The translations under genes were made by a program, and so were the position numbers. Below are positions 1-64,000 of a stretch of DNA of 64,000 bases, piece by piece (positions within the stretch are counted from its first letter, which is position 1; each line of letters starts with the position of its first letter). The DNA is from Isoetes taiwanensis (taxonomy: Eukaryota > Streptophyta > Lycopodiopsida > Isoetales > Isoetaceae): positions 18,708,386 through 18,772,385 of the forward strand of contig JAJEKV010000003.1 of NCBI GenBank assembly GCA_021234155.1, read 5' to 3'. The notes under the pieces are model-generated. The model ran no database searches, was not told the DNA's origin, and saw nothing but the letters and a program-made list of their open reading frames with translations.

Positions 1-545
1 TACAATATCCATTGCCCTAGCTCTATTTTCTTGCGTGACATTCCTAATTTTAGGTCTCTCGTTTTCCACTTGTTTTCTAGCAAAAGTCATAACCTCCTCT
101 AAGATCCAGTAAAGGAGAAAGGAACTGATCTGCTCTAAGAGATTGCTTCTAATTCCATTGGAAAGGCTTTTGTGCTTTTATTGGCATAATATTAGTGTCC
201 ATTGCAGTGATCGTTATTCCAAACAACTGAACTATAAATAAGTTTACATTTGCATTGTTACTGTTAAAACAATAGAAATAGTTTTTTTCATCTGTATATA
301 TAAAAAAAAAAAAAAAAAAAAAAAAGAATAGTGTAGGAGAAAGGCAAATAAAATGCAGGGCCAAATACATAGTTAATGCAATGATGGCCTTGCAACCAAC
401 AGTAGAGTGATTATGCTAATGCACGCAGCTACTATTGCAGCTTAACTGTAGATTAGCTTGAAAATATATTGCACACGCATGGAAAACTAATAGAATATTC
501 TAGCAGTTAAAAAGATCTCCAAGAACATCCTAGCAGTTAATAGAA
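1..545. other. AT-rich intergenic DNA, no gene seen
   Basis: I see no coding or RNA gene here. It holds an A-homopolymer of about 24 bases near 302-325 and two copies of the short word CTAGCAGTTAA (about 501 and 530) just before the first retrotransposon. Confidence 0.6.
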
Positions 546-550
546 CAGTC

Positions 551-1125
551 TGTTAGAATAGTTCATGTTATAATTGTTTGATCCAGTCTGAGATTGAAGA
601 CTACATCATGAGGGTGAGATTCATTTAACCTAATGTAGGTGATGGTGATTTATTTCTAAGGTGCCATTAGACCGTAAGACCATTGGTTCGATGAAGACGT
701 TTATATTTATGGTAAATGGACACCTAATATGTGGCTAAGGGGGAAACTTTGTTCAAAACTTCCTGTTTGAGTTTTACATGATAAGCCTAGCTCGATCGGT
801 CCGCCTTAGCGGCCGGATCCAGGGCTATAACATAATCAAGAAGTATTGATTTGATTATCGGCCATATTGAAGTTGAATGCAGGTGCTGGATGGATTATCG
901 GACCTAAAGCTTGGGTTGTCGGGTGCAGGTCAACCAAGCTACAATAGCTTGGTCAATACCAATGCTACAGTGTTTTTACTGTAGCTATTATAAGGTTTGA
1001 AAACAATTGTTTAAGTTGTGAAGATAAACCAAAGGGAGAAATTAGCTAGAGATTATTGCTTGTTTCTATTCAATTTTATCTTTGAATAGATTATCTGCTA
1101 GTACCGTTGTGTTTAAAATTCATCA
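551..1125 (+). repeat. 5' LTR of copia copy 1
   Basis: It starts TGTTAGAATAG and ends AAAATTCATCA, giving the usual TG...CA termini. It matches 5457-6031 over its whole length with about 11 substitutions and no indels that I could see. Confidence 0.95.
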
Positions 1126-1126
1126 T

Positions 1127-1139
1127 TGGTATCAGAGCC
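1127..1139 (+). promoter_or_regulatory. Primer-binding site (initiator tRNA-Met type)
   Basis: TGGTATCAGAGCC lies two bases after the LTR end. This is the sequence complementary to the 3' end of plant initiator methionine tRNA and is usual for Ty1/copia elements. It would prime minus-strand cDNA. Confidence 0.93.
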
Positions 1140-1159
1140 AGAGATTCAAGGTGAAATAA

Positions 1160-2141
1160 TCATGTCTAGTTTGGTGCTAATTTGCTTAATGCCATTGAGG
1201 TGTTTAAAGGAGAAAGTGGTTTCCAAGCTTGGAAACAAAGCATCCAAGAGGTTCTGGAGTTTGAAAAGTTATGGCATTTGGTTGATCCAAGTGCAGGTAG
1301 ACGTCCTACTGCTAATGTTAGTGCAGGATCTGCAAATGTTGCAGGAGCTAGTTCAAGCTCAAGTAGAGAAGGTTCCACGGTTGGAGGAGATGCTGAAGCA
1401 AGTGGAGGAAAGGATAGTACAATATCATCAAGCATTCAGATAGATGATGAACTCAAAATTAAAGAAGCTCAAGCAATTATTAGTTGTAAGGTTGGTCCTG
1501 CAATTAAGCTTAAGCTCAGAGGATTAAGCCCGATTGAAATGTGGTCATACATGATTAAGAACTATGAAGCCAAAACTTCTTCACAGATAGATGTGCTGGA
1601 AAAACAATTGAGGAAATTGAAACTTCATGATAAAGAAAATATTACAGAGTTTCTTGAAAATTTTGATTCAATCATTGCTGATTTAGAAGGGGCAGGGGTA
1701 ATTCTAAATGAACAGTACCAGCTTTTAGCAATCTCAAGGGCAGTATCTCATAATGCTTATCTGGCCACGCTCTTGAGGAATATTGCTAGGTCAAAGGAAC
1801 ATGCAATTCAAATAATAAGGACAGAATTTGAATAAAAACAAATGGGCCAAGAGGAAGATGATCAAGCCATTGAAGTGTTGTATGCTAGAAATTTCAGAGC
1901 AAAAAAGGGAAATGATGTTGCAAGCAAGGAAAGAATTGGTCCATGTTACAATTGTAACAAATATGGCCACTTGAAGGCTGACTGTCATAAGAAGGCAGGG
2001 AGGGAGATAGTTTGCTATAATTGTGAAGGCAAGAGGCATTTTGTTTCAAGGGAAACTTCAAGGGAAAGGGCAGGGGCAGAGGAAACAAGGGGGCAGCTGC
2101 ATATAAAGGCAAAGAGGGTACAAAAGATAATCCAAGTTTAA
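1160..2141 (+). pseudogene. copia copy 1 gag with CCHC zinc knuckle, interrupted
   Basis: This encodes the capsid-like gag protein that would package element RNA in the cytoplasm. The UBN2/DUF4219-type core reads from 1182, with EVFKGESGFQAWKQ near the start. An ATG at 1160 lies in another frame, so a small indel probably separates the true start from the body. The frame hits TAA at 1833-1835 and resumes in the same frame with KQMGQEEDDQ; a CAA-to-TAA change would explain it. A CCHC knuckle (CYNCNKYGHLKADC) lies near 1944-1985, followed by a second, damaged one (CYNCEGKRHF). The frame is then lost before protease. Confidence 0.88.
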
Positions 2142-2221
2142 ATCTGGCACAGGAAGCTAATGGAGATGAGGACGAACACAATGAAGATGATGAGGTAAGA
2201 AGTGCTGAGTTATATCATTTA

Positions 2222-3904
2222 ATGCATGACAAAAATAATCATAACATGATGATTATAGATCCAAGAGCTGAGAGGACAGTGACCTCGTCTTCTCATTCAC
2301 TCAAGAACTGCAAGAAAGTACAAGAAGCACATGTACAATTAGGCAATGGAGATTTGCAAGAAGTCAAGGATTCTGGAATGCTGGAACTGTTCGATCTTGA
2401 TGGGAAGGCAGTCAAGCTAGAAAATGTGCTCTGTGTGCCAGGCCTAGTTAGGAATTTGATTTCTGTGTGTCAACTAGTAGACCTTGGCTATAAGGTCCTC
2501 TTTGAGAGATTACATTGTAAAGTTTTTCTCTGCAATAAATTAAAGTTCATTGGCAAAAGGGTCGGCAACATGTTTGGTTTAAATGTTGATCATTGTGTAG
2601 TTCCTGAAATAAATCTGATAACATGTCCTAATGTTAAAACATGGCATGAAAGGATGTGTCATGTGAATTCTAATACAGTGAAGCTTATGATAAAAAAGGG
2701 ATTGATAAAGGGCACTGCAGAAAATGACAGGGATTTTAAATGTGTTAAATGTAGCTTGGGAAAGCATGCAAAACTCCCATTTAAAAGATCATTAAAAAGA
2801 GCAAAGCACAAGCTAGATCTGATTCATACAGACTTATGTGGACCTTTAAATGTAACTAGTCTGTCAGGAAAAAGATATTTCATGATATTCATTGATGATT
2901 ATAGCAGGATCACTAAGGTTTATTGCTTGAGAACAAAGGATTTAGCACTTCAAGCTTTCAAAAGCTTTGCAAATGAAGTTCAGCTGGAAACTGGAAGAAA
3001 AATCAAGTGTTTATGCTCGGATAGAGGAGGTGAGTTCATGTCAAATGAATTTAAGCTTTATTGTAACAAACATGGCATTAAAAGGCAGCTGACTTGTAGA
3101 TTTCCCCCTCAGCAAAATGGAATTGCTGAAAGAAAGAATAGGACAATCCTTAATGCAGTTAGAAGCATGCTTAAATATTCAGGCTTGCCTAATTTCCTTT
3201 GGGAAGAGGCTGTTAAGACAGCAGTATATGTCCAGAATTTATTGCCATCTATAAGTATTAAAGGGGAAATCCCTGAGACATTATGGTCAGAGAAGTTACC
3301 TAAATATGAAAGGCTTAAAGCCTATGGATGCTTGGCATTTGTCCATGTACCTGATGAGTTGAGAAAGAAACTGGATGACAAGGCTTATATAACTTACTTA
3401 GTGGGATATGATCAACAATCTAAGGCATATAGATTGTATGATCCAAGTAAGAGAAAGATCATAATAAGCAGGGATGTATTGTTTGATGAAGAACAGTTTT
3501 ATAAAGTACTGCCTAAGATTAACAGCCAAGACCCTGCAGCTGATAGCAAAGAGGAAAAAAGGGAAAACCTTGGGAATGCACAAGCCGAAACTACTAGTAC
3601 ATTGGACAATGATGATGATGATGTAAATGTCAAACAATTGTTAAATGAACCTAGTGATGTTGATATTGAAAGTGTGCAGGCTGAAAGTATACAACCTGAA
3701 ATTGCATCTGAGCAACAAGAAGTGAACCAAGGAGAAATGTTGAGAAGAAGGAGGAGAACTGAAGCAGAAATACTTCGAGAAGGTGCAGTCAATCTTGAGT
3801 CATTAGGACGAGATAACATGGGTAGGAGCAAGAGACTTAGAGAAAATGAAGTTGAGATACTCAGTCTTTTTGAAATTTTGATGCATTTGGATCTCTGTAC
3901 CTAA
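2222..3904 (+). pseudogene. copia copy 1 pol, protease remnant and integrase
   Basis: This 560-codon frame begins in a damaged aspartic protease: the expected DSGA active site reads DPRA at about codons 13-16. It continues through the GAG-pre-integrase zinc region (WHERMCH...CVKCSLGKH) into the rve integrase core. The catalytic triad is intact by eye: D in HTDLCGP (about 2830), D in DRGGEF (about 3019) and E in AERKNR (about 3129). The integrase C-terminal part (YGCLAFVHVP, LVGYDQQSKAYRLYDP) is present. The frame ends at TAA about 3902 after leaving the expected reading frame near 3860-3905, where reverse transcriptase continues in a different frame. Confidence 0.9.
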
Positions 3905-5462
3905 GTCTTATGATGAAGCAATGAATTCTCCTGACTGTAAAGAATGGTTGAAAGCTATGCAAGCTGAAATGCAATCCTTTAGTAGAACAAATACTTATGA
4001 ACTTGTGGATATGCCAAGTGGAAAAAATATTGTTGGTAACAAGTGGATTTTCAAGATAAAGACGGAAGCAGATGGGGTAACTCCTAAATTTAAAGCACGG
4101 TTGGTAGCTCAAGGCTTTACTCAGAAGTATGGTCAGGACTATGATGAGACTTTTTCTCCACTTGTTAAAATGAATAGCATAAGGATGTTATTATCAATCG
4201 CAAATGCAGCAGACTTAGAAATGCATCATATGGACGTAAATACAGCATTTTTAAATGCAAGGTTAGAAGAGGAAATTTACATGAGATTACCTCCAGGTTT
4301 TGAAGAAAGAGCAGGTAAAGTATGGAAACTAAATAAGGCAGTATATGGTTTTAAGCAGTCCCCAAGAGAGTGGTAAAAGTGCATTGATTCTTTTCTCAAA
4401 GAGAAGGGGTTTACTAAATTGCAAAATGATGGAAATCTGTATAAATTTCATAGAGGAGCTGAATGGTGCATAATAGCACTTTATGTGGATGATAACATCA
4501 TGATGTCAAATGGCATAAATGTTCTGGAGCATTGCAAAAGCATTTTGAAAAGCAAATTTAAGATGTCTGATCTTGGTGAGCTAAAGAAATTCCTGGGAAT
4601 TGAAGTACACAAAGACAGAGCTAATAAGATACTAAATTTGACTCAGAAAGGTCAGATTGAAGGGATGCTTAGTAAGTTCAACATGAATGATTGTAATACT
4701 TGCAAAACTCCTATAGTTCCAGGATGTAAGATATCTGCCAGAATGTGCCCCAAGACTAATGCAGAACGAGAAGAAATGACCAATGTACCATATATGTCAT
4801 TAATTGGTTGCCTATCTTATGTGGCTAACTGCACTAGACCTGATATAGCTTATGTGGTAAATATGTTAAGCAGATACAATAATGATCCAGGGAGGGAGCA
4901 TTGGGTAGGTGCAAAACGAGTCTTAAGGTATTTGAAGGGCACCATGAATCATGGCATTAGTTACTGTTCTGAAAATCTACAATTATTGGCATACTGTGAT
5001 GCTGACTGGGGAGGAGACCTAGATAGCAAAAAATATACATCAGGCTATTTAACATTTTTAGGGGGAGCTCCAGTTAGTTGGAAGTGCAAAAAGCAGAATG
5101 CCACTGCAATATCTGCTGAAGCTGAATATGCTTCAGCAGTATTAGCCACAAAAGAAGTCATATGGGAAAGAAGACTTTTGATTGAACTTGGTTACAATCA
5201 AGACAAGGCAACAGAATTATACTGTGACAATACAAGTTGTATAGCAATGACAAAGGATCCTGTATTTCATGAGAGGTCAAAACACATTGAATTGGAGCTA
5301 CATTTTATCAGGGAAATAGTTGGGAAAAACATAGTAAAGTTATATGTGAACACTTCGAAACAGTTAGCAGATCTACTCACTAAGGCACTGCCAGAGAAAA
5401 GGTTTACAGAGTTGAAGTGTTTAATAAATTGTTTGGATTATAACATGAAGGGGGAATGTTAG
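3905..5462 (+). pseudogene. copia copy 1 pol, reverse transcriptase and RNase H
   Basis: The RVT_2 domain starts around PKSYDEAMNSPDCKEW and carries the hallmark NKWIFKIK, MDVNTAFLNA, VYGFKQSPREW and catalytic YVDD (4481-4492). It is interrupted by TAA at 4374-4376 directly after PREW, and the same frame then continues with KCIDSFLKEKG, so a single nonsense change is enough. RNase HI follows, with DADWGG (about 4999), the AEAEY block and CDNTS. The natural stop is a few bases inside the 3' LTR. Confidence 0.92.
5447..5456 (+). promoter_or_regulatory. Polypurine tract of copia copy 1
   Basis: GAAGGGGGAA abuts the 3' LTR and would prime plus-strand cDNA synthesis. Confidence 0.9.
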
Positions 5463-6031
5463 AATAGTTCATGTTATAATTGTTTGATCCAGTCTGAGAT
5501 TGAAGACTACATCATGAGGGTGAGATTCATTTAACCTAATGTAGGTGATGGTGATTTATTTCTAAGGTGCCATTAGACCGTAAGACCATTGGTTCGATGA
5601 AGACGTTTATATTTATGGTAAACGGACACCTAATATGTGGCTAAGGGGGAAACTTTGTTCAAAACTTCCTGTTTGAGTTTTACAGGATAAGCCTAGCTTG
5701 ATCGGTCCGCCTTAGCGGCCGGATCCGGGGCTATAACATAATCAAGAAGTATTGATTTGATTATCGGCCATATTGAAGTTGAATGCAGGTGCTGGATGGA
5801 TTATCCGACCTAAAGCTTGGGCTGTCGGGTGCAGGTCAACCAAGCTACAGTAGCTTGGTCAATACCAATGCTACAGTGTTTTTACTGTAGCTATTATAAG
5901 GTTTGAAAACAATTGTTTAAGTTGTCAAGATAAACCAAAGGGAGAAATTAGCTAGAGATCATTGCTTGTTTCTATTCAATTTTATCTTTGAATAGATTAT
6001 CTGCTAGCACCTTTGTGTTTAAAATTCATCA
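5457..6031 (+). repeat. 3' LTR of copia copy 1
   Basis: This is a full-length partner of 551-1125. It is followed directly by the second CAGTC target duplication. Confidence 0.95.
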
Positions 6032-6036
6032 CAGTC

Positions 6037-6576
6037 TAGCGGTTACTTCTTCGAGATATTCTATATGCTAATCCCACATCCATAAGTTTTCTTATTGAGT
6101 ATTCTATGATGCTAGAATATCTACAAAGGCAAATGAAACATAAAGAAATGTAAGAATCACATGGAAGCATTGCTTTATACTTGAAAAAATATGTGCAATC
6201 GTTGCTTTTGTAGCTTGATTTAAAGATCAACATGAAGCTCAAGAAATCATTATGTGCCCCACATCTTAGCTATTCAATCAAAAAATATAATCAGAGTAGT
6301 AGGTTACCTGTCGACAAGTTTATAGTCTTTGGCAGAAATTATTCTTAAAAATAGCTAGGCAAGAACATCGTCTAGGTACTCATAAGAGGCGAATCGAAGT
6401 AGTTCGATAGACCTCGCATAGAGATCCAGGCAAATCCAAAGAATGCTACCATCGTCATTAAGGTGAACTCGGGCTGGGTGGTAGCCTCCACCGTAAAATT
6501 TTGGCTAAATATAAAGAATGAAATAAATTTTGAAATTTAAGAAAAAACTTAAATATAGCAATTTAGTGAATATTCG
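6037..6576. other. Intergenic DNA, nothing recognised
   Basis: This is AT-rich sequence with only short, non-homologous frames. Confidence 0.5.
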
Positions 6577-6604
6577 CTAGAAATGGAGCCCAGCATTGTT
6601 GGGC
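6577..6604 (-). mobile_element. Helitron-type 3' terminus (degenerate target base)
   Basis: Read on the minus strand, a 17-nt hairpin (7-bp stem, one G-T pair, ATT/AAT-type loop) is followed about 7 nt later by CTAG, the CTRR-type end of Helitrons. The same layout occurs at 19758, 25505 and 58671. The base after CTAG is C instead of the expected T, so this end is old or mutated. If real, the body of the element lies to the right. No matching 5' TC end was identified. Confidence 0.55.
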
Positions 6605-6699
6605 ACAGTTAAGAATTATAAATGATACACTGGAGCAATTGTTAAATGAATTCATATTTTTTTTAAACTACACACTTAATAGCATTCGACCACATACAC

Positions 6700-6835
6700 T
6701 TCCCCTTCTTTTTTTCGTTTGACTTTTATCTTTCCTCGCTTTTCCTTTTTTTTTTTCCTCTTTCCTCTTTTCCTCTTTTCCATTTTCCCATTTACTTTTT
6801 TAGCAGGCTTGCCTCCCCCCCCCTCTCCCCCTCCT
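6700..6835 (+). repeat. Pyrimidine-rich tract
   Basis: This is an almost purine-free run of T/C words (TTTCCTC, CTTTTCC). It lies about 100 bp inside the Helitron-type end, as the tract at 19.9 kb does. Confidence 0.7.
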
Positions 6836-7451
6836 ACAACAATTGCTGCAATTCTAGCCTATCCACGTACGTGCTTACCACATCATGCCAAAAATGATAT
6901 GGCATAATACTTGCCCTTAGATTTCATATTTTTGCATCTTGCGGTCCTCAAAATTAGAAATTCCATTTGAATTTTGTCTTCGACACACACCGGATCTTTG
7001 ATATATGGAGAATATTGCATTTAATGCAATAAATTCTCACGGCTAGCTTTTCGAAAATCAAAATTTAGATATTTTATATATCTTTTCCTATTCTCACGGC
7101 TAAAATTTAGATAATTAAAATTTGGATATATTTTTAGAGGTTTTCCTTGTTCTTTAAGTTCATTTAGAAGTGTATGACACGCTTTATTAAATTAGGACTA
7201 TTGCCACGAAATTTCTTGTTTTAAATAATTTTGTTTATATCCATTGTTATTATTAAATTAAACCTATTTCCAAGGAATTTCTTGCTTTTTAAATATTTTG
7301 AATTACCTCTATATATTCCATAAATGTACGTACTTTTCTTATGTTATTTAATTATTTCCTACTCATTGACTGAAAAGGGTGCAATTTATCTAGGTCAATG
7401 GTGCCCCTCCAACTCAAGATGGTGTGCACAATATTGATAAGGGCAATGTCA
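6836..7451. other. Intergenic DNA, nothing recognised
   Basis: AT-rich; I see no conserved frame or structural element. Confidence 0.5.
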
Positions 7452-7716
7452 AATATGTAGCAAAATAGGGTTCCAGGGGGATTTGGTATGGATGTAAAAA
7501 TAACAATTCATGAAACCATAGACCATAAATCCCTAAACAATTGAATGGGTTGTTATGAAAAAAAAACATAGATTCAAGATAGAAAATAATCACATTAGCT
7601 CATTGGGTACATTGGTTATGACATTGAGTTATTTTGGTAGAGGGTCAAGCCCCCGTATTTTATATTCTAAAATCTTAAGTAAAGCCGTATAGAGGTTCAA
7701 TATTCCTTCAAAACCT
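7452..7716 (+). repeat. Single dispersed copy of the 10.4-11.4 kb tandem repeat family
   Basis: It shares long words with the tandem units to the right, including AATATGTAGCAAAAT, TGAATGGGTTGTTAT, CAAGCCCCCGTATTT and TATTCCTTCAAAACC. It stops abruptly at the foldback element, within the word CCTTAGGC that continues uninterrupted in the other copies. Confidence 0.85.
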
Positions 7717-8218
7717 TAGGCCCATAAAGTTTACCTACCATTAACATTAACACAACTACCATTAACATTATTAACACAAACCATTGCATTTAACACATTA
7801 AAATTAAAATCCCCCTTAAACCCCCTTTGGTTTGGGTGCATATTCACACGGGGGTTACGTAGGGCAGCGAGAGCCCCAAAAATATATTTACAATACATGT
7901 ATAAAATTAACACCATTAAGTACATTCTTTCAAACCTTATAGTATTTTACAAATCCTAATATACAGTATAGAAAAACTTGTACATGCATACCCCACAAAC
8001 GAGGATCGCTATGTACGGTTCAGATCAAGGAATAAAGGGCAAATATGCCCATCCGACAGCTCTCGATGCCCGGAGTAACCCCCCGTGTGAATATGCACCC
8101 AAACCAAAGGGGGTTTAAGGGGGATTTTAATTTTAATGTGTTAAATGCAATGGTTTGTGTTAATAATGTTAATGGTAGTTGTGTTAATGTTAATGGTAGG
8201 TAAACTTTATGGGCCTAA
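7717..8218. mobile_element. Foldback (hairpin) element with ~158-bp inverted arms
   Basis: The left arm 7717-7873 and right arm 8060-8218 are near-perfect inverted copies starting TTAGGCCCATAAAG. They differ by one base in a G-run and a few bases at the inner ends. The ~186-bp spacer has no ORF. The arms contain an internal subrepeat based on ATTAACATTAACAC. The insertion interrupts a repeat-family copy on its left. I could not define a target duplication. The size and structure fit a MITE or foldback transposon, and the arm identity points to recent amplification. Confidence 0.88.
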
Positions 8219-8503
8219 ATATGAATTACTAAAAAGCACAATAACATCAAGACAAACAAATTATTCCCATTGCAAACAACTATGAGTACATTTTGTAATC
8301 TCAATTCCGTACATTGCATACCAAAAGCCGGAGCCGCCCAAATATATGCAAACTGCACATTGTCAAGCATATGCTAGTGCATATGGTAACATGTGCTGGT
8401 ATCAATGCAAGCCTGTTTTGCCATGGCAAGCATTCATAAGCATATGGCAAAACAATAAGCCGCTTATGGCAAAACAATAAGCCGCTGTGTAAAGGTGAAA
8501 ACA
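8219..8503. other. Intergenic DNA with a 22-bp duplication
   Basis: TTATGGCAAAACAATAAGCC is duplicated head to tail at about 8445-8488. The sequence around 8370 shares the word AGCATATGCTAGTG with 20.2 kb. No gene seen. Confidence 0.6.
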
Positions 8504-9048
8504 TTAGGCACTTGACCTCTTTTCACCATCTCTACATAGAGGCCAAGAGCATCTGCCTTCTTTGCAGAGCCTGTCCATGATGGTGGTGTAAGTGAAAATA
8601 TCAGGATGAAAACCCTTTGACAAAAGATAATGAAGAAGTTCATGTGCACCTTCATAGTTGCTAGATTTGCAGACACTATCAACAATTATGTTGATGGTGA
8701 TCTCATTTGGATTGCAGCCTTCAGAAATCATCTCCTTCAGTAGCTCATGTGCTTTCTCAATTCTACCAGCCTTAAAAAATCCATCTAACAAAGTATTATA
8801 TGTGAAAATACCTGGTTTGCAGCCATTCTCACTCATGGTTCTCAGGAGCTGAAAGGCATCCTCCATTGTGCCATCTTTGCAAAGGCCCCATCCAAATCCG
8901 GATGAAAGCCGCTTTCTACCATCTCTGTCAGAAGATTCAAGGCCCCAGCCAGTTTTCCAGCCTTGCGAAACCCGGTAATCAGTGTGTTGTAGGTAATGAC
9001 ATTGGGCTTGCAGCCACTTTGCACCATTTTTTTAAATAGTGCCAGTGC
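8504..9048 (-). pseudogene. PPR gene remnant, C-terminal motifs
   Basis: Pentatricopeptide proteins bind organellar RNA through ~35-residue helical hairpins. In this segment the motifs read KALALFKKMVQSGCKPNVIT, GFRKAGKLAGALNLLTEMVE, then after a deletion and frame change MEDAFQLLRTMSENGCKPGI, KAGRIEKAHELLKEMISEG and SNYEGAHELLHYLLSKGFHP. All are P-type motifs with no E or DYW extension. The frame change near 8842-8890 joins GFHPDL directly to a shifted reading of the next motif. This is the downstream half of the chimera at 9049-10140. Confidence 0.88.
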
Positions 9049-9683
9049 TTTTCAATTCATCCATAACTTCGGAAACAGCATCATTTTCCATGATAGCAGA
9101 AACTGCGCATTTCAGCCTTGAGGCTTCTTGGAAGTCCTCATTCTGCACAGCATCTTCAAGTTGGCTCTGGTCTACAAATGGATAAATAAAACTCAGCCAT
9201 AATTTGTATACAATCACAATATCATTTCTCGTACTAAGAACAACACTTAAAATGTTTAATAAAGTGAAACAATAGCAGGACTCTGATCATGATTCCAGTC
9301 TTAGCCTTTCAATTAGAGTATTAAGAGCTAACTTCAGCACGTTGCTTGGAACTAAAACTGACCTTCAAAACAAAAAGCAGGTTCTCCTGCTCCTCAGTTT
9401 CAAGGAACACCTGCTCCCAACGCTCCCATTCTGACTGTACGCACTCCTCCTCTTCCATGACCGTGAGTGTCCCAGATGGTATATCCTGGTCAGCATGCAT
9501 CGGTGCTTATTCTGATAATTGGCCAGATAATCGAGTAGTTTCTTGCTCGCAGATGCCATTACCTATATCCACCAAGGGATCCCTCAACTTAGCCATGGCT
9601 GCCTGCATCCTCTTCCGATTACTTTCCATATCCCAAAAACCTCCTTTCCCATCACTTTCCTTCTGCTTCCATTTTTCATCCCC
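9049..9683 (-). pseudogene. EXECUTER-like UVR-domain gene segment inserted in the PPR gene
   Basis: EXECUTER proteins sense singlet oxygen in chloroplasts and carry a UVR-type helical domain. Exon a (about 9363-9683) reads WERWEQVFLETEEQENLLFV, after an in-frame TAA at 9507-9509. Exon b (9049-9166) reads SQLEDAVQNEDFQEASRLK and then ENDAVSEVMDELK. Splicing with GT at 9362-9361 and AG at 9168-9167 joins FVLK to SQLED in frame. The intron being kept means the segment came from genomic DNA, not cDNA. It sits inside the PPR repeat array: PPR codons run up to GAAGATG on one side and resume at GCACTGGC on the other. Family assignment is from motif memory; a plain UVR-domain protein is the alternative. 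Confidence 0.68.
9167..9362 (-). other. Retained intron of the EXECUTER-like segment
   Basis: GT...AG bounds a 196-bp AT-rich stretch between the two coding pieces. Using this acceptor keeps the UVR reading frame; a closer AG upstream would not. Confidence 0.65.
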
Positions 9684-10140
9684 ATCTTCAACCAACCTTT
9701 CTTCTTTGCAAAGACCACCCATAAGCACAGAATAGGTGACGACATCAGGAAATACCTCTCCTCTTGAGACGACATCCTCAACAAGATGCGTGGCCTCATC
9801 TGACTTGCCAGCGTTGCAGAGCCCTCCAATCAAAGTGGTGAAGGTGAAAATATCAGGCTTGTATCCCCTTTTGCACATCTCTGCCAAAAGCTCATGCGCC
9901 TTCTCCATTTTGTTTGCCCTGCAGAGGCCATTCATGAGGCTGTTATATGTGATCACTTCAACCTTCCTTTCCTTGCACAAGCCACTGATTATGGTAGAGT
10001 AAGTGACCTGATCTGGAACGCATGACTTAGACATGGTTCTAAAAAACATGAGAGCATCAGGCCTTGCAAAGTCCACTTATAATACACAATACTGCATCTG
10101 GCTTAAGCCCCTGGTCTGTCATCTGTACAACTTCTTCGAA
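9684..10140 (-). pseudogene. PPR gene remnant, N-terminal motifs
   Basis: P-type PPR motifs read GLKPDAVL, FRTMSKSCVPDQVTYSTIIS, NKMEKAHELLAEMCKRGYKP, GKSDEATHLVEDVVSRG and VVTYSVLMGGLCKEERLV. The frame then runs without a break into the EXECUTER-like insert. The first motif is broken near 10076, and no N-terminal transit peptide or start is visible upstream. Partial, non-functional in its present form. Confidence 0.88.
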
Positions 10141-10460
10141 TTTGAGCTGATGCATCCCGCAGCCAAGTTAAGAAAGGGGATTTGAAGCTCGTAACCAAAC
10201 CGAGGTCCTTTTTTCTGTACCTTGATTATGGCCATCCACACAACCCTAAAAATAATGCGAGGATATTCACATCTACCACAAAAGAACCCTCCACCACAGG
10301 ATTTGCCCCTTTTTCTAAAATCAACGGCTAACAAAAGGGTGCACTCTAGAAATACTATTTAGTACACCTGGATGAATACGGCCACCAAATCATATAAAAA
10401 CCTTAGAGAAAACAGTACAAAAACACAAAAAAAAAACCCCTGTTATAATGCTACATATGC
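10141..10460. other. Intergenic DNA, nothing recognised
   Basis: No conserved frame or repeat identified apart from an A-run near 10424. Confidence 0.5.
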
Positions 10461-11411
10461 GAAACGAGAGGTGTCCAGAGGCTCCACCATACGATCTGGG
10501 TCATAGGATCGACGAATCCGACGATTGTGGTAGTCTAGGGTGCACCTCGTTTAGAATATGTAGCAAAATAATAGGGGGTTCCAGTGGGATTTGATATGGA
10601 TGTAAAAATAACAATTCCTGAAACCATAGACCATATATCCTTAAACAATTGAATGGGTTATTGTGAAAAAAAAATATAGATTCAAGATAAAAAATAATCA
10701 CATTTGCTCATTGGGTAAATTGGTTAAAGTAGTCTTATTAGGACATTGAGTTATTTTGGTAGAGTTTCAAGCCCCCGTATTTTATATTCTAAAATCTTAA
10801 GCAAAGCCATATAAAGGTTCAGGATTCCTTCAAAACTTTAGGCAAAATCGTGTTTCATACTTCAAAATCATAGGCGCCTCCAATCATAAATGACTATAAG
10901 CGAAACGAGAGGTGGGCCCACAGGCTCCAACATACGATCTGGGTCATAGCATCGACAAATTCGATGCACTTCGTTTAGAATAAAAATATGTAGCAAAATA
11001 ACAAGGGGTTTCAGAGGGATTTGATATGAATGTAAAAATAACAATTCCTGAACAATTGAATGGGTTGTTATAAAAAAAAACATAGATTCAACATAGAAAA
11101 TAATCACATTAGCTCATTGGGTACATTGATTAAAGTAGTCTTATTAGGACATTGAGTTATTTTCGTAGAGGTTCAAGCCCCCGTATTTCATATTCTAAAA
11201 TCTTAAGCAAAGTCGTATAAAGGTTCAATATTCCTTCAAAACCTTAGGCAAAATCGTATTTCATATTTCAAAATCATAGGTGCCTCTAATCATAAATGAC
11301 TATAAACGAAACGAGTGGTGCCCAGAGGCTCCAATATACGATCTAGGTCGTAGGATCGACGAATCCGACGACTATGGTAGTCCAGGGTGCACCTCGTTTA
11401 GAATATATATC
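10461..11411 (+). repeat. Tandem repeat, about 2.2 units of 406-441 bp
   Basis: The word GAAACGAG recurs at 10461, 10902 and 11308, giving periods of 441 and 406 bp. The units share ACGATCTGGGTCATAG, GTTTAGAATA, TAGCAAAATAA and CAAGCCCCCGTATTT. The second unit lacks an internal piece around the word ACCATAGACCATA. A further copy lies at 7452-7716, so the PPR chimera and foldback element sit between members of this family. Confidence 0.88.
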
Positions 11412-11942
11412 ACCTCCTACCAAGAAAGAAGCACCCTACCAAGAATGTTGAAGAAAAACAATTAGTTCTCTACAGTAGGGTGCAATGGAGGAACAAGAAG
11501 GTGAGAATCATGCACAAGTGCAACAAGGAAATAGTAGGCCAATGAATCATTATACTAGCAGATCTTGGTCAAGCTGTTAATGATGAAAAGGGGAAAACAA
11601 TCTTGGATTGCAATTTTTAAGTTGGAAGACAACTGGAAAGATAAGGGCTTGGGTGACAAGGAATGTTTTGGTTGTATCAAGCAATTGGAGGATCCTTGCA
11701 TCATGCCATGGCCTATAAATAGTGTTCAATTTGTGGTTGTTGGGGATAATGATTGTCTTGATCTTATCCATTAGCAGTGGATACCCTAAACCTAAGAAAA
11801 AGGGGAGAAGTATTAGTTGTTAGACATTATCCTAACGAGAGAGCCAAGTTGATTAACATGAGACTATGGTGAAGGTTAGGGGCTTAGATTGTTGTTGGAG
11901 TGGTTGTATGCAATTCTTTACAAGAAGAGCATGCACTTCAGG
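11412..11942. other. Intergenic DNA, nothing recognised
   Basis: Short frames on both strands with no motif I recognise. Confidence 0.5.
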
Positions 11943-11948
11943 ATGAAA

Positions 11949-12044
11949 GAATGAGAATGAGAATGAGAATGAGAATGAGAATGAGAATGAGAATGAGAAT
12001 GAGAATGAGAATGAGAATGAGAATGAGAATGAGAATGAGAATGA
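11949..12044 (-). repeat. (TTCTCA)n microsatellite tail of LINE copy 1
   Basis: About 16 head-to-tail copies of GAATGA on the plus strand, directly next to the LINE 3' end. Frames running through it (Arg-Met or Ser-Phe repeats) are artefacts. Confidence 0.93.
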
Positions 12045-12102
12045 TTTTTTATCGTCCACTGAGGCCAATCGGCCTATGGGACCCATAAGGAGCGCAGCAA
12101 AC

Positions 12103-12171
12103 TTATTACTGTCCAGGTTAAAAAACCCCCGCCCCGAAGGGTTTTCGAGGGAAAAACCGTGGCAGTAATAA
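12103..12171 (-). other. Conserved LINE 3'-UTR stem-loop
   Basis: TTATTACTG(T)CC and GGCAGTAATAA pair with one bulge around a G/C-rich core (AAAACCCTTCGGGGCGGGG type on the sense strand). The same structure occurs in copies 2 and 3. Stem-loops near the 3' end are known recognition sites for LINE reverse transcriptases; the role here is inferred. Confidence 0.75.
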
Positions 12172-12217
12172 GAATGCTGTCAAACTGTACAAGTATACAT
12201 CAATGTATATATACATG

Positions 12218-13760
12218 TCAAGTGTGTGCCCGAGGACATAGCTGATCTCGCATGTCCATAACCTCCTGAAGATATGATCCCAGCACCCGTACGGATGCTG
12301 TGCTCAATGTCACATGTAACGGATGGCGGGCGACCAACTCAAAGATAGCGTGTCCGAATTTGATCATATGCTGGGCAACTTTGAAGGGTATGAGATTCAT
12401 CCTCAATGACTCCCATTTGGCAAAGCATTGATGAGCCCGCCCTGGCGTGGCTCACCAATCCATCCGCCCATCTCAATTCGAAGATGATGTGCCCCTGTGC
12501 GAATGGAGGCAATGAGTCTGCGCCTTTTCATGGGCAAGTGGGTACGCAGGTAGCATTGCGGGCCTCGTTCCAACGTGGGATTTATGTGGCACTGGTAGTT
12601 GACCTGTTCAAGGGCATTGGCATCCCAAAGCTTGCTGAGGAAGCAAGCGTCAAGATATTGCCTCAAGCTATGGCGATCTGCCTCTGTTTGCACATGTCAT
12701 GCATGCACCTGTGCTCCTGCACATTCCATCTAGCCAACCATTGAGCTCTCTTTTTTTTCCTCCAAAGCAGGCCTTGAGGGCCGCCAAGGCCCCATTGCCA
12801 TGATATAAGCTAGTTTAGGGAGACGAGCATCATCTATATTGACCACCTTCTGAAAATAGACAATGTGGCGATCAAGGGCCGCCCTCTGAAGAGGCAAGAA
12901 TCTTGTCTCCTCCAGTAGAATTTGATATGGGACTGTGGACTTCACCCCTAGTGCTCGTACTAAGAAGGCTTTCTGGACCTGCTCCAAGTCATTCCAAGTA
13001 GCAAGTGATACTACTGGGCCCCATACTTCCACCCCGTATAAAAGGACAGGCTCCACTAAGACCTTGAACAGGTGTGACTGATGGGCCCAATCATACAACT
13101 CCTATGACTATTGTTTTGCATTGCATATAGTGCCTTCCAGCCTGCCGTCACTCGTAGCCGTATGGATGTGTACCAGTGCATAGTAGAAGGAAACTCCACT
13201 CCCAAATATTTGTATGTGGATGCAACTTCCACATTCTGGCCTCGGTAATTGAAGGAGGGAACCCTCGGCTGACTTGAAGATGATATGAAAACCACCTTAG
13301 TCTTGGCAAGGTTGATGCGCATATCAGTCGCTTGGCAGAATGTGTCCAGGGCATCGAGATGTCGTTGCATGTCTGCTGGTATGTAAGCTAGGAGGTCCAC
13401 ATCATCAGCATATATTAACTGTCTGATGATCTGATAGAGAAGGTGAGCTCCATCGCCCCCATTATCAGCAAGCCAGCTCTCCAATTGATCAATGTAAAGC
13501 CCAAACAATGTTGGGGAGAGAGGGCATCCCTGACGAACCCCGATACTACTATCAAATGGTTGGCTTGTCTGCTGCAACCGACCCGAGCATCTTTCGTATA
13601 GCCTGTACATTGCATTCTGCAAATCTACAGGAACCCCTAGCTGTTGCAGTCTTGCCCATAGTTTCTCCCGAGGCACAGTGTCAAATGCCTTTGCAAAATC
13701 CACAAAGCAACAATATAGATCCTGACGGCGGTTCCTGCTGTCTTCAATCAGAGTTCGCAA
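12218..13760 (-). pseudogene. LINE copy 1 ORF2: reverse transcriptase and C-terminal region
   Basis: An uninterrupted 234-codon frame (13056-13760) holds RT blocks: DLYCCFVDFAKAFDTVP (palm, first catalytic Asp), GVRQGCPLSPTLFGLYID, catalytic YADD and the LAKTKVV block. A frame change near 13090 leads to the thumb/connection (VEPVLLYGVEVWGPVV, FLVRALGVK). Further changes lead to the C-terminal part (RLIASIRTGAHHL), where a cysteine-histidine cluster is usual. Fingers and endonuclease are absent because of 5' truncation. The intact YADD contrasts with copy 3. Confidence 0.9.
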
Positions 13761-13799
13761 CGTGAAGATGTGGTCAATAGTTGAGTGCCGGGAAGAAAT

Positions 13800-14100
13800 C
13801 CAAACATAAAAAGATAACCTTTGCTAGGCAAATGGATAATGTAATTCTCGAAACCATTGCCACCTAAAGTTAGTTAGACTCTCTTGGTAGTTAGGGTTTT
13901 CTGACTTATAGATGCCATTTCTTCCCTTTTCATCTTCATCAGCTCATCTGCGTTCTCCTTTTGTCGAGACTTTCTTCAATCTACTTTCCTTTATCTCCAA
14001 GTTTCTGTTGGGCTAGAATATGATAATGCTAAGGCCAAGGGTGACAATAGCAGTGCATGGGAATGTTTTCTTCTAGATGATTTACAACTATATTCTATCA
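13800..14100. other. Spacer, nothing recognised
   Basis: No coding signal seen; includes a short pyrimidine-rich stretch near 13920-13990. Confidence 0.5.
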
Positions 14101-14445
14101 TACGGATCGGGATCAGGATCAGGAACAAGATGAGTCAGAAGAGGATGAGGATCAGGACCCTTTCCTAAGTGGTGAAATCAAGTACGAGCTACTAACTAAG
14201 GAGAAGGGCCCCTTAAATGAAAATGGATTTCTTTGGATGCTTACCTCGTCGAGGCATTTTCTCCAATTGACACAACGTGCTTGGAGCTTCATGTTGGAGG
14301 TTATATTGCCCGAGAGGCTCTTATGGGTGTTAGAAGATGTCACTGCTTTGTGAGTGATGAGCAGACCAAAGAATTTCTTGAACCATTCCTCATGCATGTA
14401 CTTGCCAAATCTCTTAAAGGCCCTTATCGCAACCTAAAATCTTAA
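14101..14445 (+). pseudogene. Unrecognised coding remnant (GYIAREAL...LAKSLKGPY)
   Basis: Two overlapping frames each look coding over part of this stretch: one with DEDQDPFLSGEIKYELLTKE, the other (14233-14445) with ELHVGGYIAREALMGVRRCH and EPFLMHVLAKSLKGPYRNLK. This suggests one decayed frame split by indels. I do not recognise the family. It lies upstream of the FCP1-like remnant and could be part of the same original gene. Confidence 0.4.
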
Positions 14446-14882
14446 GCAATCAAAAGCCTCGTGGACTTGTCCAATTCAAAGATGCATGATGGTTCTGGTG
14501 AGGGAACTAGTAATCTGCAGTATGATAAGGAAAGTAATGACCAACTGGCTGCTAAAATGGCTGCTCAAAGTAATGTGATGAAGGCATAGGAGATATCCTT
14601 GCCTCCCTTGTGGGTTATGCAAGCAATAATAAAATAGATTCACAGGTTAACAAGGATCTAATTGATAAGGCAACCGAGGGTGAAGGGGCCATTGATAACC
14701 CAAGCAACTCTAGTGATTCACAGGTTTGCCAAATCAATACTAAAATAATGCCAGTTGTGAAGTCGTAGAGGAAAATAACAATTCTAACAGTCAGAAGAGC
14801 ATGAAATTTAAGGGTGGCGAAGGGGAGAATGACGCCGACGACGACAGTGAAACTGAAGATGATAGGTATGGCCTTGCATATG
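14446..14882 (+). other. Low-confidence coding remnant, no family recognised
   Basis: Ser/Asn/Lys/Asp-rich translation broken by stops, with an acidic run near 14830-14860 (DADDDSETEDD). It may be a linker of the neighbouring decayed gene. Confidence 0.3.
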
Positions 14883-15020
14883 AAATCGCGCCACGCGTGA
14901 TTTAATTTATCTTTGCTTTGAATTAAATCGTGCCAAGCGTGCTTTGATTATATTTTCTTGTCACACTAAATCACGTCGAGCGCGATTTGGTTAAGCCTAA
15001 CTCAAATCACGCCTGACACA
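14883..15020. repeat. Four spaced imperfect palindromes (AAATCGYGCC...GCGTGATTT)
   Basis: Copies lie at about 14883-14903, 14925-14946, 14968-14989 and 15004-15020 (last one partial). The first three are 42-43 bp apart and the fourth 36 bp on. Each core is close to an inverted repeat, such as AAATCGCGCC with GCGTGATTT. It lies just upstream of the FCP1-like remnant. Confidence 0.75.
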
Positions 15021-15117
15021 TTTATATTGTTGCAATGTATAATATAAGGGTGTGCATGCTAATCAAATCTTGCTGACCAGATGCATGTTTGATATTTTAG
15101 CTTGCCTTTGCGTTTCT

Positions 15118-15593
15118 AAGAAGGTTGTGGTGTTCAACCTAAACGGAGTTCTTTGTAAGACTTTTTCGAAAAATAAAGTGGCTAGAGATCAGTTTCATCA
15201 GACACCAATAGAATCAAATTCCAAGTGGATCTATCCGCGGCTGCACTTGAAGGAGATGCTAGATGAGGCATTTAGGTTATTTCGAGTTGGTATTTGGTCA
15301 TCCATGGAATTAAGGAACATCAAGGATACTTTGGAGGCACTGGGGGAAATGGTTAGACATTGGTTGACCTTTTGGGATCAACACAAATGTGTGAAGTTCA
15401 CTAATCCCAAGGATCCAACAAGCAAGCCTATCTTCATCAAACATCTGAGTAACATGATGGATGAACTTGGTATCGAGAATAAGAATGATATAATCATAGT
15501 GGATGATGATGCTCTCAAATGATTCTACAATCAAACACAGGCCCTGAATCCACCATCTTACGATCCAAAAAAATTTGCGACCGATGATTTTCA
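15118..15593 (+). pseudogene. FCP1/NIF-type HAD phosphatase-like domain, degenerate
   Basis: The coding stretch follows a plausible splice acceptor (GTTTCTAAG) and shows HAD/FCP1 features. The nucleophile loop reads VVVFNLNGVLC where Asp would be expected at the first N. Next come the GIWSSMELRNI segment with the FCP1-type Ser/Thr motif and the late acidic motif IIIVDDDALK. A TGA at 15520-15522 interrupts it, after which FYNQTQALNPPSYDPKKF continues in frame to a GTGAAT donor-like site at 15594. Loss of the nucleophilic Asp and the stop argue against an active enzyme. Plant proteins with a DLNG version of this loop are the likely relatives. Confidence 0.6.
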
Positions 15594-16142
15594 GGTGAAT
15601 TTTATGTCTATTATGAATAATTTAGCTATGGGGATGATAGTGCGTGAAGTGTTACACCCAGAACTAGATAGAACGGCTGACATGGAACCACACCTTGTTA
15701 TACGTGGAAAAACATGGATTGATCCCTAAATGTTTTATTGAACTATATGATATTTTTTTATGATCTTTGTGTCATCTATCCATAATTTCGGATCTTCAAT
15801 TGCCTCGCAAATAATATAATCTGTTATTATCAAACCTAATATTTTCATCTCAATGCTATTCAATTTTGGTCTCATCTATCTTAACAACTTGCCCTTCATT
15901 TTTGCATATTTCAATTCGCATATGAAACGACACATGTGAATTGCAACCTTATGTTATCTATCAAGTCCAGAAAAAAAGATTAAAAAAAAAAATAAAAAAA
16001 TCCATAGAAGACAATAGCAGATTGGCGTGATTTTGGAGTTGACATAATCCCAATTTAATTGGATGATGGTTTAGCAGAACTACAAGAATCTCCAATAAGA
16101 AATTCAAAGTTACAAGATGGATTTTGACCTAGTTCGCAATGG
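15594..16142. other. Spacer or intron-like DNA
   Basis: AT-rich, with A-runs near 15970-16005. No coding signal seen apart from a short tail after 15594. Confidence 0.4.
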
Positions 16143-16634
16143 ATGCTCCATCAACGTGTAGAAGATGCTCCTATCATGATGACTAATAATGAAGAAGGAC
16201 ATCATGAAGTGGTGTATTATGGCCCTGCAAGTGATAAACCAAAAGAGGGATTTAAACCTGAAAAAGACATTATGGAAGGTATGTTTCTCCTTGTGAGGCC
16301 TGATGATATGAAAGAGACTCTCTTTTGGCTAGGTGCAACATTGGCTAATCCGACTAAACAAAAGGATGGACTAAAAGAGTGTCTTCGGGTTCACATCCAA
16401 TGGTGGAAGCCACTCACTAGGGATAAGAAGAGTTCGAAAGATCAATACAATGGATGTTGCTACAAAAGATGGAAGCCAAATCCAAGTGAACAACGACAAT
16501 GGGTGGATGTTCAATCAGTAATCTATGGTTGGAAGGCAAAGACCTTTGCAATTTCCATGAAACAGCTTGAAAAAGTACTCGACGATGTAGTTGCTATTGT
16601 CCAAAGTCATTTGGAATTATGTACTGATGATTAA
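16143..16634 (+). CDS. Hypothetical tryptophan-rich protein fragment, 163 aa
   Basis: An open frame with regularly placed Trp and Tyr: GMFLLVRPDDMKETLFWLG, RVHIQWWKPL, YNGCCYKRWKP, RQWVDVQSVIYGWKAK. The spacing suggests a small beta-rich domain (chromo/BAH- or Tudor-like is a guess). It ends with natural TAA and is preceded by AT-rich DNA. I cannot name the family. It may be a terminal exon of the decayed gene upstream or a transposon-carried ORF. Confidence 0.45.
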   Translation: MLHQRVEDAPIMMTNNEEGHHEVVYYGPASDKPKEGFKPEKDIMEGMFLLVRPDDMKETLFWLGATLANPTKQKDGLKECLRVHIQWWKPLTRDKKSSKDQYNGCCYKRWKPNPSEQRQWVDVQSVIYGWKAKTFAISMKQLEKVLDDVVAIVQSHLELCTDD

Positions 16635-17477
16635 CTTAATAAATGCCAAAGTAAAATTCATTTTCTTCGCAATGGTTCCTTCTCATCACTATTTATTGTA
16701 TGACATGATTATGTAATAATCAAAGATCAAGCACTCAATATTTCAAATCATTATGAATATAGATAAGTCTAAAAGCCTTGAATAAGTCTAGATTTTCCTA
16801 AATACGTCATCATACCATGTCTCTCATTCACGATGATCCGCCATGCGTGCAAATGATCTTAGAATTGAAACATCTTTCATCGAATATACTTTGATCATAA
16901 ATACTAATTATAAAATTGCCCTTGCACTTGAATTCTAAAAGCCATCATTAGTAAAACATATATAATAAGCCTTTAACCATCTTTTATGGAATACAATACG
17001 TTACTAGATGCATTTTAACCACAAAATAAAGCTTATCTCTAAATATTATAAATATATCCACACCACTAGGTGAATTGCTTTGAGATTTGTTGCTTGTCAT
17101 ATGAGCCAACTAAAAATAATGTTTTGTATGGGCCAACTAGAAAATGTTTTGTATGGGCCAACTAGAAATAATATTTTAGATTTAACATGCTTTTTCTTCT
17201 CAAGATTGGTTTGTCAAACAAGGTAGTGTCTGCATTCTTAGGTTTGAGGTATGCCCATCAGTGCAATATACCAATCTTCATTTTAACAAGCAAGAACAAA
17301 CAACTATAACTCTAATATACCCTAATATACTATAACATAAAATGCACATAGAGCAACAAAATACCATCTTTCATCGTAATAAGCCATAGTAAATATCAAC
17401 ACAACATGGCGTCAACTCCTATTGTCCTCTTCGTTCCCATGCTGGCTTATTTGTTATATCAAAGGTTTATCATTGAT
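16635..17477. other. Intergenic DNA, nothing recognised
   Basis: AT-rich; a short direct repeat TGTATGGGCCAACTAGAAA recurs near 17120-17170. Confidence 0.5.
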
Positions 17478-19540
17478 ACCTTCTGGACTGCAACCCCAGG
17501 ACCTTCTGGCGAAGGGTGCTCAGAAAGCCAGCACAACTTACAGGGAACATCACTCTCGAACAGTGGAGGGAATACTTGCAGTAGCTCTATGATCCCCATG
17601 ATGCTCGGATAGCGGTACCCATTCAGGATGGCCCGGTCAGGAAAGCACGGAGGCTGATGTATTCCAAAGCTTGTAGTGTCTTGCCAATGGGAAAGCGCCA
17701 GATTTGTATGGCATGCAAGAAGAGTTGCTCAAATGAGCGGGGCCACCCATGGCACCGGTCCTAACTGCCCTGTTCAATAGGGCATTACAAGAAGGATTCC
17801 CCCCATAGTGTACTGCTAGCAGAGTTGTGTCCATCCACAAGACAGGTGACCCCTATAGCTGAGCCAATTACCGGATGATCATGGCCAGTTCGGTGCACCA
17901 AATTGCTAGCCGAAATTCTCGAGCAGCAGCTGACTGATTGGGCCGAGGTGGCAGAAGTGCGAGCCCTAATATAGGCAAAATTCAGGCCACGACACTCAAC
18001 CATTGACCACATCTTCATGCTATCAACTCTGATCGTGGATAGCAGGAACCATAGATAGGACTTGTATTGCTGATTCATACTTTGCCAAACCATTTGATAT
18101 TGTGCCCGGAAAAAGCTGTGGGCACGGTTGCGAGAGCTAGGGGTCCCTGTGGATCGCAGAATGTAGTTTACAGGCTATGAGAGAGGCCAGTTGCAACTGG
18201 CAGAGCAGCCATTTGATAGCAGTGCCAGGGTCCGTCAGGGATGCTCTCTCTTTCCAACACCGTTTGGATTCTACATTGATCAACTCGAGCTCTGGCTTGA
18301 CAACAACGGTGGAGATGGGGTTCAACTGTTGCATCAGATCGACAGACATCTAATATATGCAGATGATGTGAACCTTCTAGCCTACACCTCGGCGAATATG
18401 CAATGCCACCTTTATGTCTTAGACACATTCTGCCAGGTGATGGACATGCGCGTCAACCTGGCCAAGACTAAGGTGGTTCTCATATTACCATTGCACCAGC
18501 CAAGGATCCCTTCCATCAGTTGCCGCCGACAAAATATAGAGGTGGCACCAAGTTACAAGTACCTGAAGTGAAGTTTTCTTCTGCCGTGTACTGGGACACT
18601 TCCATTTGGCTGCAGGTGACAACAAGCTGGAAAGCATTATTCGCAATGCACAACAACAACAATAAAGCAGAGTTGTATGACTGGGCTCATTAGTCGCACA
18701 TGTTCAGGATTTTGGTGGAGCCTGTCCTTCTGTAGAGGGTTGGAGTCTGGAGGCCAGTGGTATTCCTCGCCACATGGAATGAATTGGAGCAGGTGCAAAA
18801 AGCCTTCTTGATATGGGCACTAGGGTGAAGTCCACGGTCCCGTATTAAATCCTGTTGCAGGAGACATGCTTTTTGCCTCTTCAGAAGGCAGCCCTGGACT
18901 GCCACATCGTCTATTTTCCAAATATGGTTAGTATGGATGATCCTCATCTCCCTCATCTGGCCTACATAATGGCCATGGGGCCGCAACGCTTGAAGGCCTG
19001 CTGGAAAGACAAGAGAGCTCAATGGCTGGCCAGATAGAATGTTCAGCAGCATAGGTACATACAGGTGCAAACCGATGCAGATCGCCATAGCTTGAGGCAA
19101 TACCTTGACATCTATCTTCCTCCTCAAGCTCTAGGATGCCGCCACCCTTGAATAATTACCGGCACCACATTAACCTCATTGCAACATTACCTGCACACCC
19201 ATCTGCATATGCAAAAGCGCAAACTCATTGCCTCCATCCATATAGGGGCACACCGTCTCCGAATTGAGACAGACCGCTAGACTGGCGAGCCATGCCAGGA
19301 CAGGCTTTGTCAACGTTGCCACGCAGGAGCCATTGAGGATGAATGCCATGCCCTTCAAAGCTGCCCAGCATATGATCAGATCCGGACACGTTACACTGAG
19401 CTTATCGGGCCCGCCCCTACATATGATATTGGGCACGGCTTCAGTACGAACACTGGCAGCGTACCTCCAGGAGGTCATAAACATGCGGGATCAGCTATGT
19501 CCAGCAACACTCATCTGGCATGTATCTCATGATGCATGGT
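17478..19540 (+). pseudogene. LINE copy 2 ORF2, decayed
   Basis: RT pieces in several frames. The clearest (18191-18571) reads RVRQGCSLFPTPFGFYIDQL, LIYADDVNLLAY with an intact YADD, and LAKTKVVLI. The upstream fingers part (EQWREYLQQLYDP-like) has a stop (CAGTAG near 17580), and the thumb/connection and C-terminal parts lie in further frames. Inactive. Confidence 0.88.
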
Positions 19541-19586
19541 AATTTGTTTTGTATATTTTATACATATGTACAGTTTCACAGCATTC

Positions 19587-19674
19587 TTATTGCTGCCACG
19601 GTTTTTCCCCGAAAACCCTTTCCGGGGGGGGAGAGGGGGGGAAGGTGGGAGGGGGTTAATCTGGACAGTAATAA
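19587..19674 (+). other. LINE 3'-UTR stem-loop, copy 2
   Basis: TTATTGCTGCC pairs with GGACAGTAATAA; the loop is enlarged by a G-rich run (19623-19656) not seen in copies 1 and 3. Confidence 0.7.
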
Positions 19675-19733
19675 ATCTGTTGCATTCTTTGTATTGGGTC
19701 CTATAGGCTACTTGGTCTTTGTGGACACCAAGA

Positions 19734-19757
19734 ACCCTTCTATTCTATTCTGTTCTA
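19734..19757 (+). repeat. (TTCTA)n tail of LINE copy 2
   Basis: CCTTCTATTCTATTCTGTTC follows the LINE 3' end; its last units abut the Helitron-type CTAG. Confidence 0.8.
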
Positions 19758-19785
19758 CTAGAAATGGTGCCCAGCGTTGGTAGGC
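19758..19785 (-). mobile_element. Helitron-type 3' terminus
   Basis: On the minus strand a degenerate hairpin (GCC...GCTGGGC type) is followed by CACCATTT and CTAG, then the expected target T. Sequence just inside (GTAAATGATA, AAATTA) resembles the inside of the 6577 end, so the two belong to one family. Confidence 0.62.
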
Positions 19786-19865
19786 ATAAGAACTGTAAAT
19801 GATATAGCCATTATTAAATTATTTTACATCTACAAAATTACATAAGGAAGAGCATTTTCAACCAA

Positions 19866-20160
19866 GTTTCTGCTTCCTCTTCCCTTTTCTTTTTTTTTCT
19901 CTTTCCCTTGCCCACTCTTTTTTAATTTTTTAACTTTTTTTTTCCTTTTTCTTTTCCTTTTCTTCATTTTCCCATCCCATTTTCTATTATCCTATTTCCC
20001 TTTTTTTGTTTATGCCTCCTTCCTTTTCTTCCCTTCCTTTTTTCCCTCTATTTTCTCACATTTTTGTTTTCCATTTTTTCCTTTTATTTTTCCTTCTTCC
20101 TCCTTTCCCCATTTCCATTTTGCCTTTTTATTTTCTCTTTCCTCGCTTTCCCTTTTTGGG
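19866..20160 (+). repeat. Long pyrimidine tract
   Basis: Nearly purine-free T/C sequence of about 300 bp, lying about 100 bp inside the Helitron-type end. Frames through it (Phe/Pro/Ser-rich, or Lys/Glu/Gly-rich on the minus strand) are low-complexity artefacts. Confidence 0.85.
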
Positions 20161-22980
20161 TTGCCCCTGGGGGGCAAACCCTCGTTTATGTGGGTATGTG
20201 GGCATATCCAGGTATATGCCGGCATATGCCTAGCATATGCTAGTGACTGCTCGAAACTGGCTGCTGCCTGTAAACTCTCGGTCATCCAGCCCCATTCCTT
20301 CTTCTCCGTGGTTTAAGATCATGCCGTTGCTGATTTCCTGAGAGACAGTGATAGACGATCGTTTTTCTCCCATGATTCTTGGCGTTACAATTTTGTTTGA
20401 GCATTTTTTTTCTCTTCTTCCATTTTTCAGCCGATCTCTCAGCCCAGATGTCTTACGTTCAAGGCGGAAGGTCTAGGCTGTAGTAATCTTATTCCAATAG
20501 CAGAGGCTATTATTTCTTAACCACGTATTACATCTGAGGTTGGGGTTTAGGGCTTGGATTTCCGACCCGGAGCTTTAGTCTACAGAAGGGTTGATTTATG
20601 GAGCATTCTTAGAGTTTGTGCTAGAAAAGAAGATAGCTTATTAAGCTATTTGCATTCAACTAAATCGGAGGGAGTTTGAAGCGGAAGCAATCGCTGGGCT
20701 TATCTTTATACAACATCCATTGGCTGGCAAAGGAGCTAGCATCCATTCTGGTAAAATGTTTTTTTAAACTGTTTGTTGTTCTGTATTACTTGCTCCGACC
20801 TCTTCTTACTTGGTGTTTTGTCATCGATTTGATCTCTGGAGCAGGTTAAAGACCCACAAAGCTAGAGCTTAAGAGTTTTGAAAGCAACCTACGAAGCTAA
20901 CCCATCTGCTGCATCGCAAGAATTTATGATTCGCCATAGCTGCCCATCTGGCAACAACGATGCTCATATCCGAGCCACAAAAATAGAAGCCTATGATCTG
21001 ATAGAGTTTTTGCTGTATGTTCATATCTTAACAAGATGCACAGGAGCAGCCTTCTCACAGAGAAACATCATGTGTGGCGGCACTCTTTCCTTGGAAGGTA
21101 AGGCTTTATCTTAAGATGCTATTGGACATTTTTAGGTTTATCGCTTCTTATTTCGGGTCTGCACAAACATAGGCTTTAAACTCGCATGCAACCTGACACA
21201 GAAGCTCCAAATTGGTCGCAGCAATAGGCTTTGGATTTGTGATTTGCTATCTCCAATCCATGTGCACCGACGCTCTTGCTCCACATAGGTACTCCCAAAT
21301 TCTCTTTCGTGATCTAATGCAGAGTCATAAATCTATGTCATGTCGAATGAATAAAGGAGAGAAATCTCATTGCAAGATGCAGAGTTGGGTAATTCTTAGA
21401 TTTAGATCCAGAGTATTTGGTAACTCCTATTGCTTGTTGCAGAGACCCATGAATCCTTAACGTGGTAGGATTTTAAGATTTTTAAAAGATGATGAAGTTG
21501 TATCCAGACACTGTGTGCTAGCACTCTTGCTCCACAAAGGTAAGTTGTGTATTATTGGTAGCATGGAAAAGTAGTTCATTCCAGAACCTGTGCGCCAGTG
21601 TTCCTCTACTGTAAGGTAAAAATAAGCACTCGGATGTATTGAAGGAATTTTTGCAATCCCTTTACTTAATCGAGTAGACTTCAAAAACTTGTTGCATTGA
21701 GTGCCATGATTCTCTTATTATACAGGAGAACTCCCTTGGTGAAATGCATTATTTTCTTATGTAGATGAAGGCAGATGTAAGAGTAATATTCATTTCTTAA
21801 TTAATCCAGTCTTATACTGTTCATCCCACTAAACCAGGTAAGCAGACTTCCTTTTCCTAGAGATATTGCAATTTTCTTGACGCAAGCTGTTTCTTGCAAA
21901 AGGTGTAATATGCTCGTTTTTCTTGTTATAATGCTAAAGGTCACATGTTTTTAGATCTTTCTCAGATCAAACTTCCCTAAGAACAAGCTTGAGCATGAGA
22001 TGTGACAGGAAAATAATTATATGTTTAATTAGTAGCTTGAATCTTAATTGTGTACTATCAAATTGTAGTCCATTTGGGGTTTTGAAAAGCTAATGTGTTG
22101 TGTCCCTATTACTGATCCATTTTGGCTTGCAGAAGTAGGAAAAGAAGATTCTACAGTATTCAGATATGACACCCAAGTGCTCAGAGCCAGTGTACAGAGT
22201 AGTATCCAGCATATAGAGTAGTATATGTTCTGGACCTCATTTGGTTAGGATTGTATAAACTATTTCTGGTGGAAGTTAATTGATGCCTTTTGTTTATATA
22301 TTTTAAGGCATGTTACATGATTATCTCATTGATTTTTGAACAATTTCAGATCTGTGCAATTGAGGTTCAAGGCAGAGTAATTGTACCTTGTACCTTGTAA
22401 AACGTGTAACTTTCAAGCTATTTACAAGCCCACCTCGCTAAGCAATAATGTCCACTAAGTATTTTGATACTGAAATGTAAGCATTGCAAATGTTTTGTTT
22501 GCACGAATTTCATTATTAGAGTCTAAATACCACCTATGCGTAGCTTGTGATACTCTCTCAAAATCCGCTCATGAAGCAATAGTCTCCACTTAGCATTTGT
22601 TAATTGAAATAGAAATACTTGTTTTTTGTTGCATGATTCTTATTCATGGTTTAAATGCCACCTATATTTAGCTTGTGATGATTTTTTAGTCCTCTAGCTA
22701 CTCAAGTTCCACTCATGAGTTAGTGTTCTCTCAACTCAATGTAAATCTGATACTCTTTGCAAGCAGCTACATGATATACATTGCATGATATACATTGCAT
22801 GATATACATTGAGCCTAGAGCGAACTCTAATTTTGACATTGGTACTTATTTTAGGGCTCATTAAATACTAATGCTAGAGTTCACTCCAATTTTGAGACAA
22901 AATTGACTCTAACTATGACTCAATTCACGATTTTAGGGCTCATTATTAGGACACTTATCAAACAATAAAAAATTGAATAA
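20161..22980. other. Unrecognised sequence, possible non-coding or decayed transcript
   Basis: There are several AG-preceded, exon-sized stretches (for example after TGGAGCAG at 20843) but no open frame longer than 82 codons and no motif I recognise. A 14-bp unit (TGCATGATATACAT) is repeated about three times near 22770-22812. A composite of captured gene fragments inside a Helitron is possible but unproven. Confidence 0.35.
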
Positions 22981-23397
22981 ATAACTTACATACTAAAAAA
23001 CCCTCTAAACCTTTTCCAAAAAAACCCTCCAAAAATTCGCACTCACCTTGTATTTACGGGGGCGGACCTAGCTTTGTCGCCTAGACTATCACACCAACCG
23101 TCGACAACTAATTTTTGTGCAAGTGATTACATCTCAAACTTAAGCTATAGGAATTCAACAACACATCTGCACAATAAGTTATGGCTCAAGCACTCTTACA
23201 TCATATTGTTACCATTCTTACACCATATCAATGAAATTCTAGATTTAGCATTCTTGGTCTTGGCCATCTCCAAACTTAAACCATAGAAACTGCACCGTAC
23301 CCCCTGCATCAATGCTCATATATGGCTATGATTCCTATAGGTGCCAAGCAAACACACCCTCAGGCCACCGGAGGGCAACCCTCCGTGCGCAGCACCT
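22981..23397. other. Spacer, nothing recognised
   Basis: No coding or structural feature seen. Confidence 0.4.
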
Positions 23398-23640
23398 TGT
23401 TTTCTTTTCTTTTTTTTTTTTTAATTTCTCCTGTCTTGTTTCCCCTCCCCTTTTTATTTTTCATTCTTTTCCCCTTTTCCTTTTCCCCTTTCTTGCTTTT
23501 CTCATTTTCCCATTCTCACATCCTTTTTTCCTTTTATGCTTCCCTTTTCCCACTCCCTACTCCCTTTTCCCCTTTTCTATTTCCTCTTCCCTTTTTCTTT
23601 TTTTCTTTTTTTGTCTTTTTTTCCCCGCCACTTTCTGCTT
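23398..23640 (+). repeat. Long pyrimidine tract
   Basis: Same T/C word vocabulary as 19866-20160 (CCCCTTTTCC, CCCTTTTTC). Low-complexity frames here are not genes. Confidence 0.85.
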
Positions 23641-23830
23641 TCTGCTATGTCTAAATAATTTTAGAAGCACAAAATTACCACTAGCATTAGAATTATCTTC
23701 TTCTTGATAGTCTTTTAACATTTGGTTATTGTGTTTGGTGATGGGGCCTAGTCCCCAGGTTTTAAATGGGTGGTTTCCCTTGCATGTGCCATCCCATAAC
23801 CCGTTGGGTTCCCTTGGACGTAAAAATTCG
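23641..23830. other. Spacer between pyrimidine tracts
   Basis: Mixed-composition DNA. It ends at a short (TCTTA)n microsatellite at about 23832-23853. Confidence 0.5.
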
Positions 23831-23861
23831 TCTTATCTTATCTTATCTTATCTTTTACCCT

Positions 23862-24495
23862 TCCTGTTGTTCATCTTTTTCCATTCTCATTTCATTTTCT
23901 TTTCATGCTTCGCTCTTTGCTTTTCTATTTTCCCACTCCCCGCTTTTCCCGTTTCCCCTTTTCTACTTTGCCCCTCCCTTTTTTCCCCTCCCCTTTCTTT
24001 TTTCCATTTTACCTTTCTTTTTCTCATTTTCCCTTTCTCTATTTCCCCTTCTCTTATTTCCCTTCCCCCCTTTCGTCTTCCTTTCTCCCTTTTCCATTTC
24101 CCTTTTCATTATCTCATTCCTCGCTTTCCCCATTTCCATTATTTTTTCCTCCTCTTTCTGTTTCCGTTCATTTCCCCTTTTCCCTTTTGCTCTTTTCCGA
24201 TGTTTTCCTTTTTCCATTCTCAATCCTTTCCCTTTTCATTTTCCCACTCCCTGCTTTTGCCTTTTCCTTTTTTTTTTCTATTTTTTCCTTCCCTTTTTTC
24301 CCCTCCCCTTTCTATTTTTTGTTTCACCTTTCGTTTTCCCTTTTTTCAATTTCCCTTTTGTTCCATCTTTTCCCCTTTCCCTTTTTTCCGTTTCCCAACT
24401 TCCCTCCTATTTCCATTTTTTCTTTCTTTTTTTCCCTCTCGCCCGCTCCCTTTTCTTTTTTCCCCTTCCCTTTTTGCTTTTTCCCCCTTTCAAAT
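23862..24495 (+). repeat. Very long pyrimidine tract (~630 bp)
   Basis: This is the longest T/C run in the window, almost without purines on the plus strand. All three plus frames stay open for more than 250 codons simply because stop codons need purines, so they are not evidence of a protein. Confidence 0.9.
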
Positions 24496-25475
24496 ATTTT
24501 GACCATAAGATTGAAGCGAGTGAATCTTGGCCATTGGATCAAAGCATCTACACCATCTAAAAGTTTGAATCTCGGCAGCCCAACTGGTTGGCCAATCTCA
24601 TCCATACAATCTAGGGTTTGGTGCATGACATACACACATACTTATGCTATAACATTATAATATAAGAAGAAAGGCAACAATATGTCACATAATTTCTTCA
24701 GAAGGCTGGTGGAAATGCAATGGCTGCCCATTAGCATGGGGGCTTCATCTTAGTTGGCATAATAGCATTATTGCCTCCTAATATTTGACCATCAATACCA
24801 TTAGGACATCCTAAGATCCTACAGTATAGACTTTTCCAATGCATGCATGACCATTTTAAAAAAAAAATACTTTCACAGCAATTTGCAGACAATGTTTGAA
24901 GAGCATATTTTCAATGTGCTTACCAATGCACAACTTGATATGCCGTTTTAGATGAAATGTAGTTGTTTATTTACGGGAATGTTTATTCCAGAATGGAACC
25001 TTTAAGATGGCATCTACTGAGAGAGACAAAGTACTATAAGTTTGACACTCTCTATGATGAGGCATTGTTTCTACAAACATATTAAATCTTCCAATGTTAG
25101 CTTTCATATGTCAACTCTTACTAGCATTATCGTTTGCCATCTAAAAAGAAAAGGGGGGCAAAAAACCCCCTTTCTAAACTTGCCATGTTTAGGGCCAACA
25201 TTGATCCAGTTTGAGTGCATGCAAGTCTCCACTGTGTCTAGCTTTTGGCATGATAATCAGCAAGTCCCAGAGCCAAACAATACAAATGGTTGGTTTATAT
25301 TTGCCAAATCCAGTATTTAGTCACGGACAACTCTATGTGACACTCTCTAGAGCTCAAGGAATCCAAGGCATAATGTCCAAATAATGTTCATTCTTGCCAG
25401 TAAGAACATATGATGTTGTCGAAAGTTGCACATACGAATGTTAAAGGCTGAGTAAAAACGCATGCCAGAACATTA
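24496..25475. other. Probable Helitron interior, no gene seen
   Basis: Lies upstream of a plus-strand Helitron-type end; only short frames. No helicase or Rep motif seen. Confidence 0.4.
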
Positions 25476-25505
25476 GCCCGGCAACGCCGGGCACACGTTT
25501 ACTAG
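25476..25505 (+). mobile_element. Helitron-type 3' terminus, best preserved
   Basis: GCCCGGC-AAC-GCCGGGC forms a perfect 7-bp stem at 25476-25492. Nine nucleotides later comes CTAG (25502-25505) followed by T. This matches the hairpin plus CTRR end of Helitrons exactly. The 5' TC end was not located. Confidence 0.75.
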
Positions 25506-26011
25506 TCTACTTACTTAAAATGTTTTAGCTCTTTCTCTTTCTTGCCGGTGTGCCCTTTTCCGGGTGTGACTTTTGGAAGAAAAAAAGGGTTTTCCGGGAA
25601 AAACTCTTTTTTCTGACTATCTTTCCCCCTTTGCCCCTCAATGATATGAAAATATGGAATTTTGGAACGCTCGCACCTAACCTCTCGGGCGGTGGATCTT
25701 GCTTTCCTGATGGTGGGCTTTATTTCAATGGAATCGGCTTCTTGGTTAGGGTTTATGGTAGAAAAGGACTTGGGTTTTTTGCATCCAACTATAAGGGAGC
25801 TTCGAGCTGTAGCAATCGGCTTGGAAACGTTGCATGTTCTTGAGCACGATTCTTGCTTAGTTTTTAATATTTCCTGCTTTTAAACTCTATGCTGCTCTCT
25901 ATTCTTTGATCTGGCCTTGTTCTACCATGTTCAGACAACTTTGTTTTGTTCTCAGATCTACTCGCTCCCCCATGCCCTTGGTTCGGCGAATTGTCTACCC
26001 AAGTCTTCACC
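25506..26011 (+). other. Presumed TPI 5' flank and leader
   Basis: Sequence upstream of the TPI exon, beginning right at the Helitron-type end. No certain TATA box; short frames only. Confidence 0.35.
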
Positions 26012-26050
26012 ATGTCTCGCAACTTCTTCATCGGAGGCAACTGGAAATGC
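26012..26050 (+). CDS. TPI: First exon of cytosolic triosephosphate isomerase
   Basis: The ATG opens MSRNFFIGGNWKC, which contains the N-terminal strand and the catalytic Asn-x-Lys (NWK) of triosephosphate isomerase, the glycolytic enzyme interconverting DHAP and glyceraldehyde 3-phosphate. A GTAAGC donor follows directly after the Cys codon, where plant TPI genes carry their first intron. The start context (TTCACCATGTC) is good. I could not find exon 2 (expected to begin Asn-Gly-Thr) before the oppositely oriented PDR gene at 28.8 kb. It is either a gene with a very long first intron running beyond it, or a captured or duplicated 5' fragment. No chloroplast transit peptide is encoded at this start. 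Confidence 0.8.
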
Positions 26051-26467
26051 GTAAGCTTTTTCTCTCAATGCAACTCCTTCAAAACTTTAGGTTTGCTACT
26101 CTGAAGTGAAAGTTTAGCAAGCAATCGGTTTTTGGCCAGCACTTTGGCAAATTCAAAGATTTGAAGTTCCAGTGCAAGCGGATTTCCAGTGCATTTTGTT
26201 TCCAGAGGTACTTTGTGCATTCCGTTTCATTCCGTTCTCTGATGTATTTTATCTTTCTAATCCACGGCAGCATGTGTTGTTAGCAGCATCAGCATTAGGA
26301 ACTTTGACGATTTGAAAAATTTTCTTTGTCTCCAGCAAATCCGTTGGCTTTATTGGGTCTTAGTCTCAGGTATAGTACCATCTTCTTGCTTGCTTGCTTT
26401 TTGGATGCTGCTTGATATTTTATCTTTCTTTATGTTAATGCTTGCTCAGGCATCATTGAATTAGGGC
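26051..26467 (+). other. Intron-like sequence after TPI exon 1
   Basis: Starts with a GTAAGC donor and is T-rich. No second TPI exon recognised. Confidence 0.45.
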
Positions 26468-26991
26468 CCTCGTGTGAACGTGCGTCCACAAATTTGATCC
26501 TCGAGTGTCAGCACTCGGCCCACTGTGCAAGCAAAGGGACGAGACCATTGAGCATTGTTTCTTTTTATGTGTTCATCTCCAGCCTGTTTGGTCTTGGCTG
26601 CTTTCTATTTTTTCATGTGACATTGACAAGTCAGCAAGTGCTTCTGGTTGTCTATCCGGATACTTGGAATAAGTTGCGGAGCCAAGTATTTCATTTAGCA
26701 TCAGGATGGTTGTTGTGGTCCATCTGGAAGCGCCGAAGACTGTCTATTTTTCAGGGTTTAGATATTCCTCCTGCAGTTGTCCTCCAGGACGCACAAGCTA
26801 GAATTGTTAAGGGTTGCTCTTCGCTTGCTCCTGCCAAGCGACAGTTGATATTTGAGTCCTATTTAAGTGTGTTGTCTTATGCATAGGCTGGTGGTTCTAC
26901 TCAGTGAATCATGATTATCCTCTTAGACTTTATTCCCGCCTCTGCATTTGTATTTTGCTTTTGGCTTGGAGTTTCAATAAAGTTTGTCGTC

Positions 26992-27022
<31 letters not shown>
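26468..27022 (+). mobile_element. 5'-truncated L1-type LINE with poly(A) tail
   Basis: The 14-bp target duplication CATTGAATTAGGGC flanks it (26454-26467 and 27023-27036). The body encodes, across frames, the C-terminal zf-RVT region of plant L1 ORF2 (ETIEHCFFLCVHLQPVWSWL; VWLLWSIWKRR-like). It ends AATAAAGTTTGTCGTCCTT followed by about 27 A. Only the last ~530 bp were copied. This poly(A)-tailed family is distinct from the microsatellite-tailed LINE in this window; its 3' end recurs at 50.6 kb. Confidence 0.92.
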
Positions 27023-27023
<1 letters not shown>

Positions 27024-27036
27024 ATTGAATTAGGGC

Positions 27037-27377
27037 TTTCGCGATAGAGCTCCGGTGCAAAAAATAGCTTGCCATTATTTTTTCTTGCATCTTGCTCCTT
27101 GCTACATTTTGTTGAACTTTTACACACTGATTATTAAATGCTCATAATCTTTTGGATGATTTGATATGTCTATCATCCGTAACTGTTGGCATCAATTTGC
27201 TCAAGCACCAAACTATGACTGGTATTAAACGGAAGATTATGGCATTTACTGGATCATCTATTTAGAAAATGCTAGACATACATCGCAAAGATTGGCAGGT
27301 TGCATTTTATTTCTAGATCCAACTTGATTTATATTTTTCCAACTTTGCATGCACTTCGTATTTAAGCATCAGAAACA
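27037..27377. other. Spacer, nothing recognised
   Basis: Continuation of the DNA interrupted by the L1; no coding signal. Confidence 0.45.
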
Positions 27378-27737
27378 ATGGGTTGTCAAGGGGCGTCCAT
27401 TTTCTATTTGTTTTATGTATTGATCTGCATGGTAGCTCTTATTTTTGTAAAGCATAAATATTGTTCAACCACAAGGACTTTTTGTAGGTATACACCATAT
27501 GCTATACCATATTCAAAAATGCGGGAGCATGTGGCAGTAGCTTCAACCAACAAATTATCTGTGCTAGACTCAGAAGCTCAAGAATGCCAGGTTTTTCTTG
27601 AAGAGATGCATTATTCAGCAGCACATGAGCCAGAGGAGTCAGCTCCTTCTCGCAATATCTTCGGTCCAGCCTCCGGAGAGTTTTTTGGGAACCTTCAAAT
27701 TGGTGAAGAGCGCGTTTTCAGTAAAACGCCTAACTAG
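27378..27737 (+). CDS. Hypothetical ORF, 119 aa, one N-terminal membrane segment
   Basis: Opens with a hydrophobic stretch (IFYLFYVLICMVALIF) and continues into a polar region with EEMHYSAAHEPEESAP and NIFGPASGEFFGNL. No family recognised. An AG-preceded boundary near 27486 could mean only the later part is an exon. It may be chance. Confidence 0.25.
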   Translation: MGCQGASIFYLFYVLICMVALIFVKHKYCSTTRTFCRYTPYAIPYSKMREHVAVASTNKLSVLDSEAQECQVFLEEMHYSAAHEPEESAPSRNIFGPASGEFFGNLQIGEERVFSKTPN

Positions 27738-28829
27738 AAGCACTATATTTTTTGATTGTAAGTCATTCATATAATCATTAAAATTACAAGAAATTTATCG
27801 CGGCCGCCGCGAACATTTCTCTTTTCTGCAATACGAACATTTGGGGGATGAGCAACTAGTCGTGTGCATTCAATGCAGGAGAAGCACTTTGATGGGTCAA
27901 TTACCATACATCCCAATACATAAGGGCATACACATTTTGTATATGGATTATAAACAGCTAATTATTTAGCAACATGAAAAACCTTTTAACTTAGGGTCTA
28001 AGCATTATTGTATCGTGGAGTTGGGTTATTCTGTAGATAATGGGTACCATGAGATAGAGTTAAAGAGAGACAATGGTTGGAACCATTAAATAAACTGGTT
28101 CAAGAAAACAATGGTTCAACTGTCTTCAGGTAAGAACTATTTTCAACGTTGCAGAGGGTGATGTATAGGCCTAATGTAGAGGGAGAAAGTAGCAAAAAAC
28201 TAGAGTTCATGCCTCTAGATACCAAGTTGTGGCCTAATGAAACTGGCCTTGTTCTTTCCTCTCTTTTATTGTAGGTTATCATTAGAATTTGGTTGTAGGA
28301 GCATCGATTACATTGATTCAGGAAATGGAGATTTTATAAACTGTTGGGTCGTTCTATGGCTTAGGCTTATGTTAATTTTGACCAGCCGAGGCTAAAAAAC
28401 CAGAGCTTTCCAAAGACATAAAGGTCCTCAAAGCATTTTCCTGCGATGTTTGGAACTCCGATTCTCAAATTATGTAGAAATGGTCTTCCCATTATAGAGT
28501 TTGAATTTTTGTCACAGAAATATTACCAGTGTTGGTATTTTAAAGGAATTTTCTGGCATGGAGTCCTAGAATGTGGCAAGACATCTTGTCTTATACTGCC
28601 ATGGGCATGAATACAATATTTCAAACATTATGCCTGTACACAACTTGGAATTATATTCACAATGCATCATGTAGGTAGTGGGGACGTACAGAAGGTATAG
28701 TGAAGGTATAGTGCTGTCGTACTATGATACATATGATGCAGCTTGACCTTCATATTTGAACCTTACAGTTTAGTTAGCAATTACATGTCAAGGCTCAATC
28801 ATTAATATAACAATTTAACTGTCATGGCA
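27738..28829. other. Intergenic DNA, nothing recognised
   Basis: AT-rich; I looked for further TPI or PDR exons here and found none. Confidence 0.5.
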
Positions 28830-28975
28830 AATTTTTGCAGCCCAGCAAAACTACAACTCTTCAAGATACGACTGAGGCGCTTGTTTGCCCCAATGTCATC
28901 CTGTGTTTTTCCATAAAATCCTTGCCATTAGATAAAAGGTTAGGCAGAATCCTACACTACTTTATTAATCCTCAC

Positions 28976-29064
28976 CTTGATGGTTTGATAATTCTGCTAA
29001 CGTCATTCAGAACAGTGAAATCTCTCCTTTTTGATGCATGTAGATGGAGCTTTGCCATAACCGT
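28976..29064 (-). CDS. PDR-type ABCG exon 3
   Basis: 89 nt between a TGCACAG acceptor and a GTGAGG donor. Encodes the stretch just before the first nucleotide-binding domain, ending DVSRIIKPSR. Confidence 0.8.
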
Positions 29065-29210
29065 CTGTGCATAATTAATATGGCAGTCAGTGCAGTGGCT
29101 AGAGAGACTATGCAGACACACTGGTATTAGGGATTGGATTGGATTGAATTGACAAACAAGAATACAAAAAAACATTAGGATAAAGAATATAACAAGGCAA
29201 CTTTAACTAC

Positions 29211-29331
29211 CTCAATTCCGTTCATAATGAAGTTCCAATTTGTTGGTCGTGCTCTGCTTCCAACAGATATTTTGGCCTCCACGGTCAAATTCTCAAATCG
29301 GACCTCGATTGTTGGAAGTTCAATTCCAGCT
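29211..29331 (-). CDS. PDR-type ABCG exon 2
   Basis: 121 nt, acceptor ACATGCAG, donor GTAGTT. Encodes the conserved IELPTIEVRFENLTVEA segment. Its first base completes the codon split by intron 1. Confidence 0.85.
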
Positions 29332-29819
29332 CTGCATGTTCCAAGGAGAGACAAATAAGTCAATTCTGATAACATATTGCTAATTATTAACTTTTGTCTC
29401 GTTAAATTGTGGCCAGAATATGTAACTATTTGTCTTTTGCATTATGTAATCTATATCTTTTTCTAGGACTTCTTGTATGACATTTTACAATCTGCATGCT
29501 TTTCGTTTTCGTACATTGTGAAGAGATAATGCCAATATACTGGCATGTAATTGTAAAGGAAGTAGAAGAAAAGAAGACAAGGGTGGATTGCTCTGATAGC
29601 ATTTTGCTATTTAAATTGTGGTTGTGTGTTTGCATTATGAAACTATATCTTCTGAGACTTCTTAAGTTACATGTTACTATGCATGCCTTCCATTTTCTTA
29701 CATTTTCAATAGATTATGCTAATACTGCCATGCATTTTAAAACTAGGTAGAAAAGGCAAGGGTGGAGGCGCTAAGCTTAAAGACATACACAAATATTAGA
29801 GAAAAAATTAGAAACTTAC

Positions 29820-30067
29820 GCATTTATTCTCTGCATGATCCTGCGCAAAAGCTTTTCATTATCATCATCTACGGCCCGGAGAACACGTTGTAGGAGTTCT
29901 CTTTTTTCTAAATTAAGCACATCAATGTCTTCGTCATAGCCATAGCTCTTGGTGCTCTTAGTACGAGTAGAAGACTCCTCATCATTCAGTTCCAAATCCA
30001 AGTCTATGGAGGATCTTCTGGATTTGGACATGGATGCCATTGCATCTCCATAGCTTTCAAAAGCCAT
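29820..30067 (-). CDS. PDR-type ABCG exon 1
   Basis: 82 full codons plus two bases of a split codon, then a GTAAGT donor. Contains a Ser/acidic-rich start and the LLQRVLRAVDDDNEKLLRRI helix typical of PDR N-termini. Open throughout. Confidence 0.85.
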
Positions 30068-30417
30068 TTTTCAAGACTGAATTTCCTACTTAAAGCAACT
30101 ATACCAGCAACATTTTGTTTGCTCAATTCATCGCTGAGCAAAACCCGTAAGACTCCATAGATTTGGCCGATTCGTTTGTTGTAATAGCAAACTCTTGGGG
30201 ACCAGAAAATGTTTTTTCATCTTTTAACGTCGTAGCAATTTAAACAGTAACCTTGACATTGTAGAAAGCTGGAAAGTTCAGACGAAGGCCCGTAAACTAG
30301 ACTTGCTGGAAACGTAAAGTACCGAAAACTAAAGTCTGTTGACGGTTAAAAAGTTGGCACAGTCCACTAAAGTCTGTTGACTGTTAAAAAGTTTGCACAA
30401 TCCTTTTCGAAGCTGGT
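30068..30417. other. 5' flank of the PDR remnant
   Basis: Would hold the PDR promoter. Contains a diverged duplication, AGTCTGTTGACGGTTAAAAA near 30330 and a near copy at 30370. No defined promoter element identified. Confidence 0.45.
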
Positions 30418-30422
30418 GCATT

Positions 30423-30910
30423 TGTTGAGATAATGATGGAAGACCGTATTTATCATCCGGGATGTGGTTAATCTGGACACCCATTATTGAGCCACCAAGA
30501 TGGTTCTTGGTAATATTGCAAGCCCAAAATAGACTTTTTGCCCTTTTTGATCGATTCTCGCTTTTTTTGATCAAATCTCTTCTTCTCTTGTCAATCTAGC
30601 ATAAAAAGGGGCATACAAACAAGAATTGGCATGTTTTTAAACGGATCAAACCGCCAAGTTACAAATGGAAGAAGAACGATCAAAATTTCTGCCCCCACAA
30701 TGCCACAGTGTGGTTCTGGAAAATGCCTGGTTTTTGTCCGGATTAACCACTTTTTGTCCGGATTAACCACTTGGCTGATATCGGATGTCCGGATTAACCA
30801 GATTGGGGAGGCTGATATAGGATGTCCGGATTGGTGAAGAAATGGCACGGATGTCCGGATTAACCATGATGTTTTGTCCGAAAACCACATCCCGGATGAT
30901 ATATACGGAA
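30423..30910 (+). repeat. Diverged extra copy of copia-2 LTR plus gag start (unit A)
   Basis: Collinear with 30911-31386 at a nearly constant offset of 481-490 bp. Shared words in order are ATGGTTCTTGGTAATAT, AATAGACTT, ACAAGAAT, GTGTGGTT.TGGAAAATGC, AGATTGGGGAGGC and GAAATGGCA. Between these the two copies are strongly diverged. Unit A begins with the intact TGTTGAGATAATGAT LTR start next to the GCATT duplication. Its two ends also form an inverted pair (CATCCGGGATGTGG and CCACATCCCGGATG), which first made it look like a MITE. Confidence 0.7.
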
Positions 30911-31086
30911 TTAATGATCGAGATTCTCGCTTTAATGCTCGCGATGTTTGAAAAAACGTCAAAAAGATTAGTTGAGCTATAAATGGTTCTTGGTAATATC
31001 TAGGACTCTATTAATAGACTTGAGAGCTCCATAACGGTATCTCGTAATTTTCTTTGATCGGGATTTTTTGTGTTGTAATTGTTTCA
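30911..31086 (+). repeat. 5' LTR of copia copy 2 (unit B)
   Basis: Matches the 3' LTR from TAATGATCGAGATTCT to TTGTAATTGTTTCA with roughly 85% identity by eye. It lacks the first few LTR bases at its left edge. Confidence 0.85.
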
Positions 31087-31100
31087 TGGTATCATGTACC
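31087..31100 (+). promoter_or_regulatory. Mutated primer-binding site of copia copy 2
   Basis: TGGTATCATGTACC lies directly after the LTR. It matches the initiator-tRNA type site for the first eight bases and then diverges. Confidence 0.7.
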
Positions 31101-31140
31101 AAAACAAGAATCGGAGAAAAGTTTGTGTGAACAAGGCAAG

Positions 31141-31385
31141 ATGGCCAAGTTGAAAATGGATCTGAAGAACGTTGGAGAAGCTTTTTCGAACCAATGAGTG
31201 TGGTTGTGGAAAATGCACTTCGGCTATTCCGGAAGAACGTGATATCTGGGATGTTGTGAGTGGAGTTGAACCAAGACCGAGATTGGGGAGGCAGTGAAAT
31301 GATAGAGATGGAGTTTTTGTGAAAGAAATGGCATCTCCGGGCTGCATGGAAGAAGAAGGATGATCGAGCAAAAACATCCATGATG
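31141..31385 (+). pseudogene. copia-2 gag, N-terminal part before the insertion
   Basis: Fragments in shifted frames: MAKLKMDLKN, WDVVSGVEPRPR and WKKKDDRAKTSMM. The last joins well in sense to FGLKDGQIPLV at 35002, on the other side of the 3.6-kb insertion, which fixes the insertion point. Confidence 0.7.
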
Positions 31386-31561
31386 ATGGGGAAGGGCAAA
31401 TGGGACTTGATTCCGGTTTTGTTTTAGGTGGGGTAGGGGGAACCGGGCGGTAGCCGGAGCGGTCACCTAGAAACCGGAATCAAGGACCATTTAATTCGGG
31501 TATAGATTTCATTGTGGACCCCACCTAGAAACCGGAATCAAGTCCCATTTGCCCTTCCCCA
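31386..31561. repeat. 176-bp inverted-repeat element with ~45-bp arms
   Basis: Left arm 31387-31434 (GGGGAAGGGCAAATGGGACT, then GATTCCGGTTT and AGGTGGGGT) is an inverted copy of 31518-31561. A third, diverged copy (GGGGAAGAGGCAATTGGGAC) lies at 34515-34548 near the end of the recombinase gene. No target duplication is visible, so it is unclear whether this is a separate MITE or part of the larger insertion. Confidence 0.7.
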
Positions 31562-31588
31562 CAATATAGAAATAGGGGAGATTTTTTT

Positions 31589-32452
31589 CTCCCTTTTCTT
31601 CTTCGTGATTTTTTCGGATCTCTCTGAGGCCATGGATTCTTCGAGGCCGTGGTTATTTCCTCCAGCGAGATCCGGCCGAGTAAAGCGGCCAGGATGAAGG
31701 GCTTTGCTCGCAAGAAGCGTTTTGAAGGCATTTTGGCTTTTTTTCGAATTTCATGAAGATTTTTGTAGCAGTTCGAATTTTTGTTGCTGATTCTTGTTGC
31801 TTAGTTGTATCGGACGTTAGTGTTGCATCGGACTTGGGTAAAACACAAATGTTCAAGTTTTTGTGAAACTTTCATGTATTCTTATTGTTTTTGCAATCTT
31901 TAATTGCTTTTTGTTTGATGTGTTTACCAAGAGGAAAGGAAATAGGGTCGATTCCGTCGAGTTTTGTTTTTGGGAACAAGCTCCAAAGTTAGTTCAGAGT
32001 TAATTTTGTATAGATTTAATTGTGTTTTGTTTGTAGATTTTTCTTTATTTTTAGGCATGCAAGGTTTTTTCTTGATTATATGCTCTTCTTTTGTCAGATT
32101 CTCCTAAAAGATGCATTCGAGGCTTGTTGAGAAGTTGGTTATACTTTTGAGCATTCGGTTTTGGAGGTAAATTTTCATGGATGCAGGTATAAGTTAGTTG
32201 TGGGATCTAATTTTTTGAATGTTGTTGCGAGATAGTTGTGGAGTTGTAAATCTTGGTTATAACTAGAAGGTTAGTGGGTCACATGTGTGTTAGGTGAGTA
32301 TGCATGTGTAGTAGGGTAGTCCAAATGTGTTTATTTAGTGCAAAAAATAATCTTGGAGTATATTCTTTGTTAAAAAATATGTTTAATTTTTGCGTGATGC
32401 ATTTAACCAAAGGGGAGATGTTATACCAAGAAATATAGTTTTACCATTTTTG
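31589..32452 (+). other. 5' region of the recombinase element
   Basis: T-rich, with a short frame MDSSRPWLFPPARSGR from 31632. No domain recognised; likely leader, promoter or upstream intron. Confidence 0.4.
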
Positions 32453-32519
32453 ATGGGAGATGTTATACACGCAATGTTGAATGTGTCTTCGGAGGAGCAT
32501 TTGAATGGATCTGAGTCAG

Positions 32520-32580
32520 GTAATTTTCTTATCTATTGTTTACCTTTTGATAGTTTTTAATTATTATTCTTTATATGTAG
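32520..32580 (+). other. Recombinase gene intron, 61 bp
   Basis: GTAATT...ATGTAG; splicing joins GSES to GVGCPSFSLG in frame. Confidence 0.6.
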
Positions 32581-33087
32581 GTGTTGGTTGTCCATCATTT
32601 AGTCTTGGTAGTCCTTTTGAGACTACTCCTAAAGATGGCATTGTAGGCATCAACTTGTGAGGCGGCCTTTTGATGGTAGTTTTGATCCCATTTAATGTAA
32701 TTACAATTTGAGTTTGATTGCGCACAAAACCAAAGATGATAATAGAGGAGGGTGGTTCAAGTTTAAGTACCGGATGAAATAATGCACGATGGCGATGAAT
32801 ATGATGATTTAGTGGGTGATCGGGCGCCGTGGAAAGAAGCCATTGAAGCTTGGTGGTTTTGTTGAGCTGAATCCAGAGCTTGTTACTAGGGTGACTAATG
32901 CCTTTGCAAGTCCTTTGGAAACAAAGGACGAATGGGTCAGGGGCAGGTTTGATGCATGGCGGATGCATCTTGGGAAACCAGTTGATCTTAAAATTGAAGA
33001 CATGGAATTGGACATTCTTGCTGAGTATTTGGAAGAGTTCATGCCTTGTGTGCGTCGAATCGATGGGAAGCCATATCCACTAGACAC

Positions 33088-33159
33088 GTAAGCTGTTTAT
33101 TATTGCTTTATTATTGTTTATTATTAGTTTATTATTCTGACATGTTTTCTGCTGTGCAG
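33088..33159 (+). other. Recombinase gene intron, 72 bp
   Basis: GTAAGC...GTGCAG, rich in TTATT. Splicing restores PLDTLQNLF across the exon join, matching the family pattern. Confidence 0.85.
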
Positions 33160-34386
33160 GTTGCAGAATCTGTTCCGTGGTTTCAATAGAATTTTACGTC
33201 GGGCACAGGATGCTAGGATCATGAATACTCGACAGGAAGAGAAAGTAATTGACATCTATAAGGATGTCAAGTTCATGAAAGCTCGTAAAGCTTTGGAGGT
33301 TGCGATGGAGGAATCTGTTGCTGCCGGGTTTACTCCGAAGAGGAAGAAATCAGATATATTGAGCCGGGAAGACCAATCCAAAATTCTGCAACATCCAGCA
33401 CATCAAGTGAGCAATAATTTGGGACTGCGGAAGAGGTTTGCTTTCTATTGTATGTCACGTTTTTTAATTCGTGGGGGCGAGGAATTATGTAAGATCAGAG
33501 ATTTTCAGTTTTATATTGGAAAAGACTTTGTGAATCAGTATCTAGAATTCTGTGAGACGACCAGTAAGAACTGGCGTGGCGGGATTAAGAAGTGCAAGCC
33601 TGAAGATTTCAGGGAGCCCGTCAGATGCTACGAAGCTGATGTCATAGAGTGCTGGAGACATTTAGAGTACCGTTTACCAAAGTATGAGGTGAAGGATAAG
33701 TATGGTGGCAGGTTCGTCTTCTTGCAGGCTATTAATCGTCCCTGAAAAGATATATGGTATAATACGAATCATGTTTCATCGAAAACCATGTCAACTTGGC
33801 TGAAAGACATGGTTGAGGTGTGTGGGATAGATGGAAATTTTACTAACAAAAGCTGCAGGAGTACTGCAATTACGCAGATGTCAGTGTCAGGTGTGCCTAT
33901 TGAAGTTGGCATGAAGATTACGAGTCACAAGAATGCTGAATTATATCAGTGTTATGATCAGAGTGGGGTTGTCGCACGAGCATCTGCTATGGATGTTCTG
34001 AATTCTGGTAAGACATATGTAGAGTCTTTTCAGAATAATGTCAAAAACTTGAATGCTGGATTGTGTGGGAATCCGGAGAAGGCGGCTAGTTTATGTTCGT
34101 CATTTGGAAATCTTTTGTGTGATATCACGAACAGCAAGAGTGCTTCAAGTTCTATGCAGGCTGTTACTCCAGGTTCTAGTCGTCAAGTGCCGGTTGAAAT
34201 AGATGATTCATACATGAATGACTTGGATCTGGTGCTAAAACAGAAGCCTGATTTGAAGAAATATTTCTCTGACCCTGTAGAGAATGCTGCTGGATCTGGA
34301 AGCGTGAGTATTTCAGGTAATAAAATTGAGAATATTGTGATTCATGTGGGAAGTTTAACTAAAGCTGGATCTCTTATAAAATCTCT

Positions 34387-34455
34387 GTAAGTATTTTCTT
34401 TATAATTTTCTTGGTTTCTTTATAATCTTTGGTTTTAATTGTTTATGCTTTGCAG
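34387..34455 (+). other. Recombinase gene last intron, 69 bp
   Basis: GTAAGT...TTTGCAG. After splicing the frame reads Ser-Leu-Lys and stops at TGA 34460-34462. Confidence 0.7.
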
Positions 34456-34462
34456 GAAATGA

Positions 34463-34972
34463 GGGTGCAGCTGCAATGTGGATAGTGGAGTGTCTGGAAT
34501 TTGCAGTACGGGGAAGAGGCAATTGGGACTTGATTCTGGTTTGAACTGCGCTAATGAGATGTGATAACTTTCAGTGTTGTAAATCTGCAACTTTTGATGT
34601 TTAGTGTCTTAAGTTTGAGTACTTTGAGTACTCTGTTGGGATAACTTTCACTGTTGCTGATCTGCTACTTTTGATAACTTTGATAATCCAAGTTTGTACT
34701 GAAATCTAACTTTGATGATCTAAGTTTTGTACTGAAATCTAAGTTTGATAATTTGAGATTTGTAACTTTGATGTTTGTAACTTTGATGTGAACTTTGATG
34801 TGTAACTTTGATGTGAACTTTGATGTTTACAACTTAAAACTGCTTGAAAAAAATTTAGAAGTGAAAAAACAGGCAATGACCGGTTCAACCTGTCACGCGG
34901 AATTAGGGCACCCAACTGCCATTCCGGGATATTGGCTGTGACACGTGTCAAGCCAGAAATGCACCAACAATA
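34463..34972 (+). other. 3' region of the recombinase element
   Basis: Contains the diverged third copy of the 176-bp-element arm (34515-34548) and a run of short repeats based on AACTTTGATG / GTAACTTTGATGTG (about 34565-34830). No ORF of note. Confidence 0.6.
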
Positions 34973-34996
34973 AAAAAAATCGACCCTATTTCTATA

Positions 34997-35779
34997 TTGT
35001 TTGGGCTCAAGGATGGGCAGATTCCATTAGTGAGATTGAAGAACACTGCAAAGGAAGGATGGGAGTGCTTGAAGAAAACATTCAAGGCTCATAACACGTC
35101 ACAGAAATGGTTTTTGTGGCAAAAATTTTTTAGTGCTAAAATGAAGGAAGAGGATGATCCCACTGATCATATTAGCACTATGGAAAGCCTAGCAGATCAG
35201 CTTGCAGCACTAACTGACTCTATTAGTGATGAGGATTTGGCTATGGCAATATTGGCAAGCCTTCCAGGATCCTATGACTCGATCAAACAGGCCATGGGAT
35301 GTAAAGATGGAAAAATGAAGAGTGAGGCAGTGATTGGTGCTGTGCTTCAAGCATCTCATCTCCTCAAGAAAGAGGAGAAAGAATCAGCCTATGTGGCCAA
35401 AGTCAAGGCTTCAAGAAACGATTTTGAATGCTGGTCTTGTGGCAAGAAAGGCCATATTGCAAGGAATTGCAGACACTCCAAGAAAGTTGGGGACAAAAAG
35501 GCTGACAAAGAGAGAGTTGATAGCAAAAAATACAGGAAGGCCAGATCCGGTGAAAGAAGATGGAATAATGCCCGCTCTGGTGGCTCGGGGGCAAGCGTGA
35601 CAGAAGATACCTCTGCTAAATCTTCAGAAGAAGAAGAAGATAGTGAAATTGAAGAGAATGTAGCTGTCCTAGTTGACCAAGAATCTGAAAGTGACTGGGA
35701 GAACGATGCATCCTTGGAATTGTACAAGAGCTTTCTCAATTCTCGGTGGAACTCCAGCAACTCCAGCATGCATGTTTGA
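34997..35779 (+). pseudogene. copia-2 gag, C-terminal part after the insertion
   Basis: Long open stretch with the UBN2-type core (FGLKDGQIPLVRLKNTAKEG, LADQLAALTDSISDEDLAMA, ILASLPGSYDSIKQAM) and an intact CCHC knuckle CWSCGKKGHIARNC (about 35430-35471). The usual first ~100 residues lie on the other side of the recombinase insertion. An acidic tail follows. The ATG at 34997 is formed by the insertion edge and is not the natural start. Confidence 0.88.
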
Positions 35780-37437
35780 TAATGAAGAGGAACAAAGAGA
35801 GCATATTGGATTTGCTGCTGAAGTTGAAAGCACAGAAGCAATGGCATTAGTAGCAAGTGCAATTCAAGAAGATGCTTGGATCCTTGATTCGGCTGCTACC
35901 CATATTATGACTCATAACAGGGAATGGTTAAAAGATTACAAAGCTGATGACAGTCACAAAAGAGTAAGCGGAATTGCATCTGGACTTCAGGTTATGGGGA
36001 CTGGAACCATGACCTTTAGATTCTCTGATTATTCCAGAGGCCTTAAGAATGTACTCTATGTGCCCAAGCTTCCATGTAACTTGGTGTCATTGTCAAGATT
36101 GGCTGATGCTGGAGTGTTTGTATGGGTGGAAAGACATGAGATTTTGCTCATGAATGCAAGAAAGGAAGTTATTGGAAAAGCTAGTTGTGTGGGCTACCTG
36201 TACAAACTATTGGCACAAGATCAAGAGCTGCAACCAAGTGTGGTGTCTGGAATCCAGGTCATACCCAAAGGCAACTTGGGTTTATGTGAAGGGTGTGTAC
36301 TGAGCAAACATCATCAGAAGAAAATCAAGAGATAAGGTACTAGGGCCACAAGAATTGTTCAGTTGATTCATACTGATCTGAGTGGGTGGATGCCAGTAAT
36401 GTCATTGGGTAAAGCGCAATGTTTTTTAGTTATTGTGGATGATTTTTCCAGAAAGTCCTTTGTGTTTCTACTCCATAAGAAAAATGAAGTGTTGGATATC
36501 TTCAAAACATGGATGAAACAAGTGGAGAAGGAAACTGGCCATGTTGTGACAGCAATTAGAAGTGATAATGGGACCGAGTTTGTGTCCAAGGAGTTCAACA
36601 CATGTTTGGAACAGGCTGGTGTGAACAGACAGTTTCAAATCCACATGAGAAATGGCAGAATGGAGTAACATAGAGAAAGATGCGCACTTTGAAAGAGTGT
36701 GCATTCAGTATGTTGAGATGGGCAAAATTGGCAGATGTTTTTTGGGGGAGGCTATTCATACATCGTGCTTTCTTCAAAATCGAGCTTCTACCGTGGCTGT
36801 CAAAGCAAAAACACCAGAAGAAGTCTGGAGTGGTCTGAAACCTAGTGTTGAGAATCTGAAAGTGTTTGGATGTATGGCGTATGCCTTTGTTCCAAAGGAG
36901 CTTAGAGAATCCAAATGCGGAGTCAAGTCAAGAAAGTGCATATTTGTGGGATATTGTCAGGAAGGAAAGGGGTATAGACTGTTTGATGTACAGACCAGAA
37001 AGATTGTCAAAAGTAGCAGTGTTCACTTTGATGAGTTCGGAGTAGCAGCCCGAGCAATCACTGGAGATGATGAAGAGAAGGATCTGTTTCAAGAGCAAAC
37101 CGTGTTGTGGTTAGACATGCAAGAAGAGTTCTGCCCCAAAGTCATTGATATCATTCCTGCTCAAGCACAGGTCCCGGACTCACACACAGGGTTGCATTCT
37201 CCACCATCATCTTTACACAGGCACAATAGTCCTCCGAGGGAGATAATTGCTCCTTTGAGGAGGAGTCTACGTGGGCATCATCCCACTCAAAAATGGCTGG
37301 AGAAGAAAGGGCATCAATCTACAGCATTGGCAGAGGCTATGCATGTTGAGATTATGATTGAGAGACAACTAGGTTCTGGTGGCAAGAAGATTTTGAAGAA
37401 AAGTGTATTGCAGAATGTTTCCAATCATAATTTTTAG
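35780..37437 (+). pseudogene. copia-2 protease and integrase, broken
   Basis: Protease active site reads WILDSAATH (Gly replaced by Ala, about 35880). Integrase has its zinc region (GLCEGCVLSKHH), first Asp in IHTDLSG (36369), second Asp in RSDNGTEF (about 36560) and C-terminal blocks KVFGCMAYAFVPKELR and GYCQEGKGYRLFD. TAA at 36333-36335 and a frame break near 36650-36680 destroy the region holding the catalytic Glu. Confidence 0.88.
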
Positions 37438-38970
37438 AGCCACTAACAGTCCAAGAAGCAGTACATGGACCGGATCTTGAGCATTGGGAACAAGCTATGC
37501 ATGAAGAGATTGGAGCTATGCAGATGACAGAAGCTTGAGAACTTGTAGATCTTCCATAGGGCAGAAAGGCAATTGGATGTCGCTGGGTGTTCAAGATTAA
37601 GCAAGCTCAAGATGGATCAGTAGCTAGGTATCGAGCTCGGCTCGTGGCACAAGGTTTTTCTCAGCAACAAGGGATAGATTTCGAGGAGACCTTCTCGTCA
37701 GTTGCTAAGATGACATCCATTTGAACAGTGTTGGCACTCGCAGCTCAAGAGAGTATGGAAATCCACTAGATGGACGTCAAGACCGCTTTTTTAAATGGAC
37801 ATTTGATTGAAGAAATTTTCATGAGACGGTTTTGATCAAGAATCAGGGAAAGTATGTAAGCTTAAGAAGGCTCTGTATGGATTAAAGCAAAGTCCGTGCA
37901 CGTGGTATCTAAGACTGGATACTTTTCTGAAGCAGCTTGGTTTTCAGAGATGCACCACTGAATGGAATGTGTATTACATATGGGTAGACAACAAAATTAC
38001 AATGGTAATAGTGTACGTGGATGATCTGATCATTGTTAGTAAAGGTATGGAAGGGATTCAAGACATAAAAAAGGCACTTCATATTGAGTTTCGCATGACC
38101 AATTTGGGTGAGATACAGACTTGTTTGGAACTTCAAATCACTCGAGATAGAGCGAAACGAACTTTGCTCATTCATCAAAAACAGGCTATTCTTAAGTTGT
38201 GCAAAAGGTTTGGTATGGGGAATTGTGAGATCAAGGAGACACCTGCAGCTTTGCATTGTAGATTGAGGGGAGAAAAGGCTCCGAAAACCAATGAAGAGCA
38301 ATCAGTTATGGCACAAATACCTTACAGAAATGCGGTTGGCTCCTTGATGCATGTGATGGTCAGTACAAGACCTGATATTGCCCAAGCAGTAGGCATGGTT
38401 AGCAGGTTCATACATAATCCAGGTATAGAACATTCTAAGGATGTTAAGAGGATTGTGAGATATCTTCGTGGTACAGCAAATATGGGTTTGAGATATGGTC
38501 CAGACTCAAATCACCCTTCCGTTCGCCTTGTATCTTTTGTAGATGCAGATTGAGCAGGAGATCAGGATAGCCGGAGATCAACAACAGCTTTTTGTGTGAT
38601 GTTACATGGGGCAGCAGTCACTTGGACTAGTTGTAAGCAAACATCAGTGGCTTTGTCATCAAGTGAGGCTGAGTGCATAGCTACCTCCACAGTAGTGAGA
38701 GAAACAACATGGTTAAGGCAATTTTTGGCAGAGATTGGATATGGTCGACCTGAGCCCACTGTTATCTACAATGATAACAAAAGTAGCATTGCCTTGACTG
38801 AAAATCCAGTCCATCATAGAAGGTCTAAGCATACCTCAATCCATCACCACACTAGAGGAAAGTTGTGGATCGAACTATTCAGATGAGATATATTTCAACA
38901 GATGAAATGCCAGCAGACATCTTGACGAAGCCTATGACAAAAGAAAAGTTCCTGCAGCACAGGAATACCC
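37438..38970 (+). pseudogene. copia-2 reverse transcriptase and RNase H, broken
   Basis: RT blocks read GCRWVFKIKQ, ARLVAQGFSQQ, MDVKTAFLNG, LYGLKQSP and catalytic YVDD (about 38013-38024); RNase H reads VDAD...AGDQDS, SSSEAE and YNDNKSS. Stops at 37536, 37557, 37722, 37767 and 38551 each fall where Trp, Gln, Arg, Gln and Trp are expected. All five are single C-to-T or G-to-A changes. Frameshifts occur near 37830 and 38880. Confidence 0.9.
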
Positions 38971-38998
38971 TGGGTATGGATTCTTCATTATAAGTAGA

Positions 38999-39039
38999 AA
39001 GGAGGAGTTGGATTTCTCATTATAAGTAGAAAGGAGGAG
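38999..39039 (+). promoter_or_regulatory. Polypurine tract of copia copy 2 (duplicated)
   Basis: AGAAAGGAGGAG abuts the 3' LTR. A second copy about 32 bp upstream lies in a short tandem duplication of ATTATAAGTAGAAAGGAGGA. Confidence 0.8.
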
Positions 39040-39222
39040 TGTTGAGATAATGATCGAGATTCTGCTTTAATGCTCTGCATGCTGTTAAAAACAGAAAAAG
39101 ATCAGTTGAGCTATAAATGGTTCTTGGTGTAAATATCTAGGATTCTATTAATAGACGTGAGAGCTCCATAACACGTATCTCAGAATTTTCTTTGATCTGC
39201 GCCTTGTGTTGTAATTGTTTCA
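39040..39222 (+). repeat. 3' LTR of copia copy 2
   Basis: TGTTGAGATAATGATCGAG to TTGTAATTGTTTCA, 183 bp, followed by the GCATT target duplication. Confidence 0.9.
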
Positions 39223-39227
39223 GCATT

Positions 39228-40732
39228 TATTGGCTCCCGATTTAGGCTTGGATTCCAAAGGGGTATTGCATTGGACTCGGTGGATTAGGGATATTAAACT
39301 CGTGGTTTCAGCTTTCTAGGTTAATCAACAAGTCAAATTACTCATATTTACCCATATTTGACCTTGAATTTCAAGTTGATATTAGATAAGTCAAATACCT
39401 CCAAGAACAGAGAAAACTCTTTCGCCGGAACTACTATCCCAAAAAAATGGTGGTATTAGACTCGTCTAAACTCATGCTCCATTCCACAAGTCAAATACCC
39501 AAGGGCTATTAGATTCGCCTAAACTCACACTCCATTCCACAAGTGGAATACCCCCTTTGGCTATCCCACAAGTCCAATATATACCCCCTTTAATTCCAAC
39601 TTTAAGTTAACTACTTATGACTTTTCCAGTTATCAAGATCATGAAATAGAGATGTGAGTCGCCGCTATCAGATGACTGTATCAAGTCATCAAACTATATT
39701 TAGCTCAGAAAAGCTGTTTGATGTTGTGAATTATTTCTCCTTTACGATAACAAATTTTGACATAAAACTTGTGGCCATAAGTTGTCAACTCTAAGAGCTA
39801 TAGTCCAACAATTTTTTGTATCCATGAGTCATGTTGATCTCAATTTTCACTAAAGAACATTTGATACAGAATCCATAAGAAAAATAGAACTAAAATGGTT
39901 TATGAGTTTGATATAGAATTCAGGAGAAAAATAGAACTAAAATGGTTTAAGTAAACTCATAAATAAGCTTTCTAAGGGCAATAAATGATGCACTCCATAT
40001 ATTCCACTTATATATACGTAATAAAGAATTTTATCAACATAAATATGGTGAAGAACCATGTATTCTTTATATTTAGAAGTGGTTGCCACTACACAAAATT
40101 GGAGTTTAGTTAAGGTAATAGTACAAAGAACTCATCTTTTATGACAGACAATATTTTTTATGAATGTAACCTTTCCTTAGCAACATAGACCTTGAATTTT
40201 GTGTTAAAGTAACACATCATGTGCAAGCTTTGATTTAAAAGAGGCATGGACCATTTCTGGTTTGTAATTAGGCTTACCATATTTTGAAGCAAGATAATAA
40301 TTCTTTTTCAACTCATGACTGACAAAACATGTGATAGAAGTTCAAAATATAGTCTGTATTATCTTAGTGCAAAACATACGATGAAATCTTCTTACTTTTA
40401 ACTATCATAGTACACGTGTTTGCTGCTTAGGAGTTCTTATTTTATATTAGGTATAATAATAGTAAGACTAATTTTTTTATGGATTCAGGCTTCATTAGCG
40501 ACATAGATCTTCAAGTTGATGTTAAAAATAACATACTCCTATATATACGATTTGAATATAAATGGGTATGAACCATTATAGTCTACAATTAGACGAATTG
40601 GGTATAGAAGTAAATCTCTTTATCTATCATTCTCAATTCTATTTATTGTTCATTTGTCACTTATATAATGATATCCGTTCATCTTATCTTATCTATTATT
40701 CTTTCAAAGATATTCTACCCCACTAAAGTACT
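39228..40732. other. Intergenic DNA, nothing recognised
   Basis: AT-rich. A ~40-bp stretch around CTAAACTCAYRCTCCATTCC recurs near 39465 and 39515. No gene seen. Confidence 0.5.
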
Positions 40733-40915
40733 GAGTAAAATTTTATTTCTTGTGTGTACCCATGGTAGATTGGTAATTACGATTGCAACGTAATAGGCCT
40801 GAACATGGTGCACTAATTGTGAATGCCTCTTGGTAGATCGGCAATTGTGCTGCCGCACAATAGGCTTGAACAAGGGTGCATGATGTATATTTTTGAAGAG
40901 CGATAATTGTGGTTG
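40733..40915 (+). repeat. Dispersed ~185-bp repeat, copy 1
   Basis: From GAGTAAAATTTTATTTCTTG to TGTATATTTTTGAAGAGC it is about 90% identical by eye to 48812-48985. It starts next to the word ACTGAGTAAA; boundaries on both sides are sharp. Confidence 0.88.
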
Positions 40916-41383
40916 CAACACCATAGGCCTGACAAAAATTGCATCCGTATCGCCGAGATACAATTATTTTGCAGAGATGAAAAGAATAGGGATGCGGAGG
41001 TGCCAAAGATATATAGTACTGTGGAAGTACAATAACGTAAATACTTGTTTTTGAGTTCGCAGGGTTGAGGAACTTTCAGATTCATGTTGATCATGGAATA
41101 ACCACCTTGAGAAGGGATGGACCAAATTGGAGCGTACTTGGACGATCGCGGACGATCTTTTTGAGAAGGAATGGATTGATATAGAGTAAAGCACAGGGGA
41201 GTGGTCCACGACAACTGGGTTATTGAAGCATGGCAAAAATATGGCAAACATTACATGTTAATGTGTTATTCCCAAGTGGTCTAATAATATATTAAAGGCA
41301 AGGGATAACCATTGAAAGGAAGGACATATATTAATAGGGTCCTTTATTGGAAATACTAATAAAAGGTAGGCATCGGGAATATC
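40916..41383. other. Spacer, nothing recognised
   Basis: No conserved frame or repeat recognised. Confidence 0.45.
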
Positions 41384-41408
41384 AAAGGAAGGAAGGAAGG
41401 AAGGAAGG
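41384..41408 (-). repeat. (TTCC)n microsatellite tail of LINE copy 3
   Basis: About six GGAA units on the plus strand, directly beyond the LINE 3' end. Confidence 0.9.
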
Positions 41409-41470
41409 TACTTTTATCGTCCACGGAGACCAATCGGTCTATGGGACCCAATACAAAAACGCAGCAAGCG

Positions 41471-41533
41471 GATTACTGCCCGGATTAAAAAACCCCCGCC
41501 CCGAAGGGTTTTCGAGGGAAAAACCGTGGCAGC
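41471..41533 (-). other. LINE 3'-UTR stem-loop, copy 3
   Basis: GGATTACTGCC with GGCAGCAATCA around the same GGGTTTTCGAGGG core as in copy 1; the outer stem carries a mismatch. Confidence 0.65.
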
Positions 41534-41616
41534 AATCAGCCTGCTGACAAACTGTCCTAACATATAAAATGCAAAAACACCCAAATATATACAGTCATGC
41601 ACCACACCCGTAGTGC

Positions 41617-43700
41617 CTAATCAGCGGGCAGCCAGGCGGGGGCAAAGTGACCTCGCAGGTCCAAGACCTCTGAAGATAACGATCCTGTGGCACGATCGAC
41701 GGCAGGTTCATCAAGAAATGCAAGGGCAAGTCCGGCCGTACTAAGGGAGCGTGATTCGCCCGGATCCGATTGAACGCCGGGCAACTCGGAAAGTGTGAGA
41801 CTCATCCTCAATGGCACCGTTTGACAAAGACCGACAGAGCCCGCCCCGGCGGGGCTTCCCAATCCACCGCGCCTCGGATCGCGAAGATGGTGGGCACTGT
41901 CGCGAATGGAGGCAATGAGTCTCGCTTTTTGGGGCAGCTGGGAACGCAGGTAGAGCTGTGGGCCCCGGGCTAACACGGGGTTGATGTGCTCCTTGTAATG
42001 GGCCATTTTGACCTGCTCTAGAGCGCCAGGGGTCCAGAGCTTGCCAAGGAAATAAGCGTCTAGGTACTCCCGCAGTCGCCACGATCCGCGGCCCACCGCC
42101 TGCGCGCATCTATGCTCCCGCGACGTTCCACCGGGCGAACCACTGATCTCTCTTACCCCTCCAACAGGCCCTAAGCCGATCGGACCCATGGCCCGATGTA
42201 AGCTAGGTCGGGGGGAGCCGAGCATCACCCATAGTAACCACTTTCTGAAAATAGACGATGTGTCTATCAAGGGCTGCCCGCTGAAGTGGCAAGAATCCAG
42301 TTTCCTGCAGCAGAATCTGATAGAGGACTGAAGGTTTCACCCCAAGTGCCCGTGCCAAAAATGCCTTACGACACTGCTCCAAAGTCATTCCGGTCGCCAA
42401 AGAGACGACCGGGCCCCAAACCTCGACCCGATAAGGACAGGCGGTGCCTCGACGGATGTCATGGCCCCAATCATAGAGCTCACCGGGTGATCGTTGTTGT
42501 TCGCGATGGCATAAAGCGCTTTCCGGCCCGTCACCCCGCAAGCGGATAGACGCCTCCCCAGAGCGAGGAGGGGAACTCCATCCCTAGGTACTTGTAGGTG
42601 GGCGTGATGTCCACTGTGCCGCCCCCGATATGTGAGTGCGGGAGGCATGGGGTGACGGAAGAGGATATGAGAACCACCCCGGTCTTGGACATGATTGACG
42701 TGCATGTCCAGAGCCCGACAAAATGTGTCTAGGGCATCGAGGTGAGATCGCGATAGCTTCGGGGGTAAAATAAAGAGGCCAACATCGGCCCCGCGATAGA
42801 TGAGCCGGGCGGATGACACGGTACAAAAGTCGTATGCCATCCCCCCATGCTCGCGAAGCCGTGGCTCTAACCGATCAATGTAGAGGCCAAAAAGTGTTGG
42901 CGAGAGGGGGCAACCCTCGCGGACCTCGATACTACTTGGTGAATGCTTGGCCCGTCGGTGCACGATCCCGCCAAAACAACTCTCATACAACAACTCAGTA
43001 TATGGCATTCGCATGGCAGCGGGAGCCCGATTGACGCAGTCTAGCCTACGCCTTTTCGGGAACCGTATCAAAAGCCTTCGCGAAGTCCACAAAGCAGCAA
43101 TACAAGTCCTGCCGATGATTCCGGCTGTCTTCAATCAGTGCCCGCAGTGTAAAGATATGGTCAATCGTTGAGTGGCGGGGTCTAAAGCCTGCCTGTGTGA
43201 GGGCTCGCACATCTGCTGCCTCTGCCCAGCGGGTCAACTGCTGCTCGAGAATGCCAGCCAACAGTTTGGCAAATACTGAACTGACCATGATCGTCCGGTA
43301 ATTGGCCGGACAGTGTGGGTCGCCCGCCTTGTGAATGGGAACAACCCTGCTTGTGGTCCATTGTCGGGGGAGACCTTCCTGCAATGCTCTGTTGAACAGG
43401 GTAGTGAGGACCGGCACAAGCGGCTGCCCTGCCCATTTGAGTAACTCGGCCTGCATACCATCGAGGTCAGCTGCCTTCCCATTAGCCAGCCGTTGCAGGC
43501 CCTCCTCAACATCCTCGTCCACGAGAACCAATGGGGGGCCATCCTGTGGGGGGTATGCACGCCCCGGGCGGGTCATAGAGCCGCCGCAAGTACCGTTCCC
43601 ACTTTGCCGGGTGTGATGTCCCCTCAGAGGTGGGCTGGCCTTGAAGCACTGCGCCAAAAGGTTCGAGGATGAGTGTCCGAAAGGCCGAACATCTCCCCTT
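41617..43700 (-). pseudogene. LINE copy 3 ORF2: reverse transcriptase and C-terminal region
   Basis: The fingers read EEGLQRLANGKAADLDGMQA, ELLKW and TQAGFRPRHSTIDHIFTLRA, with DLYCCFVDFAKAFDTVP at the first catalytic Asp. After a frame break near 43060 come REGCPLSPTLFGLYIDRLEP and a ruined YADD region (LIYRGADVG). Thumb (EVWGPVVSLAT, FLARALGVK) and C-terminal (ARLIASIRDSAHHL) pieces follow in other frames. Inactive. Confidence 0.88.
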
Positions 43701-43807
43701 GATGCACGGCAAGGTACCCGCCTTTGTGTCCTTCGATGGGATGGCATCGCGGTGGTGGCCCAAGGCGGTACGGATCGGATCAGATGTGGAAGCTGCGCTT
43801 GCATTCT

Positions 43808-44893
43808 TTACACCGCATCAAACCATCGGTTCTGCTGGGAATGTTGCTGACCCCGAAGCGGCGGCGGGGGTCCGCCAAAGCACCATCCATTCGCATCCCA
43901 TAATAGCGAAGTCACCGGTCCGCTCCTTTGCTCTAGTGTGGAGGTCCGCAAAATTACCGGGAGGGCGTCCATGAGCATCTCGGCAGTGAAGTCCTCTGCA
44001 CGCTCATAATCTAGTCTCAACCGAGGGGGCGAGGGCCGGCATAGTGGGGGTCCGGGCGGCTTGCCAAACCAGGTCCAAATAAAGTGGGAGGTGATCTCGA
44101 GTCGACCTCCTCATCCCGACCGCTCCGTGCCCACCCGGAAACGACCGATGAGATGCATATCTTGCGCAACTACTGAGCACATAGTCGACCACACTAGACC
44201 CTCCCCCCGATTGTCACATGCATGTGCACTTGCGAGAATCGGGCCACCGCGGAAAGGCCATTGCAAATTATCAAGTCAAAAATGCCACCTAGCAGAGCAA
44301 ATGCCTCGCCAAAGCGAAAGTGACCCGGGTTGTCATCCGACCCTCGTGGGCCGGGTTGCTTCGCGGGGCGAAGCTGCAGGACATCGTCGGAGGGGGTCAA
44401 GTCGCATGGGCTGCTCTACTCCTCGTCAGGTGCATTGAAATCTCCAAGAAGGACGACCCTACCCAACCGGCCGGGCCGTCTTGTATGTCATCATATAGAT
44501 CGACATAAGGGTCCATCCTATCCGCATCGGGGTGGCTGCTTGCGATAGAAGGTCCGTCTGCGTGAGGGAAATAACAGTGCGCCAGAAAAAGAGGGTTGCC
44601 ACCGGTATTATGTACACGAACCCACAAGTACCGGCCAGGTCCGTCACTGCCTTCGGAGGGTAACCGAATGTGCCAAGGTTGTCCGGTAGTAGCAAGCCAC
44701 TCCACCATGACCCCCGTCTGCATGTGTATTGAAGACCCAGAAATGTTGGTAACCCGGCAGATCGTAGCTCAGGCCAAAGATGCTCCCATGTCTCCATGAG
44801 AAAGATGAGATCCATATCACCGCCCGCGAAGTTCGACTGTCCCCTTTCGCCAAGGGAAGCCTCGACAATTCCATGAGACCACCGGAGACACAA
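43808..44893 (-). pseudogene. LINE copy 3 ORF2: apurinic-type endonuclease
   Basis: The endonuclease/exonuclease/phosphatase fold nicks target DNA to prime reverse transcription. Visible pieces, in shifted frames, are DLIFLMETWEHLW (the ETW metal-binding Glu), GVVACYYRTT, a FNAPDEE-like segment near 44400, SVVDYVLSSC and RDHLPLYLDL (the late Asp-His catalytic pair). At least three frame breaks separate them. Confidence 0.8.
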
Positions 44894-45173
44894 TTCCTAT
44901 TTGTCGGCCAGGGATGGTATGCGCAGCCCGAGTCAGGGGAGGGACGGGAAGCTGCAGGCCGAAAGTGAGAAGTAGATGGAGCCGGAGGCAAAGATGTGGG
45001 TGGAGAGGGCGCGGGCCCGGAGGGAGCAGGAGTAGGAGCAGGAGAAGGGGGGCCGGGGGGAGAAGCGGCGTGGCCGCTGCGGTACCAAGGGTGGGCTGCG
45101 GGTCTGCAGCAGAGTGTGTCGCCGGAAAATGTGCATCCCCCGCCGAACCACCCCGCTGGCACCCCCTCGGTGG

Positions 45174-46534
45174 CTAATGCCTCGACCCCGACAAGCTCCT
45201 GCCTCGCGTGCCTCCCCGTTGCACGGGTGTGAGGTCGCGTCCACGCATGTGGATGTCCCCTTCAAAGATCCCGCCCGGGCGCAATATGGCATCACGCACC
45301 TGTGCATCCGCAACCGTGAATATGACAATGCGGTCACGACCCGGGCGCTGAGCCCCATGACGGGCTGCTCGAGAAATGTGAACTGGCCCCGGGAATGTCA
45401 TCCGATCGAGGAATGTGTGTTCGGATGCCAGGGCGAGACTCTCCCCGGCCGCTCGGCATGCCTCAAACTACCAGATTGTGGCCTCTCTCTGCCGCTCACG
45501 AGTTTTGCGCCCGCTGGTCAAAGGTGGGCAGGGCCGGGTCCTCAGGCCGGGGGTGGTGGTGGTGGGCCGGGATGGCGTGGAGTGGGTGGAGTGTGGGCGG
45601 GATGGCGTGGAGTGGGTTGGAGGGCGGGGGCAGCAGCGGGGGCGGGCCGGGCGTGGAGGCCGGGGCGGGTAGCGGTTCGAGCGTTCGCCTGCCCCGGAAG
45701 TCGGGAGCACGCTCTTCTGTGTGGCCTGCCGCTGGCCATCTCCCACGCGCATCAAGCAGCAGTGACTATGAACCCCGGTAGGGGAGACCCCGGCTGGCTC
45801 CGTGGATGGTTGCCCCAACCCACGGAGCTCCGTGCTCGAAAAGTAGCGAGGCGTGCTCGAGCCCCAAAGACACGGGCGCCGAGGGCGGGCTTGCTGTTCG
45901 ATCTTACTCTAAAGATCCCGAAGGCGTATGCGGTTCATGCGCAAGAGCGACTGCCCTCCGTGCCATGGTGGTGGGCGCCTCCACCTCCGGACCGGCCGGT
46001 GACACCGTGACCATCGTCTCTGCATTGGCGCGCTCCCTCTCTGTGTCATGGTGTCGGGTGATGAACACAGAGTCTAGGCGGGCCCGCATGTCAGCGACCT
46101 CCTGCCTGGCCTGTTGCCGCTCGAAGTGTGCAAGGCCAAGGCCATCTTCCACATGCAGCGTGCGGGTCTCCAGACCTGTGATGCGGTTCTTCTCGACCCC
46201 GATTTGCCTTTTGAGCACATGGGATGCCGAGGACTCCATCTCCACTGCCATGCCCGGCGGTGAACCTTTGTTAGCCTCAATCACGAAGCAGCGTTAGCCT
46301 CCACTCCCGCTTTGACGTGGCTCCAATTCTCTGCCGAGACAGGAGTTCCTATGTGGTCTGAGCAAACAATCCCTTCCGGTCGGGCTGGCCTTGCTGAGGG
46401 GGCCTTAGCCTTAGCCCGAGCCTCCTTCTTCATGGAGGATGACTCTCCCCTGTCCATGATGGCTGATCGGGACCCGTTTGTCTTGGTGCGCCCTCGCCTT
46501 TGGGTTTCCCAGCCGCCCATCTTTTCGTGGCCAT
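45174..46534 (-). pseudogene. LINE copy 3 ORF1 (L1-like nucleic-acid-binding protein), decayed
   Basis: Starts at one of two ATGs (46534 or 46520); the first reads MATKRWAAGKPKGEGA, the second MGGWETQRRGRTK. A basic, Pro/Ala-rich head is followed by a predicted coiled coil (LKRQIGVEKNRITGLETRTL, FERQQARQEVADMRARLDSV). A Pro-rich linker (45500-45680) comes next, then a C-terminal part with DRIVIFTVADAQVRDAILR and DIHMRGRDLTP. This order (coiled coil, then an RNA-binding C-terminal domain) is that of L1 ORF1 proteins. Frames shift several times. Confidence 0.72.
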
Positions 46535-46540
46535 GACTTC

Positions 46541-46857
46541 CAAAGTTTGAGGGGTCTCGGCGGGCGGAAAGGGTGCTTAGAATTCAATTTGGGGACTCAA
46601 AACGCGGCAGAGCAGCACCTTTTGGGGGTGTGGGGTTTTGGGGGTTCCAAAGTCTGAGGGGTCTCTGGCTGCCTCAAGGGTGCTTAGAATCCAATTTGGG
46701 GACTCAGAAAGGCGGGCAAAGCACCTTTTGGGGGTTTGGGGGTTTTGGGGGTGCCAAAGTTTAAGGGGTCTCTGGCTGCCTCAAGGGTGCTTAGAATCCA
46801 ATTTGGGGACTCAGAAAGGCGGGCAGAGCACCTTTTGGGGGTTTGAGGGTTTTGGGT
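46541..46857 (-). repeat. Three 107-bp tandem repeats at the LINE 5' end
   Basis: CCAAAGT(T/C)TRAGGGGTCTC recurs with an exact 107-bp period (46541, 46648, 46755). Units share GCTTAGAATYCAATTTGGGG and CACCTTTTGGGGG. They end exactly upstream of the ORF1 start codon on the minus strand. By analogy with mouse L1 monomers they may form a promoter; this is inference. Confidence 0.85.
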
Positions 46858-47812
46858 CTAGAGAGAGATTGTAAACCCTAGAGAGAGAAAGCCAGAAAGG
46901 GGCAAATCAAGGGGGACTATGCAAGGGGAGTGAGGGCGCTAGAGAGAGGGAGTAGGGCGCTGGGGAGGGCGCTGGGCGCTGGGGAGGGCGCAGGGTGAAG
47001 CAACAAACAAAAAGGTGGTTGCAATAAAAGATAGGGTCGAGGTGATAACAAAGGGATCCACTATTTGGTTAAATGGCCAAGGTTCTATTTTTAAAGGAAT
47101 TTTATAATGACAATGGGCCTTTATTTGGAAAAAAGGGGACGTGAGCAAATATATAGGAGCATCAACCTGTTAACAGAGGATTACAGAAGGGCTGAAGGAG
47201 TTCGGATCTCCACTGCGGCATCAGCCAACAACAAACTACGTTCCTGCAAATCGACGTCTTCATCACGGAACTCCTCAGAAGCCCAAGTCTGTCAGGTCAC
47301 AGCGGCCGATACTTCTTTGGACAGAGCCTGAGCCTAAATCTGATAAGGGGGCAGCGGCAGCAGAACAGGGAGGACTCTCAAGAAATTGTTGCAGCGGATT
47401 GTTTATGTTTATGGTGACAGACCTATAAGCATTGTAGAAGATTGATTGAAGGGATCACAGCCAACCCGAGTTGGTGCAGGAGTCTGCCGACCGTCTGCTC
47501 AGATTTGCTGTTAAGGAGACCCTTAATTCATTATGAGGCGATTTCCCTTGTGAAGGGCAGAATTGCAATCCAGCGGTGGTTCCTTCCTATTGGATAGGCG
47601 GGATGTTAATTTCTGCTCAAGAGCTACACGGAGTAGCCAGAGATTTGTGTGTTAAGCCAATTGCATTGCCATAACCCTGTGGACCCGGTTGGGTGGTTAA
47701 CCATATAATCCAATCTATTTTTTTGAGATATGAAATATATTTGGATCTTGTTCTTCACTTGTCATGTTGTTGAGTGGTTATTTAGCTTTCCATAGTCATT
47801 GAATCTTATCAA
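46858..47812. other. G-rich spacer and presumed LTR
   Basis: 46858-46990 holds GAGAGA and GGGCGCTGGGGA repeats. The rest, up to the primer-binding site at 47813, would be the 5' LTR of a separate LTR element; its start and a matching 3' LTR were not found in the window. Confidence 0.5.
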
Positions 47813-47826
47813 GTGGTATCAGAGCA
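47813..47826 (+). promoter_or_regulatory. Isolated primer-binding site of an LTR element
   Basis: AAGTGGTATCAGAGCAG contains the initiator-tRNA-Met type site, as in copia copy 1. The downstream 1.7 kb has no recognisable gag or pol except possibly the RGG-rich stretch at 49.6 kb, so this is an old fragment. Confidence 0.65.
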
Positions 47827-48811
47827 GAAGTTGCGATTGTTCTGGGATTTATGGGATGTGGGAACATCACCGAGATTTTGAATTTTAAATTTTGATTTGA
47901 AGATGGAACTAGTGGTGGTATCATACTCCATTGGCTGTGAAATACCAAGAATCTTGCAAGCTTGTGCTGCAAGTACAGCTGGGTTTAACTCTGTCAAAGA
48001 AGTATTGGGGCCAAGTATATGAGTAAACAGGCGACTCTTTGGAGCATGGCATCCAAAGTAGAGACTTGGAGTTCTGGAGCCCCAAAAACTTGTGTGATTT
48101 TGGGATAAAGACTTTTTGGTTGATGAAGAATGATATTGTTCCAGTAAATGCGTATTGAAAACAAGATGGACTAGGGGTGCAAGCGAGGCTGGAGCATCAA
48201 TAGCCAGAAAAAAAAAAAAAAAAAAAAAAAGAGAGAGAGAAAACTCGATGCTTTCATGGAGAATGCTTGAAGTATATGGGCCGACTTGTTGTGAATGATT
48301 TGGATTACTGGGAGAAACTTCTATGATCCTTTGGGGGTTATAGAATAATAAAGGCGACTACTGGATTGTCGTGGAGAAAGCTTGTCTTGGAGACAAGTAA
48401 CACCTGCTGTACAACATTGAGCTCTTCTTTGTCATAATAGCCGAACTACCTGCCATAACCTCTTGCCATCTCTAGAAGTCTGTTTTGATCATTTAAGCCT
48501 ATGTAACTTCCAACATTTAAGCCTGAGTATGAGAACTGAAAAAGCATCTTGCTTGAGATTGCGGAGTCAGATCGTAGTGATCTGAAAGGCCGCTTGGTTG
48601 TGGGGGTCATATATATATGAATCTTTGACTTTGGAAGTCATTTATATTAACACTTGACCTTATTTGCAGGATTGCTTAGTGTTAGGGGAGAGCTCTACAA
48701 ATAAGTTATTGGATATATGGATGCGAAATTTGGATGCGGAATCTCAAATTGCTTCATAAAGAATGGGCTTATGGGTAAAGTTCGTAAGTTGATTTTCTTT
48801 ATGCGAAATAA
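47827..48811. other. Decayed retroelement interior or intergenic DNA
   Basis: No conserved frame. A-run followed by GAGAGA near 48209-48240. Confidence 0.45.
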
Positions 48812-48985
48812 AGAGTAAAATTTTATTTCTTGTATGTACCCATAGTAGATTGATAATTACGATTGCAACGTAACAGGCTTGAACATGGTGCACTAATTGT
48901 GAATGCGTCTTGGTAGATCAGCAATTATGCTGTCGCACAAGAGGCTTGAACAAGGGTGCAATGATGTATATTTTTGAAGAGCATA
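48812..48985 (+). repeat. Dispersed ~185-bp repeat, copy 2
   Basis: Partner of 40733-40915 with about ten differences. Confidence 0.88.
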
Positions 48986-49589
48986 TAAGGTGAATTCTTG
49001 CTCCACTGGATCGCTATGGCAATTTAGTTGAGCATAAAAAAGTGGAGAGAGCTATGGGTTTGCTCAGCAAGATCGCCACAGCGATTTTGTTGAGCACAAA
49101 TTTTGTGATAAGTTGTATTTTGTGATAGTTTTTTGTGTTAAAAAAACTATTCTATTCTATTCTATTCTATTCTATTCTATTCTATTCTTTGTATATTGAT
49201 AATTTCTATTACTGGACAAGGTGTATAATTTTATATTTACTCCTTAAATGCAAAAATAAACAACTTATTTTATCCGTGAGTGTCCAATATGCTCGACATT
49301 TTTTGTTCAGGTAGATCGCAATGGCGATCTTTGCAAGCCTTTCAAGTATAAAATTTGTAAAAATTATTACACTATCTTGTATAAAATTGCCTTAAAATGT
49401 TCATATATTGGTTTCTTATGATAAAGAAGATCGCAATGGGCGATTTGTTCAACCTTTTTTGCATGTTTTTTCTTGACCAATGAGGTCCTCATAGACTTCT
49501 TTTAGCGATTTATATGGGCAGTGCAACCTATTTCGAGATCAACAAGAATTCCAAATTTCTCAAAGTAATTAATTCGTGCTTAATAAGGG
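48986..49589. other. Spacer with (TATTC)n microsatellite
   Basis: About eight TATTC units at 49147-49188. Phrases around GATCGC and TTGTTGAGCACAAA recur. No gene seen. Confidence 0.55.
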
Positions 49590-49856
49590 GAAGGGGCAGA
49601 AGTGATAATAGAGGTGCATATAGTGGTGGTAGAAGGAATAGCAGAGGAAGGGGGAGATCTGAGTACCCTAATAGAGGTGGTAATGTGTCAAGAGGCCCAC
49701 CCACTTACAACATCTGGAAGAGGGGGTAGAATGCAAAATGAAGGAAGAGGAGGAAGAGCATGGGCCGCTGGCTCTTCGAAAAGTGTACAGATGGTCGGTA
49801 GTACCCCTATATCTATGGACCAGCATCGACCAAAATTACTCGCCTTTGAGACCTAA
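49590..49856 (+). pseudogene. Arg/Gly-rich (RGG-box) coding remnant
   Basis: GRGRSDNRGAYSGGRRNSRG and RGGRMQNEGRGGRAWAAG lie in two frames separated by an indel near 49730. RGG boxes occur in RNA-binding proteins and in the nucleocapsid part of some retroelement gag proteins; its position downstream of an orphan primer-binding site favours the latter. No other domain seen. Confidence 0.35.
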
Positions 49857-50639
49857 TAACTTGAACTATACATGGGGAAACTTGTAAATCTGGGCATTGT
49901 CTTCTATTTGCAATGACAAAAGTGTTCTTTTCCATCTTTAATAGAATCTTTATGTACTTTCTACAGGAAATACATGTGGTTTCCAAATCCCTAGTATAAT
50001 CTATGGGGAGATTTAAAGTTGTTAATGAAAAGCTAGTGATACCTCTTACATACACCTATTGTATGTTAACAAGATCATGGAACTAGTCAATATAAATAAA
50101 ATATTTATCATTTATTGCCTCGATGGCTTGGGGATTGAGGATCCCAAAGTATTGGATACAATTGTGTATGGATGGAAATATTTTTCAAGTATTAAATCCT
50201 CTTGGTATAAACCAAAAGATACGTTTCGCAATTTCTCATGCTTGGATAACTTGAGTTGCCAATGTGAACACATAATATGGTTCTAATCTTTCCTTGATAT
50301 TGGAGAAGATGGAAGTAAATATGTTACAACACTCTCCATAGACATATGTCATTATACAAGGAAATATGGTCTAAATCATATTCCCCTTAAGGAGCCTAAT
50401 GTGGGACTTGTTATTACAGGAATAACTGGACATGTGGAATGGGTGTTTGTGTGGAGTTTATAGGTGAATAAAGAGTTTGTAGGAGCCTCTATATCTTTAA
50501 GGACGTCAACACTGTAGATGAGATTCTTCGGATAAAATTTTTATAGCAGGAGAATAAGGTACTGATTTGGGAAGTTTACCTTCAGATTACACATGTGGTT
50601 GGGCTCAATTGGATCATTTTGTCCAGTGGAATTAGTCTT
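49857..50639. other. Intergenic DNA, nothing recognised
   Basis: Short frames only. Confidence 0.45.
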
Positions 50640-50709
50640 GCCTTTACATTTTATTTTGTTACAATTTTTTATTGTTAAGTAAAGTTTGTCGTCCTTCAAA
50701 AAAAAAAAG
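50640..50709 (+). mobile_element. L1 3' end with poly(A), second copy
   Basis: Ends in AAGTTTGTCGTCCTTCAAAAAA, the same terminal sequence as the L1 at 26468-27022. The extent to the left is uncertain because the body upstream is not obviously L1. Confidence 0.6.
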
Positions 50710-52130
50710 GGGAGTTGTATGTTCATAAATGGAATGAGATGTCAAATAAAATCCACAGATATAATGGGATAATAGATGTAACAGCTCATGAGCACATGGA
50801 ATAGGCAGTCATAATAAAATAATGGAATGAGTAGGGTGCATGGTGGAGTTCATAGAGTCTAGGGTATTAAAAGACTATCTATCTGTAACGAGCTTGGCCC
50901 ATTAGCAGGCATGTAATTTACATTTCATTATTGATGCTTATAACCAAAGGGCATCAGTTTCTATAAGCGTTTATGGAAGGAGGCAGAAGGAGCAATTTCT
51001 GGGCTGTTTTGCTGGCCGGCCAGATTTCCGTATTGGTCTGATAAGGTCGAAATTCATCCGTATGAGGGAGATATGGCAGAAAGAGTGAAGCTATATCAGA
51101 ATTGAATGCACCATTGTATCTCTTTGTGCAGCTTGCTTCATGGAGCTAGAAGCTGAAAGAAGGGGATAGTTTGAGAAGCAAACAGGTACAAGAACTCAAA
51201 GAATCGTCATTGAAGTGGTTCTCAGGTGGGTGGTTGCCGCTTACACCAGGGGAAGCTTAGATTGCTTAGGTTGTTCTTGTCGTTGAAAGAGAATCATAAT
51301 TTAATGATTTGAATTAAGAGTATAAAGGAATCTGGGTGATCCTGAATGTGATAATGTGGGATTGAATGTATTTTGCCACATTGGTATATAAGAGGAAGTA
51401 AGAACTAAGCTACGCTTATTGTAAGAAGTCTGGGAATAGTCCTTAGAATTATAGGTAGTAGGGCAGACCTTGTATATAGTAAAGGGGATCCTCGCAATAA
51501 CAATATAGAGATTGTTCTGCTTGGAGAAGCCAGAACTCAATTGGAACTTTGAGATCATCTAACTGATGGGGTTTGCATGGAGGCTCTAACAAGGGCACGA
51601 AAGGCGCCATCGGCTCCATGAGACAAGAAGCTAATTTAGAAGGTATGTATATATACCTTTGGTGATTAGATTGAAGTTAAGATGCTAAAATAAACTATGA
51701 TAGGGAATTGCACTGCTAAGAAACAACCGTGGAGGTTATGTGAGATACGTTAATCTTTCAGTTAGATAGTAAGAATGTATGCCAAAACGGCCCAAAGAAG
51801 CTTATGGGGGCTTCTGCAGTATGGCAATGGCATGGAGTATTTCTGGCCAAATAAAATGTTAAGTTATGTAATTAATTTACTAGTAAGAAAAAACAAACTA
51901 ACATATTGAATTGCATATGAATATTCTGTAAAATGCTCACTCCTTATGGAGGGTGTAACTTTGGGGAAGCATGCTGGTAGAAGTATGTTGTAGTTGCTAG
52001 GTGATCCTTGTACCTTATATGGATGTAAATTGTAGGGATATCATGATTGTTTGGGAATAGGACATTATAACATCCTAGAATAAGCTTTTCCTATAGGGAG
52101 GAAAATGCGAGACCTTTTATGTGTTCTTGT
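50710..52130. other. Intergenic DNA, nothing recognised
   Basis: No conserved frame or repeat recognised. Confidence 0.5.
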
Positions 52131-52157
52131 CACTACCACCCCAAAACTGGGTCCACA
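52131..52157 (+). repeat. Left terminal inverted repeat of the CACTA-like element
   Basis: CACTACCACCCCAA, then CTGGG and CCACA; preceded by TGT. Confidence 0.75.
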
Positions 52158-52990
52158 TGTTGTTTTTCAGTGTCTTTTTTGCAAAAAAACAACACCAAAA
52201 AACTACGTGTTGTTTTTTGTCCGGATTTGCTAGAAATGACGTGTAGTTTTTAGCCAAATTTTTATACATGTAGTTTTTTTGTTAAAAGTCTACACGTAGA
52301 GTTTTGTCAAAATTATCTACACGTAGGAATTACACGTATGTCTACATGTTGTTTTTTAGAAGTAGATGTGGTTTTCGAGTGTTGCTTTTTCTAAAATAGA
52401 CATGTGGTTTTTAATAAAACCTAAAAGGTCCACATGTAGTTTTTAACTATTGTTTTGTATGAAAAAAAACACTAAAAAACTACGTATAGAATTTTGTCCG
52501 ATTTTGCTAGAAACTACACGTAGTTTCTTTGTTTTTTCTTTTAACTATGTTGTTTCTAAATGTTGTTTTCTTAAAAAGGTGATATGTGTTTTTTAGGAAG
52601 AATGTGGTTTTTTGTAAACTCTGTTGTTTCTAAGTGTTGTTTTCTTAATAAAATGATATGTGTTTTTTAAGAAGAATGTGGTTTTTTTTAACTCTGTTGT
52701 TTCTAAGTGTTGTTTTCTTAACAAAATGACGGGTGCTTTTTAAAAAAAAATGTGGTTTTTTTTTTTAACTATGTTGTTTCTAAGTGTTGTTTTCTTAGGA
52801 AAATGATATGTGATTTTTAAAAAATAACTGTTGTTTTCAAGTATTCTTTTTCTCGTAAAGAAGAATTTTGATATATAGGTTTATATAAAATCAACATGTG
52901 GTTGTATAAAATAAGCAAGTGTGGTTTGAATTGAAAAATATGCAAAGTGTTATTTTTGTTTGTTTTTCTAAAACAAAGACGTGGTTTTGA
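52158..52990 (+). repeat. Left subterminal array (~0.83 kb)
   Basis: Degenerate direct repeats based on TGTGGTTTTT, TGTAGTTTTTAA and GTGTTGTTTTCTTAA. A ~75-bp unit (GTTGTTTCTAAGTGTTGTTTT) is repeated about four times near 52545-52810. It is the inverted counterpart of the right array. Confidence 0.85.
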
Positions 52991-55590
52991 ATTGAAGATC
53001 TAGAAACCATTGGAAAATATATACCTTTATTTTTCAAGATTGCAGTTACAATTCACAATCAGAACAAAGATATTTTCAGCAAAACTTGCTTGCTGCCATT
53101 AATCTGTGAAACAAATTTAGAAATACAATCATTCTAAACAAGATTTAAACATCTTCATGCATAGAGCCAGCCATAGGTAGAGCCAGCCATAGGTGTTTGC
53201 GGCCAGGCCAGAGTACAAGATTTGGCAGCAAAACTTGCCCACATATCACCATAACCCTCTGCGCTTCCTGTCTTGTAAGGCAGCAAAAATTGCCATATTC
53301 TTGAAGAAGGCAAGCAGCAAAACGTTGAACAGAAAATGCTCTGTTATATCAAGATGGGGAATAACATCAAGCCCCTGTTTAATCAACAAATCTATTGTCT
53401 GCTGTTTTGTCACAGGAAGACATGATTTCATTCCTATTGTAGAGTTGAAAAATAATCGAGATGGCTCTGTGAAAGCTGAGCAGACAACATACAAGTTAAT
53501 AGAAGCTTTGCAGAAACCCTTAAATCTCCTCTTCTCGCATAAGAAAGACGGGACCTATCTTAGAAAGAAAAAAATAGGTAGAACATACGTAGTACTGCTA
53601 TCCATGCCCACGATTGAAGAAAGGGCAGGAGCTCGGACTTGGAAGTGGTAAAGCCTATATTTCGAGGCCGATGCCTCTGTGGCCTCCGGTGATCACAACC
53701 TGCAGTCCACCACGAATTCGTTTGAAACAGCTTTTTAAGAAAAAAAAAGGGTTTGGAAGATGACCTCCTACCTTCATACATGTCGATTGGTAGCCATTTT
53801 TCACCAGAACGAAACCTTCTTCCCCTGTTTTAAAATAGATTCTGAAGACAGGTTCCTAAGACAGAAACCTTCTTTCCGGTTCCTAAGCCAAATTTAAAAA
53901 GCTTCTAGCTGGGGTAGAAACAATAGCCGCAGAGATGGCCGAACTAGAGGCAAAGAAAATTCCCACACCGTGATGAATTGTTACTGTAATCCTTTGTAGG
54001 TCGTGGGTCCTTAGAATTCCGTTGCCATGGGCGGAATGAAGCTGTATGAGTGTTGCAACAGAAGCTAGAAGCTGGAACAGTTCTGACATTTTTCAAGGCC
54101 ATGCATCTGTGCTGCTTAAGAGATCACGTCTGGCGAAGGAGGGCAGTTTATTGCCACTGAAAACTCTGGTTAATGTATTGTGCCACTGCTGCTGGGCCGA
54201 TGCCGCTCATGAAGATAGATCAGAACCAATGGCTGCATAGATGGCGACAGAGATGGAGTGGAGCAACAGAGAAGGAGGCGGCAAAGATGGAGGCCACAGA
54301 GATGGCTTGAATTTTGGCGGCAAGCCGAAGGCAACAAAAGAAGAAAAGGGATGCACGAATTAGGGTTAAAAACGAGATTTGCAAGCGGTGGATAAACGGC
54401 CAATCAAATTTCTCTTCTTGGATCGATGACCTGGATTATGTGTGAACCGTCCATACTTTGAAAAGTTTCCCGCCATTGATTGTTCCTTTTCATCGCTGGC
54501 ATATTTAATCTGGTGTTACCTATGGAAGCCCCGCAGGCATATCTAATCTGGACATAGATAGGCCCTTGCTTTGCAAATATTCAGTTTGGATGGGTGTTGT
54601 GTTTTTATACTTTCAGGATTTTCTATTCGATAGGGTTGTATTATTAAGTTCCTCACTCATTAGATCATTGGTCTACTCAGTATCATTATCGCTCCAAGAA
54701 ATTGATTGTGGTCGCACATTTTTTTCGACCGACTCCCTTATTGGTTTGCATTGTGACCATCAGGAAGGACATCGGGTATGAAACATACTGGATTCTAGAG
54801 AGGCTCTAAAGAGAACGTTGTGAGGGACACTTGGTTGGTATCGAACATACCCTCCAAAAGAGTACCATGTGCTCTACAATATAATAACATCTAGTGAGAA
54901 ATATACCCAGTTCTAGAGAGGAGGACCAATGTTTGAATCTAGACTTCGGGAACGACCTCAAGCAACTGTTTCAATATTGTACATTTCATAAGCATTAGAA
55001 TCTGATGGCTATGAACATTCCAACTCAATAATCCAACATATGAAAAATCTGATGGAGCACTCACGATAAATGCATGGATTAACCGCCAGGCAACAAACAA
55101 TTTCACTACATTATTCCTTGCCCCATGCATTGTTAATGTACTTTATTTTCCCTCTTGTTTCTTGAGAAGCATCGAAGTTCTACCCATAACATAGTTACAA
55201 TTAAAAAAAATGGAATGGTCCAGACTAAGTGGCATGTTTAAGCCTATGTGGCATGTCTGAACCATGTGTTTCAGCCTATGTGGCATGTTACAACCTATAT
55301 CGCTAGGAAACATATTGTTAAGAAACATGTTGTAGAAATAGTTGTGACGTAATAGTTTCACGTTAACAGGTAAGATAGGGATGGAGGTCTAAAATCATTT
55401 GCTACATAGAGCAATTTGGCCTTTGGGATAGCTCACCCAGCGAGGTTCATCGGGCCGGGATCGGCATGTATCCACCCATCAATTCAAACCTACAAATCTT
55501 GGCAGATTAACAAATACCATACCCAATTCCGAATCTCTCTACAATGCGATCGTTGCAAGAATGGGAGGCGCTTGCGAATGCGTTAGTCAT
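52991..55590. other. CACTA-like interior, unrecognised
   Basis: A 152-codon open frame at 53193-53651 and an overlapping minus frame have no motif I recognise. AGAGCCAGCCATAGGT is duplicated at about 53162-53193. The stretch at 53880-54400 has gene-like composition (GAGATGG-rich) and may be captured exon material. 55210-55310 holds a few units of the GTGGCATGT minisatellite. No transposase. Confidence 0.4.
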
Positions 55591-56010
55591 ATAATGTGGT
55601 GTGCCACATCTTTCAAAGAAATGCCATGTCATTATAGTGAATATGCTTCTTCTAAGAAGTTGCACTAGGCAAATTCTTCATTTTTCTATCCCTTCATCTT
55701 TTGCCATGTCATCACTCATATGCTCATGCCATGTCATCACCCATATTTGCTGTAAAAGTCACATGTCCAAAAGAAAGGAAGTTTGGTTTCTCTTTATTAT
55801 AACACCTCATCATTTCAATCACCTTGCTTGCCACTATAACCTACTTATCTTTTAATCCCCCTTTTCTTTTAATTGGCCTAGTCATTTCCTATTTAAAATG
55901 CATTGTCTAAGCAAATTTTGCATTTTTCCACCACTCTCATCTTTTTGACTCACCATAGTTGTCATATACTCATGCCATGTCATCTCCCATAGTTTTGGCA
56001 AATAAAGAAG
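55591..56010 (+). repeat. GCCATGTCATCA-rich dispersed repeat, copy 1
   Basis: Shares ordered words with 58850-59280: ATATGCTTC, AAGTTGCA, CTCATGCCATGTCATCACC and AGTTTGGTTTCTCTTT. Part of it recurs inverted at 56690-56890 (GGCAAAATATGG, AGAAGCATATTTTACC). Confidence 0.75.
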
Positions 56011-56689
56011 TTTTCTTGCTCTTTTGATGCCACCTCATTATTTCTAGGGCCATATCATTGCCATATTACCTTATGCGCCACTATCCTACTCATGCATTGC
56101 CACTCTGCTCTAATAAAGCAGATTTCAACCACAACCTGTAGAAACTTAAGGCAAACTTGAAACTATGCTCAAGTTGGAGTTAGAGCCTTCAGATCACTTA
56201 AGGCGATCAATCATGCGAGAAAAGATTGATAGAATAACTCAAAAAGTTCAAAAGTTCATGTGTTCATACCTTTCCCATTTCCATAAAATGGTACCAGTAC
56301 TCAAATCGAGATGGCAGAGTGGTGCCTAAGCCAACCTATACTAGATAAAGACGAGTGGCAAACATGCCTTATACTAGACAAAGGCGCATGCATGAAAATC
56401 AAGCATGGTAAACGTAAATATGAAAAAAACCCCTTTTCTTTAAGTAAGAGGAAGTAGGAACCAAATTGCATACCTTATATTTAGTCAAACGCTCTTGTAA
56501 CTTCTCATGTTTCTAAATATTGCACCGATTTGCTATGCCATGTACCTGTGTGCTCCATATTCTAGATTGCCCAGAGGGGGGTATTTGGCAAAATTGAGGT
56601 GCACTATTTCACTTATACAATCAGGGCTTCTGAACATGATTCAATGCAGGACATGTGTGCAGTGGGGTCATCCATTGCAAGGTGGAAAA
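56011..56689. other. CACTA-like interior, unrecognised
   Basis: No coding signal seen. Confidence 0.4.
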
Positions 56690-56890
56690 AAATGGTGAGG
56701 TGGCCAAGATGAGCAATGAGGTGGAAAAAATGAGTTATGATGTGGCAAAATATGGATGGATGGAAGAATGAAGAATTTGCCTAGCCTATTTTGCAGTTTT
56801 TTAGAAGAAGCATATTTTACCATGATGACATGGTATTTTTTAGATGATGTGCCATTTCACGTGATGATTAAGCATTTTAGGCACTTTTGG
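56690..56890 (-). repeat. GCCATGTCATCA-rich dispersed repeat, inverted copy
   Basis: Reverse-complement relative of 55591-56010, so the region 55.6-56.9 kb could fold back on itself. Confidence 0.65.
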
Positions 56891-58346
56891 TAGAAAATGA
56901 CTAGACCATTCTAGACCAGGAGGTGCTTAAAGTAGAGATGCCAATGAATCAGATTGTCGTGAAACTTGGTCCCATATGGGGTAATATCAATACTCTGAAT
57001 ATTGTGGAACATTCAATTTGTCGTTCCAGAGTATTCGAAGTGTGATTTTCTCTTTTTTTTTTTCTTTTTTTTTTTGGAAGATAAAGAGGTGCCATTTTTA
57101 TTTTTTGAAAATAAAAAGGATATACATTAGTTCGGATGAGGGACTACTACAGGTTCACACCTTCTTCGTCTCCCAACAGACAATGCTTATTCAGATTCCT
57201 AAGAGTCATATAGAAAGAAGTAGTACAAAAAGCTAGGACAAGGAGTGGTAAAAGATAAACAACGATTTTTTGAGGAATTGTGTTTGTGCGATGGCGGTCT
57301 TTGGAGAAAGGACAGCTTCTCTCCTACCATAGCAGCCCTAACCACGCGCCCCAAGAAGCAGCATCTAGGAGGTCGTCTTTGTGACAGGCAGTAAATTTAT
57401 CAATCTAAGAAAAAGTTTAATATCTAGTCAAGGTCCCAAGTGCAAAGGACCTAAACTTCGACCTCAAAACATAAACCCTTCAATAACCTACCGGCATACA
57501 TGGTTTATGTTGATTGTTTTTGCAAATCAGTGCACGAAAAATACTTCTTGTAATCCAAATTCCAGTTTGACCAGTTTTCCCATATCACAACTCCTTTTGG
57601 CACACCTCAGTTTTGGAATTTCTCAAAAACTTCATTGGCAACTCAAAATCCTCATTTCTGATCACAGTTTGCAGTTTGACTTTCATTGACCTTTTGACCC
57701 GACTTTGAACTTCGAATATCCCACGGATCGAGATCACGAAGTCAATAATTCCAACTCTGTCAAGCGAGAATGTGGACAAATTCATACATTTGCCCTCTAC
57801 AATTCACGGTTTCTTACCCTCTATTACATTTGTCGGGAATGCATTTTTGTTTTCATTCTTTCCACGGGCTTGGGGGAATTTTGGAAGTCCGTTACTTGCC
57901 ATTAACATGGTTAAGTGATTGATGAGTATTTAATGTACATGTTATTTAAGATTATTTGTTACGTGATAAAACCGTTTTTGTGCACCTTCTAGGGTATACA
58001 TGATTTGCTATTGTTGCGGATTCTATTGAATGATCATCGAATGATGATCATTGATATAATTTTAAGAGGTCTTTTTAGAATTATATTGAGTTTAACTAGA
58101 TAGAAACCCAAGAAGCGGCAAAAGCGGCTAAACTCCGGCAAATACACACGTCGCTACAATTAGTGTAATGACATCCCCAAATCAAAAACACAACAAAAAA
58201 AACTTCTCATGTACAACATAAAAGATAACTTCTACCATTAACTAGAAGACAAAAAAAAAAAACGGACGCAATGTGAAACACAAACTAAAGCTCGATGCCT
58301 TATGATGTCTATTTAAAGAACATTGTCCACATTTGACCATAGCTCC
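56891..58346. other. CACTA-like interior, unrecognised
   Basis: Includes a T-run near 57050-57075; no gene recognised. Confidence 0.4.
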
Positions 58347-58398
58347 CTCCCTCCCTCCCTCCCTCCCTCCCATCCCATCCCATCGCTCCCTCCCTCTC
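58347..58398 (+). repeat. (CTCC)n microsatellite with an embedded CATCC run
   Basis: CTCCCTCCCTCC repeats broken by three CATCC units. Confidence 0.9.
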
Positions 58399-58642
58399 AA
58401 ATGGCAAATTATTAGATTGCATTGGTTTAATGTTTAAGGTTGATTACCCTAGATTCCATGTAGTCTATTATATCTACCCATTCTATCCAACACTATGTTA
58501 CTACCCATTCCATGTGCATATGGCTAATGCAATGCATCCGGGCAATACCTACGTAACATCTACAAATACATCTACATTTATAGCTTATTATTCTGTCTAC
58601 AAAATCCATCACTTCTACTCATTCTAAACGTCCACAGCTAAT

Positions 58643-58671
58643 GCCCGGCATCGTCGGGCACACATTTCTAG
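58643..58671 (+). mobile_element. Helitron-type 3' terminus inside the CACTA-like element
   Basis: GCCCGGC-ATC-GTCGGGC hairpin (58643-58659), then ACACATTT and CTAG (58668-58671), then T. Almost the same as the end at 25505. Confidence 0.72.
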
Positions 58672-58849
58672 TTCTTCTATAAATCATTTGGCGCATCATA
58701 AGCTACTTATAGGATTAGCATGTTTTTAGAAGCTCAAAGGGCAAAAGATGATTATCTTACCTCAATGAGTATCAATATCAATATTGTTATAGTATTTGGC
58801 ACATCACATATTGACACCTCAATTTGGCCTATTCAGTCTGCCATACCAA

Positions 58850-59280
58850 ATGTGTTAGTCATAATGCGACTTGCGTGAAATATGCTTCCAAAAAGTTGCA
58901 AATTGGCTAGACAAAGTTTGAATTTTTCTATTCCTTCATGTTTTGCCACGTCATCATTATATTTGCCACCTCACATGCTCATGCCATGTCATCACCAATA
59001 TTTTTTGCAAATAGTCACCTTTTCATAAAGGAACTTTTTATAAAGGAAGAAGTTTGGTTTCTCTTTCTTATGATACCTCATCATTTTCCAGTGCCACGTC
59101 ACCTTGCTTGCACTGATTTGCCACACCATCAAAAGAAATGGGCCATGTCACCATGGAGAAATATGCTTTTATAAAAGGTTGCAAAATTGTCTACGCAAAT
59201 TCTCCACTTTTCCAACCCCTCATGTTTTTCCACCTCACCACTCATGCCATGTCATCTCCCATATTTTTTGCAAATTGGAG
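58850..59280 (+). repeat. GCCATGTCATCA-rich dispersed repeat, copies 2 and 3
   Basis: Two consecutive diverged units (about 58850-59100 and 59100-59280) of the family at 55.6 kb. Confidence 0.72.
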
Positions 59281-59380
59281 TTTGGATCTATCCTCCTCCT
59301 GATGTGGCAATTAGAGTATGAGAGCCGCTTTTGCGATGTAGCAAGATATTATTTTGGATCATTAACGGTTGCTATGACTG

Positions 59381-59549
59381 CATGCATGTTTAGAGGCGGT
59401 GCACCAAGTTAACCATAAAAACGACCATGGTATCAACCTCCAAAGCGTAAACCCTACAAGAACCTAGTAACTCATAGGGTTTACATTTCGGAGGTTGAGA
59501 CGTGGTCGTTTGCATGGATAACTTGATGCACCATCTCTAGACATGCATG
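59381..59549. repeat. Imperfect hairpin, ~78-bp arms
   Basis: CATGCATGTTTAGAGGCGGT to CAACCTCC...GTAAACCCT pairs with the complementary arm ending AGACATGCATG; the loop is AACCTAGTAACTC. The loop-proximal part recurs at 59768-59822 without long arms. It could be a small MITE or a precursor-like hairpin. Confidence 0.82.
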
Positions 59550-59825
59550 TAGAGATTTATGACCACCTAAAAAATGGAGTTTCAGGTCTACCGGCCATCC
59601 CGAATTGTCCCAAACATGATTGCTCTTTGCAAAAGCGCTATTGAATTCTAAATCACAGATCGGGAAGAGAATAAATCCAAAATCAATTTTGTTAGTTCTC
59701 TTTGCTCCACATTACCAATTGCAACTCCCCGTCCAAATCCTCGGTTCAAGTGATGAAAACTCAAGCTTCAAAACGTAAACCCCTTCAAGAACCTAGTAAC
59801 TCACAGGGTTTACATTTCAGAGTCT

Positions 59826-60550
59826 ATATCCTAGCCTGCATGGCATGTTTGAGCCACCTTGGCATGTTGGAGCCCACGTCGCATGTATGAGCCACCTTGG
59901 CATGTTGGAGCCTATGTGGCATGTTGGAGCTCGCGTTGCCTAGGCGGCATGCTTGAGCCACCTTGGCAGGTTGGAGCCTAGGTGGCACGTTGGAGCCCAC
60001 ATGGCATGTTTGAGCCACCTTGGCATGTTGGAGCCTAGATGGCATGTTTGAGGCATGTTGGCATGTTGGAGCCCACGTGGCATGTTTGAGCCACCTTGGC
60101 ATGTTTGAGCCTAGGTGTTATGTTGGAGCCCACGACATATTTGAGCCACCTTGGCATGTTGGAGCCTAGGTGGCATGTTGGGCAGCGTGGAATTTTCGAG
60201 CCACCTTGGCATGTTTGAGTCTAGGTGACATGTTGGAGCCTAGGTGGCATGTTTGAGCCACCTTGGCATGTTCTAGCCTAGGTGGCATGTTGGAGCCCAT
60301 ATGGCATGTTTGAGCCACCTTGGCATGTTGGATCCTAGGTGGCATGTTTGAGCCTAGATGGCATGTTTGTGGCACGTTGGCATGTTGGAGCCTAGGTGGC
60401 ATGTTGGAGCCTATAGGTGGCATGTAGGAGCCTGCGTGGCATGTTTGGGCCATCTTGGTATGTTTGACCCCAGGTGGCATGCTTGAGCCACCTTGGCATG
60501 TTGGAGGCCATGTGGCATGTTGGAGCCCGCGTGGCATGCTTGAGCCACCT
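59826..60550 (-). repeat. Minisatellite of ~19-20-bp units
   Basis: More than 30 units alternate between GGCATGTTGGAGCCTAGGT and GGCATGTTTGAGCCACCTT variants. Open minus-strand frames (SNMPRWLKHAT-like repeats) come only from the unit structure. Confidence 0.92.
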
Positions 60551-60654
60551 TGGATCTAACCGTTGAAGGTATTTTTCACGAATGTAAAACAATACGATAC
60601 ATTTCCAAATTTGAGCACACAAACAATATTCCAGGTGGTGGTGCTTTGCTTAAG

Positions 60655-61935
60655 AAATAGCCTCAAAAACACCTCAAAAAAACTATACTTCCTTAAGAAA
60701 TAGCTACGTAAAAACTACACCTTGTTATAAACCACACCACTTCAGAAAACCACACTTCTTTAGAAAAAAGCCACTTAAAAACTACACCTACTTAAAAACC
60801 ACACCTAAAAAAACCATACTTACTTTAAAAAACAGCTACTTAAAAACTACACCTAGTTATATAAACCACACCTAAAAAAATCATACTTCCTTAAAAATAG
60901 CTTCTTAAAAACTACACCACTTCAGAAAATCGGCCACTTAAAAACTACACCCGCTTATAAACCACACTTCAAAAAACCATACTTATTTAAAAAACAGCCA
61001 TTTAAAAACTACACCCACTTATAAACCACACCTCAAAAAACAACATCTCAATTAAAAAATCACACCACTTTAAGAAAACCATACTTCCTTAAAAAACAAC
61101 CACTTAAAAACTACACGTCACTATAAACCACACTTCTAAAAATTATACTTCCATATAAAACAACTACTTAAAAACTACACCTAGTTATATAAACAGTCTG
61201 TTTGAGCTACTTTGGCATGGTCAAGCCTCAAAAAACCATACTTCCTTTAAAAAAACAGCTACTTAGAAACTACCCCTAGTTATAAATCACACCTCAAAAA
61301 ACCAAACTTCCTTAATAAATAGCTACTTAAAAACTACACCTAGTTATAAACCACACCACTTCAGAAAACCACACTTCTTAAAAAAACAACCACTTAAAAA
61401 CTACATCTAAACTTGAGGAAAACCATACTTCATTAAAAAACAGCCACTTAAAAACTACACCCACTTATAAACCACACTTTAAAAAACCATACTTCTTTAA
61501 AAAACAGCTATTTAAAAACTACACTTGCTTATAAACCACACCTCAAAAAACAACACCTCGATTAAAAAAATCACACCACTTCAGAAAACTATACTTCCTT
61601 AAAAAACAACCACTTTAAAACTACACCTCCTTATAAACCACACCTCAAGAAACTACACTTCCATAAAAAACAACTACTTAAAAACTACACCTAGTTATAA
61701 ACCACACCTCAAAAAACAACGCCTTCTTAAAAACAACACCCTCTTTAAAAAAAAAACAACACTTCCTTTAAAAAAACCACACCTTAAAAAAAGACCACAT
61801 CTTCAAAAAAAAAAAAAAACTATAGCTCCTTAAAAAAAACTACACCGCCTTCTTAATAAACCACACCTCCACATAACCACATGTAGATTTTTTTGAACGA
61901 CGACATGTGGTCTTTTTTTAACTGTTGTTTTTAAG
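60655..61935 (-). repeat. Right subterminal array (~1.28 kb)
   Basis: Dozens of copies of AAAAACTACACC, AAACCACACTTC and TTATAAACCACACC, the reverse complement of the left-array motif. A stray minisatellite unit sits at about 61200-61225. Confidence 0.88.
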
Positions 61936-61962
61936 TGTGGTCCCAGAATTGGGGTGGTTGTG
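61936..61962 (-). repeat. Right terminal inverted repeat of the CACTA-like element
   Basis: Reverse complement begins CACAACCACCCCAA; the expected terminal CACTA reads CACAA. Followed by TGT. Confidence 0.72.
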
Positions 61963-62477
61963 TGTGTAGTATATCTAGATATGCTAAATGCTTGGATACC
62001 ATGGTGATGCATCAAGGTTGCATTACATTAGCATGTACTTGTTGAATATTTGACATCATGTGGTAGAACATGAACGTGATCTGTTTATGTGATTTGTCTA
62101 TGAATGTGATCTGTCTATGTGATTTGTCTATGTTTTTCTTAGTTTTTAGGCAAAAAGTAGTTAGTTTTTTGTTGTTTTTTTATAGCTAGGTCAGGCAAGG
62201 TCCTCAGCTAGGCCCTCGATTGTTGCCCCCCTGTTTAAGGGGCGTGACGATGGTGAGCGCCTTGTTCTATGGACTGAGCTTGACTTATTTTTAGAAAAAA
62301 AAAAACTAGCAAAAAAGCACGCCAGAAGCCATAGAAAATAAAGGCGCAGGAAAATTAGGGCAAATTATAATATAAATTGAATTGGATTGAAGAGCACAAT
62401 TACCTAGGGAGAAGTCAAATCATGGAAAAAGGAAGCACGTTATTTTATCCTAATGAGAATGCTTCCTCGGACCTCAA
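61963..62477. other. Spacer, nothing recognised
   Basis: GTGATCTGTCTATGTGATTTG-type short repeat near 62070-62130; no gene. Confidence 0.5.
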
Positions 62478-62575
62478 GGGGCGTCTCTATTAGATGTTAA
62501 AACATATCCCTTTAATAAGGATAGAGACAAATTAGAAGGACACTTAGTGATGCTACATACAACCAAAAACTTTTT

Positions 62576-62791
62576 TTGAACGCATCATTTCGTGAATTAA
62601 GTGTTATCATTGATGGCATGCTGAACTTTGAAAAACAGCAAGTGTTGTGCATTAATGAAGCCGAAACTAAATATTTCATGTCGCTATTTACAGAAACATT
62701 TGTTACTCCCACTCAAGAACTACTTTTTTATCTCACAATTGGTTGGGGGCTAGACAAGATCATGTTGGCCTGTGATGCTTTGACCAATTGA
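62576..62791 (+). pseudogene. Unrecognised exon-like ORF in repeat unit 1
   Basis: Reads NASFRELSVIIDGMLNFEKQ and TKYFMSLFTETFVTPTQELL, ending TGA. It has no in-frame ATG at its left end, so it looks like an internal exon or fragment. Another frame of the unit contains VLGIAGIGSLWRLHKNDE, which faintly recalls a P-loop but lacks the Gly-Lys-Thr, so I do not call it. The copy at 63376-63591 encodes almost the same peptide. Confidence 0.35.
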
Positions 62792-63375
62792 ACTGTCCAA
62801 TTGAAGGTGCATGAGGTGCCACAAGACTTTCAACCTTGTAACAGGTAAGGCAGATAAAACAAGCACGTCATTAGCAAGGAACAATTAGAGACCATGAATG
62901 GAGCAATCTGAATTATCGTTCTAGGAATTGCTGGTATAGGATCTTTGTGGAGGCTCCATAAAAATGATGAAACAAAAATTTACATAGCCCAACTCCTTAC
63001 AGTAGAAGGTTGTCTTGAACTTGAATTGGCAAGTAGTTTTATGTGTCTGTCATACCTTCTTTCATGTGGGCGTGTGTCTATTGATTATGCAATTTTTTCT
63101 TCAATAATGCAACCTTAGATCTTCCATCCACACTTGGTAAAGCTGATAGGATATTAGAAGGCATGGGATATCTAAGGTATGCGATGTACATGAATCCTAC
63201 ATGAGTTAAGGCGAGGCAAATGAATCCTACATGACTTGACCATTGAAGTTAAAGCATTGTATTTATATATATCTAAGTGGGCGTCTCTATTAGATGTTAA
63301 AACATATCCCTTTAATAAGGATAGAGACAAATTAGAAGGACACTTAGTGATGCTACATACAACCAAAAACTTTTT

Positions 63376-63591
63376 TTGAACGCATCATTTCATGAATTAA
63401 GTGTTATCATTGATGGCATGCTGAACTTTGAAAAACAGCAAGTGTTGTGCATTAATGAAGCCGAAACTAAATATTTCATGTCGCTATTTACAGAAACATT
63501 TGTTACTCCCACTCAAGAACTACTTTTTTATCTCACAATTGGTTGGGGGCTAGACAAGATCATGTTGGCCTGTGATGCTTTGACCAATTGA
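63376..63591 (+). pseudogene. Unrecognised exon-like ORF in repeat unit 2
   Basis: Second copy of the frame at 62576-62791, with Arg changed to His near its start (NASFHELSV). Confidence 0.35.
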
Positions 63592-64000
63592 ACTGTCCAA
63601 TTGAAGGTGCATGAGGTGCCACAAGACTTTCAACCTTGTAACAGGTAAGGCAGATAAAACAAGCACGTCATTAGCAAGGAACAATTAGAGACCATGAATG
63701 GAGCAATCTGAATTATCGTTCTAATTGCTGGTATAGGATCTTTGTGGAGGCTCCATAAAAATGATGAAACAAAAATTTACATAGCCCAACTCCTTACAGT
63801 AGAAGGTTGTCTTGAACTTGAATTGGCAAGTAGTTTTATGTGTCTGTCATACCTTCTTTCATGTGGGCGTGTGTCTATTGATTATGCAATTTTTTCTTCA
63901 ATAATGCAACCTTAGATCTTCCATCCACACTTGGTAAAGCTGATAGGATATTAGAAGGCATGGGATATCTAAGGTATGCGATGTACATGAATCCTACATG

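Follow-up and report, generated by a model that had tools for sequence, protein, structure and literature searches.

Two kinds of mobile element with a tyrosine recombinase (YR), Cryptons and DIRS retrotransposons, are the described systems closest to the locus analysed here. For DIRS elements, it has been proposed that a single strand folds so that its ends abut on an internal complementary region. According to the available text of Kojima and Jurka (2011; PMC3212892), Cryptons lack terminal inverted repeats (TIRs) and carry terminal direct repeats of 4-6 bp. The accessible part of a 2024 paper states that Cryptons were not yet identified in plants, and a 2015 table, in the portion available, has Crypton entered for all groups. 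In a 64,000-nucleotide stretch of the Isoetes taiwanensis genome (contig JAJEKV010000003.1, positions 18,708,386 to 18,772,385; “the window”), we found an element that is likely one copy, now damaged, from a land-plant family of DNA transposons that comprises several lineages and is mobilised by a Crypton-like tyrosine recombinase.

A preliminary description of the window had placed an intron-bearing tyrosine recombinase at 32453-34462, and the coding stretch, the catalytic motifs and three GT-AG introns are indeed present. This span leaves much of the 3,614-bp element at 31386-34999 outside, and the description gave neither the element ends nor the internal inverted junction nor the empty site, all of which were found here. 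The gene is made up as follows:

32453-34462, plus strand: tyrosine recombinase (YR) gene, damaged copy (PF00589 E 1.8e-4, below the cut-off; own-genome matches)
32520-32580, plus strand: intron 1, GT-AG (sequence and reading frames)
33088-33159, plus strand: intron 2, GT-AG (reading frames)
34387-34455, plus strand: intron 3, GT-AG (reading frames)
33743-33745, plus strand: in-frame TGA (a position open in several related copies)

Splicing at the three junctions preserves the YR frame, and 34462 is the last base of the stop codon. The earlier claim that three short introns keep the frame stands at the splice junctions but not for the window copy itself, which is broken by a frame break between ~32660 and 32813 and by the TGA. 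A copy 98% identical to the window (L033) is open across both damaged places; its first exon is apparently frame-shifted. The window carries the catalytic motifs Arg (LIRGG), Lys (TSKN), Lys-x-x-Arg (KSCR), His (SHK) and Tyr. The catalytic Arg, Arg, His and Tyr named earlier are present, but with Lys-x-x-Arg instead of HxxR, the Lys of KSCR lying where many family members carry His. Lys as the equivalent of His in a catalytic Lys-x-x-Arg is known from topoisomerase IB. In all eight aligned relatives Arg, Lys and Lys-x-x-Arg are invariant, and the second His is kept in nine of 13 frames, with Gln instead in four frames of a second clade. In this second clade (L049-L052), which has Gln at the expected second His, an apparent intron lies directly before the catalytic Tyr.

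Profile searches point to the same superfamily. PF00589 scored above its curated cut-off of 27.1 bits in two of four intact relatives (33.1 bits, E 6e-8, in L033; 31.5 bits, E 1.8e-7); the third reached 22.7 bits, below the cut-off, and the second-clade one gave no match. The window piece scored 21.7 bits, also under the cut-off, and five of eight trimmed relatives matched at E<=1. The profile of DUF3504 (PF12012), the family label first given to this gene, matched none of three window pieces and none of the four relatives at E<=1, and two of the eight trimmed relatives weakly (best E 0.0016); the label is replaced here by PF00589, which fits better. From its profile matches and catalytic residues, the predicted gene product belongs to the tyrosine recombinase superfamily. 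Among NCBIfam models, archaeal XerA is weakly resembled by three of the eight relatives (best E 0.0013). Two other loci in the genome, L001 (G000:C31) and L002 (G000:C606), represent a second lineage of DUF3504-type recombinases, whose genes apparently contain several introns, and both score above the PF12012 cut-off. No confirmed relative was found among viral and prokaryote genome contigs (68 and 95 pattern matches). Solved structures gave a single chance-level match and none on a second search, and single-sequence structure prediction was uninformative (pLDDT 37).

A search of the own genome with the window YR, in which 134 of 1983 candidates were scored, gave at least 146 matches at 35-98% identity in addition to the match of the window to itself (100%). 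Several matches may come from a single copy, and the family is possibly larger than 146 suggests. The best E (1.4e-200) is the window itself, and the matches are spread over many contigs. Because 146 own-genome matches fall at 35-98% identity, the likeness is not due to chance. Many of them are stop-free, and in several copies the main recombinase exon is uninterrupted by stops, so that the same-genome search for intact homologues proposed in the preliminary description did yield open relatives.

An origin by contamination from an alga, a fungus or an oomycete has in its favour that the available text of PMC3212892 describes Cryptons from fungi, oomycetes and a diatom. Against it stand the spread of at least 146 YR matches over many contigs, the nesting of the element in a copia element whose empty copies sit on other contigs, and the presence of ALOG genes in the same assembly (seven matches, two of them strong). 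As of 2012, ALOG genes in green plants were recorded from land plants and Spirogyra only, according to the part of PMC3537659 available. Contamination was rejected on the copia nesting, the many-contig spread and the ALOG genes; the nesting in copia alone refutes it in practice, and we give it next to no credence. An intron-bearing YR element in a land-plant nuclear genome, as first claimed, is upheld, the contig itself being 34.7 Mb long.

The element that surrounds the gene consists, in order, of a left arm a, a GC-rich loop, an arm a', a segment r', the YR gene and a right end r:

31386-34999, plus strand: whole element, 3,614 bp, inside a copia element (right breakpoints, copy comparison, empty copia sites)
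31386-31419, plus strand: left arm a, with left end ATGGGG (inverted repeat; other copies' left ends)
31420-31528, plus strand: loop containing a 41-nt GC-rich segment in degenerate form (81% over 43 positions)
31529-31561, plus strand: arm a', inverse complement of a (inverted repeat, copy comparison)
31562-31588, plus strand: r', inverse complement of right end r (inverted repeat and co-variation)
34871-34960, plus strand: subterminal dyads ACCGGTTCAACCTGT and TGACACGTGTCA (read by eye; similar in other right ends compared)
34973-34999, plus strand: right end r, ending ...CCCTATTTCTATATTG (inverted repeat and other copies' right ends)

When 20 fetched copies were compared with the window by Blast, the right breakpoint fell at 34998-35002 in five of them; left ends were located through copy-to-copy comparison. 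Left ends mostly start TATGG or TATA; most other copies of the window's group have TATGG, and the window has ATGGGG. TG precedes the left end in 20 of 22 copies (exceptions L006 and L029), a count for which the left boundary was placed directly after TG, by analogy, in the window, L028 and L049-L052; for L028, L051 and L052 it differs from the one used in the own- versus cross-pair comparison below. On the other side, T follows the right end in 24 of 29 copies, and right ends terminate in TTG except in L013 (TTT) and L066 (GTG). These flanks show that NTG|T sites are preferred as targets.

The empty site ATG|TTTGGG is present in nine of ten fetched copia copies (40 scored matches), and the window reads ATG-element-TTTGGG; the tenth copy (L058) has unrelated sequence on the left side. 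At the window insertion, the one insertion tested, there is no target duplication longer than TG, and the direct repeat shared reliably is TG only (2 bp). The shared TG with no duplication beyond it fits exchange of a circle by the YR. Three points count here against a Crypton-like family: the TG repeat is shorter than the 4-6 bp of Cryptons, PF12012 support is weak, and the empty site comes from one insertion. The copia host retains probable LTR pieces at ~30912-31086 and 39048-39222; with 84% identity across 179 aligned positions, they mark it as an old element.

Long inverted repeats are absent from the outermost ends, while r has an internal inverse copy, r'. Arms a and a' form a 33-nt, 100% inverted repeat (31387-31419 with 31529-31561), and r and r' a 28-nt, 93% inverted repeat. 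The segment a'-r' is thus the inverse complement of the joined ends r|a, and the junction between the joined ends reads CAA/TTG. The same layout, in different letters, recurs in the distant copies L051 and L052 (~35% protein identity), and L049 and L050 have the left hairpin (their right ends are unlocated). A third, direct copy of the left arm (84%) lies just 3' of the YR gene in the window copy, at 34511-34542.

Terminal and internal segments change together. The r variants CTATTTCTATATTG, CTATTTCAATATTG, CTGTTTCCATATTG, CCCTTTCCATGTTG and CAACTTCCATTTTG each occur with the corresponding r', with mismatches in L021 and L029. Across r/r', 98.4% of cells are paired and changes on both sides occur in five of 16 pairs (eight distinct rows); the covariation score was reached by 0 of 500 shuffles, a count that is no probability, as the rows are related. 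In 11 copies, own pairs exceeded cross pairs for r/r' (0.90 vs 0.58) and for a/a' (51.5 vs 20.3), with a permutation p of 1e-5, copies with an end missing or beyond the fetched stretch being excluded (among them L008, L011, L024-L027 and L032). With the two distant copies removed, the nine main-group copies gave 0.89 vs 0.77 (p 1.5e-4) for r/r' and 53.8 vs 24.2 (p 2e-5) for a/a'. The own partner is strictly best in three of these nine for r/r' (eight counting ties) and in eight of nine for a/a'. Individual copies deviate: the r of L029 pairs better with the r' of other copies (0.89) than with the r' of L029 itself (0.83), and the arm a of L012 scores 67 with the a' of L029 and 52 with its own.

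This anatomy could also be read as an ordinary TIR transposon, r'...r, with a captured recombinase gene and a fold-back MITE adjoining it, given that r' and r are TIR-like in length and identity and that the left part, with its perfect arms, is MITE-like. The hairpin, however, lies 5' of r' in every copy with a left end found, at unrelated sites (one comparison searched the 5' part only); the single empty site shows no duplication beyond TG; no DDE transposase family was matched in the scanned frames; and both a/a' and r/r' co-vary. A MITE next door, at 31387-31561, was rejected as other copies' left ends also have such a hairpin. Being common to the insertions, the hairpin, together with the empty site, largely refutes this reading, which we consider highly improbable.

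The 41-nt GC-rich loop is 93-100% identical in L006, L008, L012, L025, L027 and L063, though their arms differ by subfamily, and 81-85% identical in the window, L024, L028 and L032; in other copies it is missing or strongly shortened. The forward loop pattern has six exact matches in the genome. We scored 21 loops for orientation, counting as orientable those with a clear score difference between orientations (14 of 21): 13 are forward, one (L029) is inverted and seven show no clear difference. The inverted loop of L029 hints at recombination between two inverted sites. Against this, palindromic arms and ordinary recombination could also invert that loop. L029 further speaks against the preferred reading in that its left end has no TG, as do the several copies that have no loop. 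The Lys in place of His in HxxR, and the Gln at the expected His in the four second-clade copies read, also count against it.

Copies without a nearby YR gene were sought through the right end, for which 40 matches were scored among 201 candidates. By hand count, 26 of the 40 lie >5 kb from any listed YR match, a list that is incomplete, so that YR pieces may be present in some of the 26. Among eight that were fetched, L066, L069 and L070 (986, 1,088 and 1,105 bp) contain all four segments a, a', r' and r. In L063-L065 r' is present and the left end is cut off; in L067 and L068 r' was not found within the 1.2 kb fetched, which counts against the preferred reading. A ~500-bp non-autonomous element of the same kind lies beside a full copy in L040 (~1412-1914). 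Two identical left-end matches occur <10 kb apart on one contig (G000:C985:16487948 and 16497611).

Under a classical Crypton model, only a double-stranded circle would form, and the internal inverted site would play no part in transposition, being either a relic or a regulatory binding site. In the available text of PMC3212892, a circle model is proposed for Cryptons and TATGG termini are reported for the majority of CryptonS, both of which suit this model. The internal and terminal copies nevertheless change in concert, and the three 1-kb copies retain the layout; each argues for a role in cis, and we regard the model as unlikely, if less so than the other alternatives. Folded as single-stranded DNA, L066 (986 nt) gave an 18-bp a/a' hairpin adjoining a closing r'/r helix (z -2.63; none of 20 shuffles was equally stable). 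On the basis of this folding, movement may include a single-strand step.

There remains the possibility that the element is a non-autonomous DIRS relative that inherited its internal complementary region and whose RNA is copied by an RT encoded elsewhere. Its a'-r' has the same topology as the internal complementary regions of DIRS elements, for which the available text of PMC3266345 describes an overlap on a 3-bp circular junction (here CAA/TTG). The YR gene, however, retains its introns, whereas passage through RNA would tend to remove them, and the eleven measured elements are 3.0-3.6 kb long. Pfam searches covered longer frames, namely six further open ones in the window element and eight in six copies (L006, L010, L028, L021, L051 and L052). 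They matched no RT or DDE family, and RNase H and methylase were likewise unmatched in these frames; the YR is the sole recognised enzyme in the frames scanned. In addition, the accessible text of PMC3266345 listed green plants in 2011 as devoid of DIRS1-like elements. We therefore judge a DIRS relative decidedly improbable. Retention of introns by the YR gene instead suggests movement at the DNA level.

For the Crypton-like family that we favour, the following mechanism can be proposed. The recombinase would join r to a to form a circle, whose r|a site would then recombine with an NTG|T target. The internal a'-r' would serve as a second, inverted recombinase site, and a single strand may fold so that both ends abut on a'-r' as a double-stranded site. 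It is possible, though we advance it only tentatively and hold it somewhat less probable than not, that these elements constitute an undescribed order of DNA transposons, characterised by introns, a YR, the lack of an RT and an internal complementary junction of DIRS type through which a single-stranded or circular form is closed. If true, this order would connect Cryptons structurally with DIRS retrotransposons and would be a diversified lineage resident in land plants.

Our literature search on plant Cryptons and on hairpin or complementary termini returned no title or abstract start describing such plant elements; an earlier description is possible in subscription papers or Repbase reports, which lay outside its scope. 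The words “hairpin” and “palindrom” are absent from the available text of PMC3212892. The elements resemble CryptonS in that the YR is the sole enzyme recognised, the left terminus is TATGG (as in most CryptonS) and, at the one site tested here, the target is not duplicated beyond a short shared repeat. They differ from Cryptons in the internal inverted copy of the joined ends, the long left hairpin, the introns, Lys-x-x-Arg and the TG-only junction. The genes KIAA1958 and QRICH1 (DUF3504, PF12012) bear a distant profile resemblance to two of eight relatives; Tyr and the second Arg are lost there, according to the available text of PMC3212892, whereas the catalytic residues are largely kept here.

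With DIRS1-like elements, as portrayed in the accessible text of PMC3266345, they share a YR and an internal segment complementary to both ends that overlaps on a 3-bp circular junction. Unlike those elements, they have introns, no RT, RNase H or methylase match in the scanned frames, no DIRS-type inverted terminal repeats that we could see, and the internal copy near the 5' end rather than, as the same text has it for DIRS, the 3' end. What is new here is the anatomy: a plant YR element that contains its joined ends a second time, internally and inverted. For a diversified plant YR transposon family, the ends, the preferred target and one empty site are now described, and since the main exon is free of stops in several copies, a plant site-specific recombinase may be obtainable. 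The internal inverted junction links DNA-only YR elements to DIRS retroelements, and how the ends of either are closed becomes testable.
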